DNA of 64,000 nucleotides from Salinicola corii (GTDB taxonomy: Bacteria > Pseudomonadota > Gammaproteobacteria > Pseudomonadales > Halomonadaceae). The notes under the pieces are model-generated. The model had not been told where the DNA came from. It made no database searches and was given only the letters and a program-made list of their open reading frames with translations. The translations under genes and the position numbers were made by a program. Shown piece by piece: positions 1 to 64,000 of this stretch; the first letter of the stretch is position 1, and every line of letters begins with the position of its first letter. The stretch lies in assembly GCF_008298015.1 (NCBI RefSeq), contig NZ_VTPX01000007.1:124001-188000 (forward strand), in the 5' to 3' direction.

Positions 1-239
1 GGGAGACGGTAACGCAGCCAGCCACGCGTACAGGCGACCACATCGACATCCTTGGACGTCAGCCCGATTTCCTCCTCGAGTTCCCGGAAGAGCGCCTGAT
101 GTGGCGTCTCGCAGGCCTTGATGCCTCCCTGCGGGAACTGCCACGCCTCCTGACCCGCCCGACGCGCCCAAAGCAGTTGGCCATCACAGTTGGCGATAAT
201 GATGCCAACGTTCGGCCGAAAGCCATCGGCGTCTATCAC
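1..239 (-). CDS. rppH: RNA pyrophosphohydrolase RppH, N-terminal part (runs off the window edge)
   Basis: Nudix hydrolase that removes pyrophosphate from the 5' triphosphate end of mRNA, which starts RNase E-dependent decay. Only the first 79 or so residues are inside the window. The start is GTG (positions 239-237) followed by [11 protein letters not shown], which lines up with the usual RppH N-terminus, and AAGGTGA lies six bases upstream. The Nudix box is visible: GG-I-K-x-C-E-T, then REL-x-EE-x-G. The neighbouring HAD phosphatase is divergent, the same pairing I recall from Pseudomonas (rppH beside a HAD hydrolase gene). The C-terminal half cannot be judged from here. Confidence 0.93.
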
Positions 240-530
240 AGCGTTCACCTTAGCTCAATCGTCGTTGGGATCATTCTTCCACAAAGCGAGAAAGGGCATC
301 AATACGCCTTAAGCTAACCGACGCTAAAACCTCGGCATCGGAATGCTCCTCTACCAGCTCTTGCAGCCATGCCTTTGGCGACAATGACTTATCGTTGGGC
401 AACCATTATGGGCGCCACCGTCACCGTGGGCAAAGCGGCGGGAGTTTGCGATACTGCCGGGCGCTCGCACTCACGATCCGAACGGCAACGCTGTTGCCCT
501 AACGACACACGCACAAGACAGGAGCCAACC
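240..530. promoter_or_regulatory. Divergent intergenic region between rppH and the HAD phosphatase gene
   Basis: These 291 bases separate two divergent start codons and must hold promoters for both. I could not fix convincing -35/-10 pairs by eye. An upstream in-frame extension of the HAD ORF (from 369) covers part of it, but it reads as non-homologous sequence. AGGAGCC at 520-526 is the ribosome binding site of the downstream TTG start. Confidence 0.4.
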
Positions 531-1199
531 TTGAGTCTGGCCATCTTCGATCTCGACAACACCCTGCTGAGCTGTGACAGCGACCACGCCTGGGGCGAAT
601 TCATGGTGGAACAGGGTGCGGTGGATGGCGAAGCCTACCGGCGTGCCAATGATCAGTATCTACGCGACTATCGGGCCGGCGAGCTGGACATCATGGCCTA
701 TCTCTCGATGGCGCTGAAGCCGCTGTCCGAGCATAGCGAAGAGCAGCTCAATGCCTGGCATCAGCAATTCATGGCCGGCAAGATCGAGCCGCATGTTCTG
801 CCACAGGGCGAGGAGCTACTGGCGTGGCACCGCCAGCGAGGCGATTTCCTGCTGATCGTGACCGCGACCAACCGGTTCATCACCGGCCCCATCGCCCGGC
901 GCCTCGGTGTCGACGATCTCATCGCGATCGAGCCGGAGCGGGAAAATGGGCGCTACACCGGCCGCGTGGAGGGTATCCCCAGCTACCGTGAAGGCAAGGT
1001 CACGCGGGTCAGAGAGTGGCTGGAGGAGCACCCCACCCTGGCGCTGGACGACGCCTGGTTCTACAGCGACTCGATCAACGATCGATACCTGCTCGAGGAA
1101 GTCGCCACGCCGGTGGCCGTCGACCCCGACGAGGAGCTCGAGAAACTGGCCCGGGCGCGAGGCTGGCGCGTGCTCTCCTTGCGAGCGCCATCGGCGTAG
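531..1199 (+). CDS. HAD superfamily IB phosphatase (SerB-like)
   Basis: Cytoplasmic hydrolase of 222 residues in the HAD-IB family that includes phosphoserine phosphatase; the substrate is not defined by sequence. Motif I is FDLDNTLL near the N-terminus, motif II is in LLIVTATN, and motif III/IV is in WFYSDSINDRYLL. The start is taken as TTG at 531 because ACAGGAGCC sits directly upstream and the protein then begins at the conserved beta-strand before motif I; the longer open frame from 369 adds no recognisable domain. Orthologues sit beside rppH in related genomes, which supports a housekeeping role, but the reaction is unknown. Confidence 0.85.
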   Translation: MSLAIFDLDNTLLSCDSDHAWGEFMVEQGAVDGEAYRRANDQYLRDYRAGELDIMAYLSMALKPLSEHSEEQLNAWHQQFMAGKIEPHVLPQGEELLAWHRQRGDFLLIVTATNRFITGPIARRLGVDDLIAIEPERENGRYTGRVEGIPSYREGKVTRVREWLEEHPTLALDDAWFYSDSINDRYLLEEVATPVAVDPDEELEKLARARGWRVLSLRAPSA

Positions 1200-1230
1200 C
1201 CTTGCCGCGGGCGGACCAGACCAGGCCATG

Positions 1231-1254
1231 ACGCCCTGGCGGAAACCAGGGCGT
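1231..1254. terminator. Hairpin between convergent genes
   Basis: ACGCCCTGG and CCAGGGCGT form a perfect 9-bp stem with a 6-base loop, between the ends of the HAD gene (+) and rsd (-). There is no U-tract on either side, so termination is inferred from the position. Confidence 0.55.
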
Positions 1255-1296
1255 CGCGGGATCGAAACAAGGAAACGACACCGGGGAAAGCGGTAC

Positions 1297-1815
1297 TCAC
1301 TCCGTCCGCAGGGATTGGCCGTCTCGCGCAGCCGCCGCCTCGGTGGACGAAGGCGCGTGCACCGCATGCAACCGGCCGATCAGTTGATCCTCGAGATCGA
1401 AGCGTTCGGTCATGGTGGCGCCCAGTTTTTCCAGCCAGCCGGGGAGCCGGTCGGTATAGCGCTGACAGCGCGACGGCGTCGCGTACTCATTGTCGAAATC
1501 GAGCACCATTTGCGTCGACGCGTCGACACGAGCCAGGAGCTTGTCGGCCACCGCCAGCGCCTCCTGGTCATCGAAGGCCCTGGCTTCCTCTCGCAACTGC
1601 GGATAGATCTCGAAATGGCCGGCGCTGATGTAGTCCATCAGCGCTTCGCTGAAAGCATCGATTCGCGCCTTGGACACCGCCGAGAGATCGGCATCGCAGA
1701 ACTCACGGAGATCGACCAGCGTCACGAGCATGTCATAGCGCTGATCCAGCCATCGATCGATCAGCGTGTGTACGCCGCCCCATCGCTCCCGAGCTGTCTT
1801 GCAATCTTCCAGCAT
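1297..1815 (-). CDS. rsd: Rsd/AlgQ family anti-sigma-70 factor
   Basis: Binds the housekeeping sigma factor and shifts RNA polymerase towards alternative sigma factors in stationary phase; called AlgQ in Pseudomonas, where it affects alginate genes. The protein is 172 residues, and its N-terminal signature (MLEDCKTARERWGG then LIDRWLDQR) is the family hallmark. I prefer ATG at 1815 over an in-frame GTG at 1821 because GGGGAGAG lies 9 bases before the ATG and would overlap the GTG. Its target partner rpoS lies in the same window about 58 kb away. The dsbB gene nearby matches the known algQ/dsbB neighbourhood. Confidence 0.92.
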   Translation of the reverse strand: MLEDCKTARERWGGVHTLIDRWLDQRYDMLVTLVDLREFCDADLSAVSKARIDAFSEALMDYISAGHFEIYPQLREEARAFDDQEALAVADKLLARVDASTQMVLDFDNEYATPSRCQRYTDRLPGWLEKLGATMTERFDLEDQLIGRLHAVHAPSSTEAAAARDGQSLRTE

Positions 1816-1830
1816 GATCACTCTCTCCCC

Positions 1831-1975
1831 AGGGGCTGTTGACGTTTCAGCGCGAACCGCGTTGCTGCGTCAAATGGTGCCAGACAAGGCGCGGGATGCC
1901 GACGATGGTGGTTCTCTCGTCAAATCCCGTAACGCCGTATGGCGCCATTGGCCGCGCAACCCGGAAGGCACGCTC
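1831..1975. repeat. Degenerate intergenic repeat element (family B end plus shared core)
   Basis: Begins AGGGGCTGTTGACGTT and carries the two core motifs CAGACAAGGC (1881-1890) and AACGCCGTATGG (from 1931) found in the elements at 10.2, 17.5 and 46.1 kb. The core spacing here is shorter (50 bases against 68-84), and no clear right-hand inverted end is present, so the copy looks truncated at the dsbB stop. Its left end resembles the hairpin at 4399-4448. Confidence 0.6.
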
Positions 1976-2530
1976 TCAGGAGCCCTGCCCTGCCGGTTCG
2001 CGAACCGTCCTGCCACTGTAGCGCAATCGGGATACCAACATCATCACCGGAATCGTCGCCATGACGACGAACCCCAACAGTGTCCATTGCGGCAACGTGA
2101 CGCCCCACAGCGCTCCCTCGACGGCCGCGCACTCACCGGAACCGTGGAGTACGCGGGCCATGACATCCCAAAACGGCAGCATGTCCATCATGTAGTCCAG
2201 GCCGGGCCCACAGCTTGGCACGCTATCCGGTGGCAGGGTCTGCAGCCAGACATGCCGCCCCGCCACGCCGATGCCCGTCAGCACGGCAATCAGAGCGAGC
2301 AGTGCATAGACCAGGCCTCCGGATTTGCCGGGGTTGTGAATCGCCCCGATCAGGAACACGGCACCCGCGGAGATCACCGCAACGCGCTGGAAGATGCACA
2401 AGGGGCAAGGTTCAAGGCCGACGCCATACTGCAGGTAGAGCGCGACCGCCATCATGAAGCAGGACATCAATAGCCCCAGCAGGCACCACTGACGCATACT
2501 GGCTTGCGCCACCCAACGCTTGATTTGCAT
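1976..2530 (-). CDS. dsbB: Disulfide bond formation protein DsbB
   Basis: Inner-membrane oxidoreductase that re-oxidises DsbA and passes electrons to ubiquinone. The 184-residue protein has four hydrophobic helices and the two expected periplasmic cysteine pairs: C42-P-L-C45 after the first helix and C107/C134 in the second loop. The start MQIKRW at 2530 gives the normal DsbB length; the longer frame adds 17 non-conserved residues. It stands alone between rsd and gshA, transcribed away from gshA's 3' end. No DsbA is in the window. Confidence 0.94.
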   Translation of the reverse strand: MQIKRWVAQASMRQWCLLGLLMSCFMMAVALYLQYGVGLEPCPLCIFQRVAVISAGAVFLIGAIHNPGKSGGLVYALLALIAVLTGIGVAGRHVWLQTLPPDSVPSCGPGLDYMMDMLPFWDVMARVLHGSGECAAVEGALWGVTLPQWTLLGFVVMATIPVMMLVSRLRYSGRTVREPAGQGS

Positions 2531-2631
2531 GTCTCGTTTCCACTGAGGGCCAGTGCGGTCCAGCACCGGCCGTGCTTCCATTTCACGACAGCCGATCCTG
2601 GGCTCTCGCCGAACGTTACGGATTCACTGAC

Positions 2632-4239
2632 TCACGCCGCCGAACGAGGTTCCCTCGCCCGCTGGAAATAATCAGTGATGAAGCGCGCGAACGACACCCG
2701 GTCTTCGGCTTCGATGTCGTGCTGCTGCTGATGCGACGTCTCGACCAGTTGGGAAAAGAGTTCGGCACGCGACTCGTCCATCGGCGTCGAGCGCCAATGA
2801 CGCCCCTGCTCCTTGGCCAGATCGGCAATGAAATCGGTCCACTCACCGCCATGCGCCTCCAGTGCCCGCAGCATCTGCGCCGAGGGGGTCAGCTCCGGGT
2901 CGTCGAGCCGCCGGGCAATCGTCTCGATGGCGGCAGCGTGAAGACCGTCGCCCTCGATGGCGTCGAGCAGGCCGGCGACCTCGCGCAGCCCATCGACGAT
3001 CTCGTGGCCCCGAGTCCGCAGCGGCACGTGACGATCGCCAATCCGCAGCTTCAGGTCCGGATCGCGGCCGCGCTCGACCACCAGCCGGCGGTTGTCGTCC
3101 AGCCGGTCGCACTCCTCGTCCGGAATCCAGGGACTCTCGGAGAGCAGACACCAGAGCAGGAAGGTATCCATGAAACGCATCTGCGGCTCATCGATCCCCA
3201 GCGGCAGGAACGGATTCAGATCGAGACAACGCACCTCGATATATTCGACGCCGCGCGCTTCCAGAGCCTGCGTGGGCGTCTCGTCGTGTCGCGCCACCCG
3301 TTTCGGACGGATGTCGCTGTAGTACTCGTTCTCGATCTGCAGAATGTTGGCGCTGAGCTGTCGCCACTCGCCGTCCACCTCCACACCGATCCGGCGATAA
3401 TCCGGCCACTCGGCAGAGATGGCGTGACGGAGCGTGCCGACATAATTGGAGAGCGAGTTGAAGCAGATCTTCAACTGCTCCTGGACCTTGTTCTGATAGC
3501 CCAGATCGGACATCCGCAGGCTGGTCGCGTAGGGCGCGTAGAGCGTGCGCTGGCCCATCGCCTCGAGCTTGTCGCAGCGATTGTCGCCGCCATCCTCCCC
3601 CAGGAAGCTGCGATCCAGCGCCGGGGAGGCACCGAATAGATAGAGCAGCAGCCAACTGTTGCGGCGGAAGTTGCGGATCAGGTCGAAGTAGCGGGCCGAG
3701 CGATACCCCTGCAGCGATTCGCCCCGCCGCCCCTCCTGTTCCCGCAGCAGCGGCCAGATGTCATCCGGCAGAGAGACGTTGTAGTGGATGCCGGCAATCG
3801 ACTGCATGATGCGGCCGTAGCGTACATCCAGCCCCTTGCGGTAGACATGCTTCATGGTGCCGACGTTGGACGTGCCGTAGTCGGCGATCGGCACGCTGTC
3901 GTTGCCGGAGAGCCGCGCCGGCATGCTGGCCGGCCACAGCCACTCGTCGTCGAGCTGGCGATAGGTGAAGCGGACCAGATCGCCCAGGAAAGAGAGCGCA
4001 TCGGCAGGACGACAATAGACCGGGGTGATGTACTCGAGCAGCGCCTCCGAGTAGTCGGTCGTGATGTGGGGGTGGGTCAGCTTCGAGCCGAGCGAGTGCG
4101 GATGGAGGGTCTGCACGATGGCGGCCTTGGAATCGACACGCAGCCCTTCCTTCTCGATGCCCCGCCGTAGACGACCGAGCAATCCCTTCTGGGCCGGCGC
4201 CATCAGTTGGCCGACGTTCGTGGCGAGTTGATCAGACAC
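2632..4239 (-). CDS. gshA: Glutamate-cysteine ligase
   Basis: Catalyses the first, rate-limiting step of glutathione synthesis: ATP-dependent joining of glutamate and cysteine. The 535-residue protein is close to the 518 of E. coli GshA, and the type I family segments are visible (GRLRRGIEKEGLRV near the N-terminus, TDYSEALLE, HYNVSLP, then RNFRRNSWLL). Start chosen as GTG at 4239 (VSDQLATNV), because AAGGTG lies six bases upstream; the frame is open for 30 more codons without homology. gshB is not in the window. Confidence 0.94.
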   Translation of the reverse strand: MSDQLATNVGQLMAPAQKGLLGRLRRGIEKEGLRVDSKAAIVQTLHPHSLGSKLTHPHITTDYSEALLEYITPVYCRPADALSFLGDLVRFTYRQLDDEWLWPASMPARLSGNDSVPIADYGTSNVGTMKHVYRKGLDVRYGRIMQSIAGIHYNVSLPDDIWPLLREQEGRRGESLQGYRSARYFDLIRNFRRNSWLLLYLFGASPALDRSFLGEDGGDNRCDKLEAMGQRTLYAPYATSLRMSDLGYQNKVQEQLKICFNSLSNYVGTLRHAISAEWPDYRRIGVEVDGEWRQLSANILQIENEYYSDIRPKRVARHDETPTQALEARGVEYIEVRCLDLNPFLPLGIDEPQMRFMDTFLLWCLLSESPWIPDEECDRLDDNRRLVVERGRDPDLKLRIGDRHVPLRTRGHEIVDGLREVAGLLDAIEGDGLHAAAIETIARRLDDPELTPSAQMLRALEAHGGEWTDFIADLAKEQGRHWRSTPMDESRAELFSQLVETSHQQQHDIEAEDRVSFARFITDYFQRAREPRSAA

Positions 4240-4398
4240 GCTCAACACCTTATTTCGTGGGAAGAGCTCTGCTCCCCCGTTTGTCCGTGCGCCGACGGCT
4301 CCGGACGCCATTGCTGTCGCCGGAGCCACCGCGAGCCAAACCTCATTATGGAGCCGACGATAGCGCTTTCAAGGCTAACGACTTCGCGGCCCGGTACC

Positions 4399-4448
4399 AG
4401 GAGTGTTGACGTTCCGACGCGAGCGTGCGTGAAACGCCAACACTCCCT
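4399..4448. repeat. Hairpin just after tex: terminator or collapsed family B repeat
   Basis: GGAGTGTTGACGTT (4400-4413) pairs with AACGCCAACACTCC (4433-4446) at 13 of 14 positions, around about 19 bases. It starts at the tex stop codon, so it may end tex transcription, though no U-run follows. Its ends resemble AGGGGCTGTTGACGTT at 1831, which suggests an element reduced to its two terminal repeats. Confidence 0.55.
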
Positions 4449-6801
4449 AGCGTCGTCGCTGCGCCTTGAGCAGCGCCTCGGCCATCGCGCCACCCGGCTG
4501 CGCGGGCTGGCGATCATTGCCGCCCTGTCGCGGCTGACGGCCCCGCGCCCCGCCATGAGACTTGCCGCTGCCCGAGCGGCGCTCGCCGGGGGCCGCTTTC
4601 TCGCCGGGTGCGTCGCCCAGTCGCATCGTCAATCCGATCCGCTGTCGCGCCACGTCGACCTCGAGTACCTTGACCTTGACGATATCGCCGGCCTTGACCA
4701 CCTGCCGCGGATCCTCGACGAACTTGTCGGCCAGCGCGGAGATATGCACCAGCCCGTCCTGGTGCACGCCGATATCGATGAAGGCGCCGAAGTGGGTCAC
4801 GTTGGTGACGACGCCCTCCAGCAGCATGCCCGGCTCGAGGTCACCGATCTTCTCCACGCCCTCGCGAAAGGTCGCTGCCTTGAATTCCGGGCGAGGATCG
4901 CGGCCGGGCTTGTCGAGTTCAGCCAGGATATCGATGACCGTCGGCACCCCGAACGCCTCGTCGACGTAGTCCGAGGGCTTGAGCGTCTTGAGATAGCGGC
5001 TGTCTCCAATCAGCCCGCCCAGTTCGCGCCCGTTGCGCTCGGCAATGCGCGCCACCAGTGGATAGGCCTCCGGATGCACCGCGCTGGCATCGAGCGGATT
5101 GGTGCCGCCCATGATGCGCAGGAAGCCCGCGCACTGCTCGAAAGTCTTGGGGCCCAACCTGTCGACGCCGAGGAGCTCCTGGCGGGTGCGAAACGGCCCC
5201 TCGCGGTCGCGCCGCGCAACGATATTGTCGGCGAGCATCGCGCTCAGGCCGGAAACCCGGGAGAGCAGCGCGCTGGAGGCGGTATTGAGATCCACGCCCA
5301 CCGCGTTGACGCAGTCCTCGATCACCGTCTCGAGGCTCCGGGACAGATTCACCTGGGAGACATCGTGCTGATACTGGCCGACACCGATCGACTTGGGATC
5401 GATCTTGACCAGCTCGGCCTGCGGGTCCTGCAGTCGCCGGGCGATCGACACCGCCCCGCGAATCGATACATCGAGATCGGGAAACTCCCTGGCCGCCAGC
5501 TCCGATGCCGAATAGACCGATGCGCCGGCTTCACTCACCATCACCTTGGTGAGCTGGCGTGGCGCCACGCGCTTGACCAGTTCGGCGGCCAGCTTGTCGG
5601 TTTCACGGCTGGCGGTACCGTTACCGATCGCCACCAGCGACACGTCATGGCGCTCCACCAGCGCGGCCAGGGTCGCCAGCGCCTCGTCCCAGCGCTTCTG
5701 CGGCGCGTGCGGATAGATGACGGCCTGCTCCAGGAAACGCCCGGTGGCATCGACGACGGCGACCTTGCAGCCCGTGCGCTGGCCGGGATCGAGCCCCAGC
5801 GTGGTGCGCGGTCCAGCGGGTGCCGCCAGCAACAGATCCTTGAGGTTGGCGGCAAAGACGTCAATCGCCTCCTGCTCGGCCCGCTCCCGCAGACGGCCCA
5901 TCAGTTCGGTTTCCAGATGGGTGTAGAGCTTCACCCGCCAGGTCCAGCGAACCACCTCCTTCAGCCATCGAGAGGCGGCCTGCTCGGCACCCAGGTCGAT
6001 ACCGACATGGCGGGCGATCGCCACCTCGGCCGGATGGATGGGCGCGTCGTCCTCGCCGGCCATGACCAGCGAGAGAGCCAGCACCCCCTCCTTGCGCCCC
6101 CGGAACATCGCCAGCGCGCGGTGCGATGGCGTCTTGGCCAGCGCCTCGTCGTGCTCGAAATAATCCGAGAACTTGCTGCCTTCCGCCTCCTTGCCCTTGA
6201 CCAGTCGGGCACGCAGCTGGCCATCCTCCCACAGCCGCTCGCGTAGCCGCCCGACCAGCTCGGCCTCTTCACTGAAGCGCTCCATCAGGATCTGCTTGGC
6301 GCCGTCCAGCGCGGCCTTGGCGTCCTCGACACCATGGCTGGCGCCGGTGGCGCTGTCGACGAACGCTGCCGCCTCGCGCTCCGGGTCCAGACCGGGCCCG
6401 GCCAGCAGGCGATCGGCCAGGGGTTCCAGCCCGGCTTCGCGGGCGATCTGAGCCTTGGTCCGGCGTTTCTTCCGATAAGGCAGATAGAGGTCTTCCAGCC
6501 GCTGCTTGGTGGTCGCCGCCAGCAGATCGGCACGGAGTGCCTCGGTCATCTGCCCCTGTTCGTCGATCGCCTGCAGAATCGCATCGCGCCGCTCTTCCAT
6601 CTCACGCAGGTAGCGCAGACGCTCTTCCAGCGTTCGGAGTTGGCCGTCGTCGAGTCCGCCGGTGACTTCCTTGCGGTAGCGGGCAATGAACGGGACGGTG
6701 GCGCCGCCATCCAGCAGTTCGACGGCGGCATGAACCTGAGGGGGGCGAACGCCGAGTTCGTCGGCGATCAGCGCGGTGATTGCGGATTGGGTGTTGGACA
6801 T
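4447..6801 (-). CDS. tex: Tex family S1 RNA-binding transcription accessory protein
   Basis: Nucleic-acid-binding protein linked to transcription and toxin/virulence expression in Gram-negatives. The 784 residues follow the Tex order: N-terminal helical region, YqgF/RuvC-like domain ([17 protein letters not shown]), tandem helix-hairpin-helix segments ([16 protein letters not shown]), and a C-terminal S1 domain ([19 protein letters not shown], then [10 protein letters not shown]). The basic, glycine-rich tail ([23 protein letters not shown]) is typical of the proteobacterial subgroup. Start at ATG 6801 (MSNTQSAI) by homology; two upstream in-frame starts add a few residues. Monocistronic by spacing. 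Confidence 0.94.
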
Positions 6802-6891
6802 GAAAATCATCACGATGGACAAGATCGCGCCACGTTAGCACAGCGACGCACGGGGCTCACTCTCCGGCGCATCGCAACGCCGGAATCGAAT

Positions 6892-6915
6892 GGGGATGAC
6901 CGATTGGCCATCCCC
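6892..6915 (-). terminator. Likely pckA terminator
   Basis: GGGGATG (6892-6898) pairs with CATCCCC (6909-6915) downstream of the pckA stop. Read on the minus strand it is followed by ATTCGATTCC, a weakly T-rich run, so termination is plausible but not certain. Confidence 0.5.
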
Positions 6916-6980
6916 TTGATGCAGTGCCGAACGGATCGGCAGCGCGCTTGCGGCGAAATGTCGTCTGTCGACGGGGCCGG

Positions 6981-8552
6981 TCAGAGCCGCTGCGGGCCGG
7001 CGGCCAGAATCGCCGAATCGACATCGTCGAACTTGGCGAAGTTGTCCGTGAACTTGGCGATCAGCGCATTCATCTGCTCTCGATAGGCCTCCCGGTCCTC
7101 CCAGGCATCGCGCGGGTCGAGCAGTTTGGCATCGACGCCCTCCACCGCCACCGGCACATCCAGGTTCAGCCCGTCGATATGACGCGTCTCGACGTCCTTC
7201 AGGTCACCCTCCTGAATGGCGCGGATGATCGCCCGGGTGGTCGGAATGCTGAAGCGGCTGCCGCCCTGACCGTAAGCGCCGCCACTCCACCCCGTGTTGA
7301 CCAGATAGACCCGGGATTCGAACGCTTCGATACGCTTGATCAGCAGCTCGGCGTATTCGTGGGCCGGGCGCGGGAAGAACGGCGCCCCGAAGCAGGTCGA
7401 GAAAGTCGCCTCCAGGCCGCTGGTGGACCCCATCTCGGTCGACCCGACCTTCGCCGTGTAACCGGAAAGGAAGTGATAGGCAGCCGCTTCCTTGGAGAGC
7501 AGCGAAACCGGCGGCAACACCCCGCTCATGTCGCAGGTCAGGAAGATGATCGCGCTGGGTTCGCCAGCGCGATTCTCCTCCACCCGCTTGGCGACGAACT
7601 CGAGCGGATACCCCGCCCGGCCGTTCTGGGTCAGACTGTCATCGGCGTAGTCGGGGACGCGGTCCTCGGTGAGAACCACGTTTTCCAGCACGGTGCCGAA
7701 CCGGATGGCATCCCAGATGATCGGCTCGTTCTTGCGCGACAGGTCGATGGTCTTGGCGTAGCACCCCCCTTCGAAGTTGAAGACGGTGCCCTCCCCCCAG
7801 CCATGCTCGTCGTCGCCGATGAGATAGCGCTCGGGGTCCGCCGACAGCGTGGTCTTGCCGGTACCGGAGAGGCCGAAGAACAGCGTGGTCTCGCCATCCT
7901 CGCCAACGTTGGCACTGCAGTGCATCGGCAATACGTCCTTCTCCGGCAGCAGAAAGTTCTGAACCGAGAACATCGCCTTCTTCATTTCACCCGCATAGCG
8001 CATGCCAGCCAGCAGTACCCGGCGGCGGGCGAAATTGATCATCACCGTGCTTTCGGAGCGAGTGCCATCGCGCTGTGGCTCGCAGACGAAGTCAGGTGCG
8101 CTCAGCACCGTCCACTCGCTCTTGTCCTTGGGGTTCCAGTTTTCGGGACGCACGAACAGATTGCGTGCGTAAAGGTTGTGCCACGCCTTCTGCGTGACGA
8201 CGCGAATCGGCAGGTAGTATTCGGGATCGGCACCGACGTGGAGTTCCGAAACGAAGGTCTCTCCCCCCGCCAGATAGTCCTCGACCCGCTCCCACAGCGC
8301 ATCGAACACGTCCGGCCCGATCGGACGGTTGACCTGGCCCCAGTCGATCAGATCCGAGGTCGAGGGCTCTTCGACGATGAAACGGTCCAGCGTGGACCGG
8401 CCGGTGCGCTCGCCCGTTTCCACCACCAGTGCGCCATTGTCGGCCAGCACGCCTTCGCCCCTCGCCAAGGCATATTCGACCAGCTCGGCCGCGGTCAAAT
8501 GGGTATGCGCTTTCGCGCCGGCAGCCTGGGAGATGGCTTGAGAGGTGGTCAT
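6981..8552 (-). CDS. pckA: Phosphoenolpyruvate carboxykinase (ATP)
   Basis: Converts oxaloacetate plus ATP to phosphoenolpyruvate and CO2, the gluconeogenic entry step when the cell grows on organic acids. The 523-residue protein carries the kinase-1a loop [14 protein letters not shown] starting at about residue 227, the metal/oxaloacetate segment [12 protein letters not shown], and the substrate motif SMHCSANVG-like [13 protein letters not shown]. Start at ATG 8552 (MTTSQAI), with AGGATTGGATA upstream. Its place beyond hslO/hslR is the same as in E. coli. The sugar-acid pathways in this window deliver pyruvate, so this enzyme would matter when such acids are the carbon source (inference). 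Confidence 0.95.
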
Positions 8553-8796
8553 TATCCAATCCTGGGCTCGAAGGCCTCTGCTTTCGTATCGTTTCACAGC
8601 GTCGAAAACCCGCCATCCCGACGACACCGCTCTCGATGGGACCGGCGACCTCGACACCATGGCAGGCGAAAAAGGATCGCCATTATGGCAAAAAGCGCCC
8701 AGCGCGCAAACGCTGGACGTCCGATGTCAATTCGGATTTGATCAAAGCCCTGCGCATGCCCCGGCGAGCCGCTCCGCTCGGCGAGTGACGGCCTCT

Positions 8797-9669
8797 CTAG
8801 TGAAGCGTCGGCGAGGGTGCCTCGGGAGAGTCGATGATTGCCTCGATGTCGGCCGCACTAAAATGGTACTGCGTATGACAAAAATGGCACTGTGTATCGA
8901 CCGCTTTCTGCTCGTTCAGAATGCTTCGCAACTCGTCGGCGCCGAAGGTGTGCAGCGCGTTGGCAATGCGCTCCCGCGAGCAAGTGCAGCCGAACGCCAG
9001 CGCCTTGGGGTCGAAGACGCGCGTGGTCTCTTCGTGGAAGAGGCGATACAGCACGTCCTGCGCCGGTAGCGTCAGCATCTCGTCGGCGGTGATCGTCGCC
9101 GCCAGATGCACCACCCGGTCCCAGGCATCGGGGTCCTTGCTGGACGCATCGTCCGGCAGTTGCTGGAGCAGCAGCCCGGCACTGCGTTGGCCGTCGGCGC
9201 TCAGCCACAGCCGTGTCGCCAGCTGTTCCGACTGGGCGAAATAGGCTTCCAGGCAGCCGGCGAGCTGATCGTGCTCCAGCGCCACGATCCCCTGATAGCG
9301 GTTGCCTTCGGCGGGATCCAGGGTGATCACGATCTGCCCGTCGCCCACCAGCTGCCGCAGCGTGGCATCGTCGGCGAAGATCTGATTTTCGTCGTACCGC
9401 GCGATGGCTCGCAGCTGACCGCCGGGGTTGGATTCGGCCATCAGCACGTCGACCCCCTGCTTGCCGCGCACCTCGAGACTGACGGTGCCATCGAGCTTGA
9501 CGGTCTCGGTCAGCAGGGCGACAGCGCTCAACAGCTCGCCCAGTTGATGGCGAATCGGCGCGGGATAGTCCTGGCGCGCGAGCACCTCGCCGTAGGCGGC
9601 CTCCAGTTGCACGATCTCGCCGCGCACGTTGGTGTCGTCGAACAGGAAGCGTTGGATTTCATCGTTCAT
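8797..9669 (-). CDS. hslO: Redox-regulated chaperone Hsp33
   Basis: Cytoplasmic holdase activated by oxidative unfolding; its C-terminal cysteines hold zinc when reduced and form disulfides under hypochlorite or peroxide stress. The 290-residue protein ends with the expected C-x-C (CTC) and C-x2-C (CHFC) zinc motif. I chose ATG 9669 ([10 protein letters not shown]) because it aligns with the E. coli start; the frame is also open to an ATG at 9753 that overlaps the hslR stop as TGATG, so translational coupling from that codon is possible. Cotranscribed with hslR. Confidence 0.94.
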
Positions 9670-9752
9670 GGATCGGATCTCGTCGGGCACCGGGAGGATC
9701 GCAGGATCGCCCGGTGGGGGCAGGTAGTGGGCAACGTCACGAGCGTGGGGCA

Positions 9753-10145
9753 TCAGTCATCGGTGTGCTGGCGCTGGAACCGATGGATATCGCGACGCTG
9801 GCGCTTGTCGGGTCGTTTGATCGGCGGTTGCATCACCTGGTTGGCCAGCTTGCGCTGATGCGCTTCCCGCTCCCGTCGGTCGAGGCTCTCGGGCGTCTCG
9901 GCGTAGAGTGCCCGGGCCTCCGAGGCGCCGCGGCGTTGATCCGAGAGCGCCAGGACCTCGACGGTCACGTTGTCCCAGCCTTGCGGCAGCTCGATCAGCG
10001 CGCCGACCTCGACGTTGCGGCTGGTCTTGACGCGGCTGCCGTTGTAGCGGACCTTGCCGCCCTCGATCGCTTTCTTGGCCAGTTGACGCGTCTTGAAGAA
10101 CCGCGCCGCCCACAGCCACTTGTCGATACGTACGGTTTCACTCAT
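9753..10145 (-). CDS. hslR: Ribosome-associated heat shock protein Hsp15
   Basis: S4-type RNA-binding protein that recognises free 50S subunits carrying nascent chains and returns them to the cycle. The 130-residue protein opens with the S4 domain ([24 protein letters not shown]) and ends in a basic tail ([13 protein letters not shown]). It is the upstream partner of hslO. A complete inverted-repeat element (10174-10327) begins 28 bases upstream of its ATG, so its promoter must lie within or beyond that element, or it is read from yrfG. Confidence 0.93.
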
Positions 10146-10173
10146 GGGTCAATTACCTCGACCGACCTAGATA

Positions 10174-10327
10174 GCTCTGTCTGAAAAATCGGCGAGCGAT
10201 GGCCAGACAAGGCAAAAATTGACGAAAAAAGGACCGGGCTGGCGCTCCAGTTTACGAGGTGTAAATGAGCATTTTGAGTCGATTTTTAACGCCGTATGGG
10301 CGAGCGCAGGCATTTTTCAGACAGAGC
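10174..10327. repeat. Intact terminal-inverted-repeat element, family A, copy 1
   Basis: 154 bp bounded by a perfect 16-bp inverted repeat: GCTCTGTCTGAAAAAT at 10174-10189 and its exact complement at 10312-10327. Inside are GGCGAGCGA, CAGACAAGGC (10204-10213), a small hairpin TTTACGAGGTGTAAA, and AACGCCGTATGG. No transposase is encoded and no clear target duplication is visible. It lies between hslR and yrfG, two genes adjacent in other gammaproteobacteria, so it is a later insertion or an expanded spacer. Confidence 0.85.
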
Positions 10328-10353
10328 GTAGATGGGGGTGGGCAGTGCCCGCT

Positions 10354-11013
10354 TCAACCCGGCCGCACGGGCAAAAGCGATGCAAACTGCTCGACGACGG
10401 TGAACGACGGATGGGCGCTCCCCACCTTGCGGCTATCCGGTTGATGGATGCCCAGCAGGTGGCGAATGCCGTATCGCCGGGCACTTTCGAGCACGTCGGC
10501 GTTGTCGTCGATGAACAGGCTGCGTGCCGGGTCGAAGGGGTGCAGCGTCTGCATGGCCGACCAGAACGCCAGCTGTTCCTTGGGAGCACCGACATCCGCC
10601 GACGACACGATGCGATCGACATAGCGATCCAGTCCGGTCAACGGCAACTTGAGACCGAGACTCTCGCGATCGGCATTGGTCGCCAGCACCACATCCACCG
10701 GCGACGCCTTCAGCCACTCCATGAAGGCCAGTGCGTCGGACCGCCATCCGATCAGGTGTGCCACCTCGCGCTTGAGCGCGACGATATCCAGCGACAGTTC
10801 GCGACTCCAGTAGGCCAGGCTGTACCAGTCCAGCGTTCCTCTGGCGTCGCGGATACGCGACTCCAGCGCCGTGCGATGAGAGTCGTCGAGCCGGTGCAGC
10901 TCGACATAGCGGCGCGGCAAGTGCTCGAGCCAGAAATGGCTGTCGAAGTGGAGATCGAGCAGCGTACCGTCCATGTCCAGAAAAACGGTATCGATAGCGG
11001 TCCAGTCGATCAT
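10354..11013 (-). CDS. yrfG: GMP/IMP nucleotidase YrfG (HAD family)
   Basis: HAD hydrolase of 219 residues; the E. coli orthologue removes phosphate from GMP and IMP. Motif I is FLDMDGTLLD, motif II lies in VVLATNA, and motif III/IV in LFIDDNADVL. Start at ATG 11013 (MIDWTAID), which puts motif I near residue 10 as in the family. It is divergent from nudE and upstream of hslR/hslO, the E. coli gene order without igaA. A role in nucleotide housekeeping beside NudE fits the context but is inferred. Confidence 0.9.
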   Translation of the reverse strand: MIDWTAIDTVFLDMDGTLLDLHFDSHFWLEHLPRRYVELHRLDDSHRTALESRIRDARGTLDWYSLAYWSRELSLDIVALKREVAHLIGWRSDALAFMEWLKASPVDVVLATNADRESLGLKLPLTGLDRYVDRIVSSADVGAPKEQLAFWSAMQTLHPFDPARSLFIDDNADVLESARRYGIRHLLGIHQPDSRKVGSAHPSFTVVEQFASLLPVRPG

Positions 11014-11152
11014 CGGAAAAATCTCGCCGTCGGTGAAAGAAACCCTCTCGCGGGACGCCCCCTCCATTGGGAGGAGATATCGGAGTCATTTCCCACGGAG
11101 ACAAGCGTCGATTATTGTACCCAGTGCAACCCGCCCTATGCACGGAGGCCGC

Positions 11153-11746
11153 ATGGCGCCGACAGATTCCCCCCCGCCCGTCTTGACCCGGCCGACGCTT
11201 CTCGCGCGGCGCAACGTCGCCCAGAGCGAACTGTTTGCCATCGAATCGCTCGATCTGCGCTTCACCAACGGCGCGGAACGGACTTTCGAACGCTTGAAAG
11301 GCAAGGGCCGCGGCGCGGTGATGCTGGTGGCCATGCCCGACCCCGATCACGTGTTGCTGATCCGGGAATACGCGGCGGGCTTCGATGAATACACGCTGAC
11401 CCTGCCCAAGGGGCTGGTGGACCCGGGCGAAGACATCATCACGGCGGCCAATCGAGAGCTCATGGAAGAGTGCGGCTACGGTGCCAACCGCATCGAGCCG
11501 CTGGTGGAATTGTCGCTGGCGCCCAACTACATGAATCACCGTATCCAGGTGATGCTGGCCAGCGATCTCTACGAGAGGCGCCTGGAAGGCGATGAACCCG
11601 AGCCACTGATCGTGGAAACCTATGCCATCGACGACATCGCCGGGCTACTGGCACGGGACGATTTTCATGAAGGTCGCGCCATCGCCGCCCTGTTCATCGC
11701 TCGCGAAAAACTGCGCAGCGAGCGGGAGTCCGAAAGCTGGTGGTGA
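11153..11746 (+). CDS. nudE: ADP compounds hydrolase NudE
   Basis: Nudix hydrolase acting on ADP-ribose, NADH and Ap3A-type compounds. The 197-residue protein has a complete Nudix box, G-LVDPG-E-x7-R-E-L-M-E-E-C-G-Y, in its middle. Start ATG at 11153 has GGAGG just upstream; an ATG five codons earlier (11138) lacks that spacing. Divergent from yrfG across about 140 bases, which must contain both promoters. Followed by a strong bidirectional hairpin. Confidence 0.93.
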   Translation: MAPTDSPPPVLTRPTLLARRNVAQSELFAIESLDLRFTNGAERTFERLKGKGRGAVMLVAMPDPDHVLLIREYAAGFDEYTLTLPKGLVDPGEDIITAANRELMEECGYGANRIEPLVELSLAPNYMNHRIQVMLASDLYERRLEGDEPEPLIVETYAIDDIAGLLARDDFHEGRAIAALFIAREKLRSERESESWW

Positions 11747-11793
11747 GGCATGGCTGACACCAGTGGCCGCCAAAGATCAAGATGCGGCAAACC

Positions 11794-11822
11794 AAGATCG
11801 CCCCGCTGAGCGGGGCGATCTT
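11794..11822. terminator. Bidirectional terminator hairpin
   Basis: AAGATCGCCCCGC and GCGGGGCGATCTT form a perfect 13-bp stem with a 3-base loop (11807-11809), between the convergent ends of nudE and the small exported-protein gene. The A/T ends of the stem act as short U-tracts in both directions. Confidence 0.8.
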
Positions 11823-11872
11823 CGAACGGCAAGGCCGTTGTAGGAAGCTGCTAGCGCGAAGCAAGATTTCGA

Positions 11873-12238
11873 TCAGTCAGGATCGACGTCCTGCGCGGAA
11901 TCGACACCGTGGTTGCCTTCCATGTCATCGGCCATCGCCCCCTGCGCTGCCGACGTATCCTGGGCCGTCCCGCCCTCGACTTTCATGCTGCCCGGCTGGG
12001 TGTTGGCGGAACCGGTCTGCCCATTGTCTTCATCGGGCAGATTGTTCTCGGTCGGCAATTTCCCACTTGCGCTGTCCGATGCGGTAGCGCCTTCGGCCAT
12101 TGTCGGCGACGCCCCGCCGGACTGGGTATTGGCTGAGCCGGTCTCGGGGCTAACACTGGGCGCCTCATCCTGAGCGAGCGCGCTGGCGGTGGGGAGTGCG
12201 ATGAGCGCGGCGAAAATGGCTGCGTTCAATTTTTTCAT
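11873..12238 (-). CDS. Small acidic exported protein of unknown function
   Basis: 121 residues with a clear Sec signal peptide (MKKLNAAIFAALIALPTASALAQ), likely cut after ALA. The mature part is low-complexity and strongly acidic, rich in Ser, Gly, Thr, Asp and Glu, with an internal repeat (GSANTQSGGAS and GSANTQPGSMK). Translation should be efficient: AAGGAGGATTCAC precedes the ATG. Acidic, disordered secreted proteins are common in halophiles, but I recognise no family and assign no role. The upstream neighbour (12359) is a LysR gene ending on the same strand. Confidence 0.75.
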   Translation of the reverse strand: MKKLNAAIFAALIALPTASALAQDEAPSVSPETGSANTQSGGASPTMAEGATASDSASGKLPTENNLPDEDNGQTGSANTQPGSMKVEGGTAQDTSAAQGAMADDMEGNHGVDSAQDVDPD

Positions 12239-12358
12239 GTGAATCCTCCTTAATTCATCTCTACATATGACGCCGATCCAACGAAATCAACCTTCTCCGT
12301 TTGCGTCACCCAAGCTTGTCTGAACAAGCTATACAAAACCTAGACAAAAAATCGTCGA

Positions 12359-13297
12359 CTAGCAAATACTGGCGTCGCATTCCGCGCCGTCGTCATAACA
12401 CTCGATGAATCTCCTTGCGGCGGGAGACAGCTCTCTGTCCCGGCGCCAGAGCAGTTCGAAAGCGGGATTTCGCGTTCGGAAGCGGTAGCGGATCCGGGCG
12501 ACATGCCCCCGCTTCACCTGCTCCCGGGCAATGCGCTCGGGCAGCAGTGCCAGCACGCCCTCGTCCCGCTCCAGCATGGCCAGGATCGCGTAGGTCGATG
12601 AAATCTCGATCGACTGCACCGGCTGCGAAAGTCCCGCGGCAACGAACTCCTGTTCCAGCATCCGCGGCATGCTGACGGGGTAGACGATCCAGGCCTGCCT
12701 GGCCAACGTGGTGAAATCAGGCTCCCCGGCCTCGACCAGCGGGTGTCCGGGATTGGCGACCACCCAGAGCGGCTCGGGGAAATGCCCGTGGCAATGGTAG
12801 TCCCCGGGACGCCGGCCGAAGTTGGAGCGGCATAGCGCGACGTCGATTCGCCCCTGATCGAGCAAGCGCAACAGCCCCTCGCTGGTGTCCTCGATCACCT
12901 GCAGCGACAGCGAGGGCTGTTCGGCACGCACCTTGACGATCGCTTCGACGATCGCGGCGATGGCGCCCATCGTGCCACCGACGGCCAGGTGCCCTCCGTA
13001 ACCCTGCTGAATGCCGATCATCTCCTCGCGCAGATGCGCCACGTCGGTCTGGATCAGCCTCGCGTAGCGCACCACGCAGCGTCCCAGATCATTGGCCTCG
13101 AGCCCTCTCGCGCTACGCAAGAACAGTGGCGCCCCCAGGGTCGACTCGATCTCGTTGAGCGCCCGCGTCGCGCCAGGTTGGGAGATTGCCACCTGCTCGG
13201 CAGCCTTGTGAATCGAGCCGCACTCCTCCAGCGCCATCAACAAACGCAGCTGACGCAGGCGCAGACGCGACATCAGTGTCTCCAACGTCGGGGGCAT
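12359..13297 (-). CDS. LysR-type transcriptional regulator
   Basis: 312-residue regulator with an N-terminal winged helix-turn-helix (LRQLRLLMALEECGSIHKAA, then QPGATRALNEIESTLG) and a periplasmic-binding-protein-like effector domain (about residues 95-300). It is divergent from the UxaA-family dehydratase and kdgT, so it very likely controls them in response to a sugar-acid intermediate; that link rests on position. The 263-base divergent gap carries a remnant of the family A repeat close to the lysR start. Similar regulators of this subgroup (GbpR/PcaQ-like spacing) control aromatic or sugar-acid genes, but I cannot name the effector. Confidence 0.88.
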   Translation of the reverse strand: MPPTLETLMSRLRLRQLRLLMALEECGSIHKAAEQVAISQPGATRALNEIESTLGAPLFLRSARGLEANDLGRCVVRYARLIQTDVAHLREEMIGIQQGYGGHLAVGGTMGAIAAIVEAIVKVRAEQPSLSLQVIEDTSEGLLRLLDQGRIDVALCRSNFGRRPGDYHCHGHFPEPLWVVANPGHPLVEAGEPDFTTLARQAWIVYPVSMPRMLEQEFVAAGLSQPVQSIEISSTYAILAMLERDEGVLALLPERIAREQVKRGHVARIRYRFRTRNPAFELLWRRDRELSPAARRFIECYDDGAECDASIC

Positions 13298-13331
13298 CGA
13301 CGACTCCTCTCGCTTATGACGTGACCAGAAT

Positions 13332-13378
13332 CAGACTTTGTACGGAAACTGCCTACGCTCGCCGACTTTTCGTGCACC
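13332..13378. repeat. Collapsed family A element (ends joined)
   Basis: GACTTTGTACGGAAACTGCC is followed almost directly by CTCGCCGACTTTTCGTGCAC. The first block matches the reverse complement of the right end of the 17.5-kb copy, and the second matches the reverse complement of its left end; the central 100 bases are missing. It lies in the lysR/uxaA promoter gap. Confidence 0.65.
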
Positions 13379-13560
13379 CCCTAAGACTTTGGACGAATGC
13401 GCGGTCGTTATCATTCGATCAGCAACTTTCAGTAGTGCGACACATGGCGACCGGATAGGGTGGAGCCAGCACGGAAATCATAATAACCGACTGATTCAAA
13501 AAGAATTAAAGATAAAGTCGCATAGACCAAAGTGGCACGACTCGCCCGAGGAGCCGATTG

Positions 13561-15150
13561 ATGGCACTAATCGAACACACCACCGAGGCTCCCGCCTCGA
13601 TCATTCGACTGCACGAACGCGATGACGTGGTCATCGCCCGCGTCCCGCTGCCGAAGGGGAGCGAGATCCTGCCGGGCATCGTTCTGACCAGCGCCGTGCC
13701 GGCCGCGCACAAGATCGCGATCCGCGCGCTCCGGCAGGGCGACATGGTTCGACGCTACGGACAGATCATCGGCCGCGCCACCCGCGCCATCGAACCCGGC
13801 GATCATGTCCACGTCCACAACCTTGGCATCGGCGATCTCGAGGGTGACGGCCACGAACAGGGCGATGCCAAGGGCTACGTCAAGGACTATGCCATCGGCA
13901 GCGAGGTCACGCCCGTCGAGCGGATTTCCCCCGCCGCCACTTTCATGGGTATCCAGCGTGCGGATGGCCGGGTCGCGACGCGCAACTACATCGGCATTCT
14001 CACCTCGGTCAACTGCTCCGCCACGGTCGCTCACGCCATCGCCGACCACTTCCGTCGGGACGTCCATCCCGAAGCGATGGCAGCCTACCCCAACGTGGAT
14101 GGCGTCGTGGCACTGACCCACGGCGTGGGATGCGCGGTGGCCGCGGACGGCGAGGCCCTGGAGATGCTCCAGCGCACGCTCGCCGGCTATGCGCGACACG
14201 TCAATTTCGCCGCCGTGCTGGTCATCGGCCTGGGCTGCGAGACCAATCAGATCGACACCCTGATCGAATCCCAGGGCCTGAACCCCGGACCCAAGCTTCA
14301 TCCGTTCACGATTCAGCAGATCGGCGGCACCACCAAGGCCATCGCCGAGGGGATACGCCATATCGAGCAGCTGCTGGCGGAAGCCAATCAGGTCGAAAGG
14401 ACACCGTGTTCCGTCGAGCATCTTCGGGTCGCGCTGCAGTGTGGCGGCTCCGACGGCTACTCCGGGATCACCGCCAATCCGGCGCTGGGCGCCGCCGTCG
14501 ACCGGCTCGTTGCCCACGGCGGCAGTGCCGTGCTCGCCGAGACCCCGGAAGTCTATGGCGCCGAGCATCTGCTGACACGCCGGGCGGTGAGCCCGGCGGT
14601 CGCCAACAAGCTGATCGAGCGCATCCACTGGTGGGAAGCGTTCTGCCGGGTTCGCGGCGCGTCCCTCGACAACAACCCCTCCGCCGGCAACAAGGCGGGC
14701 GGCCTGACCACGATCCTCGAGAAATCGCTGGGCGCGGTTGCCAAGGCCGGCACCACGCCGCTGGTCGAAGTGCTCGAGTACGCCGAACCGATGCGCGAGC
14801 GCGGTCTGGCATTCATGGACTCTCCCGGCTTCGACCCGGTCTCGGTCACCGGCCAGGTCGCCAGCGGCTGCAATCTGATCGCCTTCACCACCGGTCGCGG
14901 CAGCGCCTTCGGCTGCGCGCCGGCGCCGTCCCTGAAGCTATCCACCAACAGCGCGCTCTGGCGCCACCAGTCGGACGACATGGACATCAACTGTGGCGCA
15001 CTGATCGATGGCGACATCGACATGGAGCAGCTTGGCGAGCAGATATTCCAGCGCTTGCTGGCCCTGGCCTCCGGCGAGCGCAGCCGCAGCGAGCGTCACG
15101 GCTACGGCCAGCAGGAGTTCGTGCCCTGGCAGATCGGCGTCATCACCTGA
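13561..15150 (+). CDS. UxaA family dehydratase (altronate/galactarate dehydratase-like)
   Basis: Iron-dependent lyase that removes water from a hexonate such as D-altronate to give 2-keto-3-deoxygluconate. The 529 residues join an N-terminal SAF-type domain (to about residue 95, ending in HVHNLG) to the C-terminal catalytic domain (NYIGILTSVNCSATVA, LTHGVGCA, GLGCETNQ, QCGGSDGYSGITANPA). Start ATG 13561 has GAGGAG 8 bases upstream. The next gene is a KDG permease, so a KDG-forming altronate-type reaction fits best. Galactarate dehydratase (GarD) is the main alternative; sequence inspection cannot separate them. Confidence 0.85.
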   Translation: MALIEHTTEAPASIIRLHERDDVVIARVPLPKGSEILPGIVLTSAVPAAHKIAIRALRQGDMVRRYGQIIGRATRAIEPGDHVHVHNLGIGDLEGDGHEQGDAKGYVKDYAIGSEVTPVERISPAATFMGIQRADGRVATRNYIGILTSVNCSATVAHAIADHFRRDVHPEAMAAYPNVDGVVALTHGVGCAVAADGEALEMLQRTLAGYARHVNFAAVLVIGLGCETNQIDTLIESQGLNPGPKLHPFTIQQIGGTTKAIAEGIRHIEQLLAEANQVERTPCSVEHLRVALQCGGSDGYSGITANPALGAAVDRLVAHGGSAVLAETPEVYGAEHLLTRRAVSPAVANKLIERIHWWEAFCRVRGASLDNNPSAGNKAGGLTTILEKSLGAVAKAGTTPLVEVLEYAEPMRERGLAFMDSPGFDPVSVTGQVASGCNLIAFTTGRGSAFGCAPAPSLKLSTNSALWRHQSDDMDINCGALIDGDIDMEQLGEQIFQRLLALASGERSRSERHGYGQQEFVPWQIGVIT

Positions 15151-15253
15151 ACTCGCGGGTTCTCCGAACACGCATGTCGCTTCACCCCGCAAGCCACCTT
15201 CCACGGCGCCGTCGCCGACGGCGCCCCTCCCGCTCTGGCATGGAGAAGATCAC

Positions 15254-16297
15254 ATGTCGATTCCCGTATCACGCGTCCCCATCTACGACACGCTCAACCG
15301 CATCCCCGGCGGCCTGATGATCATTCCGCTGATTCTCGGATCGATCGTCGGCACGCTCGCGCCCGCCGCGCTGGAGATCGGCAGTTTCACCACCGCGCTG
15401 TTCAAGGATGGCGCCATGGCGTTCATGGCACTGGTGATCTTCGCCACCGGCATGCAGATCACGCCGCGCAACGCCGGGCCCATCGTCGGCACCGCCAGCG
15501 TCATACTCCTGGCCAAGAGCCTGATTCCCGGTGTGCTGATCGCGATCCTGGGCCTGACCACCGGCATGCAGGGCCTGTTCGGGATCTCGATCCTGGCCAT
15601 GCTGGCCGCGATGGACAACAGCAACGGCGGTATCTGGCTCGCCTTCACCGGCCGCTACGGCGACCAGCGCGACCGCGGCGCCTATATCGCCAGCGCCATC
15701 AATGACGGCCCCTTCTTCACTCTGATCCTGATCGGCGCGTCGGGCCTCGCCGACATACCACTGGAAGTGTTCATGGCGGCGATCATCCCGCTGCTGCTGG
15801 GGATTCTGGTCGGCAATCTCGACCCCAAGTGGACCGAGGTGATGCGTCCGGTGCCGGAGATGGTGATTCCCTTTTTCTCGTTCGGCCTCGGCACCGGCAT
15901 CAATCTGACCGACGTGCTGCACGGCGGGCTGACCGGGCTGGCGCTGGGCCTGCTCGTCGCCCCGTTCACCGGTGGCCTGGTCTATCTCGGCTATCGATAT
16001 CTGTTGAAACGCGGCAGACGCAGCGGTATCGGTTTCGCCGCCGGCACCACCGCCGGCAACTCCATCGCCACACCGGCAATCGCCGCTGCGGCCGACCCGT
16101 CGCTGCAATCCTATGTCGGTGTCGCCACGACCCAGGTCGCTGCCTGCGTACTGGTCTCGGCGCTGATGGCGCCGGCCATCGCCTCGTGGCTGCTCAAGCG
16201 CAATGGCGAACTGCGATCGCCGGAGGAGATACCCGCCGAGGCCAGCGCCCATGACAGCGCTTCTGCCCGCCAGGAGGCCGCCCCCATCCCGAAATGA
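15254..16297 (+). CDS. kdgT: 2-keto-3-deoxygluconate permease KdgT
   Basis: Inner-membrane symporter of the KdgT family, 347 residues with about ten hydrophobic segments and the family segments LNRIPGGLMIIPLILGS near the start and DNSNGGIWLAFTGRYG mid-protein. Start ATG 15254 follows GGAGAAGATCAC. It sits 103 bases after the dehydratase, so the pair is probably one transcript under the divergent LysR. The operon lacks a KDG kinase and KDPG aldolase; the window's only related kinase is DgoK, about 25 kb away. Confidence 0.92.
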   Translation: MSIPVSRVPIYDTLNRIPGGLMIIPLILGSIVGTLAPAALEIGSFTTALFKDGAMAFMALVIFATGMQITPRNAGPIVGTASVILLAKSLIPGVLIAILGLTTGMQGLFGISILAMLAAMDNSNGGIWLAFTGRYGDQRDRGAYIASAINDGPFFTLILIGASGLADIPLEVFMAAIIPLLLGILVGNLDPKWTEVMRPVPEMVIPFFSFGLGTGINLTDVLHGGLTGLALGLLVAPFTGGLVYLGYRYLLKRGRRSGIGFAAGTTAGNSIATPAIAAAADPSLQSYVGVATTQVAACVLVSALMAPAIASWLLKRNGELRSPEEIPAEASAHDSASARQEAAPIPK

Positions 16298-16359
16298 GTC
16301 GTGCAGAGGGTTCGACCCTCGATATCATCGCGGGGCAGGGGTCGAGACGTCAGTAGAGG

Positions 16360-17409
16360 TCACGACAGCGTGACGACCTGCCCCGACTCCGCGCTTCGAA
16401 TTCCCGCTTCCAGCACGCGCATGACCTCCAGCGCGGATTCGGCCGTCACCGGCAGCGGCGCGCCGCCCTGAATGGCATCGCGAACGCCCGCGTAATAGGC
16501 GAGGTAGTCGCCGGGCAAAGTCGGCACTTCGTGCAGCTCCGGCTGAATGCCTTCGCGCACCTGGCCGACCGTCAGCATGCCGTGGCGCCAATCCTCCCCC
16601 CAATGCGGCGACGGCAGCCGGTCACCGCGCTTGAGCATGTCCTCCTGCGGGTCGAGGCCGTGCTTGACATAGCTGGCTCGGGTGCCGTGAACGGTGAAAC
16701 GCGCGCCGGGGGCGGAAACCAGGGTGCCGCCGTGGAGGATCACGCGGCACTCCCGATAGCGCAGCACGGCGTGGAAATAGTCGTCGACCCTGGCCCCCTC
16801 CCGTTGGCAGGCCAGATCGAGCGAGATGGCATCCGGCGTGCCGAACAGCACCAGGCTCTGGTCGAGCAGATGCGAACCGAGGTCGAACCAGGCACCGGCG
16901 CCGGGGGCGGGATCCTCACGCCAGCGCTGGGCGACCTCCGGCCGAAAGCGATCGAAATGGGATTCGAAATGGACGATCCTGCCCAGCGACTGGCTGTCGA
17001 TGAGATTGCGCACCGTCAGGAAATCCGAATCCCAGCGTCGGTTGTGAAACACCGACAGCAGGCGTCCGGCCTTGCTGGCCTGATCGCACAGTTTGCGGGC
17101 TTCGTCCGCCGTCACGGTGAAGGGCTTGTCGACCACGACATGCTTGCCTGCCGCCAGCGCCTCGCTGACCAGCGAATAGTGCGTCGCGTTGGGCGTGGGG
17201 ATCACGACCAGATCGATATCGTCGCGTTCGAACAGCGCCCCCGGCGTTGGCTCCACCGGCACGCTCGGCCAGTCGGCGTTCACCTTGCCGGCATCCCGGC
17301 TTGCCACGGCCACCAGAGACAGGCCCTCCTGCGCGGTGATCAGCGGCGCGTGGAACCGTTTGCTGGCCATGCCGTAGCCGACCAGCCCCACACGGATGGA
17401 TCCCTTCAT
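16360..17409 (-). CDS. Gfo/Idh/MocA family NAD(P)-dependent oxidoreductase (YdgJ-like)
   Basis: 349-residue oxidoreductase with an N-terminal Rossmann fold (VGLVGYGMASKRFHAP), the EKP-like motif as DKPF near residue 96 (VVDKPFTVTADEA), and a C-terminal beta-sheet domain. The family oxidises sugars, polyols and related compounds. The overall pattern, including WFDLGSHLLDQ, resembles E. coli YdgJ, whose physiological substrate is not settled. It converges on kdgT with only 62 bases between them, and that gap has a short hairpin (GAGGG/CCCTC at 16306-16320). Confidence 0.88.
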   Translation of the reverse strand: MKGSIRVGLVGYGMASKRFHAPLITAQEGLSLVAVASRDAGKVNADWPSVPVEPTPGALFERDDIDLVVIPTPNATHYSLVSEALAAGKHVVVDKPFTVTADEARKLCDQASKAGRLLSVFHNRRWDSDFLTVRNLIDSQSLGRIVHFESHFDRFRPEVAQRWREDPAPGAGAWFDLGSHLLDQSLVLFGTPDAISLDLACQREGARVDDYFHAVLRYRECRVILHGGTLVSAPGARFTVHGTRASYVKHGLDPQEDMLKRGDRLPSPHWGEDWRHGMLTVGQVREGIQPELHEVPTLPGDYLAYYAGVRDAIQGGAPLPVTAESALEVMRVLEAGIRSAESGQVVTLS

Positions 17410-17733
17410 GCTGTTTCCCTTAGAGATGAATTCGCAATCGCTTCGCGGGGCGACCCGGCGAGGCGCACTCGCTTGCTAGGGTTTGTACGAAAAGTCGGCG
17501 AGCGAAGGCAAGACAAGGCAAAAATCGGCGAAAGCGCGGAGTTTACGGGGTGTAAATGAGCATCTTGAGCCGGTTTTTAACGCCGTATTGCCAAGTGCAG
17601 GCAGTTTTCGTACAGAGCCTAGGGTACCGCATCTCGAACGCCAAGAATCCATGGCGAGCCAGAGTCGATACCATTGGCCCTCGACGACGCTGAGCGATAC
17701 GGTTAACCGTGACGCGCATTCCGGTACGGTCCC
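17410..17733. other. Intergenic region with a family A repeat upstream of the molybdoenzyme gene
   Basis: These 324 bases lie between divergent start codons. The middle is occupied by the repeat element at 17476-17622. The 111 bases from the element to the ATG at 17734 are what remains for a dedicated promoter of the fusion gene; I see no confident -10/-35 pair. Confidence 0.5.
17476..17622. repeat. Terminal-inverted-repeat element, family A, copy 2
   Basis: 147 bp with ends CTAGGGTTTGTACGAAAAGT (17476-17495) and the complement of CTAGGCTCTGTACGAAAACT (17603-17622), matching at 16 or more of 20 positions. The interior repeats copy 1 closely: GGCGAGCGA, AGACAAGGC (17511-17519), TTTACGGGGTGTAAATGAGCAT, and AACGCCGTAT (17579-17588). 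Compared with copy 1, the terminal bases differ but change in step on both arms. Confidence 0.85.
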
Positions 17734-20700
17734 ATGACAACGCTGAACAAGGTTCCCGGCTTCTGTACGCTATGCCGCTCGAGATGCGGCACGCTCAATC
17801 ATCTCGATGGCGACCGGCTGATCAAGGTCGAGGCGTTGCCCAGCCACCCGACCGGACGCGCCACTTGCGCCAAGGGGCGAGCGGCGCCGGAGCTCATCGA
17901 CGATCCGGAGCGGATTCTCTATCCGCTGCGGCGAACTCACCCCAAGGGCTCGGAAGACCCGGGTTGGGAACGCATCGGCTGGGAAGACGCGCTGGCACTC
18001 GTGGCCGAAAGACTGGCGTACTACCGGGACACGCACGGGCAGGAAAGCGTCGTCTTCAGCGTCACGACGCCCAGCGGCACGCCGATGAGCGACAGCATCG
18101 ACTGGATCGAGCGCTTCATTCGCCTCTACGGCAGCCCCAACACCCTCTATGGCACCGAGATCTGCAATTGGCACAAGGATGTCGCCCACCGTTTCACCTT
18201 CGGTTGCGGCATGCCGACCGCCGACTACGCCAACTCGAAACTCAACGTGCTGTGGGGGCATAACCCTTCGCACGTCTGGCTCGCCCAGGCCGGGGAGATC
18301 GCCGCAGGCGGCACTAATGGCGCCAGGCTCCTGGTCGTCGACCCGCGTGAAACGCCGCTGGCAAAAAGAGCCGATCTGTGGCTCGCCATTCGTCCAGGTA
18401 CCGATGCCGTGCTGGCGATGGCCATCGCCCGGGAACTGATTCGCCACGAGCGTTACGATCAGTCGTTCATCAGAAACTGGAGCAATGCGCCTCTGCTGGT
18501 GGACGAGGCGTCGGGAAAGTTCCTGAAAGCCTCGAACGGCAATTTTCTCGCCTGGCACCTCGAGAGCGGGCAACCCGTGGAGCTCGACACCCGGCTGCCA
18601 CCGACCAACGACCAGACCCGGGCGCTGGCTCTGGAGGGTCGCTATCGCCTGGTTCGGGAAGGCACCGGGGCGTGTCATGCCCGGCCCGCTTTCGACCATT
18701 ACCGCCGGGCGTGCGACGAGTGGCCACTGGAACGCGCCGCCGCCGTGACCGGGCTCTCCACCGGGACCATCGTCCGTGCCGCCGAGATGATCGCCGAGGC
18801 CGGAGCGGCCGTGAGCTATCACGCCTGGACGGGAATCGGCCAGCACGCGAACGCCACCCAGACCGAGCGCGCACTGGCAACGCTCTACGCACTGACCGGC
18901 AGTTTCGACCGGCCCGGGGGCAACCGCCAGTGGGCCCGGCCGCCGACCAACAGCGTCAATGACCTGGAGCTGCTTGCCGAGTCGCAGAGACGCAAGGCGC
19001 TGGGTCTCGACGCACGGCCGCTAGGGCCCGCGTCGAGCGGCTGGATCAGTGCCGAAGCCCTCTACGAGGCCGTCGAGACCGGCCTGCCCTACCGGCCCAG
19101 GATGCTGTTCGGTTTCGGCGGCAACTTCCTGGTCTCGCAACCCGATCCCGCCCGCGGCGAGCGCGCCCTTGCCGCGCTCGAATTCCACGTTCATTGCGAT
19201 CTCTACCCCTCCCCCACCAACGCCTACGCCGACCTCCTGCTGCCGGTCGGGACGCCGTGGGAGCGCGAGGGGCTGCGGGTCGGTTTCGAGATCAATCCCG
19301 AGGCCGCCGCGCACGTTCAGTTGCGCCCGGCAATGGTATCGCCGCGCGGCGAGGCGCGCCCGGACCATGCCATCGCCATGGCGCTGGGCTGCCGGCTGGG
19401 AATGGGCGAAGCGTTCTTCGACGGCGATATCGAACGCGGCTGGAACCATATCCTGGCGCCCTCGGGCCTCGACGTCGAACACCTGCGCCAGCGACCCGAG
19501 GGCTACCGGGTGCCGCTGACCCAGACCCCATGCGGCTACGCCGTCCAGGACGCCTCCGGTCGACCCAGGGGCTTCGAGACCCCGACACGACGGGTGGAAC
19601 TCTACTCGCAGACGCTGGCCGATGCCGGTTATCCCGGGGTGCCCGCCTATCGACCATCCTCACTTCCCGAGCCGCGCCTTCCGCTGACCCTGGTCAGCGT
19701 CAAGAACGGCTTCTACTGCCACAGCCAGCAGCGTCAGATTGCCTCGCTGCGGCGGCGGTCACCGGAACCGACGCTGACCATCGGTTCCGATCTGGCACGT
19801 GCCAGAGGGTTGAACGCCGGCGATCGCGCGGAGCTGCTGGGCATTCGAGGCTCGATCGTTCTCGACGTCGTCATCGACGAGACGCTCGCGCCGGACCTGG
19901 TGATCACCGATTACGGCTGGTGGCAGGCCTGCGACGATCTCGGGCGCCCCGGTTCTCCGCTTCATGGTCCCGGTTCCCGCAACGTCAACGCCATCATCGA
20001 CACCCGCCGGCGCGACCCGGTCAGCGGCGCGTTGCCGTTGCGCTCGGCGCCGTGCGATATCAGGCGCTCCCAAACCGACTCCGGAAGGTGGCAGGGCTAT
20101 CGCCGCATGCGGGTGAGCGAGCGAATCGTGGAGACGCCGGAGGTCACCTCGTTCTGGCTGGAGCCGGCCAACGGCCTCAGCCTGCCCGACTACCTGCCCG
20201 GGCAGCACATCGCGACGCGCCTCACCCGGGACGGACGACATCTCCAGCGCAGTTATTCACTCTCCGGCCCGGCCGACGCCTCGGGGCATCGGCGTTATCG
20301 TATCTCTATCAGGCGCGCGCCCGATGCGATGCAGTCGGTGGAGAGCGTTTCGGCCTATTGGCACGAGCGGGTGGCGGTGGGCGACGAGGTCGACATTCAG
20401 GCGCCGGCAGGACAGTTCACGCTTCCGCGCCGCCATCGTCTGCCCATCGTGCTGATGGCGGGGGGTATCGGGATCACGCCGTTCCTGTCACTGCTCGAGA
20501 CGCTGTCACGCGAGGCCTCTCCGCAGATGCCGGACATCACGCTGCTCCACGCCAGTCGCAACCGCCATCTGCACGCTTTTCGGGAACGCCTGGCGGAACT
20601 CGCGATGGCGCTTCCAGGGTTGCGCATCGTCACGGCCTATAGCGCGCCAGAGGAGGGAGACCGAGGCCACTCCATGAGCGGCCGAATCGATGATGAGGCC

Positions 20701-21111
20701 CTGACGCGACTGCAGCTGCCACGGGACGCGCGTTACTACCTGTGCGCCAGCCCCGCGATGGTGGACGATCTCACCACGGCCTTGCGAGCGCGGGGCGTCG
20801 CCCCCCAGGCCATCTTCAGCGAGGTCTTCCTCTCCCCGCCCGCGCCAGCGACTCGGGGGCTGCAGCCGAGACGGGTCCGTCTCGCACGGACGGGATCCGA
20901 ATTCGTCTGGCATCCGCAAGAGGGATCTCTGCTCGACAGCGCCGAGCGGCATGGCGTTGCCCTGCCGAGCGGCTGCCGGGTCGGTCAATGCGAAAGTTGC
21001 GCCGTCGGCGTGATCGCGGGGGAGGTGAACGAGCCGAGCAACGCCCTCGAAGCGGGCCAGTGCCTCAGCTGCCAGGCCGTCCCACTCACCGACCTGACAC
21101 TGGATGCCTGA
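17734..21111 (+). CDS. Fused molybdopterin oxidoreductase / FAD-NAD(P) reductase / 2Fe-2S ferredoxin
   Basis: 1125-residue three-module redox enzyme. Residues 1 to about 780 form a DMSO reductase-family molybdopterin enzyme: a 4Fe-4S site (C11, C14, C18, C45, then AKG), a probable Mo-ligating C144 in TEICNWHKD, and a C-terminal dinucleotide-binding domain (from about 670). From about 786 there is a ferredoxin-reductase module with the FAD motif RSYSLSG (about 840) and the nucleotide motif GGIGITPF (about 910), then a plant-type 2Fe-2S domain with C1081, C1086, C1089 and C1113. There is no Tat signal, so it should be cytoplasmic. The architecture implies electron flow between NAD(P)H, FAD, 2Fe-2S, 4Fe-4S and Mo in one chain. 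The substrate is unknown, and no partner subunit or cofactor gene is adjacent. Confidence 0.85.
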   Translation: MTTLNKVPGFCTLCRSRCGTLNHLDGDRLIKVEALPSHPTGRATCAKGRAAPELIDDPERILYPLRRTHPKGSEDPGWERIGWEDALALVAERLAYYRDTHGQESVVFSVTTPSGTPMSDSIDWIERFIRLYGSPNTLYGTEICNWHKDVAHRFTFGCGMPTADYANSKLNVLWGHNPSHVWLAQAGEIAAGGTNGARLLVVDPRETPLAKRADLWLAIRPGTDAVLAMAIARELIRHERYDQSFIRNWSNAPLLVDEASGKFLKASNGNFLAWHLESGQPVELDTRLPPTNDQTRALALEGRYRLVREGTGACHARPAFDHYRRACDEWPLERAAAVTGLSTGTIVRAAEMIAEAGAAVSYHAWTGIGQHANATQTERALATLYALTGSFDRPGGNRQWARPPTNSVNDLELLAESQRRKALGLDARPLGPASSGWISAEALYEAVETGLPYRPRMLFGFGGNFLVSQPDPARGERALAALEFHVHCDLYPSPTNAYADLLLPVGTPWEREGLRVGFEINPEAAAHVQLRPAMVSPRGEARPDHAIAMALGCRLGMGEAFFDGDIERGWNHILAPSGLDVEHLRQRPEGYRVPLTQTPCGYAVQDASGRPRGFETPTRRVELYSQTLADAGYPGVPAYRPSSLPEPRLPLTLVSVKNGFYCHSQQRQIASLRRRSPEPTLTIGSDLARARGLNAGDRAELLGIRGSIVLDVVIDETLAPDLVITDYGWWQACDDLGRPGSPLHGPGSRNVNAIIDTRRRDPVSGALPLRSAPCDIRRSQTDSGRWQGYRRMRVSERIVETPEVTSFWLEPANGLSLPDYLPGQHIATRLTRDGRHLQRSYSLSGPADASGHRRYRISIRRAPDAMQSVESVSAYWHERVAVGDEVDIQAPAGQFTLPRRHRLPIVLMAGGIGITPFLSLLETLSREASPQMPDITLLHASRNRHLHAFRERLAELAMALPGLRIVTAYSAPEEGDRGHSMSGRIDDEALTRLQLPRDARYYLCASPAMVDDLTTALRARGVAPQAIFSEVFLSPPAPATRGLQPRRVRLARTGSEFVWHPQEGSLLDSAERHGVALPSGCRVGQCESCAVGVIAGEVNEPSNALEAGQCLSCQAVPLTDLTLDA

Positions 21112-21173
21112 CTTTCCCTTCGAGACATGACGACAACCTGCGGGGCCTCCGATACCGCCCCTCGCTGGCGAAC

Positions 21174-22430
21174 TCACGCCTGGACAGCTCTCGATGCCGA
21201 ATGCCGTTGCCATGCCGACGGCAATCGCGCTTCCAGCCATCGACGTATCGGTGCGACCACGAAGCGCTGCATCAGGAGCGCCAGGACGACGATCATGGCG
21301 AGGTGGAAAGCCATGGTCCATAGCGGGATCGCGAACTTGAGTGCCACGTTGCTGCTGTCCACGACCCAGCTCTCGTGCCATCGCTGCAAGAGCCAGCGGG
21401 TCGCTCTCGCGGTCGGGCCGATCAGCGGCGTGTGCAGGGCAAAAATGCACAGCGCAGACTCCCCCAGTCGCTGAGCCCAGGCTTTGACCGTCGCGCTTTG
21501 CGGAGCCGAGAAGGCGCATACGCTGAGCAACACCAGCGCCTGGAATGGCAGCAGCAGGCCATTGTGGGTCAGGTAGTAGAAGTGCAGACCATCCATTTTC
21601 AGTAGCAGGACCCCGATGGGAACACCGCACAGGCCCAGCGCCAGCAACGGGTAGCGGAACCGCTGCACCAGGTCGCCGACACGCGGAGACTGCCAGGCGC
21701 GATAGAGCACGATGCCCGCCAAGAACTCTGGCAAGCGAAACAACGGATTGCGGTGAAGCACGCCAACCGTTACGTAATCGAACGACCCCGCCAGCGTGGC
21801 GACAAGCGGTCCCAGCGCGTAGAGCCCCCAGATGCCCAGCAGCACCAAGCCCCAACGCTGGACCCGCATCAGTCGCGGCGCCAACCACGGGAAGCAGGCG
21901 TAGAAGAAGAGCAGCGCGGAAATCGACCACGAGGCCCCATTGAGCCACAGGAAACGCGGCTCCCAGGCTTGGAGGAGCGTCAGTTGCAGCGCGATGTGAC
22001 CAATGGCGTTGGGCCACGACAACCGCTCGGCGAAGTCAGCCCTCACCTCGTCGCTCAGCGGATAATAGGGGTGCGTATTGAAGTAGACATGAACCCCTTC
22101 AGGGCGAATGGGGTACTGGATCAATAGCAATCCGATTGACAGCAGCATCGTCATGACATGAATCGGATAGAGATTGCACAAGCGTTTGGCGACAAACGCC
22201 GGGCCGTGCATTTTCATCTCTCCGGCATGATCCAGCGCCACGTGGGCAAGCAGAAATCCGGACAGCATGAAAAACGTGCTGGTGGCGAAAAAGCCCATGC
22301 CGATGAAGCTTCTCAGCATCGCCGGCATGTCGCTGTAGATCCCGCCGAAGTGATAGGCAACCATCCACAACGCCATCAGAAAGCGCAGCCACTCGAGGCC
22401 GTAATATCGCTGTCGTTTGATAGTGGACAT
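21174..22430 (-). CDS. Acyltransferase 3 (OafA/YrhL) family membrane protein
   Basis: 418-residue integral membrane protein with about ten hydrophobic segments. The N-terminus has the family pattern: GLEWLRFLMALWMVAYHFGG, the conserved His before GG, then FFMLSGFLLAHVAL. Such enzymes O-acylate cell-surface sugars or lipids. The ribosome binding site is unusually complete: AAGGAGGTGA, the full anti-SD complement, four bases before the ATG. It converges on the molybdoenzyme gene and has no sugar or lipid operon around it, so its acceptor is unknown. Confidence 0.87.
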   Translation of the reverse strand: MSTIKRQRYYGLEWLRFLMALWMVAYHFGGIYSDMPAMLRSFIGMGFFATSTFFMLSGFLLAHVALDHAGEMKMHGPAFVAKRLCNLYPIHVMTMLLSIGLLLIQYPIRPEGVHVYFNTHPYYPLSDEVRADFAERLSWPNAIGHIALQLTLLQAWEPRFLWLNGASWSISALLFFYACFPWLAPRLMRVQRWGLVLLGIWGLYALGPLVATLAGSFDYVTVGVLHRNPLFRLPEFLAGIVLYRAWQSPRVGDLVQRFRYPLLALGLCGVPIGVLLLKMDGLHFYYLTHNGLLLPFQALVLLSVCAFSAPQSATVKAWAQRLGESALCIFALHTPLIGPTARATRWLLQRWHESWVVDSSNVALKFAIPLWTMAFHLAMIVVLALLMQRFVVAPIRRWLEARLPSAWQRHSASRAVQA

Positions 22431-23617
<1,187 letters not shown>

Positions 23618-23720
23618 GACATACCGGCGAGAGTCCCGGCACTGCCGGGAATCGCTTTCCGTGAGGCGCCAGCGGTTCGGGACACCGGCCGCTGCCCCGC
23701 AATTTCCATGACGGATCGAC

Positions 23721-24635
23721 ATGACTGAATCCTCCATGGCAGAGCCATCCGCTCGCCGGCGTCAGCCGTTGTGGCTATCGGCGGCGCCGGGCCTTTTCCT
23801 GCTGTTGTGGTCACTGGGATTCCCGGTTGCCAAGATCGGCACGCAGCACGTCGATCCGCTGCTGTTTCTGGGGCTTCGCTTCGCGCTGGTGCTGCTGATC
23901 ATGCTGCCGGTCTGGCTATGGCTGCGCCCACCGATGCCGGCCAGGCTCGGCGCCTGGGGCCATCAGGCGATGGTCGGCTTCCTGATCCAGACCGTCTACT
24001 TCGGCTGCTGCTACAGCGCCTTCGCCATCGGCAGTTCCGCCGGCGTGGTGGCGCTGATCGTGTCACTGCAGCCGATACTGGTTGCCCTCGCGGCCCCGGC
24101 CATGGTGGGAGAAATCATCGGCAGGCGGCGCTGGATCGGCTTCCTGCTGGGCTTCGTGGGCGCCGTGGTGGTCATCGTCGGTCGCTCGACCGTGGAGGGC
24201 ACGACGGTCGGCGGCTTGCTGCTGGCGCTGGCCGCCCTGCTGGGGATGAGCGGTGCGACACTCTACGAGAAGCGCTTTGGCGAGCCACTCCATCCGATCA
24301 GCGCCAATCTCATCCAATACCTGACCGGCTTGATCACAACACTGCCGCTGATCGCGCTCTTCGGCCACTTCACGCTCGAGCTGGACGGTGCGCTGGTCGG
24401 ATCGCTGGCCTACCTGGTCATCGGCAACTCGTTGATCGCCATCTCGCTGCTGCTGGCAATGATCCGCCGTGGCGAGGCCTCCCGGGTATCCGCCCTGTTC
24501 TACCTGGTGCCGCCCTGTGCCGCATTGTTCTCCTGGTGGCTGATCGACGAAACCATGCCTCCCGTTGCCTGGCTGGGCATGGCCATCGCCGCCGTCGGGG
24601 TGGCCCTGGTCAGTGGCCGGCAAAGACGCCGCTGA
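23721..24635 (+). CDS. EamA family (DMT superfamily) transporter
   Basis: 304 residues with ten predicted transmembrane helices in two EamA repeats; the N-terminal repeat shows FLLLWSLGFPVAKIG and the second ends with SWWLIDETMPPVAWLGMAIAAVGV. Members usually export amino acids or other metabolites; the substrate cannot be read from sequence. It lies between an SDR and queH on the same strand. Confidence 0.87.
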   Translation: MTESSMAEPSARRRQPLWLSAAPGLFLLLWSLGFPVAKIGTQHVDPLLFLGLRFALVLLIMLPVWLWLRPPMPARLGAWGHQAMVGFLIQTVYFGCCYSAFAIGSSAGVVALIVSLQPILVALAAPAMVGEIIGRRRWIGFLLGFVGAVVVIVGRSTVEGTTVGGLLLALAALLGMSGATLYEKRFGEPLHPISANLIQYLTGLITTLPLIALFGHFTLELDGALVGSLAYLVIGNSLIAISLLLAMIRRGEASRVSALFYLVPPCAALFSWWLIDETMPPVAWLGMAIAAVGVALVSGRQRRR

Positions 24636-24720
24636 AGAGACTCGACGTTGACGACACCAGGCTCGCGACGCACCATGAGCAATGATTCGGAAATTGCTTC
24701 ACGACCAGGCCAATCCCACC

Positions 24721-25377
24721 ATGTCCACTGCCGACGAGCGCCAGACGCTCCACCTGCCCCAAGGGCACACCAAGCTGCTGCTTCACTCCTGCTGCGCCCC
24801 CTGCTCGGGGGAGGTCATGGAAGCGCTCCACGCCTCCGGCATCGACTACGCGATCTTCTTCTACAACCCGAACATCCATCCCAAGAAGGAGTACCTGCTG
24901 CGCAAGGAGGAGAACATCCGCTTCGCCGAGCAGCACGGCATCGAATTCATCGATGCCGACTACGATACCGACAACTGGTTCGCCCGTGCCAAAGGGATGG
25001 AGTACGAACCGGAGCGCGGCATCCGCTGCACCATGTGCTTCGACATGCGCTTCGAGCGCACGGCGCTCTACGCCAAGGAGAACGGCTATACGCTGATCTC
25101 CAGCTCACTGGGCATCTCGCGCTGGAAGGACATGAACCAGATCAACGACTGTGGCCACCGCGCCGCAGCGCCTTACGAAGGGATCGAATACTGGGATTAC
25201 AACTGGCGCAAGAAGGGTGGGTCGAAACGCATGATCGAGATCAGCAAGCGCGAGCGTTTTTACCAACAGGAGTATTGCGGCTGCGTCTACTCGCTACGCG
25301 ACTCCAACCTCCACCGCAAGGCGCAGGGCCGCGACCTGATCAAGCTCGGCGTCCAGTACTACGGCGATGACGAGTAA
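24721..25377 (+). CDS. queH: Epoxyqueuosine reductase QueH
   Basis: Catalyses the last step of queuosine synthesis in tRNA anticodons, reducing epoxyqueuosine to queuosine; the non-homologous substitute for QueG. The 218 residues carry the defining [13 protein letters not shown] motif (adjacent cysteines plus C-x2-C), [11 protein letters not shown], and a C-terminal YCGCVYSL. All the cysteines expected for the iron-sulphur/iron site are present. The start is uncertain: ATG 24721 (MSTADERQ) is preferred because the extra residues from ATG 24682 look non-conserved, but neither has a strong SD. Confidence 0.92.
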
Positions 25378-25399
25378 CGAGGGCCACTCGCCTTCTCCA

Positions 25400-26016
25400 T
25401 CAGCTTTTCGCTATCAACAGCGCGCCGGCGCCGATCATCAGCGATCCGGCGCCCCGGTTCAATCTGCGCTGCGCCCGGGGAGAACGCAAGGCTCTCCGCG
25501 CTCGTGCGGCACCGGCAGCGACCAGACAAAGCCCCGCCATCAAGCCAGCGACCGTCAGCCCGGCCAACAACGCCAGGGCGGACCCACCAAGCCGCTCCAG
25601 ATCGACGAACGTGGGCAGAAAAGCGATATAGAACAGGATTACCTTGGGGTTCGAGGCGGAGATCAGAAACCCCTGCACTACACCTGCCAGATTGCGGCCA
25701 GGCCGACCGGGTGATGCCACCTCTGTGCTCTGCACCGGGCTCTCCATAGCTTCCAGCCGAGATAGAACAGGTACAGCGCCCCCAAGACGCGGATCACGCC
25801 GAAGACTTCCCCCCAGTGCTCGGCGATGGTGGCCAAGCCGAAGGTCGCAAGCAGCAGATAAAGCACGTCGCTGAGCGTCATGCCCACCGCCATCGCGAGA
25901 CATCGACGAAACCCCGCGTTCATGCCCGTGGCGATCAGAGCGAACACTCCCGGGCCCGGCGTAATGGCGAACAGGAAGATGGCTAGCAGGTAAGTGAAGG
26001 CGCTCTCGAAACTCAT
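25400..26016 (-). pseudogene. LysE family amino-acid exporter, broken by a one-base frameshift
   Basis: Two overlapping minus-strand frames together form one LysE/RhtB-type exporter of about 205 residues. The first runs from ATG 26016 (MSFESAFTYLLAIFLFAITPGPGVF) to YLFYLGWKLWR; the second continues with SPVQSTEVASPGRPGRNLAG through FLISASNPKVILFYIAFLPTF to the end. Adding one C to the CCC run at 25737-25739 (GGG on the plus strand) rejoins them as LWRAPVQS, which is the expected family reading. It is either a recent inactivation or a base missed in a homopolymer during sequencing. If intact, it would be a six-helix exporter. Confidence 0.82.
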
Positions 26017-26143
26017 GACGTGTACCCGCGAAGGAAGCGATGAACCGAGATTGTGTGTCTGATGCCTCCTGCAGCGCAACCGTCAACGCAAGCGGCGGCG
26101 CATGATGCGCCGCCGCTTGTGACCGGTCCAGACAATGAATGCC

Positions 26144-26347
26144 TCAGCAATTGCCCTTCTTCGCTTGCCCTGGCGGACAAAAATCGCCGTCGCCGTGGCG
26201 ATGGTCACCGTCACCAATGATCACGGCGGGCTCGGACTCGATGCGTGCCGGATGGTAGCTGCAGGCACTCAGCATCACCATTGCCAACACTGCCCAGGTC
26301 GCCATCATCAGGCAGCGTGATCGTTGTATCACCTTGTCGTTTACCAC
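26144..26347 (-). CDS. Small putative lipoprotein
   Basis: 67 residues with a signal peptide and lipobox ending LSAC, so lipidation would be at Cys29 and the mature protein is only about 39 residues. The mature part contains HRHGDGD, a possible metal-binding His/Asp cluster, and ends CPPGQAKKGNC, a tail I associate with small uncharacterised proteobacterial lipoproteins. Start is GTG 26347 with GAGGAG seven bases upstream. It is downstream of lysE on the same strand and upstream of nothing obvious; lon begins well before it on the same strand. Confidence 0.72.
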   Translation of the reverse strand: MVNDKVIQRSRCLMMATWAVLAMVMLSACSYHPARIESEPAVIIGDGDHRHGDGDFCPPGQAKKGNC

Positions 26348-26436
26348 GTCATGCTCCTCATTCCTTCGCCGATCGTCACGCCAGCGTCACCAACAGCATA
26401 CCATGACGCGTCTGCGCGGTATGCCAGCGGCCTCTC

Positions 26437-28863
26437 TCAACGCCCGAACACGACCTTGGCGACATCCTGGTAGACCTTGGCGAAATGCACGGTCATTCCC
26501 GCCTTCAGATAATCCGGCAATTCGTCGTAATCGCGCTTGTTGGCCTCCGGCAGGATCAACTCGAAGATTTCGCTGCGCCGCGCGGCAATCACCTTTTCGC
26601 GGATACCACCGACCGGTAGCACCTGCCCGGTCAGCGTCAGCTCGCCGGTCATCGCAAGCGATCGGTCGATACTCTGGTTCCGGGCCAGCGACATCAGCGC
26701 CGTGGTCATGGTGACGCCTGCCGAGGGACCGTCCTTGGGCGTCGCGCCCTCCGGCACATGGAGATGAACGAACGCTTCGTTGAAGAAGTCGGCGTTGGCC
26801 CCGTATTCGCCAAGATGGCCCAGCGTGTAGCTGTAGGCAATATTGGCCGACTCCTGCATCACCTCGCCCAGCTTGCCGGTGAGCTTGAAGCCGCGGGTCA
26901 ACGCATGCACCTTGGTCGCCTCGATCGGCAACGTGGCACCACCCATCGCCGTCCAGGCCAGTCCGGTGACGACGCCAACGCCCTTGAGTACCTTCTCCTT
27001 GCGGAACAGCGGCGCGCCGAGGAACTCCTCCAGGTTATTGACCGATACCTTGACCGTCTCCTGGTTATGCTCGAGCATTTTCACCGCTGCCTTGCGCACG
27101 ATCCGGTGCAGCTGCTTCTCCAGTTGTCGAACGCCAGCCTCGCGTGCATAGCCCTCGATCACCTGCTTAAGCGCGGCATCGGTCAGGTTGATGCGTTTCT
27201 TGGGGATACGATCACGCTTCAACAGCTTCGGCCACAGGTGATGCTTGGCAATCGCCACCTTCTCTTCGGCGATGTACCCCGAAAGCCGGATCTGCTCCAT
27301 GCGATCGAGAAGCGGCCCCGGAATGGTGTCGAGCTGGTTGGCAGTACAGACGAACAGCACCTTGGACAGATCCAGGCGCACATCGAGGTAGTGATCGAGG
27401 AAATCGACGTTCTGCTCGGGATCGAGCACCTCCAGCAGCGCCGAGGCCGGGTCTCCCTGGAACGACTGTCCCATCTTGTCGATCTCGTCGAGCATGATCA
27501 CCGGATTCTCGACCTCCACCTCCTTGAGCGCCTGCACCAGCTTGCCCGGCATCGCGCCGATGTAGGTACGGCGATGGCCCTTGATCTCCGCCTCGTCGCG
27601 CATGCCGCCCACCGAGAAGCGATAGAACTTGCGCCCCAGGGCATCGGCGATGGAGCGGCCGACGGAGGTCTTGCCCACCCCGGGCGGGCCGACCAGCAGC
27701 ACGATGGAACCGCCCACATCGCCCTTGAACGAACCCTCCGCCAGAAACTCGATGATGCGTTCCTTGACGTCGTTCAACCCGTCATGATCGCGATCGAGCA
27801 CGCCGCGGGCCCGCTTGAGATCGAGCTGGTCCTCCGAGGTGATGCCCCAGGGCAGCGACGTCAGCCAGTCGAGATAGTTGCGGGTGGTGCCGTATTCCGG
27901 GGAACCGGTCTCCAGCACCGACAGTTTGTTCAACTCGTCGTCGATGCGCTCCTGCACCCGCTCCGGCACCCGCAGCGCCTCGAGACGGTCGCGGAAGGTA
28001 TCGACATCGCTCTCGCGATCGTCCTTGGAGATACCGAGCTCTTTCTGGATGACCTTGAGCTGCTCGCGAAGAAAGAATTCGCGCTGTCGCTCCTGCATCT
28101 GCGAGTTGACCTGCTCGCTGATCTGGTTCTGTAACTGGGCGACCTCGATCTCCTTGCGCAACAGCGGCAGTACCTTCTGCATCCGATCCATGATCGGCAG
28201 GGTCTCGAGGACGTTCTGCAGTTCCTTGCCCTTGGCGGAGGTGATGGCTGCGGCGAAATCGGTCAACGGACCCGGTTCGTGCGGGCTGAAGCGGTTGAGA
28301 TAGCTCTTCAACTCCTCGCCATAGAGCGGGTTGATCGGCAGCAGTTCCTTGATACCGTTGATCAACGACATCGCGTAGGCGCGCGCCTCCTCCGCCTCGG
28401 CATCGACCGGCTCGCGGGGATAGGAGACCTCCACCAGGTAGGGCGGTGTCTTCGACAGCCAGCGGTGAATGCGAAAGCGCCGCATCCCCTGAGCGATGAA
28501 CTGGATCTGCTGTTCCTCGGTCTGGTTGCGATGAACTTTCACCGCCGTGCCGATCTCCGGGAAGCTGCCGGGATTCAATTCCTCCATGCCCACATCGCCC
28601 ACGAACGCCACGCCCACCATGTGATGGGGGGTATTGGCGACGCGCTTCATCGTCTCCTCCCAGCGCTGGCGCTGGATGATCAGCGGCTGCACCTGGGCGG
28701 GGAAGAAAGGACGGTTATGGATGGGAAGGAGATAGATCCGTTCCGGCAGATAATCACCGGAAGGGACGACGGCACCGGCGGCTTGCTGCGACTTGGGGTC
28801 GCCTCCGACGGCGTCCTGGCTGGCTTCGAAGTAGTCCGTGGCGTCGCGGTCGTGTTCGCTCAT
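26437..28863 (-). CDS. Lon-type ATP-dependent protease, AsrA-like paralogue
   Basis: 808-residue LonA-architecture AAA+ protease: N-terminal substrate domain with YLLPIHNRPFFPAQVQP, coiled-coil linker, Walker A GPPGVGKT at about 392-399, Walker B VIMLDEIDKM, and the protease domain with Ser714 in PKDGPSAG and Lys757 in GGIREK, 43 residues apart as in E. coli Lon. Its N-terminus differs from classical Lon (which begins LPLLPLRDVVVYP) and resembles the second Pseudomonas Lon, AsrA, linked to aminoglycoside/heat stress. ATG 28863 is preferred over ATG 28866 because AGGGTGA is better spaced. It stands alone, without clpX/hupB, which supports the paralogue reading. Confidence 0.9.
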   Translation of the reverse strand: MSEHDRDATDYFEASQDAVGGDPKSQQAAGAVVPSGDYLPERIYLLPIHNRPFFPAQVQPLIIQRQRWEETMKRVANTPHHMVGVAFVGDVGMEELNPGSFPEIGTAVKVHRNQTEEQQIQFIAQGMRRFRIHRWLSKTPPYLVEVSYPREPVDAEAEEARAYAMSLINGIKELLPINPLYGEELKSYLNRFSPHEPGPLTDFAAAITSAKGKELQNVLETLPIMDRMQKVLPLLRKEIEVAQLQNQISEQVNSQMQERQREFFLREQLKVIQKELGISKDDRESDVDTFRDRLEALRVPERVQERIDDELNKLSVLETGSPEYGTTRNYLDWLTSLPWGITSEDQLDLKRARGVLDRDHDGLNDVKERIIEFLAEGSFKGDVGGSIVLLVGPPGVGKTSVGRSIADALGRKFYRFSVGGMRDEAEIKGHRRTYIGAMPGKLVQALKEVEVENPVIMLDEIDKMGQSFQGDPASALLEVLDPEQNVDFLDHYLDVRLDLSKVLFVCTANQLDTIPGPLLDRMEQIRLSGYIAEEKVAIAKHHLWPKLLKRDRIPKKRINLTDAALKQVIEGYAREAGVRQLEKQLHRIVRKAAVKMLEHNQETVKVSVNNLEEFLGAPLFRKEKVLKGVGVVTGLAWTAMGGATLPIEATKVHALTRGFKLTGKLGEVMQESANIAYSYTLGHLGEYGANADFFNEAFVHLHVPEGATPKDGPSAGVTMTTALMSLARNQSIDRSLAMTGELTLTGQVLPVGGIREKVIAARRSEIFELILPEANKRDYDELPDYLKAGMTVHFAKVYQDVAKVVFGR

Positions 28864-29010
28864 CATTCACCCTGAGTTCGAGGCCAAAGCTGGCCGAATG
28901 ACCAAGGGATGTGGGCACCGGGGCGGGAGTTCAAGTCGGCGACCGGAGATCAGCGCGGAAATCGTCGGGCCGCGCCCGAAAGCGCGGCCCCGTCAGGCAT
29001 CTGGACGATA

Positions 29011-30327
29011 TCAGTTCGAGTCGTTCGCCGGCGGCAACAGCGGTATCCGCTGACCATCGACATCGAGGAAGCCATCCGCCAGTTCGACCTGTAGCGGATC
29101 GCTGCCCAGTGGCAGGCCGAGCGTCATCAGCAGCATGGCCGGCGCGCCCTCGAGGGTGAGGCTGCCCTGCAGGCGGCGGAGGAGCCCGCGTTCCAGCGCC
29201 TCGTCGCTCATCATCTCGGGATCCCACTCTTCGATGCCGGCGCCATCGACACTGAGTTCGCCCTCGCCGCGCATCTTCATGCCCAGCATCGTGCTGTCGG
29301 CGCTCAGACTCTCCAGCGACAGGCGTGGCGATCCAGCGAGCAGCGCCTGGATCGAGGGCTGCAACGGCGCCAACGCGGACTCTAGCGCCTGGCCATCACC
29401 GGCGTCGGCGGCCGTCTGAATGTCCGTCAGATTCTCTTCCAGCACCTTCGCCAATGCCCGATAGGCGTCACCGTCGACCCGATCCAGCGCCAGCGTGAAG
29501 CCGCCATTGAAAACCGACTGATCCTGGATTCGAGTATCACCCAGGTCGGCCTTCATCTGCATCGTCAGCTGGTCGGCGTCGAGCGTCGCATTCACCGTGT
29601 AACCGATATCCCGGGTGATCACGCTGGGGCTGCCGCTGGGCGTGACCGTCGTAGTCGGGAACGTCAGCGCCATCTCCTGGCGGAAAGCCTGGTCATCACC
29701 CTCGAACGTTCCGGAAACCGTCGCCCCCTCGATCAGGACGTCGGTCTGATCGTCGGTCAGTCGCAGCCGCGGTGCCTCTCCCTTCAACGTGACGTGATCG
29801 CCGACCTGCTCGACGTCGAGCGTCGATTCGGCGGACTCCAGCTGCATGTCGCGAGCCGGTGTCACCTCCCCAGCGACCTCTCGTGCCGGCACGGTGACCG
29901 TCTGCGAGAAACTCGGCAGGGTGAAGTGACCCTCCAGCTTCTGCTCGCGGGTCAGGAAGCGCCCGCTCCAGGTCATCGGCCCCTGGCTCTCGAGCACGTC
30001 ACCGAACAGTGTCTGCCCCCCGCCGTCCCGCGACTGCGCTTCGCCATCGAGCGTCGTCTCGAGCAGGCCATGATTCGCCCGATACGAGACGTCGACCGCG
30101 ACGGAATCAGCGCCCGCCACATAACGCGCCTCGATGCGGCCGGAGGAGTGAAACCAGCCACTGTCGACATCCTCGCGTGAGACCTCCCAGTCGGGGCGCG
30201 CGTCGAGCCGCGCGACCAGCTTGTCCATCTCGGTCTCGAAGCGCTGGCTAGAATAGGCCTGAGCCCCCAGGTAGCCGCCGCCGGCCAACACGATCACGAC
30301 CGCGCCTGCGATCATCCATTTACGCAT
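29011..30327 (-). CDS. YdgA family (DUF945) protein
   Basis: 438 residues with one N-terminal membrane anchor (WMIAGAVVIVLAGGGYLGAQAY) and a long periplasmic domain of repeated beta-rich segments typical of DUF945. The E. coli member YdgA is inner-membrane associated with no firm function. The protein is acidic throughout, as expected of exported proteins in a halophile. It follows pgpA by 108 bases on the same strand and could be the last gene of the nrdR-rib operon. Confidence 0.85.
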   Translation of the reverse strand: MRKWMIAGAVVIVLAGGGYLGAQAYSSQRFETEMDKLVARLDARPDWEVSREDVDSGWFHSSGRIEARYVAGADSVAVDVSYRANHGLLETTLDGEAQSRDGGGQTLFGDVLESQGPMTWSGRFLTREQKLEGHFTLPSFSQTVTVPAREVAGEVTPARDMQLESAESTLDVEQVGDHVTLKGEAPRLRLTDDQTDVLIEGATVSGTFEGDDQAFRQEMALTFPTTTVTPSGSPSVITRDIGYTVNATLDADQLTMQMKADLGDTRIQDQSVFNGGFTLALDRVDGDAYRALAKVLEENLTDIQTAADAGDGQALESALAPLQPSIQALLAGSPRLSLESLSADSTMLGMKMRGEGELSVDGAGIEEWDPEMMSDEALERGLLRRLQGSLTLEGAPAMLLMTLGLPLGSDPLQVELADGFLDVDGQRIPLLPPANDSN

Positions 30328-30435
30328 ATGTTGCTCCTGACACAGACATTGAGGAGGCCGACGTCGGCGCGGTCACCTTGTCCCTCTTCGGCTCGGCCGG
30401 CATCGGATGTCGCCTTGTTTTTCGTTGCCCATGGT

Positions 30436-30909
30436 TCAATGCAGCCAGAACCAGAGATGCATCGTGCTCCAGGCATACACGCCGGCAAGGATGTCGTCGA
30501 ACATGATGCCGATCCCTCCGGCGACCCGACGGTCCACCCAGCGAATCGGCCAGGGCTTGAGAATATCGAAGATCCGGAATACCACGAATCCCCACAGCGC
30601 GGCCTCCCAGGAAAACGGTACCGCCGCCATCGTGAGCCAGTAGCCCACGAACTCGTCCCAGACGATACCCGAATGATCATGAACCCCGAGATCGCGGGAC
30701 GTTGTCTCGCAGAGCCAGATCCCGACCAGCGTGGCCACGCCCATCAGCCCCATGTAGATCGCCAGCGGTAGTCCAGACAGCAACCAGTAGAAAGGTATCG
30801 CCGCCAACGTACCGAAAGTCCCCGGTGCGAACGGTACGGCGCCACTGCCCAACCCGAAGGCCAGGAAATGCGTCGGTCGACGCCATACACTCGCGGGCGC
30901 CCGGTTCAT
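30436..30909 (-). CDS. pgpA: Phosphatidylglycerophosphatase A
   Basis: Dephosphorylates phosphatidylglycerol phosphate to give phosphatidylglycerol at the inner membrane. The 157-residue protein has the PgpA pattern: GLGSGAVPFAPGTFGTLAAIP at the N-terminus, IVWDEFVGYW in the centre, and FRIFDILKPWPI with the RRVAGGIGIMFDDILAGVYA block near the end. Its ATG overlaps the thiL stop by four bases (ATGA), so the two are translationally coupled, as in E. coli. Confidence 0.95.
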   Translation of the reverse strand: MNRAPASVWRRPTHFLAFGLGSGAVPFAPGTFGTLAAIPFYWLLSGLPLAIYMGLMGVATLVGIWLCETTSRDLGVHDHSGIVWDEFVGYWLTMAAVPFSWEAALWGFVVFRIFDILKPWPIRWVDRRVAGGIGIMFDDILAGVYAWSTMHLWFWLH

Positions 30910-31877
30910 GAGAGGACCTCCGGAAAATGATCCCAGCCGCTGCTTTCGAGGTGGCGGAGAGGCACGCCCTCGACACCCTCGCCTGCGATGATCCGGCCGA
31001 TGGGCGTCAACGGCAGGTGGAGCGGCGCCAGGCGGCGTTGCGCCTCGGCGAGATCAGCGGCAGCCATCGTTACCAGCAGCTCGTAATCGTCCCCGCCATT
31101 GAGCACTCGCTCCCATACCTCGTCCAGCTCAAGAGTCGCGCGCAGCGGTGTCGCCAATGGCAGCGACTCGAGGTCGAGCCTGGCGCCTACCCTCGAGGCC
31201 GACAGAACATGCTGGAGATCCGCCAGCAGGCCATCGGAGATATCGATCGCGCTGGTGGCTACACCTCTCAGCGCCTCCCCCGCCGACAGGCGAGGCTCGG
31301 GGCGCAGATACGCCTCGAGCAGAGGATGCCCCGGGTCGCGTTCACCCTGCTGCCAACGGGCAAGTCCGGCGGCCGCGCGCCCCGGGTAGCCGGTCACCGC
31401 GATCAGATCGCCTTCCCGGGCACCGCTACGCCGCAGCGCCAGCCCGGCCGGTAGTTCGCCATGGACCGTCACACCGATCGTCAGCGTACCTCGAGTGACA
31501 TCGCCGCCGACCAGTTCGCAACCGCTGCGTTCGGCCAACCCACGGAATCCTTCGGCGAAGGCCTCGAGCCACACCGGATCGGCGGCGGGCAGCGTCAGCG
31601 CCATGCAGCACCAGCGGGCTTTCGCGCCCATCGCGGCGAGATCGCTCAAGGCAACGGCCAGGGCGCGATGGCCAATGGCAGCAGGCGGTGCATCATGCGG
31701 GAAATGGACGTCGGCCACCGAGGTGTCGACGCTGACCGCCAACTGCTGACCCGGGGAGGGTGCCAGCACAGCGCAGTCGTCGCCGTTGCCGACGATGACG
31801 TCGCTACGCCCGGCTGTCGCAGGTCGCGACAGGTAGCGAGCGATCAGGTCGAATTCGCTCAAGGAGGTACGACTCAT
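30906..31877 (-). CDS. thiL: Thiamine-monophosphate kinase
   Basis: Phosphorylates thiamine monophosphate to the active cofactor thiamine diphosphate. The 323 residues show the ThiL/PurM-like fold: EFDLIARYLSRP, GDDCAVL, ALSDLAAMGA, GGDVTRG, and SAIDISDGLLADL, all in the usual order. Start ATG 31877 has AGGAGGTACGACTC upstream (on the minus strand this overlaps the nusB end). It is one base from nusB and overlaps pgpA, the conserved nusB-thiL-pgpA order. Confidence 0.95.
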   Translation of the reverse strand: MSRTSLSEFDLIARYLSRPATAGRSDVIVGNGDDCAVLAPSPGQQLAVSVDTSVADVHFPHDAPPAAIGHRALAVALSDLAAMGAKARWCCMALTLPAADPVWLEAFAEGFRGLAERSGCELVGGDVTRGTLTIGVTVHGELPAGLALRRSGAREGDLIAVTGYPGRAAAGLARWQQGERDPGHPLLEAYLRPEPRLSAGEALRGVATSAIDISDGLLADLQHVLSASRVGARLDLESLPLATPLRATLELDEVWERVLNGGDDYELLVTMAAADLAEAQRRLAPLHLPLTPIGRIIAGEGVEGVPLRHLESSGWDHFPEVLS

Positions 31878-31878
31878 G

Positions 31879-32379
31879 TCAACGACGGCGTGCAGCGACC
31901 TCGGCGCCCCGCAGCCGCGAGGCGAGCTTGTCGAGTATGCCGTTGACGTATTTGTGGCCATCGGTGGCGCCAAATATCTTGGCCAGTTCCACCCCTTCGT
32001 TGATCACGGCCCGGTAGGGAACCTCGGGACGGCGGGATAGCTCGTAGGTGCCGAGGCGTAGAATGGCCAGCTCGATGCGGTCCAGATCCTCCAGACGCCG
32101 ATCGAGCAGCGGCGCGATCGCCGCGTCGAGCTCCGCGCGGTTGTTGGCCGTGTTGTTAAGCAGGTCATGGAAGAGCGCCTTGTCGGCAATCTCCATTACC
32201 TTGTGCCAGTTCTCGTGATCCTCGAGATCCTCGTCGGCGATCTGGGAACGGAACTCGGCTTCAACAGCCGTGATCGACTTCCCGGTCATCTGCCACTGAT
32301 AGAGCCCCTGGACGGCAAGCTCCCGGGCTGCACGGCGGGCCTCCTGGGCCGGCGTCGACTGACGTAACGGTGAACTCAT
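31879..32379 (-). CDS. nusB: Transcription antitermination factor NusB
   Basis: Binds boxA RNA with NusE (S10) and supports rRNA antitermination. The 166-residue all-alpha protein has [20 protein letters not shown] at the N-terminus and the family segment [15 protein letters not shown], then [15 protein letters not shown] and [11 protein letters not shown]. The start overlaps the ribH stop by four bases (ATGA), so it is coupled to riboflavin synthesis, as in many proteobacteria. Confidence 0.96.
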
Positions 32380-32858
32380 GCCTCGCCTCCCAGTCGCTTG
32401 AACAGCGATACCATTTCCATCGCCGCCATGGCCGCCTCGGTGCCTTTGTTGCCGGCCTTGGTGCCAGCACGCTCGACGGCCTGGTCGATCGAGTTGACCG
32501 TCAGCACACCATTGGCGATGGGCGTCGCAAACTCCAGTTGCAGGCTGCTCAACGACGAGTTGCAGTTGCCCGCAACATACTCGAAGTGCGGCGTGCCGCC
32601 ACGGATTACCGCGCCCAGCGCAACGACGGCGTCGGGTCGGGAAACCTGCAGCACGCGCTTGACCGCCAACGGCAGCTCCCAGGCGCCGGGGACGTGAATC
32701 AGCTCGATGTTCTCTTCACTGACGCCGTGCCGCATCAGGCTGTCGACGACGCCTTCGACGAGGCTGTCGACGACATGGTGATTGAAGCGGCCCACGACGA
32801 TGGCGTAACGGCCATCGACATCGGTGAACTGACCTTCCAGTTGCGCGATCGGTTGCAT
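32376..32858 (-). CDS. ribH: 6,7-dimethyl-8-ribityllumazine synthase
   Basis: Penultimate enzyme of riboflavin synthesis: condenses 3,4-dihydroxy-2-butanone 4-phosphate with the ribityl pyrimidine. The 160 residues show [43 protein letters not shown] with the catalytic His, and [12 protein letters not shown]. It lies 170 bases after ribBX. The next enzyme, riboflavin synthase (ribE/ribC), is not in the cluster. Confidence 0.96.
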
Positions 32859-32978
32859 TGTCGGGTTCCGGATACACTGCGTCAGGCTCGTCAGTCACTC
32901 GAACCTGAACGCGATAAAACAGACTGATTGGCCGGCGCCAGAACCTAGCGCTCGGCGCGCGAAGCCGGCCATCTTATC

Positions 32979-32994
32979 ATGGCCGCGCGGCCAT
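32979..32994. repeat. 16-bp perfect palindrome between ribBX and ribH
   Basis: ATGGCCGCGCGGCCAT reads the same on both strands, in the 170-base gap before ribH. It could form a small hairpin or a protein site; it lacks a U-tract. No FMN (RFN) riboswitch sequence is present in this gap. Confidence 0.45.
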
Positions 32995-33028
32995 ACCATG
33001 CTCACACGAGCTGTGACTCGAATCTCGT

Positions 33029-34162
33029 TCAGGCGTCACCGCTGACCAGTTCGACCACCTCGAGATCGAAACCGGAGAGCGCCGAGAAACGCCACGGCGA
33101 GCTCAACAGTCGCATCTTCCCGACACCGAGCTGACGCAGAATCTGCGCCCCGGTGCCGATGGAGAGGAAATTTCCCGCTCCATCGGTGGCACTATTACGC
33201 GGCGACGCCCCCCGCCCCAGCACCTCGTCGAGCTGCTGCTTGAAGTCGCCTTGCGGGCGTGCATCATCCAGCAGCACGAAAACGCCAGACTCCGCCCGGC
33301 CGATCTCGGCCAGTGCCGTGTGAGCGGTCCAGTGGCTATCCGCCCGGCACAGGGCCAACAGATCGCGAAGGGTATCGCCGCCATGCACCCGCACCGTCGT
33401 CGGCGTGTGACGGGATGGATGCCCCTTGACCAGCGCCAGGTGATGTCTGTCCTGAACATTGTCGTGGAAGACATGCATCGTCATGTCGCCGAAGGCCGTT
33501 CGAACCGGCATCTGCTCGATGGCGTCGACGGTACGCTCATTGAGCATGCGGTAGTGGATCAGGTCGGCAATGGTACCGATCTTGATGCCGTGTTCCGCCG
33601 CGAACCGCTCCAGCTCCGGCCGCCGCGCCATGGTGCCGTCGTCGTTCATGATCTCGCAGATCACGCCCGTCGCCTCGAAACCGGCCATGGCGGCCAAGTC
33701 ACAGGCCGCTTCGGTGTGACCGGCACGGCGGAGCACGCCCCCCGGCTCCGCCATCAGCGGGAAGATATGCCCCGGTTGCACGATGTCTTCAGGCTTGGCG
33801 CCGCGGGCCGCCGCCGCCCGGACCGTCAGGGCGCGGTCGGCCGCCGAGATGCCGGTGGAGACACCCCTGGCGGCCTCGATGGAGACGGTGAACTTGGTGC
33901 CGTAGCCGGAGCCGTTGTCGCTAACCATCAGCGGCAGCTTCAACTGCTGGCAGCGCGATCTCGACATCGGCTGGCAGATCAGTCCGCGAGCGTGGCGGGC
34001 CATGAAGTTGATGTGGCTGGCCTCGACACACTCGGCCGCCATGATGATGTCGCCCTCGTTCTCGCGATCCTCGTCATCCATCAGGATGACCATCCTGCCC
34101 TGCCGGATCTCTTCCAGCAGGACATCGATGCCGGCCAACTGATTCGATTGCGCTGTCGTCAT
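33029..34162 (-). CDS. ribB: 3,4-dihydroxy-2-butanone 4-phosphate synthase fused to a degenerate RibA-like domain
   Basis: The N-terminal half (to about residue 200) is a complete RibB that makes the four-carbon precursor from ribulose 5-phosphate: ILMDDEDRENEGDIIMAA, the GYGTKFTVSIEA loop, and RAGHTEAACDLA. The C-terminal half resembles GTP cyclohydrolase II, but the zinc site (C-x10-C-x-C around CLTGD...RCDCG) is replaced by GGDTLRDLLALCRAD, so it should not be catalytic. This matches the RibBX type known from proteobacteria. A separate ribA is then needed elsewhere. Start ATG 34162; an in-frame TTG lies five codons upstream. 377 residues. Confidence 0.92.
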   Translation of the reverse strand: MTTAQSNQLAGIDVLLEEIRQGRMVILMDDEDRENEGDIIMAAECVEASHINFMARHARGLICQPMSRSRCQQLKLPLMVSDNGSGYGTKFTVSIEAARGVSTGISAADRALTVRAAAARGAKPEDIVQPGHIFPLMAEPGGVLRRAGHTEAACDLAAMAGFEATGVICEIMNDDGTMARRPELERFAAEHGIKIGTIADLIHYRMLNERTVDAIEQMPVRTAFGDMTMHVFHDNVQDRHHLALVKGHPSRHTPTTVRVHGGDTLRDLLALCRADSHWTAHTALAEIGRAESGVFVLLDDARPQGDFKQQLDEVLGRGASPRNSATDGAGNFLSIGTGAQILRQLGVGKMRLLSSPWRFSALSGFDLEVVELVSGDA

Positions 34163-34256
34163 TGATGACTCGTCCAATGAAACCGCCGTCTACTGAAACT
34201 ACCAGGGGTCGATGCGGCACAGCCTACCTGTCGCGGGACGCGGACGCTACTGTCGG

Positions 34257-34305
34257 GTGGCGGCGACGCGGCGCGCTATCGGTGACGCCGCCACTCCGCC
34301 GGAGT
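34257..34305. repeat. Two adjacent hairpins in the ribD-ribBX gap
   Basis: GTGGCGGCG (34257-34265) pairs with CGCCGCCAC (34286-34294), and directly next to it ACTCC/GGAGT (34293-34305) forms a second stem beside the ribD stop. This 142-base gap is where ribE lies in related clusters. The stems could attenuate ribBX expression; no RFN consensus is visible on the transcribed strand. Confidence 0.45.
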
Positions 34306-35453
34306 CAGCCATCCCTGAGCGGGCGGGCCGAGATACGCCAGTCGTCACCCAGCGCCCGGATATCGTCGATCTTCAACCGCCGCTGCTGGCTCATCGTCGC
34401 CAGCCCCGGCAACGCAAACAGCGGACGCGCCTCGCTGCCCAGCAACGTGGCCGCCATGAACAGTTCGAGACGGTCGACACAGTCGGCCTCGAGCAGCGCG
34501 CCGGCCAGCGTGGCACCGGTCTCGACCAGCACCTCGTTGCAAGCTTCCCGGGTGGCGAGATGGCGCAGCAGGGCCGTGAACTCCACGCGCCCCTCGGCAT
34601 TGGCCGGCATCACCACCACCTCGGCGCCAGCGGCCTCGAGCCTGCGACGCCGCTCGCTCATCTCCGACTGGATCGTGAATACCAGCGTACGCCCCGGTTC
34701 GCTCAGGCACGCCGCCGCCAGCGGCATGCGTAGCTGACTGTCGAGGATCACTCTGAGAGGCTGACGCCGGGCGATCGCTTCGGCATCATCGAGCCCCAGT
34801 TGATCGGCGCGCACCGTCAGCCGGGAGTCGTCGAGGATGATCGACTCGACGCCCGCCAGAACCGCGCTGGACTCGGCCCGCAGCCGCTGGACCTGCCGCC
34901 GCGCGGCCGGGCCGGTGATCCACTGGGACTCCCCATCCGCCATCGCGGTACGGCCGTCCAGGCTCATCGCCATCTTCAGCGTGACTCTCGGCAACCCTTC
35001 GCGCATGCGGCGGATGAAACCGGGATTGAGCCGACTGGCGGCCTCTTCCCGCAGCCCCACGGCGACGTCGACGCCGGCATCGCGCAGCATCGCGAATCCC
35101 CGGCCCGATACCTGCGGGTTGGGATCCTCCATCGCCGCGACGACCCGGGTCACGCCCGCCTCGATCAAGGCCAGGCTGCAAGGCCCGGTACGCCCGGTGT
35201 GCGAGCAGGGCTCGAGCGTGACGTAGGCGGTCGCTCCCCGGGCCGCCTCGCCGGCCATCCGCAGCGCGTTGATCTCGGCGTGGGGCTCGCCGGCCCGCAC
35301 GTGAAAGCCTTCCCCGACGATCCGGCCATCCCTGACCAGCACGCAGCCGACCCGAGGATTGGGATCACAGCTGTAGCGGCCCTGCCAGGCAAGTTGGATC
35401 GCCCGGTCCATGCAGGATTGCGGGGAAATGGATTCGAGGATCGATGAGGACAT
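34305..35453 (-). CDS. ribD: Bifunctional riboflavin deaminase-reductase RibD
   Basis: Carries out two consecutive riboflavin steps. Residues 1 to about 145 are the zinc-dependent pyrimidine deaminase (PHAEINAL and LEPCSHTGRTGPC give His and two Cys ligands); residues from about 150 are the NADPH-dependent reductase (LKMAMSLDGRTAMADGESQWITG). Length 382 is normal. Fifty-nine bases separate it from nrdR upstream, the standard nrdR-ribD pairing. Confidence 0.96.
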   Translation of the reverse strand: MSSSILESISPQSCMDRAIQLAWQGRYSCDPNPRVGCVLVRDGRIVGEGFHVRAGEPHAEINALRMAGEAARGATAYVTLEPCSHTGRTGPCSLALIEAGVTRVVAAMEDPNPQVSGRGFAMLRDAGVDVAVGLREEAASRLNPGFIRRMREGLPRVTLKMAMSLDGRTAMADGESQWITGPAARRQVQRLRAESSAVLAGVESIILDDSRLTVRADQLGLDDAEAIARRQPLRVILDSQLRMPLAAACLSEPGRTLVFTIQSEMSERRRRLEAAGAEVVVMPANAEGRVEFTALLRHLATREACNEVLVETGATLAGALLEADCVDRLELFMAATLLGSEARPLFALPGLATMSQQRRLKIDDIRALGDDWRISARPLRDG

Positions 35454-35512
35454 GAGGGCTCGCTCGATAGCAGGGAAAGCAAGGAGACGATAGTGACGGG
35501 ACAGGCACCGAC

Positions 35513-36001
35513 TCAGCGCTGGCCGCCCTCATCACCCGATGGGAGATTCGGCTCCTGGGACAGCCGGTCGATCTCGGCACGAAATTCGTCGAGATCCTGG
35601 AAACGGCGATAGACGGAGGCAAAGCGAATATAGGCCACGTGATCGAGACGTTGCAGGGTCTCCATCACTTCTTCGCCCACTTCGCGCGCTTCCACTTCGC
35701 GATCGCCTCTGGCTCGCAGCCGCTGGCGGATCCGTTCGACCGCCGCCTCGAACGACTCCACGCTGACAGGACGCTTCTCTAGCGCACGCGCCATGCCCGC
35801 GCGCATCTTCTGCTCGTCGAAACTCTCGCGGGAGCCATCGGACTTGACCACCCGGGGCATCACCAGTTCGGCGGTTTCATAGGTCGTGAAGCGCTCTCCA
35901 CACTCGGCGCATTGACGACGACGACGCACCTGATCCCCCTCGGCCACCAGGCGGGAGTCGGTCACCTTGGTATCGTGCGTACCACAGAACGGGCAATGCA
36001 T
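35513..36001 (-). CDS. nrdR: Transcriptional repressor NrdR
   Basis: Zinc-ribbon/ATP-cone repressor of ribonucleotide reductase genes that senses the ATP/dATP balance. The 162-residue protein begins MHCPFCG and continues [17 protein letters not shown] (C-x2-C...C-x2-C), followed by the ATP-cone from about residue 49 ([12 protein letters not shown]). It is the first gene of the minus-strand riboflavin operon and divergent from the glucosylglycerate phosphorylase gene. Confidence 0.96.
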
Positions 36002-36243
36002 CGTCGGGGTCTACCTGTCAGCGTGGGCGATGAGCGCGATCGCCGCTCTTGTTGATGAATGCGGTAACGGTGCCGTATGAGAGAAAGAGTGTACCGGTTT
36101 GGGCAACATAGCGGAAATACGCGGAAAAACCTTGGCGATTTTGATGTTGGCCCATCTTCTGCAAGGATGTTGTGACAATCCTTGACAACGAAGCCTCGAA
36201 CCACCGGCCACAGTACGTCAACCGCCGACACCAGGAATCGCCC

Positions 36244-38064
36244 ATGCCCAGTCGTGCCGCGAATTATCCCGCGCTTTCCGAGGAGGCCTTCATGGCACGC
36301 GCCAGCGCGCGCCTGGAGGAGGTATATGGACCCCGCCGTGACGAGATCATGCGGCGTTTGATGACGTTGCTGATGCACCAACGCAGTGCACTGGACACGT
36401 TGCCGCGCCCCACCTGGAGTGAGCGCGACCAGATTTTGATCACGTACGGCGACACCATCATCGATGGAGAACGTCCGCCATTGGAAGTGCTCGACGACTT
36501 TCTCGCCACGCGCCTCAACGGGACGTTCAGCGGCCTGCATATCCTGCCCTTCTTCCCCTGGAGCAGCGACGACGGCTTTTCGGTGATCCACTATCGCGAG
36601 GTGAATCCCAAGCTCGGGGACTGGCGGGATATCCGTCGGCTCGCCTCGCGGGTGGACTTGATGGTCGATCTGGTCATCAATCATGTCTCGCGTGATTCGC
36701 TGTGGTTCATCGACTATCTCTCGGGCACGCAGCCGGGGCGCGATTACTTCATCGAGATGGACCCGGAAACGGACCTCTCCATGGTTACGCGGCCGCGCAA
36801 TTCGCCGCTCCTGGTGCCGGTATCGACGCGTCGCGGCACGCGCCACCTGTGGGCGACCTTCTCCGAAGACCAGATCGATCTCAATTTCGCCAATCCGGAC
36901 GTCCTGCTCGAATTCATCGGCATCCTGCTCTTCTACGTCCAGCAGGGCGCCCGAATCATCCGTCTCGACGCCATCACCTATCTGTGGAAGGAAGTCGGCA
37001 CCACCTGCGTCCACCTGCCTCAGACCCATGCCATCGTGCGCCTGCTGCGGGCGATTCTGGATTTCATGGCACCGGGGACACTACTGATCACCGAGACCAA
37101 CGTGCCACATCACGAGAACATGAGCTACTTTGGTCTCGAAAGACAGGGGCTGGAAGGACAGAGCCTGGAAAGACAGGGCAAGAGCGACGGCGAAGCGTCG
37201 CAATCGATGCCCGACGAAGCCCACATGATCTACCAGTTCACGCTACCGCCTCTGCTGGTGCACACGCTAACCAGCGGAGACGCCACCACGCTGGCCGACT
37301 GGGCGCGCAGCCTGCCGGCGCTGCCACCGGGCTGTACCTACTTCAACTTCACCGCCAGCCACGACGGTATCGGCGTGAGAGCCCTCGAAGGCCTGCTGCC
37401 ACCGCACGACCTCGAGATTCTGCTCGAGCTCATGCATCGCTTCGGCGGCTACGTCAGCATGAAGACCGACGCCGACGGCAGCGACTCGCCCTACGAGATC
37501 AACATCACCTACTATGACGCGATGAAGGGGACACGTCGCGGTGCCGATGCGTGGCAGGTCGAGCGCTTCCTGTGCAGCCAGAATCTGATGCTAGCGCTGC
37601 AGGGCATCCCCGGCGTCTACTTCCACACCCTGACCGCCACGCTCAACGACCATGGCGGCGTCGAACGCAGCGGTCACCTTCGCTCGATCAATCGGCGGCG
37701 CTGGCCCAAGGAGGAGTTGGACGAACTCATCGACAGCCGCAGTACGCCGACCCGTGAGGCGTTCACCTCGCTGAAGCGACGACTCAATATCCGCGCCAAC
37801 GAGCCCTGCTTTCATCCCGAAGCCGCTCAGCGAGTGCTGGATACGCCGCCCGGCATCTTCGCCGTCGAGCGCGGGCCGCTCGCCAATGGGCGCCGCCTGT
37901 TGGCGATCTACAACATCAGCGACACGCGCCAACCGCTGGAGATCGACGAACTGAATGGCGGCGAATGGTACGACGTGCTCAAGGATGGCAAGCGCTGGAG
38001 CCCGCATCCCGACGAACGCGACATCCTCCGGCCCTACCGCAGCCTGTGGCTGGTCCAGCCCTGA
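36244..38064 (+). CDS. GH13_18 sucrose phosphorylase-like enzyme, probably glucosylglycerate phosphorylase
   Basis: 606-residue glycoside phosphorylase with all three GH13 catalytic residues: Asp242 (RLDAITYL), Glu284 (LITETNVPHHEN) and Asp374 (ASHDGIG). The family transfers a glucosyl group to phosphate. TETNVPH after the acid/base, rather than the sucrose phosphorylase pattern, and its place beside glucosylglycerate synthesis genes suggest it splits glucosylglycerate into glucose 1-phosphate and D-glycerate. Sucrose or glucosylglycerol phosphorylase remain alternatives. Start ATG 36244 follows CAGGAATCGCCC. Residues 298-312 are three tandem five-residue units (LERQG, LEGQS, LERQG) encoded by a 15-bp repeat, in a loop just after the catalytic Glu. 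Confidence 0.8.
   Translation: MPSRAANYPALSEEAFMARASARLEEVYGPRRDEIMRRLMTLLMHQRSALDTLPRPTWSERDQILITYGDTIIDGERPPLEVLDDFLATRLNGTFSGLHILPFFPWSSDDGFSVIHYREVNPKLGDWRDIRRLASRVDLMVDLVINHVSRDSLWFIDYLSGTQPGRDYFIEMDPETDLSMVTRPRNSPLLVPVSTRRGTRHLWATFSEDQIDLNFANPDVLLEFIGILLFYVQQGARIIRLDAITYLWKEVGTTCVHLPQTHAIVRLLRAILDFMAPGTLLITETNVPHHENMSYFGLERQGLEGQSLERQGKSDGEASQSMPDEAHMIYQFTLPPLLVHTLTSGDATTLADWARSLPALPPGCTYFNFTASHDGIGVRALEGLLPPHDLEILLELMHRFGGYVSMKTDADGSDSPYEINITYYDAMKGTRRGADAWQVERFLCSQNLMLALQGIPGVYFHTLTATLNDHGGVERSGHLRSINRRRWPKEELDELIDSRSTPTREAFTSLKRRLNIRANEPCFHPEAAQRVLDTPPGIFAVERGPLANGRRLLAIYNISDTRQPLEIDELNGGEWYDVLKDGKRWSPHPDERDILRPYRSLWLVQP
37135..37179 (+). repeat. In-frame 15-bp tandem repeat (three units) inside the phosphorylase gene
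   Basis: Units CTCGAAAGACAGGGG, CTGGAAGGACAGAGC and CTGGAAAGACAGGGC lie head to tail and encode LERQG/LEGQS/LERQG. The number of units could change by slippage without breaking the frame. Confidence 0.8.
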
Positions 38065-38145
38065 GATATTCGAGCGATGGGCCGAGAGGGTCGAAGCAAT
38101 GCTCTCCGCCCGCGGGCCGACTTTCGGCAAGCGCACGGATCACAC

Positions 38146-39366
38146 CTACACCTCCCCGGAATTATCCAGCTCCACCGCTTCGAACAGGCGGTCCTGAAGG
38201 TCGGGAATCGCCGCCTGGACCCGATTCCAACTGGGGATGAAAGGCTTGTCCCGCGGGGATTCGAAGAAGGCGGCGCCGGCCTGCATGATGTTGTCGGCGA
38301 ACAGTTCCACGGCGGCCTCTTCACTGTGACGGTCCAACTTGAGCCCGTTCATGGCGGCATCGTGGTCGTAGGCCTCGATCAGATCCAGCGCCACGCGATA
38401 GTAGGTGGCCTTGACGGTGCGGAAGCTCTCGACGCTCATCTCCACACCGAGCGTCGCCAACTTGCGATACATCGCCTTGGCAATGTCCATACTCATCCGG
38501 TTGAGTCCCCCGCTGGGATCCTCCTCGGATACCGGCTGATGCTTGTGGTCGTAGGCGTCGGCGATATCCACCTGGCACAGGCGCTTGGTCGAGAAGTTCC
38601 GATGAACTTCGGAGAGCACGCCGATCTCCAGCCCCCAGTCGCTGGGAATGCGAATGCCGTCGAGCACATCGGCGCGCATGGAAAATTCGCCGGAAAGCGG
38701 ATAGCGATAGCTGTCGAGATAATCGAGGTAGGGCAACGGCCCATAGATCATCTTGAAAGCCCGAATCAGCGGCGTGACCATCAACCGCGCCACCCGGCCG
38801 TTGAGCTTGCCGGAGGCGATTCGGGAGTAGTAGCCCTTGCAGAACTCGTAGTGGAAGCGTGGGTTGGCAACTGGATAAATCAATCGCGCCAGCAGGCCGC
38901 GGTCGTAGGTCACGATATCGCAGTCGTGCAGCGCGATCGCCTCGGCCTTGCCGGATGCGCGAACATAACCGGAGCAGTACCAGACGTTGCAGCCCTTGCC
39001 CGGCTCCAGGGGCGCCAGATTCTCCTGCGCCAGCTCCTGCTGGAGAGCCTGGAGTCGCGGGCCGTCGTTCCACAGGATGCGGTGGTGCTGAGGCAAGCGA
39101 GAGAAGAATTCCCGCGCCTTGAGAAACTGCTCACGATCGGCCCGGTCGAGGCCGATGACGATTTCGCTGAGATAAGGCACCTTGCACAGTTCATCGACGA
39201 TGTGCGAGAGCGCGGGTCCCTCCAGCTCCGAGTAGAGCGATGGCAGAATCAACCCCATCGGCCGGCTGCGCGAGAACTGCTTGAGATCGTTCTCCAGGGC
39301 TTCCACCGAGCGCCGAGTCAGGTTGTGGAAATTGGTAATGATACCGTTCTGATAAAAATCACTCAT
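38146..39366 (-). CDS. gpgS: Glucosyl-3-phosphoglycerate synthase
   Basis: GT81 glycosyltransferase that makes glucosyl-3-phosphoglycerate from an NDP-glucose and 3-phosphoglycerate. The 406 residues show SRPMGLILPSLYSELEGPAL, GPRLQALQQEL, a metal-binding DCD motif (ALHDCDIVTYDRG), then YPLSGEFSMRADVL and DWGLEIGVL, the expected GpgS order. It is the second gene after the phosphatase (69-base gap), both on the minus strand, and converges with the phosphorylase. Product: the osmolyte precursor. Confidence 0.92.
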   Translation of the reverse strand: MSDFYQNGIITNFHNLTRRSVEALENDLKQFSRSRPMGLILPSLYSELEGPALSHIVDELCKVPYLSEIVIGLDRADREQFLKAREFFSRLPQHHRILWNDGPRLQALQQELAQENLAPLEPGKGCNVWYCSGYVRASGKAEAIALHDCDIVTYDRGLLARLIYPVANPRFHYEFCKGYYSRIASGKLNGRVARLMVTPLIRAFKMIYGPLPYLDYLDSYRYPLSGEFSMRADVLDGIRIPSDWGLEIGVLSEVHRNFSTKRLCQVDIADAYDHKHQPVSEEDPSGGLNRMSMDIAKAMYRKLATLGVEMSVESFRTVKATYYRVALDLIEAYDHDAAMNGLKLDRHSEEAAVELFADNIMQAGAAFFESPRDKPFIPSWNRVQAAIPDLQDRLFEAVELDNSGEV

Positions 39367-39435
39367 GAAGCGCCCTCTTCGTATTGTCGTTTTGGCGTCG
39401 ATCCGTGACGCCTGTCATCAGGTCGATATCTTCGG

Positions 39436-40302
39436 CTACCGCTGCTCGTCATTTTCCCACCCCGGCTCCTGGGTCAGCCAATGCGCGACGCCCTCCGACC
39501 AACCGGCAGGCCCTCGCGCTCGCGTTCGATAGACCCGGGCATTTTCCAGTGTCATCGCCTGGCCGTGACTGGCGGCAATGATCACGGCCATGTCCGTCGT
39601 CGACAGCAGTGCCAGATCGTTGGGTCCATCGCCAAGGCCCAGCGTCCTCGGCCGGTAGCCACGCAAGGACTCGAATCGTGCCACCAGCCATTCGGCGGCC
39701 TGCCCCTTGTCGACCGCGCCCATGACATGCCAGAAACGGCCGCCCCGGGTCAGGCGGAGACCATCGACGCGCAGCGTCTCATGCAGAGCTTGCAGTTTGG
39801 TGTCGTTGTCTTCCCAGACCAGCGGTTCGCTCCCTTCACGGATCATCGCCTGTTCGGCACCGGCGGCGCTGAGCCCGGTCAGTTCCCGAACCTCGGCCAG
39901 ATCCATTTCCCCCATCCGGCGGAAGCGCAGGCCATGGCGCTCGCGTACCACGTCCAGACGTCGCCGGATGAAATCGACATCCATGCTCGGCGTCTTGACC
40001 ACTAGGCCATCCGGCGATGCCGGGTCACGATCCAGTCGCGCGTGCTGCCAGGAAGGCGGCAAGCCGATCACGGCGCCGTTCTCGGCGATGAAGGGTGTCT
40101 GCTCCAGCCCCAGCTCATGACGGAGCGCCAGCAGTTCGGCACGGGTCTTGCTGGTGGTGGGAATGACCGGGATCGCCCGCTGTTCGAGACGATGCAGCCA
40201 GGTCGAGGCTGGCTGCCAATCGTAGGTATCGTGGTCCAGCAACGATCCATCGAGATCGGTGAACACCAGCAACGGTGGTTGGTTCAAGGTCGGCTGTGTC
40301 AT
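39436..40302 (-). CDS. Glucosyl-/mannosyl-3-phosphoglycerate phosphatase (HAD-IIB)
   Basis: 288-residue HAD-IIB phosphatase of the MpgP/YedP group: motif I FTDLDGSLLDH (nucleophile in DLDGS), motif II TTSKTRAEL, and motif IV GLGDGPNDLALL. The group is named for mannosyl-3-phosphoglycerate, but the neighbouring GpgS argues that it removes phosphate from glucosyl-3-phosphoglycerate to give glucosylglycerate. It is the first gene of the two-gene operon, with a strong hairpin upstream that separates it from dgoK. Confidence 0.88.
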   Translation of the reverse strand: MTQPTLNQPPLLVFTDLDGSLLDHDTYDWQPASTWLHRLEQRAIPVIPTTSKTRAELLALRHELGLEQTPFIAENGAVIGLPPSWQHARLDRDPASPDGLVVKTPSMDVDFIRRRLDVVRERHGLRFRRMGEMDLAEVRELTGLSAAGAEQAMIREGSEPLVWEDNDTKLQALHETLRVDGLRLTRGGRFWHVMGAVDKGQAAEWLVARFESLRGYRPRTLGLGDGPNDLALLSTTDMAVIIAASHGQAMTLENARVYRTRARGPAGWSEGVAHWLTQEPGWENDEQR

Positions 40303-40397
40303 GGCTTCACCCGCATCGCATCACCTCGTCATGTCATACGCGATCGGCTGCGTGTCGGCAGTCGTATAGGTGAAGGTAGCACGTATCATGCCAAACA

Positions 40398-40435
40398 CGA
40401 CGGCCCGCGCCTTGGGTACGGGTCGCGGGCCGTCG
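40398..40435 (-). terminator. Terminator of the dgo operon
   Basis: CGACGGCCCGCG (40398-40409) pairs perfectly with CGCGGGCCGTCG (40424-40435), 12 bp with a 14-base loop, in the gap between dgoK and the phosphatase gene. On the minus strand TGTTTGG follows, a weak T-run. Confidence 0.7.
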
Positions 40436-40511
40436 GCGGCGATGTCGAACCCTCGGTGCGCGTGCCTCTGCACCACTTTGGTGCATTAATGGTTCAATGG
40501 GCGGGGCGAGG

Positions 40512-41450
40512 TCAGTATCGGACGTGTCTTGCCGCGATCGCGATGACGCCGGCCAGTGTCGCGCGATCGCTGTCGATCGCCTCGACCTCGATCCCGGAAG
40601 CTTCCAGCGCGATGGTATAACTCTGCCGTAGCGAATCGGCGCCGACGAGGTACACCTTGTCGAGCTCGGGGCGAGCCGCTGTCATGGCCCTCACCTCCTC
40701 CCCGATCAACGCGCCGGAGAGAAAGCTGCCGATTTGCGGCGATTCGAGCCCCGCGTAGAGATGGCGACTGCGGGCCTCGAACAGGGCATGCATCACCCCC
40801 CCGGGGCAGCCGGCCCGGGAGACGCCGAGTCGAAACGCCCCCTCGTCGAACGGCGCATCCTCGCGAGCCGGCTCTCCCGGCAGGGTGTGGAAACGCACCG
40901 CGTGGTAGAGTTCGCCGGTCATCATGGTGTTGAACGCCGTCATGCGGCCGGCATCGAGTCGCGCCCACTTGCTGTGCGTCCCCGGTAGACAGCAGTCGCC
41001 ACCCTCCACGCCCGCAAGCGCCAGTGCACCGAAGGCCTGAACCTCTTCCCCGCGCATCACGTCGACATGCTCGGGGGTCACCTGCTTGACTCCCGGCACG
41101 ATCCAGACGTCGTCGAGCCCCGGCGCCGCGACCACGTTCTGCGCCAGATCGGCGGCGGTGACCGGCAGTTCCAGTTGCGGCGCCTCGTGCCATCCCCGCG
41201 CGGAGCCGACCATGCCGGCCAGATAGACCGGGACTTTTTCAGCGCCCGAAGCCGCGCCGCCGCCCTCCCGCCAGTCGTCGGTCTGCGACGCGCAGTAGTG
41301 GGGAAATTCGCTCTGGCTCAGCGCGCGCAGGCCGGAGGCCGAACGCCGGCTGTCCAGCACCTCGCCGCTGGCCGTGTCGACCAGGAAGGCACGGAAGTTG
41401 CTGGTCCCCCAGTCGATGACGATCAGACGCGCCGGTGCATCGCCACTCAT
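40512..41450 (-). CDS. dgoK: 2-dehydro-3-deoxygalactonokinase
   Basis: Phosphorylates 2-keto-3-deoxygalactonate to the 6-phosphate, the middle step of De Ley-Doudoroff galactonate breakdown. The 312-residue protein has the family ATP/sugar pattern: IDWGTSNFRAFLVD at the N-terminus, GMVGSARGWHEAP, PGTHSKWARL, and the late motif YLVGADSLRQSYTIAL. Its ATG overlaps the dgoA stop by four bases (ATGA), so kinase and aldolase are coupled. Confidence 0.93.
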   Translation of the reverse strand: MSGDAPARLIVIDWGTSNFRAFLVDTASGEVLDSRRSASGLRALSQSEFPHYCASQTDDWREGGGAASGAEKVPVYLAGMVGSARGWHEAPQLELPVTAADLAQNVVAAPGLDDVWIVPGVKQVTPEHVDVMRGEEVQAFGALALAGVEGGDCCLPGTHSKWARLDAGRMTAFNTMMTGELYHAVRFHTLPGEPAREDAPFDEGAFRLGVSRAGCPGGVMHALFEARSRHLYAGLESPQIGSFLSGALIGEEVRAMTAARPELDKVYLVGADSLRQSYTIALEASGIEVEAIDSDRATLAGVIAIAARHVRY

Positions 41451-42133
41451 GCATCCGCCTCGCGTTCCTGCTGCTCGGCATAGTGGGCGACCTCGCTCAG
41501 CCGCTGCCACTCCTTGACCAGTTCGGCCGCGACCCGTCCGACGTCTTCGGCACTGCGTCCCGGCTTGTAGAGATTGCTGCCGAAGCCGAAGCCTGCCACG
41601 CCATGGGCATGCCATTCGCTCATGTTGCTCTGATCGATGCCGCCGACCGCCAGCACCGGCAGACCCTTGGGCAGGATCGCGTTGATATCCTTGAAGTAGC
41701 CCGTGCCCAGGCGTGCCGCCGGGAACAGCTTGAGCACCGACGCGCCCGCCTTGGCCGCGGCCAGCGCCTCGCTGGGCGTCATGCAGCCGATCATCGGTGC
41801 CAGACCGTGCTCGACCCCGGCCCGAATCACTTCCGGATCGGTGTTGGGCGTGATCAGCAGCGGCGCATCGAGATCGGCCAGACGCTTGGCATGCTCGGGG
41901 TCGAGTACCGTACCGGCGCCGATCACGACATCGTCCGGGCAGCGCTTGGCGATCGCGGCGATGCTGTCCCAGGCCCGCGGGGAGTTGAGCGGAATCTCGA
42001 TCAGCTTGAAACCTGCCGCCACCAGCGCGTCGAACACCCCATCGATCTCTCCCGGGGTGATACCGCGCAGGATCGCCACCAGGGGGCGCTCGCGCAGCGC
42101 CGTTTCCAATGCGAACTTGCGTGTTTCATTCAT
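41447..42133 (-). CDS. dgoA: 2-dehydro-3-deoxy-6-phosphogalactonate aldolase
   Basis: Class I aldolase of the KDPG/KDPGal family that splits KDPGal into pyruvate and glyceraldehyde 3-phosphate. The 228 residues show VAILRGITP, IEIPLNSP with the acid/base Glu, GAGTVL, and the Schiff-base Lys in SVLKLFPAARLG. RGITP and LNSP favour the galacto-specific branch over KDPG aldolase (Eda). GAGGAGAGAGAA precedes the ATG. Confidence 0.93.
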   Translation of the reverse strand: MNETRKFALETALRERPLVAILRGITPGEIDGVFDALVAAGFKLIEIPLNSPRAWDSIAAIAKRCPDDVVIGAGTVLDPEHAKRLADLDAPLLITPNTDPEVIRAGVEHGLAPMIGCMTPSEALAAAKAGASVLKLFPAARLGTGYFKDINAILPKGLPVLAVGGIDQSNMSEWHAHGVAGFGFGSNLYKPGRSAEDVGRVAAELVKEWQRLSEVAHYAEQQEREADA

Positions 42134-42419
42134 TTCTCTCTCCTCGTTTCGGCCAGTCTAGGGCCGCGCGTTGGAGCGCAGCCAGCAGAGCACCAGCATG
42201 GAGCGCTCGAGAGCCAGCCGGGCCACACTTTCCTGGATGCTCTGCGTCGGCGAGCAAAGACGGCTGAGCGCCAAGTACGGTGCGCTCGAGAGCCAGCCGA
42301 GCGAGCTGAAGCGCAAGGCGCCCGGCGCACAGAACCCGGAGCATATGGGGTATATGTGAGGAGTTCGCGCACCGGGCAACACGGCGATTCACTCGCGCAG
42401 GCGGCTATCGAGTGTGCCG
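42134..42419. repeat. Repeat-bearing gap between dgoD and dgoA
   Basis: These 286 bases separate two genes of one pathway that are normally adjacent. An 18-bp direct repeat, GCGCTCGAGAGCCAGCCG, occurs at 42203-42220 and 42282-42299. Related shorter blocks (GGAGCGC, CCAGC) surround the first copy. Short ORFs here run in several frames without homology I recognise. It may be an intergenic repeat unit inserted in the operon. Confidence 0.6.
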
Positions 42420-43568
42420 TTACCACTCCGCGATGGAACCATCCTCATGTGTCCAGACGGGGTTGCGCCAACGATGCCCGACCTTGGCACGCTCCTCGAC
42501 GAACGCTTCGTCGATCTCGACGCCCAACCCGGGTCCCTGTGGAATCGCACAGTAGCCGTCCTCGATCGCCAGCGCGTTCTTGTCCACCAGGTAATCGAGC
42601 ACGTCGTTGTCCCGATTGTAGTGGATGCCCATGCTCTGCTCCTGGATGAAGGCGTTGTGGTTGACCGCATCCACGTGCAGGGAAGCGGCCAACGTCAGCG
42701 GTCCCAGCGGACAGTGCGGAGCCAGCGCCACATCGAAGCAGGATGCCAGCGTGGCGATCTTCATGCCCTCGCTGATGCCGCCGCAATGGGAAAGATCGGG
42801 CTGGACGATATCGACCATGCCTTCGACCAGCAGGTCGCGGAACTGATAACGCGTGTGCAGCCGCTCGCCGGTGGCGATGGGATAGCCGAGGCCCCCGGCG
42901 ATGTGCTTGAGGCTCGGCAGGTGTTCCGGCAGCACCGGCTCTTCGACGAACATCGGGTGATACGGCTCCAGCTCCCGCAGCAGCGCCTTGGCCATGGGGC
43001 GATGGACGCGACCGTGGAAATCGATACCGATGCCGACATCCGGCCCCACCGCATCGCGGGCCTCGGCGACACGGGCCACCGCCTCGTCCACCTTGGCGTG
43101 AGAGTCGACGATCGCCATTTCGGCTGTACCGTTCATCTTGAATGCGGTAAAGCCCTTGTCGACCAGCGCCTTGGCGCCCGCGCCCACGTCGCTGGGCTTG
43201 TCGCCGCCGGTCCAGGCGTACATCCGCATCCTGTCGCGACAGGCACCCCCCAGCAGCTGGTGCACCGGCACGCCGAGATCGCGCCCCTTCAGATCCCACA
43301 GCGCCTGGTCGATACCGGCGATGGCACTCATCAGAATCGGACCGCCCCGGTAGAATCCCGCGCGATACATGATGTTCCACAAGTGTTCTATGCGGCGCGG
43401 ATCCTGACCGACCAGATAGTCGGAAAGTTCATGCACGGCGGCCTCGACCGTGGCGGCGCGTCCCTCCACCACCGGCTCCCCCCAGCCATAGCAACCCTCG
43501 TCGGTCTCGATCTTGAGAAACAACCAGCGCGGCGGCACCTGCCAGGTCTTCAAGCGGGTAATCTTCAT
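42420..43568 (-). CDS. dgoD: D-galactonate dehydratase
   Basis: Enolase-superfamily enzyme that dehydrates D-galactonate to 2-keto-3-deoxygalactonate. The 382 residues match E. coli DgoD in length and pattern: [18 protein letters not shown], the metal ligands in [14 protein letters not shown] and ATGERL, and the catalytic His region in [10 protein letters not shown]. It is 92 bases downstream of the regulator gene and starts the catabolic part of the operon. Confidence 0.95.
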
Positions 43569-43660
43569 GGTTCACCTGTTCTCTTCAAAGCAGTTCGTTC
43601 GATTCGGACCGGCTGACGCGAAAGCGCCGACGCGGCCCCACTGGCAGGCCTGGAGCGCCA

Positions 43661-44497
43661 TCACGGCACCCCGATCGAAGGCGGCATCACGATCGACGGC
43701 GGATTCTCGACCAGATCCTCCATGCCGAGGTCACGGCCGGTGCGCTTGAGCACCGATAGCGCCGCCTTGGCGGCTTCCTGCGGCTGGCGCAGGCGGATCG
43801 CCTCCATCACCCGTCGATGACGCGCCATGCTGTCATCGAGATCCTTGGCACTATGCAGCGTGGCGCTCTGGTTGGAGCGCTCGACGATCAGCGCGATGGC
43901 CGGTTTGAGCACATGACTGATCTGCGCCCAGATCAGGTTGTGGGAAGCGGCGAAGATCGCCTCGTGGAACGCCACGTCGTAAGCGTTGTAGCTCTGTCCC
44001 TGCCAGTGCAGATCCGTACGCTCGAGCGTACGGATCATGCCTTCGTAGGCGGTTTCGATGGCCAGCAGGTCCGAGGCGGTGGCGTGGGTGGCAGCCAGAG
44101 CGGCAACGAACGGCTCCGCGGCCACGCGAAAGGCGAAGACTTCCCGCTGGAGATGCGGGTTGGGCTGGGCGTAGCGCGCCATCCAGACGCTGACCTGGGG
44201 ATCGAGAAGATGCCAGGAGGCCAGCTCGCAGACCCGCGTCCCCTGCCCGGAAATACGCACCAGCAGCCCCGCGTTGACCAGCTTCTGCAGGGCGCTGCGG
44301 ACGGTACTGCGACTGACGCCGAAGCGCTCGCAGAGATCGACCTCCCGCGGAATCATGGCACCGATCGCATAGCGGCCGCTGAAAACGGCCTCGGCCAGCG
44401 CTTCGGCGATATCGGGCCTCGGGAGGTTGGGGGGATCTGTCGCTGGAGGATCTGCTGCCATCGCGATGTTCAACTCACAGCCATCTATGTCCGACAT
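43661..44497 (-). CDS. dgoR: FadR-subfamily GntR regulator, probable DgoR
   Basis: 278-residue GntR/FCD regulator: winged helix (PREVDLCERFGVSRSTVRSALQKL, about residues 50-80) and a C-terminal FCD ligand domain with metal-binding His/Asp (FHEAIFAASHN). By position it is DgoR, which represses galactonate genes until the sugar acid or KDGal binds. The start is unsettled: ATG 44497 (MSDIDG) lies inside a perfect palindrome that looks like an operator, while ATG 44461 (MAADPP) would leave the palindrome in the leader. Self-repression is therefore likely. Confidence 0.88.
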   Translation of the reverse strand: MSDIDGCELNIAMAADPPATDPPNLPRPDIAEALAEAVFSGRYAIGAMIPREVDLCERFGVSRSTVRSALQKLVNAGLLVRISGQGTRVCELASWHLLDPQVSVWMARYAQPNPHLQREVFAFRVAAEPFVAALAATHATASDLLAIETAYEGMIRTLERTDLHWQGQSYNAYDVAFHEAIFAASHNLIWAQISHVLKPAIALIVERSNQSATLHSAKDLDDSMARHRRVMEAIRLRQPQEAAKAALSVLKRTGRDLGMEDLVENPPSIVMPPSIGVP

Positions 44498-44499
44498 AG
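44485..44499. promoter_or_regulatory. Probable GntR/FadR-type operator at the dgoR start
   Basis: CTATGTC-C-GACATAG is a perfect 7-bp inverted repeat with one central base, containing TGTCCGACA, which resembles short FadR-subfamily sites. It lies at the 5' end of dgoR. A second palindrome, GACCATGGTC (44530-44539), is 30 bases further upstream. Confidence 0.6.
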
Positions 44500-44691
44500 C
44501 TTCCAGCAAGTTGACCTGCCTGGCTGTTAGACCATGGTCATAGACAAGACCAAAGTCGTAGGAAAATACACCCTGAATCCGAATTCGACCTGCACCGCGA
44601 CGGTATCTCCTTGTCTCATCTTTCGCCCCCGCCTTCCACCGCCACGGGCAAGCCCCTTGCTCTCCGCGACGCCGTCGGGAGGCCAGAACGA

Positions 44692-44717
44692 CGATGCCCC
44701 TCCAAGGAGGGGCATCG
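44692..44717 (-). terminator. glyA terminator
   Basis: CGATGCCCCTCC and GGAGGGGCATCG form a 12-bp stem with a very short loop, 22 bases after the glyA stop. On the minus strand TCGTTCTGG follows, with little T-richness. Confidence 0.65.
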
Positions 44718-44738
44718 TGAGCGGCAAGCCGGGTCCGA

Positions 44739-46001
44739 TCAGCGGTAGACCGGCAGGCGGGAGCAGACGGCCTCGACCCTGGCCTTGACCTCGCCCTCGA
44801 CCTGGCTGGAGTCGCCCTGCTGCATGGCGTCGAGAATATCGCAGATCCAGCCGGCCAGATCGCGACACTCGGCCTCGCCGAAGCCGCGCGTGGTCACCGC
44901 CGGGGTGCCGATGCGCAGACCGGATGTCACGAACGGGCTCTGCGGGTCGTTCGGCACCGCATTCTTGTTGACGGTGATATGGGCACGGCCCAGCGCCGCG
45001 TCGGCATCCTTGCCGGTCAGCCCCTGCTTGACCAGCGACAGCAGGAACAGATGGTCTTCGGTGCCACCGGAAACGACTTCGTAGCCACGCTCGATGAAGA
45101 CACCGGCCATCGCCTGGGCGTTCTTGACCACTTGCTGCTGGTAGGTCTTGAACTCGGGGTCCATCGCCTCCTTGAAGCAGATCGCCTTGGCCGCGATCAC
45201 GTGCATCAGCGGCCCGCCCTGCCCGCCGGGGAAGACGGCGGACTGCAGCTTTTTCTCGATCTCGGCATCGTTCTCGGCCGACAGGATCAGGCCCCCACGC
45301 GGGCCGCGCAGCGTCTTGTGCGTGGTGGTGGTGACCACGTGAGCGTGAGCCAGCGGGCTGGGATAGACGCCTGCCGCGACCAGGCCGGCGACGTGCGCCA
45401 TGTCGACCAGCAGGTAGGCACCCACGCTGTCGGCGATCTCGCGGAACTTGGCCCAGTCGATGATCTGCGAGTAGGCGGAGAAACCGGCGATGATCATCTT
45501 CGGCTGATGTTCCTTGGCCAGCTTGGCAACTTCGTCGTAATCGATCCGGCCGCTCTCGTCGATGCCGTACTGGACCGCGTTGTAGTGCTTGCCCGAAAAG
45601 CTCGGCTTGGCGCCGTGGGTCAGGTGACCGCCGGCGTCCAGGCTCATGCCGAGGACGGTGTCGCCCGGCTTGACCAGCGCCTGGAAAACCGCACCGTTGG
45701 CTTGAGAGCCGGAGTGCGGCTGCACGTTGGCGTAGCTCGCGCCGAACAGCGCCTTGGCGTAGTCGATGGCCATCTGCTCGACCACGTCGACGTGCTCGCA
45801 ACCACCGTAGTAGCGCTTGCCGGGATAGCCTTCCGCGTACTTGTTGGTCAGCTGCGTGCCCTGGGCCTGCATCACGCGCGGGCTGGCATAGTTTTCGGAA
45901 GCGATCAGTTCGATATGGGCTTCCTGGCGCGCGACTTCCTGCTGCATCGCGTTCCAAAGGGCATCATCGAATCCGGCAATCTGCATCTCTCGGGTGAACA
46001 T
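44739..46001 (-). CDS. glyA: Serine hydroxymethyltransferase
   Basis: PLP enzyme that interconverts serine and glycine and supplies one-carbon units to folate. The 420-residue protein shows [32 protein letters not shown], and the PLP lysine in [14 protein letters not shown]. Length and N-terminus ([12 protein letters not shown]) match the family. Upstream (46002-46390) lies a repeat element rather than a compact promoter; nrdR is unlinked here, although in many genomes the two are adjacent. Confidence 0.96.
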
Positions 46002-46390
46002 CGACGGGAATCCTCGGCTCGGGGATGGTTCGACTACCAGCGGCGCCAGTCAGGCATCCGGCGGCTCGATCTCAAAAATCGTCAGCGCAGTTCGAAAAGG
46101 GGGCGAGCGAAACCCAGACGAGGCAAGAATCGGTGAGGAAGCGGAATTGACACGGGAGTCGAGGCGCATTCCGAGCCGATCTTCAACGCTGTATGGGCGG
46201 CGCAGGCTCTTTTCAGGTGCAGCGTGGGGCGCAATGATACCCCAGCGCTGACGGCCTTTCCTATGAAAGTCCGTCATGCGCTGAACCATAATTTCTCACG
46301 TTGGCTTTAGCCTGGTTAAAACATGCCCGGGGGCGTCATCCGCCGTCTCGCCCCCGCCAGATTCGCCCCCTGCGGTCGCGTCGTGATCCA
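46002..46390. other. 389-base intergenic region upstream of glyA
   Basis: Holds one degenerate family A repeat (46083-46226). The remaining 160 bases, up to the end of the ABC permease gene, show no gene; CACGTTGGCTTTAGCCTGGTTAAAAC around 46299-46323 is a small A/T-rich patch that may carry the glyA promoter or the permease terminator. No glycine riboswitch pattern is recognised. Confidence 0.4.
46083..46226. repeat. Terminal-inverted-repeat element, family A, degenerate copy 3
   Basis: About 144 bp: left end CAGCGCAGTTCGAAAAG, right end CTTTTCAGGTGCAGCGTG, imperfectly complementary. The core shows AGACGAGGC (46116-46124) and AACGCTGTATGGG (from 46185), at the same 69-base spacing as copy 2. 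The inner hairpin is TTGACACGGGAGTCGA in place of TTTAC...GTAAA. Confidence 0.75.
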
Positions 46391-48904
46391 TCAGGTCTCT
46401 CCCAACAGCCGCAGGCTGGCCATCGGCGCCTGCCGTCGTGTCCCACGGGAAAGCAAAAAACCGATGCCGCCCACGACCCCGGCGCCCAGGATCGGCATGA
46501 TCCCCCACATCAGCCAGTGCATTCTTGGCACCAGCCCCAGCCAGCCGTAGATACCCAGCGCCGCCATCTCCGCCAGCGCGGCCCCCAGCAGACCGCTGGC
46601 AAAGCCCAGCAGGGCGAACTCGGACCACTGCATGCGGGAAAGCGTCCGGTTACCGGCACCGAACACCCGCAGCAGGGCGCCTTCGTGGGCACGTGCCGGA
46701 CGGCTGGCGGTCAGCGCCGCGTAGAGTACGCTGATGCCTGCCAGCAGCACGAAACCGAGCACGAACTCGATGGCCTGGGTCACCTGACCGAGGATGCCGC
46801 GAACCTGTTCCAGCAACGCCTCGACGTTGAGCACCGACACGCCAGGATATCGCTGCACCATCTCGCCCAGCAGTTCGTTGCCGTCGCCGGGGAGATGGAA
46901 GGACGTGATGTAGCTGTGACCGAAGCCATCCAGCGCCCCAGGGGGAAAGATGATGAAGAAATTGGGCTGAAAGCTCTCCCAATCCAGGTGGCGAAGGCTG
47001 GTGATTCGGCCCGTGATGCTGTCACTGCCGATGGTGAAGGTCATCTCGTCGCCCAGCGAGAGGCCGAGCCTTCCTGCCAGCTCCTCCTCGACCGAAATCG
47101 GCACGGCACCATCGCCTGATGCCGTCTCCGCCTCGAACCACTGCCCCTCGGTGATCCGGTTGCCTTCCGGCAGATCGATGCGCCAGGTCAGGTTGAGATC
47201 CCGCCGTAGCGCACCATCAGTCTGGTGCTCTTCCGGCACCCGTTGTTGCGGCGACTCGCCGTCGATGGCCGTCAGTCGCCCCCGCACCATGGGATAGAGG
47301 CCGCTGGTGGCGTCGGCAGCGCTGTCGATCAACGATTCGACGCCGTCACGCTCCTGGGGCTGAATGTTGATCGCGAAATAGTTGGGCGTATTCGCCGGCA
47401 GCTGCGCCTGCCAGGTCGTCAGCAGGTCGCCGCGCACCAGCGCAATGATCGCCATCGCCGCGAAGGTGACGGAAAAAGCGAGCAACTGCCCCAGGCTGGC
47501 CGTGCGTCGTCGCGCCAACTGACGCCCTCCCAACTGCCAGGCGCGAACCTTGCCCCCCTGGGGCAAGCGAGCCAGCACGACGAGCAGCAGGTGCAACATC
47601 GTCTGCCCCACCCCCCACAACACGACCAGCGCGACCAGACCGCCCAGCAGGATGCCCAGCGCCAGCACCGGGTCGCCAGAATAGAGCCACAGCAGGGCGC
47701 CGAACACGAGACTGGCGAACGCCACGACCATCCATCCGGCGGCCGGAATCGGATCGAGTTCGCGCCGCAGCACCTTGAGAGCGCTGACACGCTTTAGCCT
47801 CAGCAGCGTCGGCCCCGCGAAACCCACCAGCACCGCGAGCGCGGTCAGCACGCCCATCAGCCAGGGCATGCCGCCCGGCGGCGGCAATTCCAGCGGCAAG
47901 AAGCGGGTCAACAACGCCAGCAATACCGACTGCCCTGCCAGCCCCAGCAATGCGCCCACCACCGCCGCGACCAGGCCCAACCACGCCAGTTGCCAGGCGA
48001 AGAGTTGACCCAACTGACGTTGCGAGGCGCCGAAACAGCGCAGCAACGCCGCCGTGTCGAGATGGCGGTCGACATAGCGCCGCGTGGCCATGGCCACGGC
48101 GACACCGGCAAGCAGAACCGCGGCCAGCCCCGCCAGGCTCAGATATTTCTGCGCCCGCTCGAGCGACCGCCCCAGGCTCGGGCGATCCACCCGCACGTCG
48201 CGAATTTCGACCCCGGCATCACGCAGCGCATCGAGGCGTTGTTCCAGCCCGTCGACCGCCGCTGGCGGCCCAGCGGCCAACAGCTCGTATTCGATTCGCG
48301 AGCCGGGCCTGACCAGCTCCGTCGCCTCGAGATCCTGGATATTGAGCATGATGCGCGGCGTCAGCCCGGCGAAACCGGCCTGCTGATCGGGCTCACGGTC
48401 GATCAGGCCGGTGATGGTCAACGACAGCGCCCCGACCTGGATACGATCGCCGACGCCCGCGGCCAGCAGGTGTGCCAGCCTGGGCGCGATCCACGCGCCG
48501 CCCGGCGACGGGCCGTGATCCACGCCTTCGACACCGCTGCCCCGATCGACCCGAACCTCGCCGTAGAGCGGATAGTGATCGTCCACCACCTTGAGACCAG
48601 CCGGCTGGAAGGCATCCCCTTGGCTGACCATCGATACCAGATCGACCTGGTCGCTCAGTTCGAGGCCGGCCTGACGAAGCTCTTGGCGAAGCCCATCGTC
48701 GAAAGCGCGCCCCTGCTCCAGCACCAGATCCCCGCCGAGCAGCTGTCCCGCCTGTCGCGTCAGCCCCCGGTCGAGACGGTCGAGAAAGAAACCAATCATG
48801 GTGGTTGCCGCCACGGCCAGCGCCAGCGCGACGAACAGTGCCCGGACATCGGATGCCCGCAGGTCGCGTCGGAGCCCCTTGAGCGAGAACGCGATCACGT
48901 TCAT
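46391..48904 (-). CDS. ybbP: ABC transporter permease, YbbP/FtsX-like
   Basis: 837-residue permease with an N-terminal helix (RALFVALALAVAATTMIGFFL), large periplasmic domains and two FtsX-type four-helix blocks (around residues 250-450 and 700-820). Members of the MacB/LolC type move lipophilic or envelope molecules rather than import solutes. The start ATG 48904 overlaps the ybbA stop by four bases. Together with YbbA it forms one exporter whose substrate is undefined; the tesA neighbour suggests a link with lipid or ester metabolism, but only by position. Confidence 0.88.
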   Translation of the reverse strand: MNVIAFSLKGLRRDLRASDVRALFVALALAVAATTMIGFFLDRLDRGLTRQAGQLLGGDLVLEQGRAFDDGLRQELRQAGLELSDQVDLVSMVSQGDAFQPAGLKVVDDHYPLYGEVRVDRGSGVEGVDHGPSPGGAWIAPRLAHLLAAGVGDRIQVGALSLTITGLIDREPDQQAGFAGLTPRIMLNIQDLEATELVRPGSRIEYELLAAGPPAAVDGLEQRLDALRDAGVEIRDVRVDRPSLGRSLERAQKYLSLAGLAAVLLAGVAVAMATRRYVDRHLDTAALLRCFGASQRQLGQLFAWQLAWLGLVAAVVGALLGLAGQSVLLALLTRFLPLELPPPGGMPWLMGVLTALAVLVGFAGPTLLRLKRVSALKVLRRELDPIPAAGWMVVAFASLVFGALLWLYSGDPVLALGILLGGLVALVVLWGVGQTMLHLLLVVLARLPQGGKVRAWQLGGRQLARRRTASLGQLLAFSVTFAAMAIIALVRGDLLTTWQAQLPANTPNYFAINIQPQERDGVESLIDSAADATSGLYPMVRGRLTAIDGESPQQRVPEEHQTDGALRRDLNLTWRIDLPEGNRITEGQWFEAETASGDGAVPISVEEELAGRLGLSLGDEMTFTIGSDSITGRITSLRHLDWESFQPNFFIIFPPGALDGFGHSYITSFHLPGDGNELLGEMVQRYPGVSVLNVEALLEQVRGILGQVTQAIEFVLGFVLLAGISVLYAALTASRPARAHEGALLRVFGAGNRTLSRMQWSEFALLGFASGLLGAALAEMAALGIYGWLGLVPRMHWLMWGIMPILGAGVVGGIGFLLSRGTRRQAPMASLRLLGET

Positions 48905-49620
48905 GCCCCGACTCCACGCTGTTGCTCGATCGCCGTCAGCGTGCCGCCCTCGAGCCGGAGGCAACGATCGCATCGCATCGCGAGAGCCATGTCATGGGTG
49001 ACGAGGATCAGGGTCGTCCCGGACTCACGGTTGAGGTCGAAGAGCAGGTCGATGATGCGACTGCCGGTCGCTTCATCGAGATTGCCGGTAGGCTCGTCGG
49101 CGAAGACCAGATCAGGGTCGGCCACGAACGCGCGCGCTACCGCCACCCGTTGCTGCTCACCGCCGGAGAGCTGCTTGGGCAGATGCTCGAGACGCTCGCC
49201 GAGCCCGACACGCTCCAGCCATTGACGACTTTTGGCGGCCACGTCTTGCCGAGGCGACAGTTCCAGCGGCAACATAACGTTTTCCAAGGCGGTCAGTGTG
49301 GGTAATAACTGGAAGTTCTGAAAGACGAAGCCGACACGGCCAGCGCGAAGGGTCGCACGCCCATCTTCGTCCAGGTCGTTCAGGGACTGGCCGAACATCT
49401 GGAGCTCTCCCGAACTGGGCGCGTCGAGTCCTGCCAGCAGCCCCAGCAAGGTGGATTTACCGGCGCCGGAACTTCCAACGATGGCTACACTCTCACCGCG
49501 GTCGACATCCAGCGCCAGCGATTCGAGAATAACCAGCTCTCGTTCTCCACTTGTTACCCGTTTGGCGAGCTGGCTTGCGTGTAGAATTCGGTTTCGTTCA
49601 TGGTCGGAGGAGTGAGACAT
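48901..49620 (-). CDS. ybbA: ABC transporter ATP-binding protein YbbA
   Basis: 239-residue MacB/LolD-type ATPase: Walker A GSSGAGKST, Q-loop VFQNFQLLPT, signature LSGGEQQRV, Walker B LVFADEPTG, and the H-loop LVTHD. The start ATG (49620-49618) lies inside CATG, shared with the start of tesA on the other strand, so the two leaders lie in each other's coding sequence. The frame stays open upstream to 49752 without homology. Confidence 0.92.
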   Translation of the reverse strand: MSHSSDHERNRILHASQLAKRVTSGERELVILESLALDVDRGESVAIVGSSGAGKSTLLGLLAGLDAPSSGELQMFGQSLNDLDEDGRATLRAGRVGFVFQNFQLLPTLTALENVMLPLELSPRQDVAAKSRQWLERVGLGERLEHLPKQLSGGEQQRVAVARAFVADPDLVFADEPTGNLDEATGSRIIDLLFDLNRESGTTLILVTHDMALAMRCDRCLRLEGGTLTAIEQQRGVGA

Positions 49621-50299
49621 GGTGCCTAGTTTCCCTGTGCTTGGTATCGAGAGGCCTATCGCCAAGTTGGCAAGGCGCCGTGCAGGTGGCGCACTGTTAT
49701 TGTGTTTTGCCGTGTTATCACTGACGCCCGGCACGACCCGCGCCGACACCATCGTGGTAATGGGCGACAGCCTGAGCGCGGCCTATGGCATCGATCCACA
49801 GGTCGGGTGGGTCAATCTACTGAAAAAGCGATTGGGTGATGAGCACGAAGTCGTCAATGCCAGCATCAGCGGCGAGACGACATCGGGCGGCTCGGCACGG
49901 CTTCCTGAAGTTCTCGGACAGTATCATCCCGATATCGTTCTGCTGGAACTCGGCGGCAACGACGGGCTGCGCGGACTTTCTCCTCAGCAGATGCAGGTCA
50001 ACCTGTCGAAGATGATCGAGCGTAGTCAGAGAGTAGACGCCAGAGTTCTGCTGCTCGGCATCGAAGTGCCTCCCAATTACGGCCCCGCCTACACTGACGC
50101 TTTTCGCGACGTGTTCACGCAGCTGGCTCGCGATTACGAGGTCCCGTTATTGCCGTTCCTGCTCGAGGGCGTCGATCTCGACACCATGCTACAGGATGAC
50201 GGCATCCACCCCACCGCCGAGGCACAACCCATCATTCTCGACAATGTCTGGTCGAAGCTGGAACCGATGCTGGCGCCGTCGGCGGTGGCGGGAGGTTGA
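49619..50299 (+). CDS. tesA: Arylesterase / acyl-CoA thioesterase I (TesA), SGNH hydrolase
   Basis: Periplasmic SGNH esterase of 226 residues with esterase, thioesterase and lysophospholipase activity in E. coli. The signal peptide has a long basic N-region (KLARRRAGG) then LLLCFAVLSLTPGTTRA. Catalytic blocks: GDSLSAAYG (Ser), NASISGET (Gly), ELGGNDGLRG (Asn), and DDGIHPTAEAQ (Asp, His). GGAGGAG lies six bases before the ATG. The divergent ybbA pairing is conserved with E. coli. Confidence 0.94.
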   Translation: MVPSFPVLGIERPIAKLARRRAGGALLLCFAVLSLTPGTTRADTIVVMGDSLSAAYGIDPQVGWVNLLKKRLGDEHEVVNASISGETTSGGSARLPEVLGQYHPDIVLLELGGNDGLRGLSPQQMQVNLSKMIERSQRVDARVLLLGIEVPPNYGPAYTDAFRDVFTQLARDYEVPLLPFLLEGVDLDTMLQDDGIHPTAEAQPIILDNVWSKLEPMLAPSAVAGG

Positions 50300-50439
50300 T
50301 CGGGTATCGGATTCTCATGTCACGCTCGCGGTCGCCCCGACCGACCCGCTAGTGGTGACGCCTCGACCTGCTATCGTTAACGTATTGAAAATGCTCGCGA
50401 CATGGCGCATCGCGATCTGGACCGGCAAGGAGGCTGACA

Positions 50440-51411
50440 GTGGAAACGGAGACGGCTCTGGTCGCCGCCTATCAGCTCGACGGCAAAGGCGGTGGTACGT
50501 TGCTCAGTGTGCGTCAATTGCGAGAGGCCTGGGCCGATCCCGAGCGGCCGCTATGGATGCATCTCGATTTCCGTCACGAGGATGTCCATACCTATCTGGA
50601 GGAGATCGCCGAGCTCGACGAGGCACCGGTCGAGGCGCTGCTGGAAGAGGATACCCGGCCGCGCGTCGCTAAATTCCGTAATGGCGCCGTCAGTACGCTG
50701 CGCGGCATCAATCTCAATCCCGGCGCTGCACCCGAGGACCTCATCTCGCTGCGTATCTGGAGCGCACCGAACCGTCTGATAACCCTGCGTCGCCGACCAT
50801 TGAAATCCGTCAGCGACGTACGCGAGCGGCTCGACGAAGGCAGCGGAGCGCTGTCGATCCCGGACCTGCTGGCTTGGCTGACGGAAGCCCTGGTGGACAA
50901 GGTCGGCGACGTCTCGCACCAGCTCGACGACCGACTGGGCGAACTCGAGGAAGACCAGCTCAGCGATCGGGAAATCGATCCCGACGCTCTCTCCCGGCTG
51001 CGCCGCTCGCTGATCACCCTGCGGCGCTTCATGGGTCCGCAGCGGGACTGCCTGGATCAGATCGCCCACGGCCCCGACTGGCTGGACGAAGATACCAAAG
51101 TATCGATCCGCGAGAGTGCCAACCAGTTGTCGCGCTACGTGGAGGATTTTCACGCCATGCAGGAGCGTGCGCTGATCCTGCAGGAACAGCTCTTCAGTGA
51201 ACACAACGAACGTCTGAACCAGCGCATGTACATGTTGGCGATCGTGACTACCGTGTTCCTGCCCTTGAGTTTTCTGACCGGACTGCTGGGTATCAACGTG
51301 GGTGGCATCCCCGGCGCCGACAGCCCCTATGGATTCATCGTCTTCGTGGCGATCACGGCTCTGGTCGGCGGCTGGGTGATGTGGCTGCTCAAGCGCAAGC
51401 ACTGGTGGTGA
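50440..51411 (+). CDS. zntB: Zinc transporter ZntB (CorA family)
   Basis: 323-residue CorA-family protein: long acidic cytoplasmic domain, a stalk helix, then two C-terminal membrane helices. The pore motif reads GIN (GLLGINVGGIPGADSP) rather than the GMN of CorA, which marks the ZntB branch linked to zinc movement. Start is GTG 50440, decided by AAGGAGG seven bases upstream. Monocistronic, converging with the SelW-like gene. Confidence 0.9.
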   Translation: METETALVAAYQLDGKGGGTLLSVRQLREAWADPERPLWMHLDFRHEDVHTYLEEIAELDEAPVEALLEEDTRPRVAKFRNGAVSTLRGINLNPGAAPEDLISLRIWSAPNRLITLRRRPLKSVSDVRERLDEGSGALSIPDLLAWLTEALVDKVGDVSHQLDDRLGELEEDQLSDREIDPDALSRLRRSLITLRRFMGPQRDCLDQIAHGPDWLDEDTKVSIRESANQLSRYVEDFHAMQERALILQEQLFSEHNERLNQRMYMLAIVTTVFLPLSFLTGLLGINVGGIPGADSPYGFIVFVAITALVGGWVMWLLKRKHWW

Positions 51412-51426
51412 TGATCAGCACGGGCA

Positions 51427-51696
51427 TTACCGGTCGGTGTGCCCTAGATCACGTTCGGGATCGAGACGGTCGCGAACTCGGCGCTTCAGCTCCTTGATGC
51501 CGGGAAAGCCCCCATCTCGCTTGCGTTCCCACAACGTCTCGTCGTCATAAAGCACCTCGAAATGCCCGCCATGACTGGGCGCCAGAGCCACCTGTTCGAG
51601 ATCCTCGCCGAAGGTCTGCAACAACTCCTGGGCGTACCAGCCAGCACGCAGCAACCACTGGCATTGGGTACAATAGTGAATACGGATGCGGGCCAT
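51427..51696 (-). CDS. SelT/SelW/SelH family protein (Rdx, cysteine form)
   Basis: 89 residues with a thioredoxin-like fold signature: the redox motif C-x2-C in IHYCTQCQWLLRAGW at the N-terminus and FEVLYDDETLWERKRDGGFP later. The selenocysteine of animal SelW is Cys here. Likely a small cytoplasmic redox protein without a defined partner. Start ATG 51696 with AGGAGAGGCTC upstream; the longer frame to 51753 lacks homology. Confidence 0.86.
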   Translation of the reverse strand: MARIRIHYCTQCQWLLRAGWYAQELLQTFGEDLEQVALAPSHGGHFEVLYDDETLWERKRDGGFPGIKELKRRVRDRLDPERDLGHTDR

Positions 51697-51877
51697 GAGC
51701 CTCTCCTTGGGATGGATCAATACATGATGCGGCGGCGGCGCGACATAACTCAAGCCAACCGCGCCGCCTGAATGCAGCAGTGCCTTGCGCCTTGTCCGAC
51801 TCTGTCAGCCAGGACGGAAGGCCGTTGGAAGGGCGGAATCCGAGCAGCGATACTCCGGAAAACAGGGAACGTTTTTC

Positions 51878-53206
51878 ATGTCAGCCAAAGAAGCCAGCTT
51901 CACTCAATTCTTCGAGCGCGTCACCGGCGACGAAGACAGCCGGATGTGCCGCGATATCTCCGACGAGGCATGCCAGGAACAAGCCGGCAACTTTGCCCGT
52001 CATCTCGTCGCCGCTCTCGGCAACAAGCTCGCGGACGAGCTCTCCAATGCTCGACTGATACTGCCCTGGCTGATGGGCGCGATCGGCGCGCCGGTATGGA
52101 TGGTGGGGTTGTTGGTCCCGATTCGCGAGGCGGGCGCACTACTGCCGCAACTGCTGATCGCCGGCTACATTCGCCTACGCCCCATCCGCAAGTGGGTGTG
52201 GGTCACCGGCGGCGCCGTCCAGGCGATTGGTGCGCTATGCCTGACGCTGCTGGCGCTGTTTGGCCAAGGCGGCTGGGGCGGTGCCCTGGTACTGATCGCC
52301 TTGACCGGCCTGTCACTCGGGCGCGGATTGTCTTCGGTCGCCACCAAGGACGTCCTCGGCAAGACCATTGCCAAACAGCGCCGGGGTACACTGATGGGAT
52401 GGAGCGCCAGCGTCGCCGGCGCCCTGACGCTGATCGTCGGTGCCAGCCTGGTTGTCCTCGGCGATCGTCCGGGCACCTGGGCATTGGCCATCCTGCTGTT
52501 CGCCGCCGCCCTGGGATGGGGCTTGAACGCGCTCTGCGCCGCCGTGATACGCGAAGCGGCGGGAGCAACCGAAGGCGGTGCCAACGCATGGGACAGCATC
52601 AAGCAGGGAATCTCGCTGATGCGCCGCGACCGCCGCTTCCTGCATTTCAATCTCTCGCGTGCACTGCTGCTGTCCAGCGCGCTCGCGCTCCCTTATCTTG
52701 CCTTGCTGGGTCAGCAGAACAGCGGCACCGACCTGGCCAGCCTCGGCATTCTGATCGTGACATCCGGCATGGCCAGCATGATCGCCGGCCCGATCTGGGG
52801 CCACCTGGCGGACCGCTCCAGCCGCCGTGTGATGCGCGACAGCGCCATCGGAGCGGCCCTGTGCTGCCTGGCCGGCGCCGCCTGCGTGTGGCTGCCCGAG
52901 TCCGTAAGCACCAGCGTGTGGCCATACGCCATGGTCTATGGCTTGTTGATGATTGCCCACGCGGGCATCCGCCTGGGACGCAAGACTTATGTCATCGATC
53001 TCTCGGACAGCGACACCCGCGCGCTCTATGTCGCTTTCTCGAATACCTTCACCGGGGTCCTGATGCTCGTCGTCGGCCTGCTTCTGGGCGCCCTCGCGCA
53101 ATGGCTGGGAAGTGCCGGCCTGTTGCTGGTTCTCGCAGCGCTGGCGATCGCGGCGGCCTTGAGCTCACACGCCCTTGCCGAGGTCGAGTCGGAGGCCACT
53201 TCGTAA
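51878..53206 (+). CDS. MFS transporter
   Basis: 442 residues with about twelve hydrophobic segments preceded by a soluble, acidic 55-residue N-terminal extension (EASFTQFFERVTGDEDSRMC). The middle contains an MFS loop (IWGHLADRSSRRVM). I do not recognise the substrate. Start ATG 51878 has ACAGGGAAC upstream; the longer frame to 51785 adds no feature. The LOV photoreceptor gene follows 83 bases later on the same strand. Confidence 0.83.
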   Translation: MSAKEASFTQFFERVTGDEDSRMCRDISDEACQEQAGNFARHLVAALGNKLADELSNARLILPWLMGAIGAPVWMVGLLVPIREAGALLPQLLIAGYIRLRPIRKWVWVTGGAVQAIGALCLTLLALFGQGGWGGALVLIALTGLSLGRGLSSVATKDVLGKTIAKQRRGTLMGWSASVAGALTLIVGASLVVLGDRPGTWALAILLFAAALGWGLNALCAAVIREAAGATEGGANAWDSIKQGISLMRRDRRFLHFNLSRALLLSSALALPYLALLGQQNSGTDLASLGILIVTSGMASMIAGPIWGHLADRSSRRVMRDSAIGAALCCLAGAACVWLPESVSTSVWPYAMVYGLLMIAHAGIRLGRKTYVIDLSDSDTRALYVAFSNTFTGVLMLVVGLLLGALAQWLGSAGLLLVLAALAIAAALSSHALAEVESEATS

Positions 53207-53289
53207 GGCGTTGTAATCCCCCGATACCGTGGCATCATTATCGACCGTATCGCCCCTACAATCCGTCGAATGACAGTCTGGAGGCAAGG

Positions 53290-53736
53290 ATGGCCAGTGC
53301 CAACAAACGCTCCCCCATGATCAGTCCGGCTCTATTGGAGCGTATCATCAACGCCTCGGATGACGGCATCGTAGTGGCCGAGCAGGAAGGCGACGAAAAC
53401 ATTCTGATCTACGCCAATGAAGGCTTCGAACGCCTGACGGGCTACAGTATCGACGAGATCCTCTACCGCGACTGCCGCTTCCTTCAGAATGGTGATCGCG
53501 ATCAGCCAGCCATCGACCGGATTCGCACGGCCCTGCGCGAGGGCAAGTCCTGCCGGGAAGTGCTGCGCAACTACCGCAAGGACGGCAGTCCGTTCTGGAA
53601 CGAGCTGTCGATCACGCCGGTCTACGACGCGGAAGATCAGCTCACCTACTTCGTCGGCGTCCAGAAGGATGTCACCGATCTTGCAGAGGCGTTGCAGGAA
53701 CTCGAGACGCTGAAGGCCGAACGAGATACGGCGTGA
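53290..53736 (+). CDS. Short LOV blue-light photoreceptor
   Basis: 148-residue single PAS/LOV protein. The flavin motif is YRDCRFLQ, with Cys62 at the position that forms the light-induced FMN adduct, followed by NYRKDGSPFWNELSITPV and YFVGVQKDVT. Length and sequence closely resemble the short LOV proteins of Pseudomonas putida (PpSB1/PpSB2), which have no effector domain and work as dimers through terminal helices. Here the C-terminal helix (LAEALQELETLKAERD) fits a coiled coil. What it signals to is unknown. GGAGG precedes the ATG, and an excellent terminator follows. Confidence 0.92.
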   Translation: MASANKRSPMISPALLERIINASDDGIVVAEQEGDENILIYANEGFERLTGYSIDEILYRDCRFLQNGDRDQPAIDRIRTALREGKSCREVLRNYRKDGSPFWNELSITPVYDAEDQLTYFVGVQKDVTDLAEALQELETLKAERDTA

Positions 53737-53758
53737 CCGTGCCGTAGAATCCAGTGCT

Positions 53759-53790
53759 TATCGCCGCCCTTCATGGCGATAGTTTTTTTT
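53759..53790 (+). terminator. Rho-independent terminator of the LOV gene
   Basis: TATCGCC (53759-53765) pairs with GGCGATA (53775-53781), then eight consecutive Ts (53783-53790). This is the most classical terminator in the window. Confidence 0.92.
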
Positions 53791-53876
53791 AACCAGGAAA
53801 GTCTTGTACCGGTCGGCTTTCGACGATATATAGCCCGGAGCGTCACTGAGATGCGATTTCACGGGAGGGCTAAAAT

Positions 53877-54071
53877 ATGAGCCGTGAGGAATATATCGAC
53901 GATCAGGATTTTTCCGAAGCCATCAACGACGAGCAGTTCGAACGTCCACGCAGCAGCAAGGCCGACACGTTGCGTGCGAGACGACAGGTCGAGGCACTGC
54001 TGGAAGAGCGCCGTCTGAAACGTGCCATCGAAGACGACTGGTACGACGAATACGGCGACGAGGAAGAGTAG
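53877..54071 (+). CDS. PA3496-family small acidic protein
   Basis: 64 residues, charged, no membrane segment. The centre (SSKADTLRARRQVEALLEERRLKRAIEDDWYD) is an amphipathic, arginine-rich helix followed by an acidic tail, the pattern I recall for the PA3496 group of small proteobacterial proteins described as putative envelope-integrity factors. GGGAGGGC lies before the ATG. It has its own leader and terminator, so it is a stand-alone gene; the function is unproven. Confidence 0.78.
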   Translation: MSREEYIDDQDFSEAINDEQFERPRSSKADTLRARRQVEALLEERRLKRAIEDDWYDEYGDEEE

Positions 54072-54096
54072 ACAGTCTTTGACCTGGTGTCATCCG

Positions 54097-54116
54097 ACGG
54101 GCGCTTCGGCGCCCGT
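54097..54116 (+). terminator. Terminator hairpin with TTCG loop
   Basis: ACGGGCGC and GCGCCCGT form an 8-bp stem closed by a TTCG tetraloop, 25 bases after the small-protein stop; only a weak T-run follows (TCGCATTG). Confidence 0.7.
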
Positions 54117-54229
54117 TCGCATTGTCGGCATGACTGGTTTACCCTTCTTCATCCAGGCCGCGCCCCACCGACGGGCGCTCCAGCGCTGACTGCCTGTTTC
54201 TATCCACCGCGACATATAACCGGATTTCC

Positions 54230-55891
<1,662 letters not shown>

Positions 55892-55929
55892 GCGGAGAAT
55901 CGCTTCATGTTGTCGACCGCGACAACCAA

Positions 55930-55960
55930 ATACCCCGCCATCCAGGCGGGGTATTTGTTG
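55930..55960 (+). terminator. Rho-independent terminator of ettA
   Basis: ATACCCCGCC (55930-55939) and GGCGGGGTAT (55945-55954) form a perfect 10-bp stem with a 5-base loop, followed by TTGTTGG. It lies between convergent genes. Confidence 0.85.
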
Positions 55961-55983
55961 GCATCCATTGAATCCCTCAAGCG

Positions 55984-56142
55984 TCAGCGACCTCGCCCGC
56001 GAATCAACGAAACGACGAACAGGATCAAGAAGATCACGAACAATACCTTGGCAACCGTCGCGGCGGCGCCAGCGATACCGCCGAACCCGAGAACCCCGGC
56101 GATAATGGCGACGATAAGGAAAATCACGGCGTAGCTAAGCAT
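55984..56142 (-). CDS. DUF1328 (UPF0391, YtjA-like) small membrane protein
   Basis: 52 residues, almost entirely two hydrophobic helices ([42 protein letters not shown], shown here in part) ending in a basic RGRGR tail. Family members are widespread, stress-linked and uncharacterised. ATG 56142 follows AGGAAGAGTTGCC. Confidence 0.86.
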
Positions 56143-56281
56143 GGCAACTCTTCCTGTGCTGACCCATTGGACTTGCCCGTGCCCAGACATCCGGCCCGGC
56201 AAACCGCCCTCGTCTTCCGTGAGAGCAAGCTAAGCCTTGTCGTTCATTGCGTTTTCGTCAAGTTCGACGCGCGATCGAGGT

Positions 56282-57196
56282 TTAGTAAAACGAACTTTCT
56301 CCCGGGGGGCGGGTCTTGAAGCGCCGGTGCAACCAGAGGTACTGCTCTGGACGGCGGCGGATCGCCTGCTCGATAAAGGCGTTCACCTGAGCCGCGTCCG
56401 CCACATCATCGCCACTAGGGAAATTCTCCAGAGGTGGCAGATACTCCAGCGTGTAGGTTCGGTCATCCGGATTCCGGTGAAACATCAGCGGCATGACCGG
56501 CGCGCCCGTCATTCGGGCGATCTTGGCCGTCAACTTGATCGAAGCGGCAGGAACGCCGAAGAACGGCGCGAAGACGCTCACGTCACGGCCAAAATCCTGA
56601 TCCGGCGAGTACCACACGGCATGGCCGGACTTGATTCGTCGCACGACGCCGCGCAGATCATGACGATCGATGGCGTCGCCAAAAATACCGCGTCGGGCTC
56701 GGGTCATGAAATCCTCGAATACCGGGTTGTCATGGGGCCGGTAGACGACATCCGCAGGGAAGAAGAGCGAGTGCAGCGCGCCGCCGAGATCCAGCGTCGA
56801 GAAATGGATACCGATGATCAATGCGCCCTTTCCCCGCGCCATGGCGCGCTCCATGTGCTCGGTACCTCGGAAAGTCACGCGGTGGCGCAGGTGTTCGGGG
56901 TCGCGGCACCAGCCGGTCGCCGTTTCGAGAATGCCGATCCCGTTGGCGACGAAGGTCTTCCTGACCAGTTCCGCGCGTTGCTGATCGTTCAGCTCGGGAA
57001 AACAGAGGGCCAGATTGGTGTCGGTGATATGGCGACGCCGCTTCGCGAGCTTCCAGGTCAACAATCCGATGCCTCGTCCCAGCGCCAGCTTGAGTCGCCA
57101 GGGCAAGAGCGCTCCCGTCCGCATCAACCCGATGCCGAGCCAGGCGCCCCAGTAACGAGGATGGGCGCGGTTGGCAGGATAGACTTTCTTTGGCAT
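56282..57196 (-). CDS. LpxL/HtrB-type lipid A acyltransferase
   Basis: 304-residue inner-membrane acyltransferase that adds a secondary acyl chain to Kdo-lipid A. Features: an N-terminal membrane helix region (GAWLGIGLMRTGALLPWRLKL), the catalytic H-x4-D/E motif (GIHFSTLDLGG), VVYRPHDNPVFEDF, and WYSPDQDFG. The shortened loop sizes resemble LpxL/LpxP rather than LpxM. Start ATG 57196 has GGAAAGGAC before it. It follows alr on the same strand after 52 bases. Confidence 0.85.
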   Translation of the reverse strand: MPKKVYPANRAHPRYWGAWLGIGLMRTGALLPWRLKLALGRGIGLLTWKLAKRRRHITDTNLALCFPELNDQQRAELVRKTFVANGIGILETATGWCRDPEHLRHRVTFRGTEHMERAMARGKGALIIGIHFSTLDLGGALHSLFFPADVVYRPHDNPVFEDFMTRARRGIFGDAIDRHDLRGVVRRIKSGHAVWYSPDQDFGRDVSVFAPFFGVPAASIKLTAKIARMTGAPVMPLMFHRNPDDRTYTLEYLPPLENFPSGDDVADAAQVNAFIEQAIRRRPEQYLWLHRRFKTRPPGESSFY

Positions 57197-57248
57197 GTCC
57201 TTTCCGATTCTTTGTAGACGCCGGCCAGTGTAGCGAAAAGATGCCGCG

Positions 57249-58334
57249 TCAGGGCACCAGATACCGCCGCGGAACCCTCGGCAGTAGCCCGGTGAGCAGC
57301 GTGTAGCCAATGGTATCGCAATGCCTTGCGACTTCGTCGACACCAAGACCTCGACCCCATAACACCACCTCGCTGCCTACGCCGGCGTCGGGCAGATGGC
57401 TAATATCCACCGTCAGCATGTCCATGGAGACACGCCCGACCAGCGGACAGCGCTGACCATCGACCAGCAGTGGCGTGCCGTCGGCGGCATGCCGGTCATA
57501 GCCGTCGCCATAACCGGCGGCGACAATGCCGATTCGAGCCGGCCGGGAGGTGTGCCACCGCCCGCCATATCCCACCGGTTCTCCCATCGGCAGGGTCTGG
57601 ACGGCAATCAGGCGCGAGCGCAACGTCATCACCGGCTTCAACGACATACCGTCCGGCAACGCCCCCTCGAGCGGATTGCTGCCATAGAGCATGATGCCGG
57701 GCCGATTCCAGTGACCATGAGTGCGGGGTTTGGCCAGCGTCGCTGGCGAATTGGCGATACACAGTGGTGCTTCCAGCTGCTGCCGCACGGATTCGATTGT
57801 CTGCCACTGGCGCTCGAACTGCGACGGGTCGGCCTGATCGGCGCTGGCGAAGTGGCTGATCAAATGAAGATCCCGGACCCGGTCGCCAGCTGCCTGCAGT
57901 TTTGCCCAGCGATCGGCGAATGAGGCCGAATCGAAGCCGAGCCGATGCATTCCGGAGTCGAGCTTCAACCACACCGTCAGCGGCCGGGCAGGTGAGTAGT
58001 TCAACACGGCATTCAACTGCCAGTCGCTGTGGACGACCTGCCATAGCCCCAGCGCCTCGACACGCGCCAGTTCGTCGGTATCGAAGATTCCCTCCAGCAG
58101 TAGTATCGGCTGCAGGATGCCGGATTCACGCAGACTCTCGGCTTCTTCCAGCGACGCTACGGCAAATGCCGGCGCCACTGCCGCCAGCGCTTTGGCGCAG
58201 GCCACGGCTCCGTGGCCATAGGCATTTGCCTTGATCACTGCCATGGCGTGGCTACGAGGCGCAATCCGGCGGGCTACGGCGTAATTGTGACACAACGCGT
58301 CGAGATCGATGTCGGCGATGATGGGCCGGGCCAT
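57249..58334 (-). CDS. alr: Alanine racemase
   Basis: PLP enzyme that interconverts L- and D-alanine for peptidoglycan. The 361-residue protein carries the PLP lysine K35 in AVIKANAYGHGA, the HLISHFASAD block, the second catalytic Tyr region GIVAAGYGDGYDR, and VGRVSMDMLTVDIS near the C-terminus. It lies between tolC and the acyltransferase on the same strand; the tolC terminator separates it from the former. Confidence 0.95.
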   Translation of the reverse strand: MARPIIADIDLDALCHNYAVARRIAPRSHAMAVIKANAYGHGAVACAKALAAVAPAFAVASLEEAESLRESGILQPILLLEGIFDTDELARVEALGLWQVVHSDWQLNAVLNYSPARPLTVWLKLDSGMHRLGFDSASFADRWAKLQAAGDRVRDLHLISHFASADQADPSQFERQWQTIESVRQQLEAPLCIANSPATLAKPRTHGHWNRPGIMLYGSNPLEGALPDGMSLKPVMTLRSRLIAVQTLPMGEPVGYGGRWHTSRPARIGIVAAGYGDGYDRHAADGTPLLVDGQRCPLVGRVSMDMLTVDISHLPDAGVGSEVVLWGRGLGVDEVARHCDTIGYTLLTGLLPRVPRRYLVP

Positions 58335-58435
58335 GACGATTCCTTCGAAACAGTCGGACGGAAACCGGTATCAGCAACCGGCTGAGCCTCGTCATTTTAT
58401 CGCGTTCGGGAGCGTTCGCGGCATCGGAAACGACA

Positions 58436-58459
58436 ACGCCGCTGCCGTGGCAGCGGCGT
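58436..58459 (-). terminator. tolC terminator
   Basis: ACGCCGCTGCC and GGCAGCGGCGT form a perfect 11-bp stem with a 2-base loop, downstream of the tolC stop; on the minus strand it is followed by TGTCGTTTCC. Confidence 0.75.
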
Positions 58460-58490
58460 CGAACCAGGAGATTCCCTAACGACAAGGATT

Positions 58491-59963
58491 TCAGGGCGCA
58501 GATGGCGGCGTGGGACGCTTGCCGATATCGTCGACCGCCGACATATCGGTATCGTCGACCGATGTCAGCGACACGGGATTGCTGTCACGTAGCCAGCGAT
58601 TGGTACCGCGAATCACATCGAGACTGAGCACACCAGCCTGCTGCCTTAGCTGGAGCAAATCCGTTACGTAGGTATAGCGGGCATCGGCGTAATCGGAGAT
58701 CGATTCGTAAAGCGACTGCTCCGCATCCAGCACGTCGACGATATTGCGCGTCCCGACCTCGTAGCCGGCGCGGGTCGCTTCCAGCGCGCTGCGACTGGAG
58801 ACGATGGCCTCCCGTTGCGCCTCAACCGATTCGACGTCGTTACCCACCTGAGTGAACAGCGAGCGAACCTGCTGGGTCGTGTAGCGACGCTGATCCTCGA
58901 AGTCGTACTGTGTCGCCTCCAACGTGTAGGTATTCTGCTGCACCGAAGCGCTGGTGGAACCGCCGGTGTAGATCGGAAGATTGGCCTGCACTCCTACCTG
59001 AAGGTCCTCGTTGTGGCCCCGCAGTTCGTCACGGTCGTTATCGGAGTAGGAGTAGTCCGCGAACGCATCCAGCGTCGGCAAGTGGCCGGCCTGAGCGATA
59101 TCGACACCGGACTTCGCCAACTCGACCGCGGCTTGAGCGTACTGAATGGAGGGACTGCTCGACAGGGCCATATCCACCCAATCGTCGCGATTGGCCGGTG
59201 CGGGCGGCTGAATCGGCAGGTCATCGTCCAGGCTTTCGATACTGGCATACTGCTGCCCGGTCAGACGCTCCAGCGTCTCGAAACTCACCTGCAGATCATT
59301 CTTCGCGGCGATGCGCTGGGCTCGCGCCGAATCGAAAGCGGCCTTGGCTTCGTTGACATCGGTGATCGCCACCAGGCCAACGTTGAATTGCTCGTTGGCT
59401 TGTTCGAGCTGACGCCCGATTGCCTTTTCCTGGGCTTGACGCGCATCCAGAACTTCCTTGGCGCGCAGAATCTCGAAATAGGCCTCGGAGACATCGTAGA
59501 GCAACTGCTGCTGATCGATTTCCAACTGCAGTGCCTGCTGGCCAACCTGCTCCTTGCTCTGCTGGTACTCGTACCAATTGGTGGCGTCGAACAACGCCTG
59601 CGTTACGTTAACGCCCAGGCTGGTACCGTTGTAGTCTTCACCGGAAGAGGACGTACTACTAGATGTTCCACCCTGGCTCGCTCCAGAACCAGCATAGCTC
59701 TGACTGTCCAGCGAATTGTAGCGATAGATGCTACCGGTGGCGCTGACCTGGGGCAGCAAATCGCCTCGCTCCACGTCCTGGCCGGCTTCGGTGCTTTTGA
59801 ACGTCGAGCGCGACGAATTCAATGTGGCGGAATGCTCCAGCGCGTCCTGCGTGATGGTCAACAGGTCCGCCGCATGAACCGAGGGGGCGAACGCTGCCAC
59901 GGCCAGCAGCGAGATAGCATGTCGCAGGGGGGAGCGCGACGGCAACGAAATGAGAGGCGACAT
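58491..59963 (-). CDS. tolC: TolC family outer membrane channel
   Basis: 490-residue outer-membrane efflux/type I secretion tunnel. It has a signal peptide (LRHAISLLAVAAFAPSVHA) and two OEP repeats with the alpha-helical barrel; the two halves share the pattern around EYQQSKEQVGQQALQLEI and TQQVRSLFTQV, and VGTRNIVDVLDAEQSLY is a TolC hallmark. Residues 90-115 contain a Ser/Gly-rich surface loop (GASQGGTSSSTSSSGED). Start ATG 59963. No RND or type I partner is adjacent, as in E. coli. Confidence 0.93.
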   Translation of the reverse strand: MSPLISLPSRSPLRHAISLLAVAAFAPSVHAADLLTITQDALEHSATLNSSRSTFKSTEAGQDVERGDLLPQVSATGSIYRYNSLDSQSYAGSGASQGGTSSSTSSSGEDYNGTSLGVNVTQALFDATNWYEYQQSKEQVGQQALQLEIDQQQLLYDVSEAYFEILRAKEVLDARQAQEKAIGRQLEQANEQFNVGLVAITDVNEAKAAFDSARAQRIAAKNDLQVSFETLERLTGQQYASIESLDDDLPIQPPAPANRDDWVDMALSSSPSIQYAQAAVELAKSGVDIAQAGHLPTLDAFADYSYSDNDRDELRGHNEDLQVGVQANLPIYTGGSTSASVQQNTYTLEATQYDFEDQRRYTTQQVRSLFTQVGNDVESVEAQREAIVSSRSALEATRAGYEVGTRNIVDVLDAEQSLYESISDYADARYTYVTDLLQLRQQAGVLSLDVIRGTNRWLRDSNPVSLTSVDDTDMSAVDDIGKRPTPPSAP

Positions 59964-60272
59964 CGAGACATTTCCTATCGTTGAGCACTGAAGACGATAC
60001 CAAACCGACCACGCGAGTCCATGTCGGCATGCACAAGCCGGAGCCGCTATCGACATCGCCCAGGTACCCAATCATGGCTGTTTTCTGGCGGACTCGAGAC
60101 GCCGAGAAGCGTCGACGTCATCCGAAACCATACAACAAACGACCGAGGCGCCAGCAGTTTCGCTGACGCCCCGGCTTGAGGTTTACATACAATGCCGCAT
60201 GTATGCGACTGGATCAATAGTCTGATAGGTCTCCACCATCATTTGCGTATTTGAGGCGCTGCGGAGATCCAC
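59964..60272. other. 309-base region between rpoS and tolC
   Basis: Both genes read on the minus strand, so this holds the rpoS terminator and the tolC promoter. GGCGCCAGC (60147-60155) pairs with GCTGACGCC (60162-60170) with one mismatch, and on the minus strand TCGGTCGTTTGTTGTATGG follows, a likely terminator. A second inverted repeat is CATACA/TGTATG near 60186-60205. I looked for an rsmZ-like RNA, which lies here in Pseudomonas, and did not see the GGA-loop pattern. Confidence 0.5.
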
Positions 60273-61247
60273 CTACTCGAAAATCGAATCCATCGATAAC
60301 CCCTGCTTCTCCAGCATCCGGCGCAGCTTCTTCAGCGCCTCGACCTGAATCTGGCGCACGCGCTCCCGCGTCAACCCGATCTCCTCGCCAACTTCCTCGA
60401 GGGTGGCAGCTTCATGACCGCGCAGGCCGAAACGCCGCAGAACGACTTCCCGCTGCTTGTCGCTCAACTCGACCAGCCACTCGTCGACGTGCTGCTTGAC
60501 GTCGTCATCGACCAGATTGGACTCCGGCCCGACCTCGTTTTCATCGGCCAGCGTGTCGATCAGCGGCTTGTCGCTCTCGGCCCCCATCGGATAGTCGACC
60601 GAGGATACGCGCTCGTTGAGCCCCAGCATTCGCTTGACGGTACCGACCGGCTTGTCGAGAAACTCGGCGATCTCTTCGGCCGTCGCTTCGTGATCGAGCT
60701 TCTGCGTCAACTCGCGGGCCGCCCGCAGATAGATATTGAGTTCCTTGACCACATGAATCGGCAAGCGAATCGTGCGCGTCTGATTCATCAATGCCCGCTC
60801 GATGGTCTGACGAATCCACCAGGTCGCATAAGTCGAGAAGCGAAACCCGCGTTCAGGATCGAATTTCTCCACGGCGCGAATCAAACCCAGATTGCCCTCC
60901 TCGATCAAGTCGAGAAGCGACAACCCACGGTTCAGGTAACGTCGGGCGATCTTGACCACCAGGCGCAGGTTGGACTCGATCATGCGCTGGCGTCCAGCCG
61001 GGTCCCCATTCTGCGCGAGCCGGCCGTAGTGCACTTCTTCCTGTGGCGTCAGTAGCGGAGAGAAACCGATCTCGTTGAGATAGATTTGCGTCGCATCAAG
61101 GCTATGGTGGTAGGAGTTCTCTTCACGGTTCAACGCCTTTTCGAAGGCGTCTTCATCATCCTTGCGACCCGTGTTATCGCCATCGACCTCCGTAGTATCG
61201 ACACCGTCGAGCTCAACATCCTGAATTTCCCGTTCAAGCATGCTCAT
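60273..61247 (-). CDS. rpoS: RNA polymerase sigma factor RpoS
   Basis: Master sigma factor of stationary phase and general stress. The 324 residues have sigma region 1.2 ([16 protein letters not shown]), region 2 ([17 protein letters not shown], then [19 protein letters not shown]), region 3 and region 4 ([30 protein letters not shown]). Start ATG 61247 (MSMLERE) with GGGGG nine bases upstream; a second ATG follows at 61241. nlpD is upstream as in most gammaproteobacteria, so the main promoter is probably inside nlpD. Confidence 0.96.
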
Positions 61248-61556
61248 GTCCACTACCCCCAATCTTGGCTTCCTGAGTACCTCGCCATGACGGCACCCCG
61301 CCATGGCGACCGCGTATTCCTTGCAGTCTTGTAAACATCCCTGGCCAAGCGGCCATCCCGCCACTATCGGAGACTCTCTTTCCCGAGCCAGCTGCTCGAC
61401 GACACCTATTTGCCTGAACTACTTCGAGTGCGGCGGTTCGGATGCATCTATCGGTAACGGCTTCGGGGCGGCCTCTTGGCAGCAGTCCAGGCTTCGTACG
61501 GAAACGGACTAAGCACGTCGAGTTTCCGCACGACTATCTGGAGCGCCGATGCAGAA
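61248..61556. other. 309-base nlpD-rpoS intergenic region
   Basis: This forms the proximal rpoS leader. It contains the hairpin at 61494-61533, which resembles the ends of the family A repeat. No gene is apparent. The rest is of ordinary composition. Confidence 0.45.
61494..61533. repeat. Collapsed family A repeat (hairpin) in the rpoS leader
   Basis: TCGTACGGAAAC (61494-61505) pairs with GTTTCCGCACGA (61522-61533) at 11 of 12 positions. The left arm with its flank, AGGCTTCGTACGGAAAC, matches the end AGGCTCTGTACGAAAAC of the 17.5-kb element. It is about 247 bases upstream of the rpoS start and just downstream of the nlpD stop. Confidence 0.6.
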
Positions 61557-62744
61557 TCAGCGCGCGGGCAGGTATTGTAATGGGTCCTGAGGTTGTCCGT
61601 TCACGCGAACCTCGAAATGTAACTCGACCTGGTCAGCATCCGTCTGCCCCATGGTGGCTATCGTCTCTCCGGCCTCAACGACGTCGTTTTCCTTGACCTT
61701 CAACGAATCGTTGTGTGCATAAGCGCTCAAGAAGCGATCATTGTGCTTGAGAATGATGAGGTTGCCATATCCCCGCACGCCATCGCCGGCATACACCACA
61801 ATCCCTGGTCCGGCTGCTTTGACAGGTTGCCCCTTTTGTCCCGCAATATCAATGCCAGGGGTTATGTTCGAATCGTCATCGAACTTGCCCACCAGTTGCC
61901 CATTTGCCGGCCACTGCCACGGCACATTTTCGACCGGCTTGTAGGTCCTGCTGGAACGGTCCGGCGCACCGCTGGGTTCGCCGGCGACCTCGGTACCGGC
62001 ATCCTCGCCAGCCGCCGTTTTCGTGCTCCCGGCATTGATGGAAGCAGAAGAAGATGACGACCCTGTGTCAGCGGTCCCGGAAGAGGCGGAAGCGACGTCT
62101 TCCGCGGAGCCGGCCGGCTGACGGGCGTCGGCGTTGGTGCTGCGCTCTCCCGCGTTATCTGATGAGCCATCCTGGGCGGCGTTTGCGGAGGAATTGGCGT
62201 TGCGGGTACTATCGGCGGCGCCATTCTGGGCATAGACCGGCCCGGGGGACGAGCCACTGCCGCTCTCTGTCTGTCCGTTACCTTGTGAAGAACCCTGCGC
62301 GCTACCGCTACTGGCACTACCACCGTCAGACGGCAGCAGCCAAGAGGGGTTGTCGTCACCGCCCGCACTCTGGGCTCCGCTACCCTCCCCGGCACCGAGC
62401 CCCGTCGCCGTCACCCCACCACTGCCGGAACCGCTGCTGGCGATGGCTTGTCCGCCACCGACACTCGCTCCGGACTGCAACCTCAGTTGCTGTCCCGGTT
62501 CCAGACGATAGGGTGGTGAAATGCCGTTGATCTGGGCCAGGTCGCGGAAGTCGACACGGTTCTGCCAGGCGATTCCGTAGATGGTATCGCCGCTCTTCAC
62601 CGTGTAGGTCGAAGGTGTCTCGCTATTGCGGCTGATGGAGAGATCCTGTACCTGCGGCCGTCCGCTCGAAGTGGTACAGGCGCTCAAGCCGGCGGCGACG
62701 AGAGGGAGAAGCCCCAGTAACAGTGCGGTGCGACGCTTACTCAT
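61557..62744 (-). CDS. nlpD: NlpD: LysM/LytM lipoprotein activator of cell-wall amidase
   Basis: 395-residue lipoprotein: signal peptide with lipobox LSAC, LysM domain (TYTVKSGDTIYGIAWQNRVDF), a 160-residue Ser/Gly/Ala-rich linker, and a C-terminal LytM (M23) domain. The LytM active site is degenerate: the first His before GIDIAG is absent, and H-x-H reads ELHFE. That fits NlpD as an activator of AmiC rather than a hydrolase. The linker is much more Ser/Gly-rich than in E. coli. Upstream of rpoS, as usual. Confidence 0.93.
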   Translation of the reverse strand: MSKRRTALLLGLLPLVAAGLSACTTSSGRPQVQDLSISRNSETPSTYTVKSGDTIYGIAWQNRVDFRDLAQINGISPPYRLEPGQQLRLQSGASVGGGQAIASSGSGSGGVTATGLGAGEGSGAQSAGGDDNPSWLLPSDGGSASSGSAQGSSQGNGQTESGSGSSPGPVYAQNGAADSTRNANSSANAAQDGSSDNAGERSTNADARQPAGSAEDVASASSGTADTGSSSSSASINAGSTKTAAGEDAGTEVAGEPSGAPDRSSRTYKPVENVPWQWPANGQLVGKFDDDSNITPGIDIAGQKGQPVKAAGPGIVVYAGDGVRGYGNLIILKHNDRFLSAYAHNDSLKVKENDVVEAGETIATMGQTDADQVELHFEVRVNGQPQDPLQYLPAR

Positions 62745-62796
62745 GAGATAAAGTCCTTTTTCGAAACGGAAAGCCCGAGGATGCTGGCGACACGCG

Positions 62797-63717
62797 TCAG
62801 GTCGTGACCTCTTTGCGCTCTCCCAGGCACATTACCACTACGACGCCGAGGATGATCAATGCCACCGCCAGCCCCCACTGGGAGGACTGCCCCGTGACTG
62901 CGGCGTAGTCCGACGGCGCCAGATAATGGTAGGCCAAGGCCACTTGCTGCCCATCGGCCGCCATGCGATAGCTGGCTATCTGCCGCCAGGGCCACAATTG
63001 CGGCAACGAACCCAGGATGAAGCCGACGATCGTCATCAACGTCATGGCATGGTGGTAACGCAACAGCCAGGACAAAAGACGGGAGAACGTGAACAACCCG
63101 AGCAGGCAACCGGCGCCGAAGATCGCGATGAGCCCAAGGTCGAAATTCTTGATGCCGCTCATCACGGTGCCGTAGAGCCCCATCACCAGCAGCAGAAAGC
63201 TACCCGATACGCCGGGCAACAGCATGGCGCTGATGGCGATCGCGCCGGCCACGAACAGCGTCGCATCGCCAGCCTGGCTCATGTCGGGCAGCAGGCGCGG
63301 TAGAAATGCGGCCAGCAGCAAGCCCAGCATCACCGGGAGCAGATAACGCCAGCGCCAATGGCCGACCTGCCGCATCACCACCCATGCCGACGCCAGCACC
63401 AGCCCGAAGAAGAAGGCATTGAGCAACAGCTCGTGATGGCTCATCAGCCAGGTGACCAGATGCGCGATCGTCACCAGACTGATACCGATGCCCAGCACCA
63501 GCGGAACCAGAAAGCGTAGATTGAGATAGATGACAAGACCGGCAAGACCTTGCTGGCGCCAGACACCGAAGGCCCCTGGACCGAAACGCCTGATGGTCTC
63601 GATCAGCTCTTCGTAGATACCCACGACCAGGGCGATGGTCCCCCCGGAAACTCCCGGAACGGCATCCGCCGCTCCCATACCCATACCTTTCAATACGGTT
63701 TTCGCGATGCGCTTCAA
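62797..63717 (-). CDS. DUF368 polyprenyl-phosphate transporter (PopT-like)
   Basis: 306-residue polytopic membrane protein. The signature GMGAADAVPGVSGGTIALVVGIYEE (given in part) at the N-terminus and a second GVSGS block (AMLLPGVSGSFLLLVMGLY) define DUF368, whose members were recently shown to recycle undecaprenyl phosphate across the inner membrane. The start is TTG 63717, overlapping the pcm stop as TTGA, with GGGAG about seven bases upstream. So pcm and this gene are coupled, inserted between pcm and nlpD. Confidence 0.9.
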   Translation of the reverse strand: MKRIAKTVLKGMGMGAADAVPGVSGGTIALVVGIYEELIETIRRFGPGAFGVWRQQGLAGLVIYLNLRFLVPLVLGIGISLVTIAHLVTWLMSHHELLLNAFFFGLVLASAWVVMRQVGHWRWRYLLPVMLGLLLAAFLPRLLPDMSQAGDATLFVAGAIAISAMLLPGVSGSFLLLVMGLYGTVMSGIKNFDLGLIAIFGAGCLLGLFTFSRLLSWLLRYHHAMTLMTIVGFILGSLPQLWPWRQIASYRMAADGQQVALAYHYLAPSDYAAVTGQSSQWGLAVALIILGVVVVMCLGERKEVTT

Positions 63718-64000
63718 CGAATGACTCCCTCAAGCAATGGCACGAAACGCACCTCTTCCAGACGCTGATGATCGAACGTCAGCCCACGCCGGCGTACCCG
63801 AGTCAGCCACTGCTGCCCCTCCGCGTCCGCCAGCGGAGCGATAAGAACGCCACCGTCACGCAACTGGGACAGCAACGTCTGAGGAAGCTCGCTGGCGCAT
63901 GCCGTCAACAGGATGACGTCGAACGGCGCCGCCTGTGGCCAACCCATGCCGCCATCGGCATGGCGCAGATTGACGTTATGTGCGCCCAACCGCGTCAGCC
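63714..64000 (-). CDS. pcm: Protein-L-isoaspartate O-methyltransferase, C-terminal part (runs off the window)
   Basis: The last 94 or so residues of Pcm, a cytoplasmic SAM-dependent repair enzyme that methylates isoaspartyl residues in aged proteins. Visible: LTRLGAHNVNLRHADG, FDVILLTACASELPQTLLSQLRDGGVLIAPL (a Rossmann-fold strand and the family ELPQ.L..QL..GG segment, given in part). The frame is open past 64000. Overlaps the downstream gene by four bases. Pcm-nlpD-rpoS is the conserved arrangement, here interrupted by popT. Confidence 0.9.
   Translation of the reverse strand, partial: LTRLGAHNVNLRHADGGMGWPQAAPFDVILLTACASELPQTLLSQLRDGGVLIAPLADAEGQQWLTRVRRRGLTFDHQRLEEVRFVPLLEGVIR

Follow-up and report, generated by a model that had tools for sequence, protein, structure and literature searches.

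The repeats dispersed through the 64,000-nucleotide stretch of Salinicola corii DNA analysed here (the window, C28:124001-188000 within a 4.66-Mb assembly) are MITEs that inserted as whole units with target-site duplications, and their interior fold is under strong structural constraint. Both properties hold together: these are MITEs with ends of insertion sequence (IS) type, and they carry a core with a conserved fold. The MITE family to which they belong is widespread and combines IS-type ends with a fold that appears to be under selection, the function of which we infer from sequence. The most probable explanation is that they are non-autonomous MITEs of IS5 type or IS1182 type with a selected folded core that acts on one strand.

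Copies in the window and their parts

The sequence-only reading of this DNA had described three full copies of a repeat and a divergent fourth, and had proposed a covariance model as a way to follow them up. Inspection of the sequence places copies 1, 2 and 3 at the coordinates that it gave, and we built the model (R1; 130 positions, 35 pairs) from a training set that included copy 2 (L014) but neither copy 1 nor copy 3. R1 gave 53 matches in the whole genome at E≤0.01, including copies 1 to 3 (at 10177-10321, 17483-17612 and 46088-46217), and it matched 30 of 38 relatives at E≤1e-4, the genome's own entry counted; a genome blastn search with copy 1 as the query gave 43 matches. The three copies are thus one family, far beyond chance.

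The divergent copy at 1831-1975 is also present and retains CCAGACAAGGC and AACGCCGTATGG, but island 2 (GTTTAC..GTAAAT) is missing. It is absent from the whole-genome R1 matches (E≤0.01); since it matches R1 at 1854-1964 in a search of the window only (E 0.0016, 20.5 bits), we regard it as a distant family member. Copy 3 has an apical hairpin altered on both arms, as had been noted, with TTGAC/GTCGA replacing TTTAC/GTAAA, and its island 1 also differs (GACGAGGC and AACGCTGTA). The limits of copies 1 and 2 were refined to 10173-10328 and 17480-17618, and the features of the window are as follows.

10168-10172, no strand: left target-site duplication of copy 1 (TAGAT); element missing between aligned flanks in 8 of 11 relatives
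10173-10328, + strand: copy 1, 156 bp, terminal-repeat class A, AGCTCTGTCTGAAAAAT..ATTTTTCAGACAGAGCG; from sequence, blastn, R1 and the relatives' sites
10208-10213, + strand: copy 1 island 1, 5' half, CAAGGC; conserved in alignment A1
10214-10223, + strand: copy 1 inner helix, 5' strand, AAAAATTGAC; pairs with 10278-10287, with covariation
10231-10249, + strand: copy 1 extra small hairpin module, GGACCGGGCTGGCGCTCCA, missing from copy 2; from sequence
10250-10266, + strand: copy 1 island 2, apical hairpin GTTTAC-N5-GTAAAT; conserved in A1, predicted fold
10278-10287, + strand: copy 1 inner helix, 3' strand, GTCGATTTTT; covariation
10288-10294, + strand: copy 1 island 1, 3' half, AACGCCG; conserved in A1
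10329-10333, no strand: right target-site duplication of copy 1 (TAGAT); from sequence and relatives
17476-17479, no strand: left target-site duplication of copy 2 (CTAG); empty site in G027
17480-17618, + strand: copy 2, 139 bp, terminal-repeat class B, GGTTTGTACGAAAAGT..AGTTTTCGTACAGAGC; from sequence, R1 and the empty site
17619-17622, no strand: right target-site duplication of copy 2 (CTAG); empty site in G027
46083-46226, + strand: copy 3, more divergent; R1 match at 46088-46217, 75.5 bits
1831-1975, + strand: copy 4, distant member with island 1 (1880-1890, 1931-1942) and without island 2; R1 match at 1854-1964

A small hairpin module (ACCGGGCTGGCGCACCAG and variants) flanks island 2 on one or both sides in some copies, among them the window copy at 10231-10249 and L113, L120, L143, L067 and L074. 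Similar small modules are seen in Salinicola and Pseudomonas records, and other copies have a longer module (GCGCAACGACCAACGGGAGTAACAGCC...).

Insertion as whole units

The relative G027 provides an empty site for copy 2, with a single CTAG where the window has CTAG, 139 bp and CTAG, and with flanks 98% and 96% identical to those of the window. At the site of copy 1, eight of 11 relatives lack the element between aligned flanks, G027 is filled, and the remaining two align on the left flank only. TAGAT is doubled around copy 1, and other class A copies have only TA in common, which is present in 7 of 9 copies besides copy 1 against a shuffled expectation of 7.13. A further end class has a 4-bp duplication in 6 of 11 copies (shuffled mean 2.13; reached in 4 of 1000 shuffles) and another has a 5-bp CTNAG duplication in 6 of 7 (shuffled mean 2.58; reached in 24 of 1000); the class B duplication statistics, from 4 copies with an end pattern that itself extended into CTAG, are as uninformative as those of class A. 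In the classes examined the elements are 125-172 bp long, have matched terminal inverted repeats and carry no transposase gene. With target-site duplications and empty sites, these are therefore transposed elements. In L044, L051, L125 and L146 the upstream gene's stop codon apparently overlaps the duplicated CTAG, and a target preference for gene ends would account for tolerated insertions.

Terminal classes and insertion sequences

The genus has at least three classes of ends: A (AGCTCTGTCTGAAAAAT), B (GGTTTGTACGAAAAGT) and C (AGGGTGTTTACAAA). Between copies 1 and 2 the terminal stems change from GTCTGAAAA/TTTTCAGAC to GTACGAAAA/TTTTCGTAC, exactly as the sequence-only reading had recorded, but its interpretation of this change as compensated pairing, and thus as evidence of folding, does not survive: because the ends match those of IS in the same or related genera, copies 1 and 2 simply carry different terminal inverted repeats, of class A and class B respectively.

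The ends of class A are shared with an autonomous IS, the IS5-family (NF033580) element L229 of the congener G037 (ends CGCTCTGTCTGAAAAAT..ATTTTTCAGACAAAGCG), the right end of which equals class A element ends across 17 bases. For class B no IS with such ends was identified in the genus. In Halomonas litopenaei, a locus with a PF01609 match and two stops (L168) has the end GCTAGGTTTTGTCTGAAAAGTC, resembling elements L056 and L076 from Halomonas records. The IS1182-family (NF033551) locus of Pseudomonas nitroreducens (L167; ends TGTGTGAAAACGT..GTTTTCACACA) resembles elements of other genomes (L099, L139 and L144) and not the element of its own genome, L069. Among 30 IS loci (17 of the 25 host genomes having a PF01609 match), few have element-like ends.

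R1 finds no core in L167, L168, L229 or L234 (of the L229 type), and gives no match in 45 of 47 IS loci, the two exceptions (L171 and L227) being one locus. There, a degenerate copy lies about 200 bases beyond a transposase fragment (L171, 1866-1981); its ends are unlike, with GTCTGAAAAGC on one side and a class C-like TTTCGTAAACACCCTCT on the other, and it has possibly exchanged or mixed its ends.

The sole PF01609 match in the S. corii genome is a broken relic of an IS5-type transposase (L031; G000:C7:8696-9037; ends TAAGAGCTCTTTTCAAAAC), on a contig other than that of the window. L031 was rejected as a source of the element ends, which differ from its own. PF01609 was matched in only 5 of the 18 genomes of the genus, yet the 13 without a match have 4 to 83 copies, suggesting that the mobiliser is often absent or comes from a family other than PF01609, the one searched. 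Exact target-site duplications tied to a known transposase family had been set against a selected structure in the sequence-only reading; the duplications, and IS5-family ends for class A, are indeed present, and the fold is nonetheless conserved.

A conserved fold with covarying helices

Across end classes and phyla the core consists of CAAGGC opposite AACGCNG (island 1) and GAAAAAGCGNAGTTTAC-N5-GTAAATGAGCATTTTGAG (island 2), joined by helices in which the sequence drifts and pairing is kept. Of the 142 copies collected, 91 passed a filter and three of these were removed by hand, leaving 88 in alignment A1; the consensus fold predicted from these 88 has 35 pairs, 28 of which show two-sided compensated change. 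When 109 copies, including the training copies, were realigned to R1, in an alignment that favours the model, 92.9% of pair cells were standard pairs, compared to 71.2% (sd 0.5) in shuffled data, none of 500 shuffles reaching the observed value, and to at most 44.8% with the partners slid. The covariation score, for which cells count sequences rather than events, was 0.499, against 0.151 shuffled and at most 0.116 slid.

Because the 109-copy alignment favours the model and contains its training copies, two gap-free tests were made. A structure-blind analysis of APC-corrected mutual information over 5,671 column pairs (69 copies, Bacteroidota excluded) placed hairpin pairs at all of ranks 1-6, and these account for 11 of the top 14 and 14 of the top 40 column pairs, from 27 pairs listed from folds. 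The other 13 fall outside the top 40; most of these scarcely vary, and the apical hairpin is nearly invariant. In the second test, on 84 fixed-spacing copies with 81 distinct interiors, end classes of 2 to 7 copies were taken one at a time, and 2 to 7 of 19 pairs still showed at least two Watson-Crick types; the end classes therefore do not generate the covariation. The proposal that a folded structure is under selection therefore holds for the interior helices, which covary, but not on the grounds of the co-varying ends, which are no proof of folding; the further suggestion that more than MITE decay is involved is borne out by the same interior covariation.

Strand and orientation

Read on the top strand, the inner helices of the 81 distinct copies contain 64 G·T and 19 A·C combinations (binomial p 7e-7, treating cells as independent). 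In the model alignments the G·T:A·C ratio over 34 pairs, a count that omits the one G·T pair of the apical hairpin that hardly varies, is 199:89, and 179:50 once two helix-end pairs are removed. A cruciform or template switching predicts equal numbers of the two, whereas a single strand, RNA or DNA, predicts an excess of G·T. The counts thus indicate that a single strand is active, either as RNA or as single-stranded DNA. The sequence-only reading had offered RNA or extruded DNA; a folded strand agrees with the data, but an extruded cruciform fits less well, given the surplus of G·T over A·C.

Long imperfect palindromes readily undergo template switching, raising the prospect that the compensatory pairs were made by switching between the arms (quasi-palindrome correction) and not by selection. 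We consider this unlikely, since such a process predicts no excess of G·T and should also wipe out the asymmetric conserved islands.

Gene context was examined for 134 copies with genes predicted by a simple codon-usage finder; 11 overlap a predicted gene, so that most are intergenic, 34 are without a close neighbour on one side, and 89 were used. Their settings are 23 (+,+), 32 (-,-), 22 convergent and 12 divergent, and the upstream gene and the element share a strand in 45 of the 89 and are on opposite strands in 44, showing no orientation bias with respect to genes ((+,+) versus (-,-), binomial p 0.28). These data bear on whether the repeat could be a cis-acting RNA element kept by the host as a terminator, RNase III site or mRNA stabiliser. 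The intergenic locations, the G·T excess and the rarity of divergent gene pairs, the least common setting, agree with such a role, as does the reported binding of Correia elements in mRNA by RNase III (PMC2649163). However, the absence of any preferred direction, and the differences in insertions between close relatives, make it unlikely. We infer from the lack of direction relative to genes that the fold seems to serve the element and not the neighbouring gene.

A DNA hairpin that is mobilised, or works, in single-stranded form at replication forks, in the manner of REP/RAYT or IS200-like elements, would also leave a one-strand signature. In G030 (contig C1) the top strand lies on the C-rich strand in 52 of 81 listed copies (81 of 86 matches; p 0.014), but in G038 the counts are 31 and 30 (69 of 73 matches, with a mixed bin of 8 copies omitted). 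With bias in one of two complete genomes, a consistent replication-orientation bias is not claimed. Target duplications are, to our knowledge, not expected of HUH/Y1 elements, and with them present here this reading is very unlikely.

Distribution

All 18 genomes of the genus are positive (the S. corii genome counted), with at least 4 to 90 copies each, these being lower bounds because no more than 90 candidates were scored in any genome. Four of seven other genera in the family are positive, as are 8 of 13 genomes of the order outside the family (R1, E≤1e-4). With stricter filters than in this search of 38 relatives, 63 of 143 gammaproteobacterial genomes, one per genus and the S. corii genome included, are positive at E≤1e-6.

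An exact motif scan of named genomes returned at least 119 stretches, 80 of them named; because the scan selected the exact island-2 motif, the invariance of that motif in alignments A1 and A2 is partly by construction. Among the matches listed are stretches from Pseudomonas, Stutzerimonas, Halomonas, Salinicola, Marinobacter, Marinospirillum and others, together with metagenome bins of Nitrosomonas and other Nitrosomonadales, Chromatiales, Desulfobacterales and Bacteroidota (Alistipes, Rikenellaceae). Every Bacteroidota record among the matches listed is a metagenome bin, and single records may therefore be mis-binned, for instance a Pedobacter bin that carries a Pseudomonas-like copy; Alistipes-type copies, however, have common ends of their own. 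L093 has the island-2 motif and no R1 match, and a motif match is thus not always an element. A Nitrosomonadales bin has several similar copies (L041, L055 and L071, with ends ACTGTGTCACATAGCG) close to contig edges, which suggests a recent expansion.

Positive records are rare among plasmids (14 of 72,556, and 16 with a different query), none of 50,697 phage records is positive, and 11 stretches with the exact motif were found in viral contigs. The occurrence of a common fold in very different bacteria suggests that the fold itself does something.

Relationship to known repeats

In 15 of 18 complete Correia-type copies, taken from loci picked in viral contigs with what we take to be the Correia pattern, which itself contains the 5' half TCAGGACAAGGC, this half is followed downstream by AACGCCGTA, with one-base variants in the other three. 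Island 1 is thus common to both groups, and the Correia core ACAAGGC..AACGCCGTA is also present in window copies 1, 2 and 4, the last of these resembling Correia-type elements in having island 1 only. At E≤1, R1 matches 4 of the 21 Correia-type loci, with an E of 1.3e-4 for the top two, and fails to match the remaining 17. Correia elements differ in having their own inner hairpin (GTAC-N5-GTAC), no island 2 and different ends, and the 26-bp Correia repeat ends were not found on the window family. The Correia repeat enclosed elements (CREE, nemis) of Neisseria are described as MITE-like, with duplication at TA and alternative ends (PMC2649163). Common descent of the two groups may be considered a lead from sequence comparison, and is not proven.

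MITEPsy1 of Pseudomonas syringae is described as a 100-nt element with IS5-like ends, a 4-nt duplication of CTAG or YTAA, and transposition observed in vivo (PMC3189936), and by that description it resembles the window family in its IS5-like ends and CTAG duplication. The same paper gives ISPsy19 the end GAGGGTGTAGACAAAAT and a 3-nt duplication (PMC3189936); the class C end GAGGGTGTCTACAAAAT of L015 agrees with it, by eye, at 15 of 17 positions. ISPsy19 and other IS5-family members are autonomous IS, and IS loci with element-like ends are without the core as judged by R1. The R0 and R2 repeats of P. fluorescens SBW25 (89 and 110 bp) resemble the window family in that they are described as intergenic and as having the ends of resident IS (PMC2718517).

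The window has no Rfam match at gathering score, and a search of nine loci at E≤1 found two tRNAs, with trpB and STnc50 below their cut-offs. Membership in the REP/BIME (RAYT) group, for which we know of no expected target duplication, was considered and set aside, as the window family duplicates its targets. In the open-licence literature, searched with the letters of the core sequence included, no description of this core was found.

Discussion

That these are plain decayed IS5-type MITEs, with an inherited long palindrome and an unselected fold, agrees with the target duplications, the IS-like ends and the numerous low-scoring copies, but is very unlikely given that the inner helices pair despite sequence change, across genera and within one end class, and that unpaired islands are common to different phyla (in part by construction, through the search with the island-2 pattern).

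We favour non-autonomous MITEs with a selected folded core. The terminal inverted repeats of class A are those of the IS5-family IS of a congener and other classes resemble other IS; the elements would thus have been moved in trans by DDE transposases of IS5 type, and elsewhere of IS1182 type, as judged from these ends. Between the ends, elements that differ in their termini share the folded core. Since copies have no preferred direction relative to genes, selection on its fold, in a single strand of RNA or of single-stranded DNA, would favour the element itself; candidate benefits are recognition by a host or transposition factor, or that transcripts running through the element are rendered harmless.

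A broader and distinctly more tentative interpretation, which we consider possible but not probable, is that the core is a chassis that extends through Pseudomonadota and Bacteroidota and has repeatedly adopted the ends of resident DDE IS, with Correia elements as one branch. It would act as RNA or single-stranded DNA of fixed polarity, with a conserved partner reading the islands. CORE-SINEs provide an analogy, of which this would be a bacterial DNA-transposon counterpart.

Descriptions of bacterial MITEs usually cover one genus at a time, and the elements are regarded as IS debris. With one core fold recurring on different IS-type ends in 63 of 143 sampled gammaproteobacterial genera, the elements described here would represent one widespread family with a selected fold, which may link the long-studied Correia elements to a broader group. 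The covariance model R1 can be used for annotating any genome, and a selected fold would make the purpose of a MITE interior testable.
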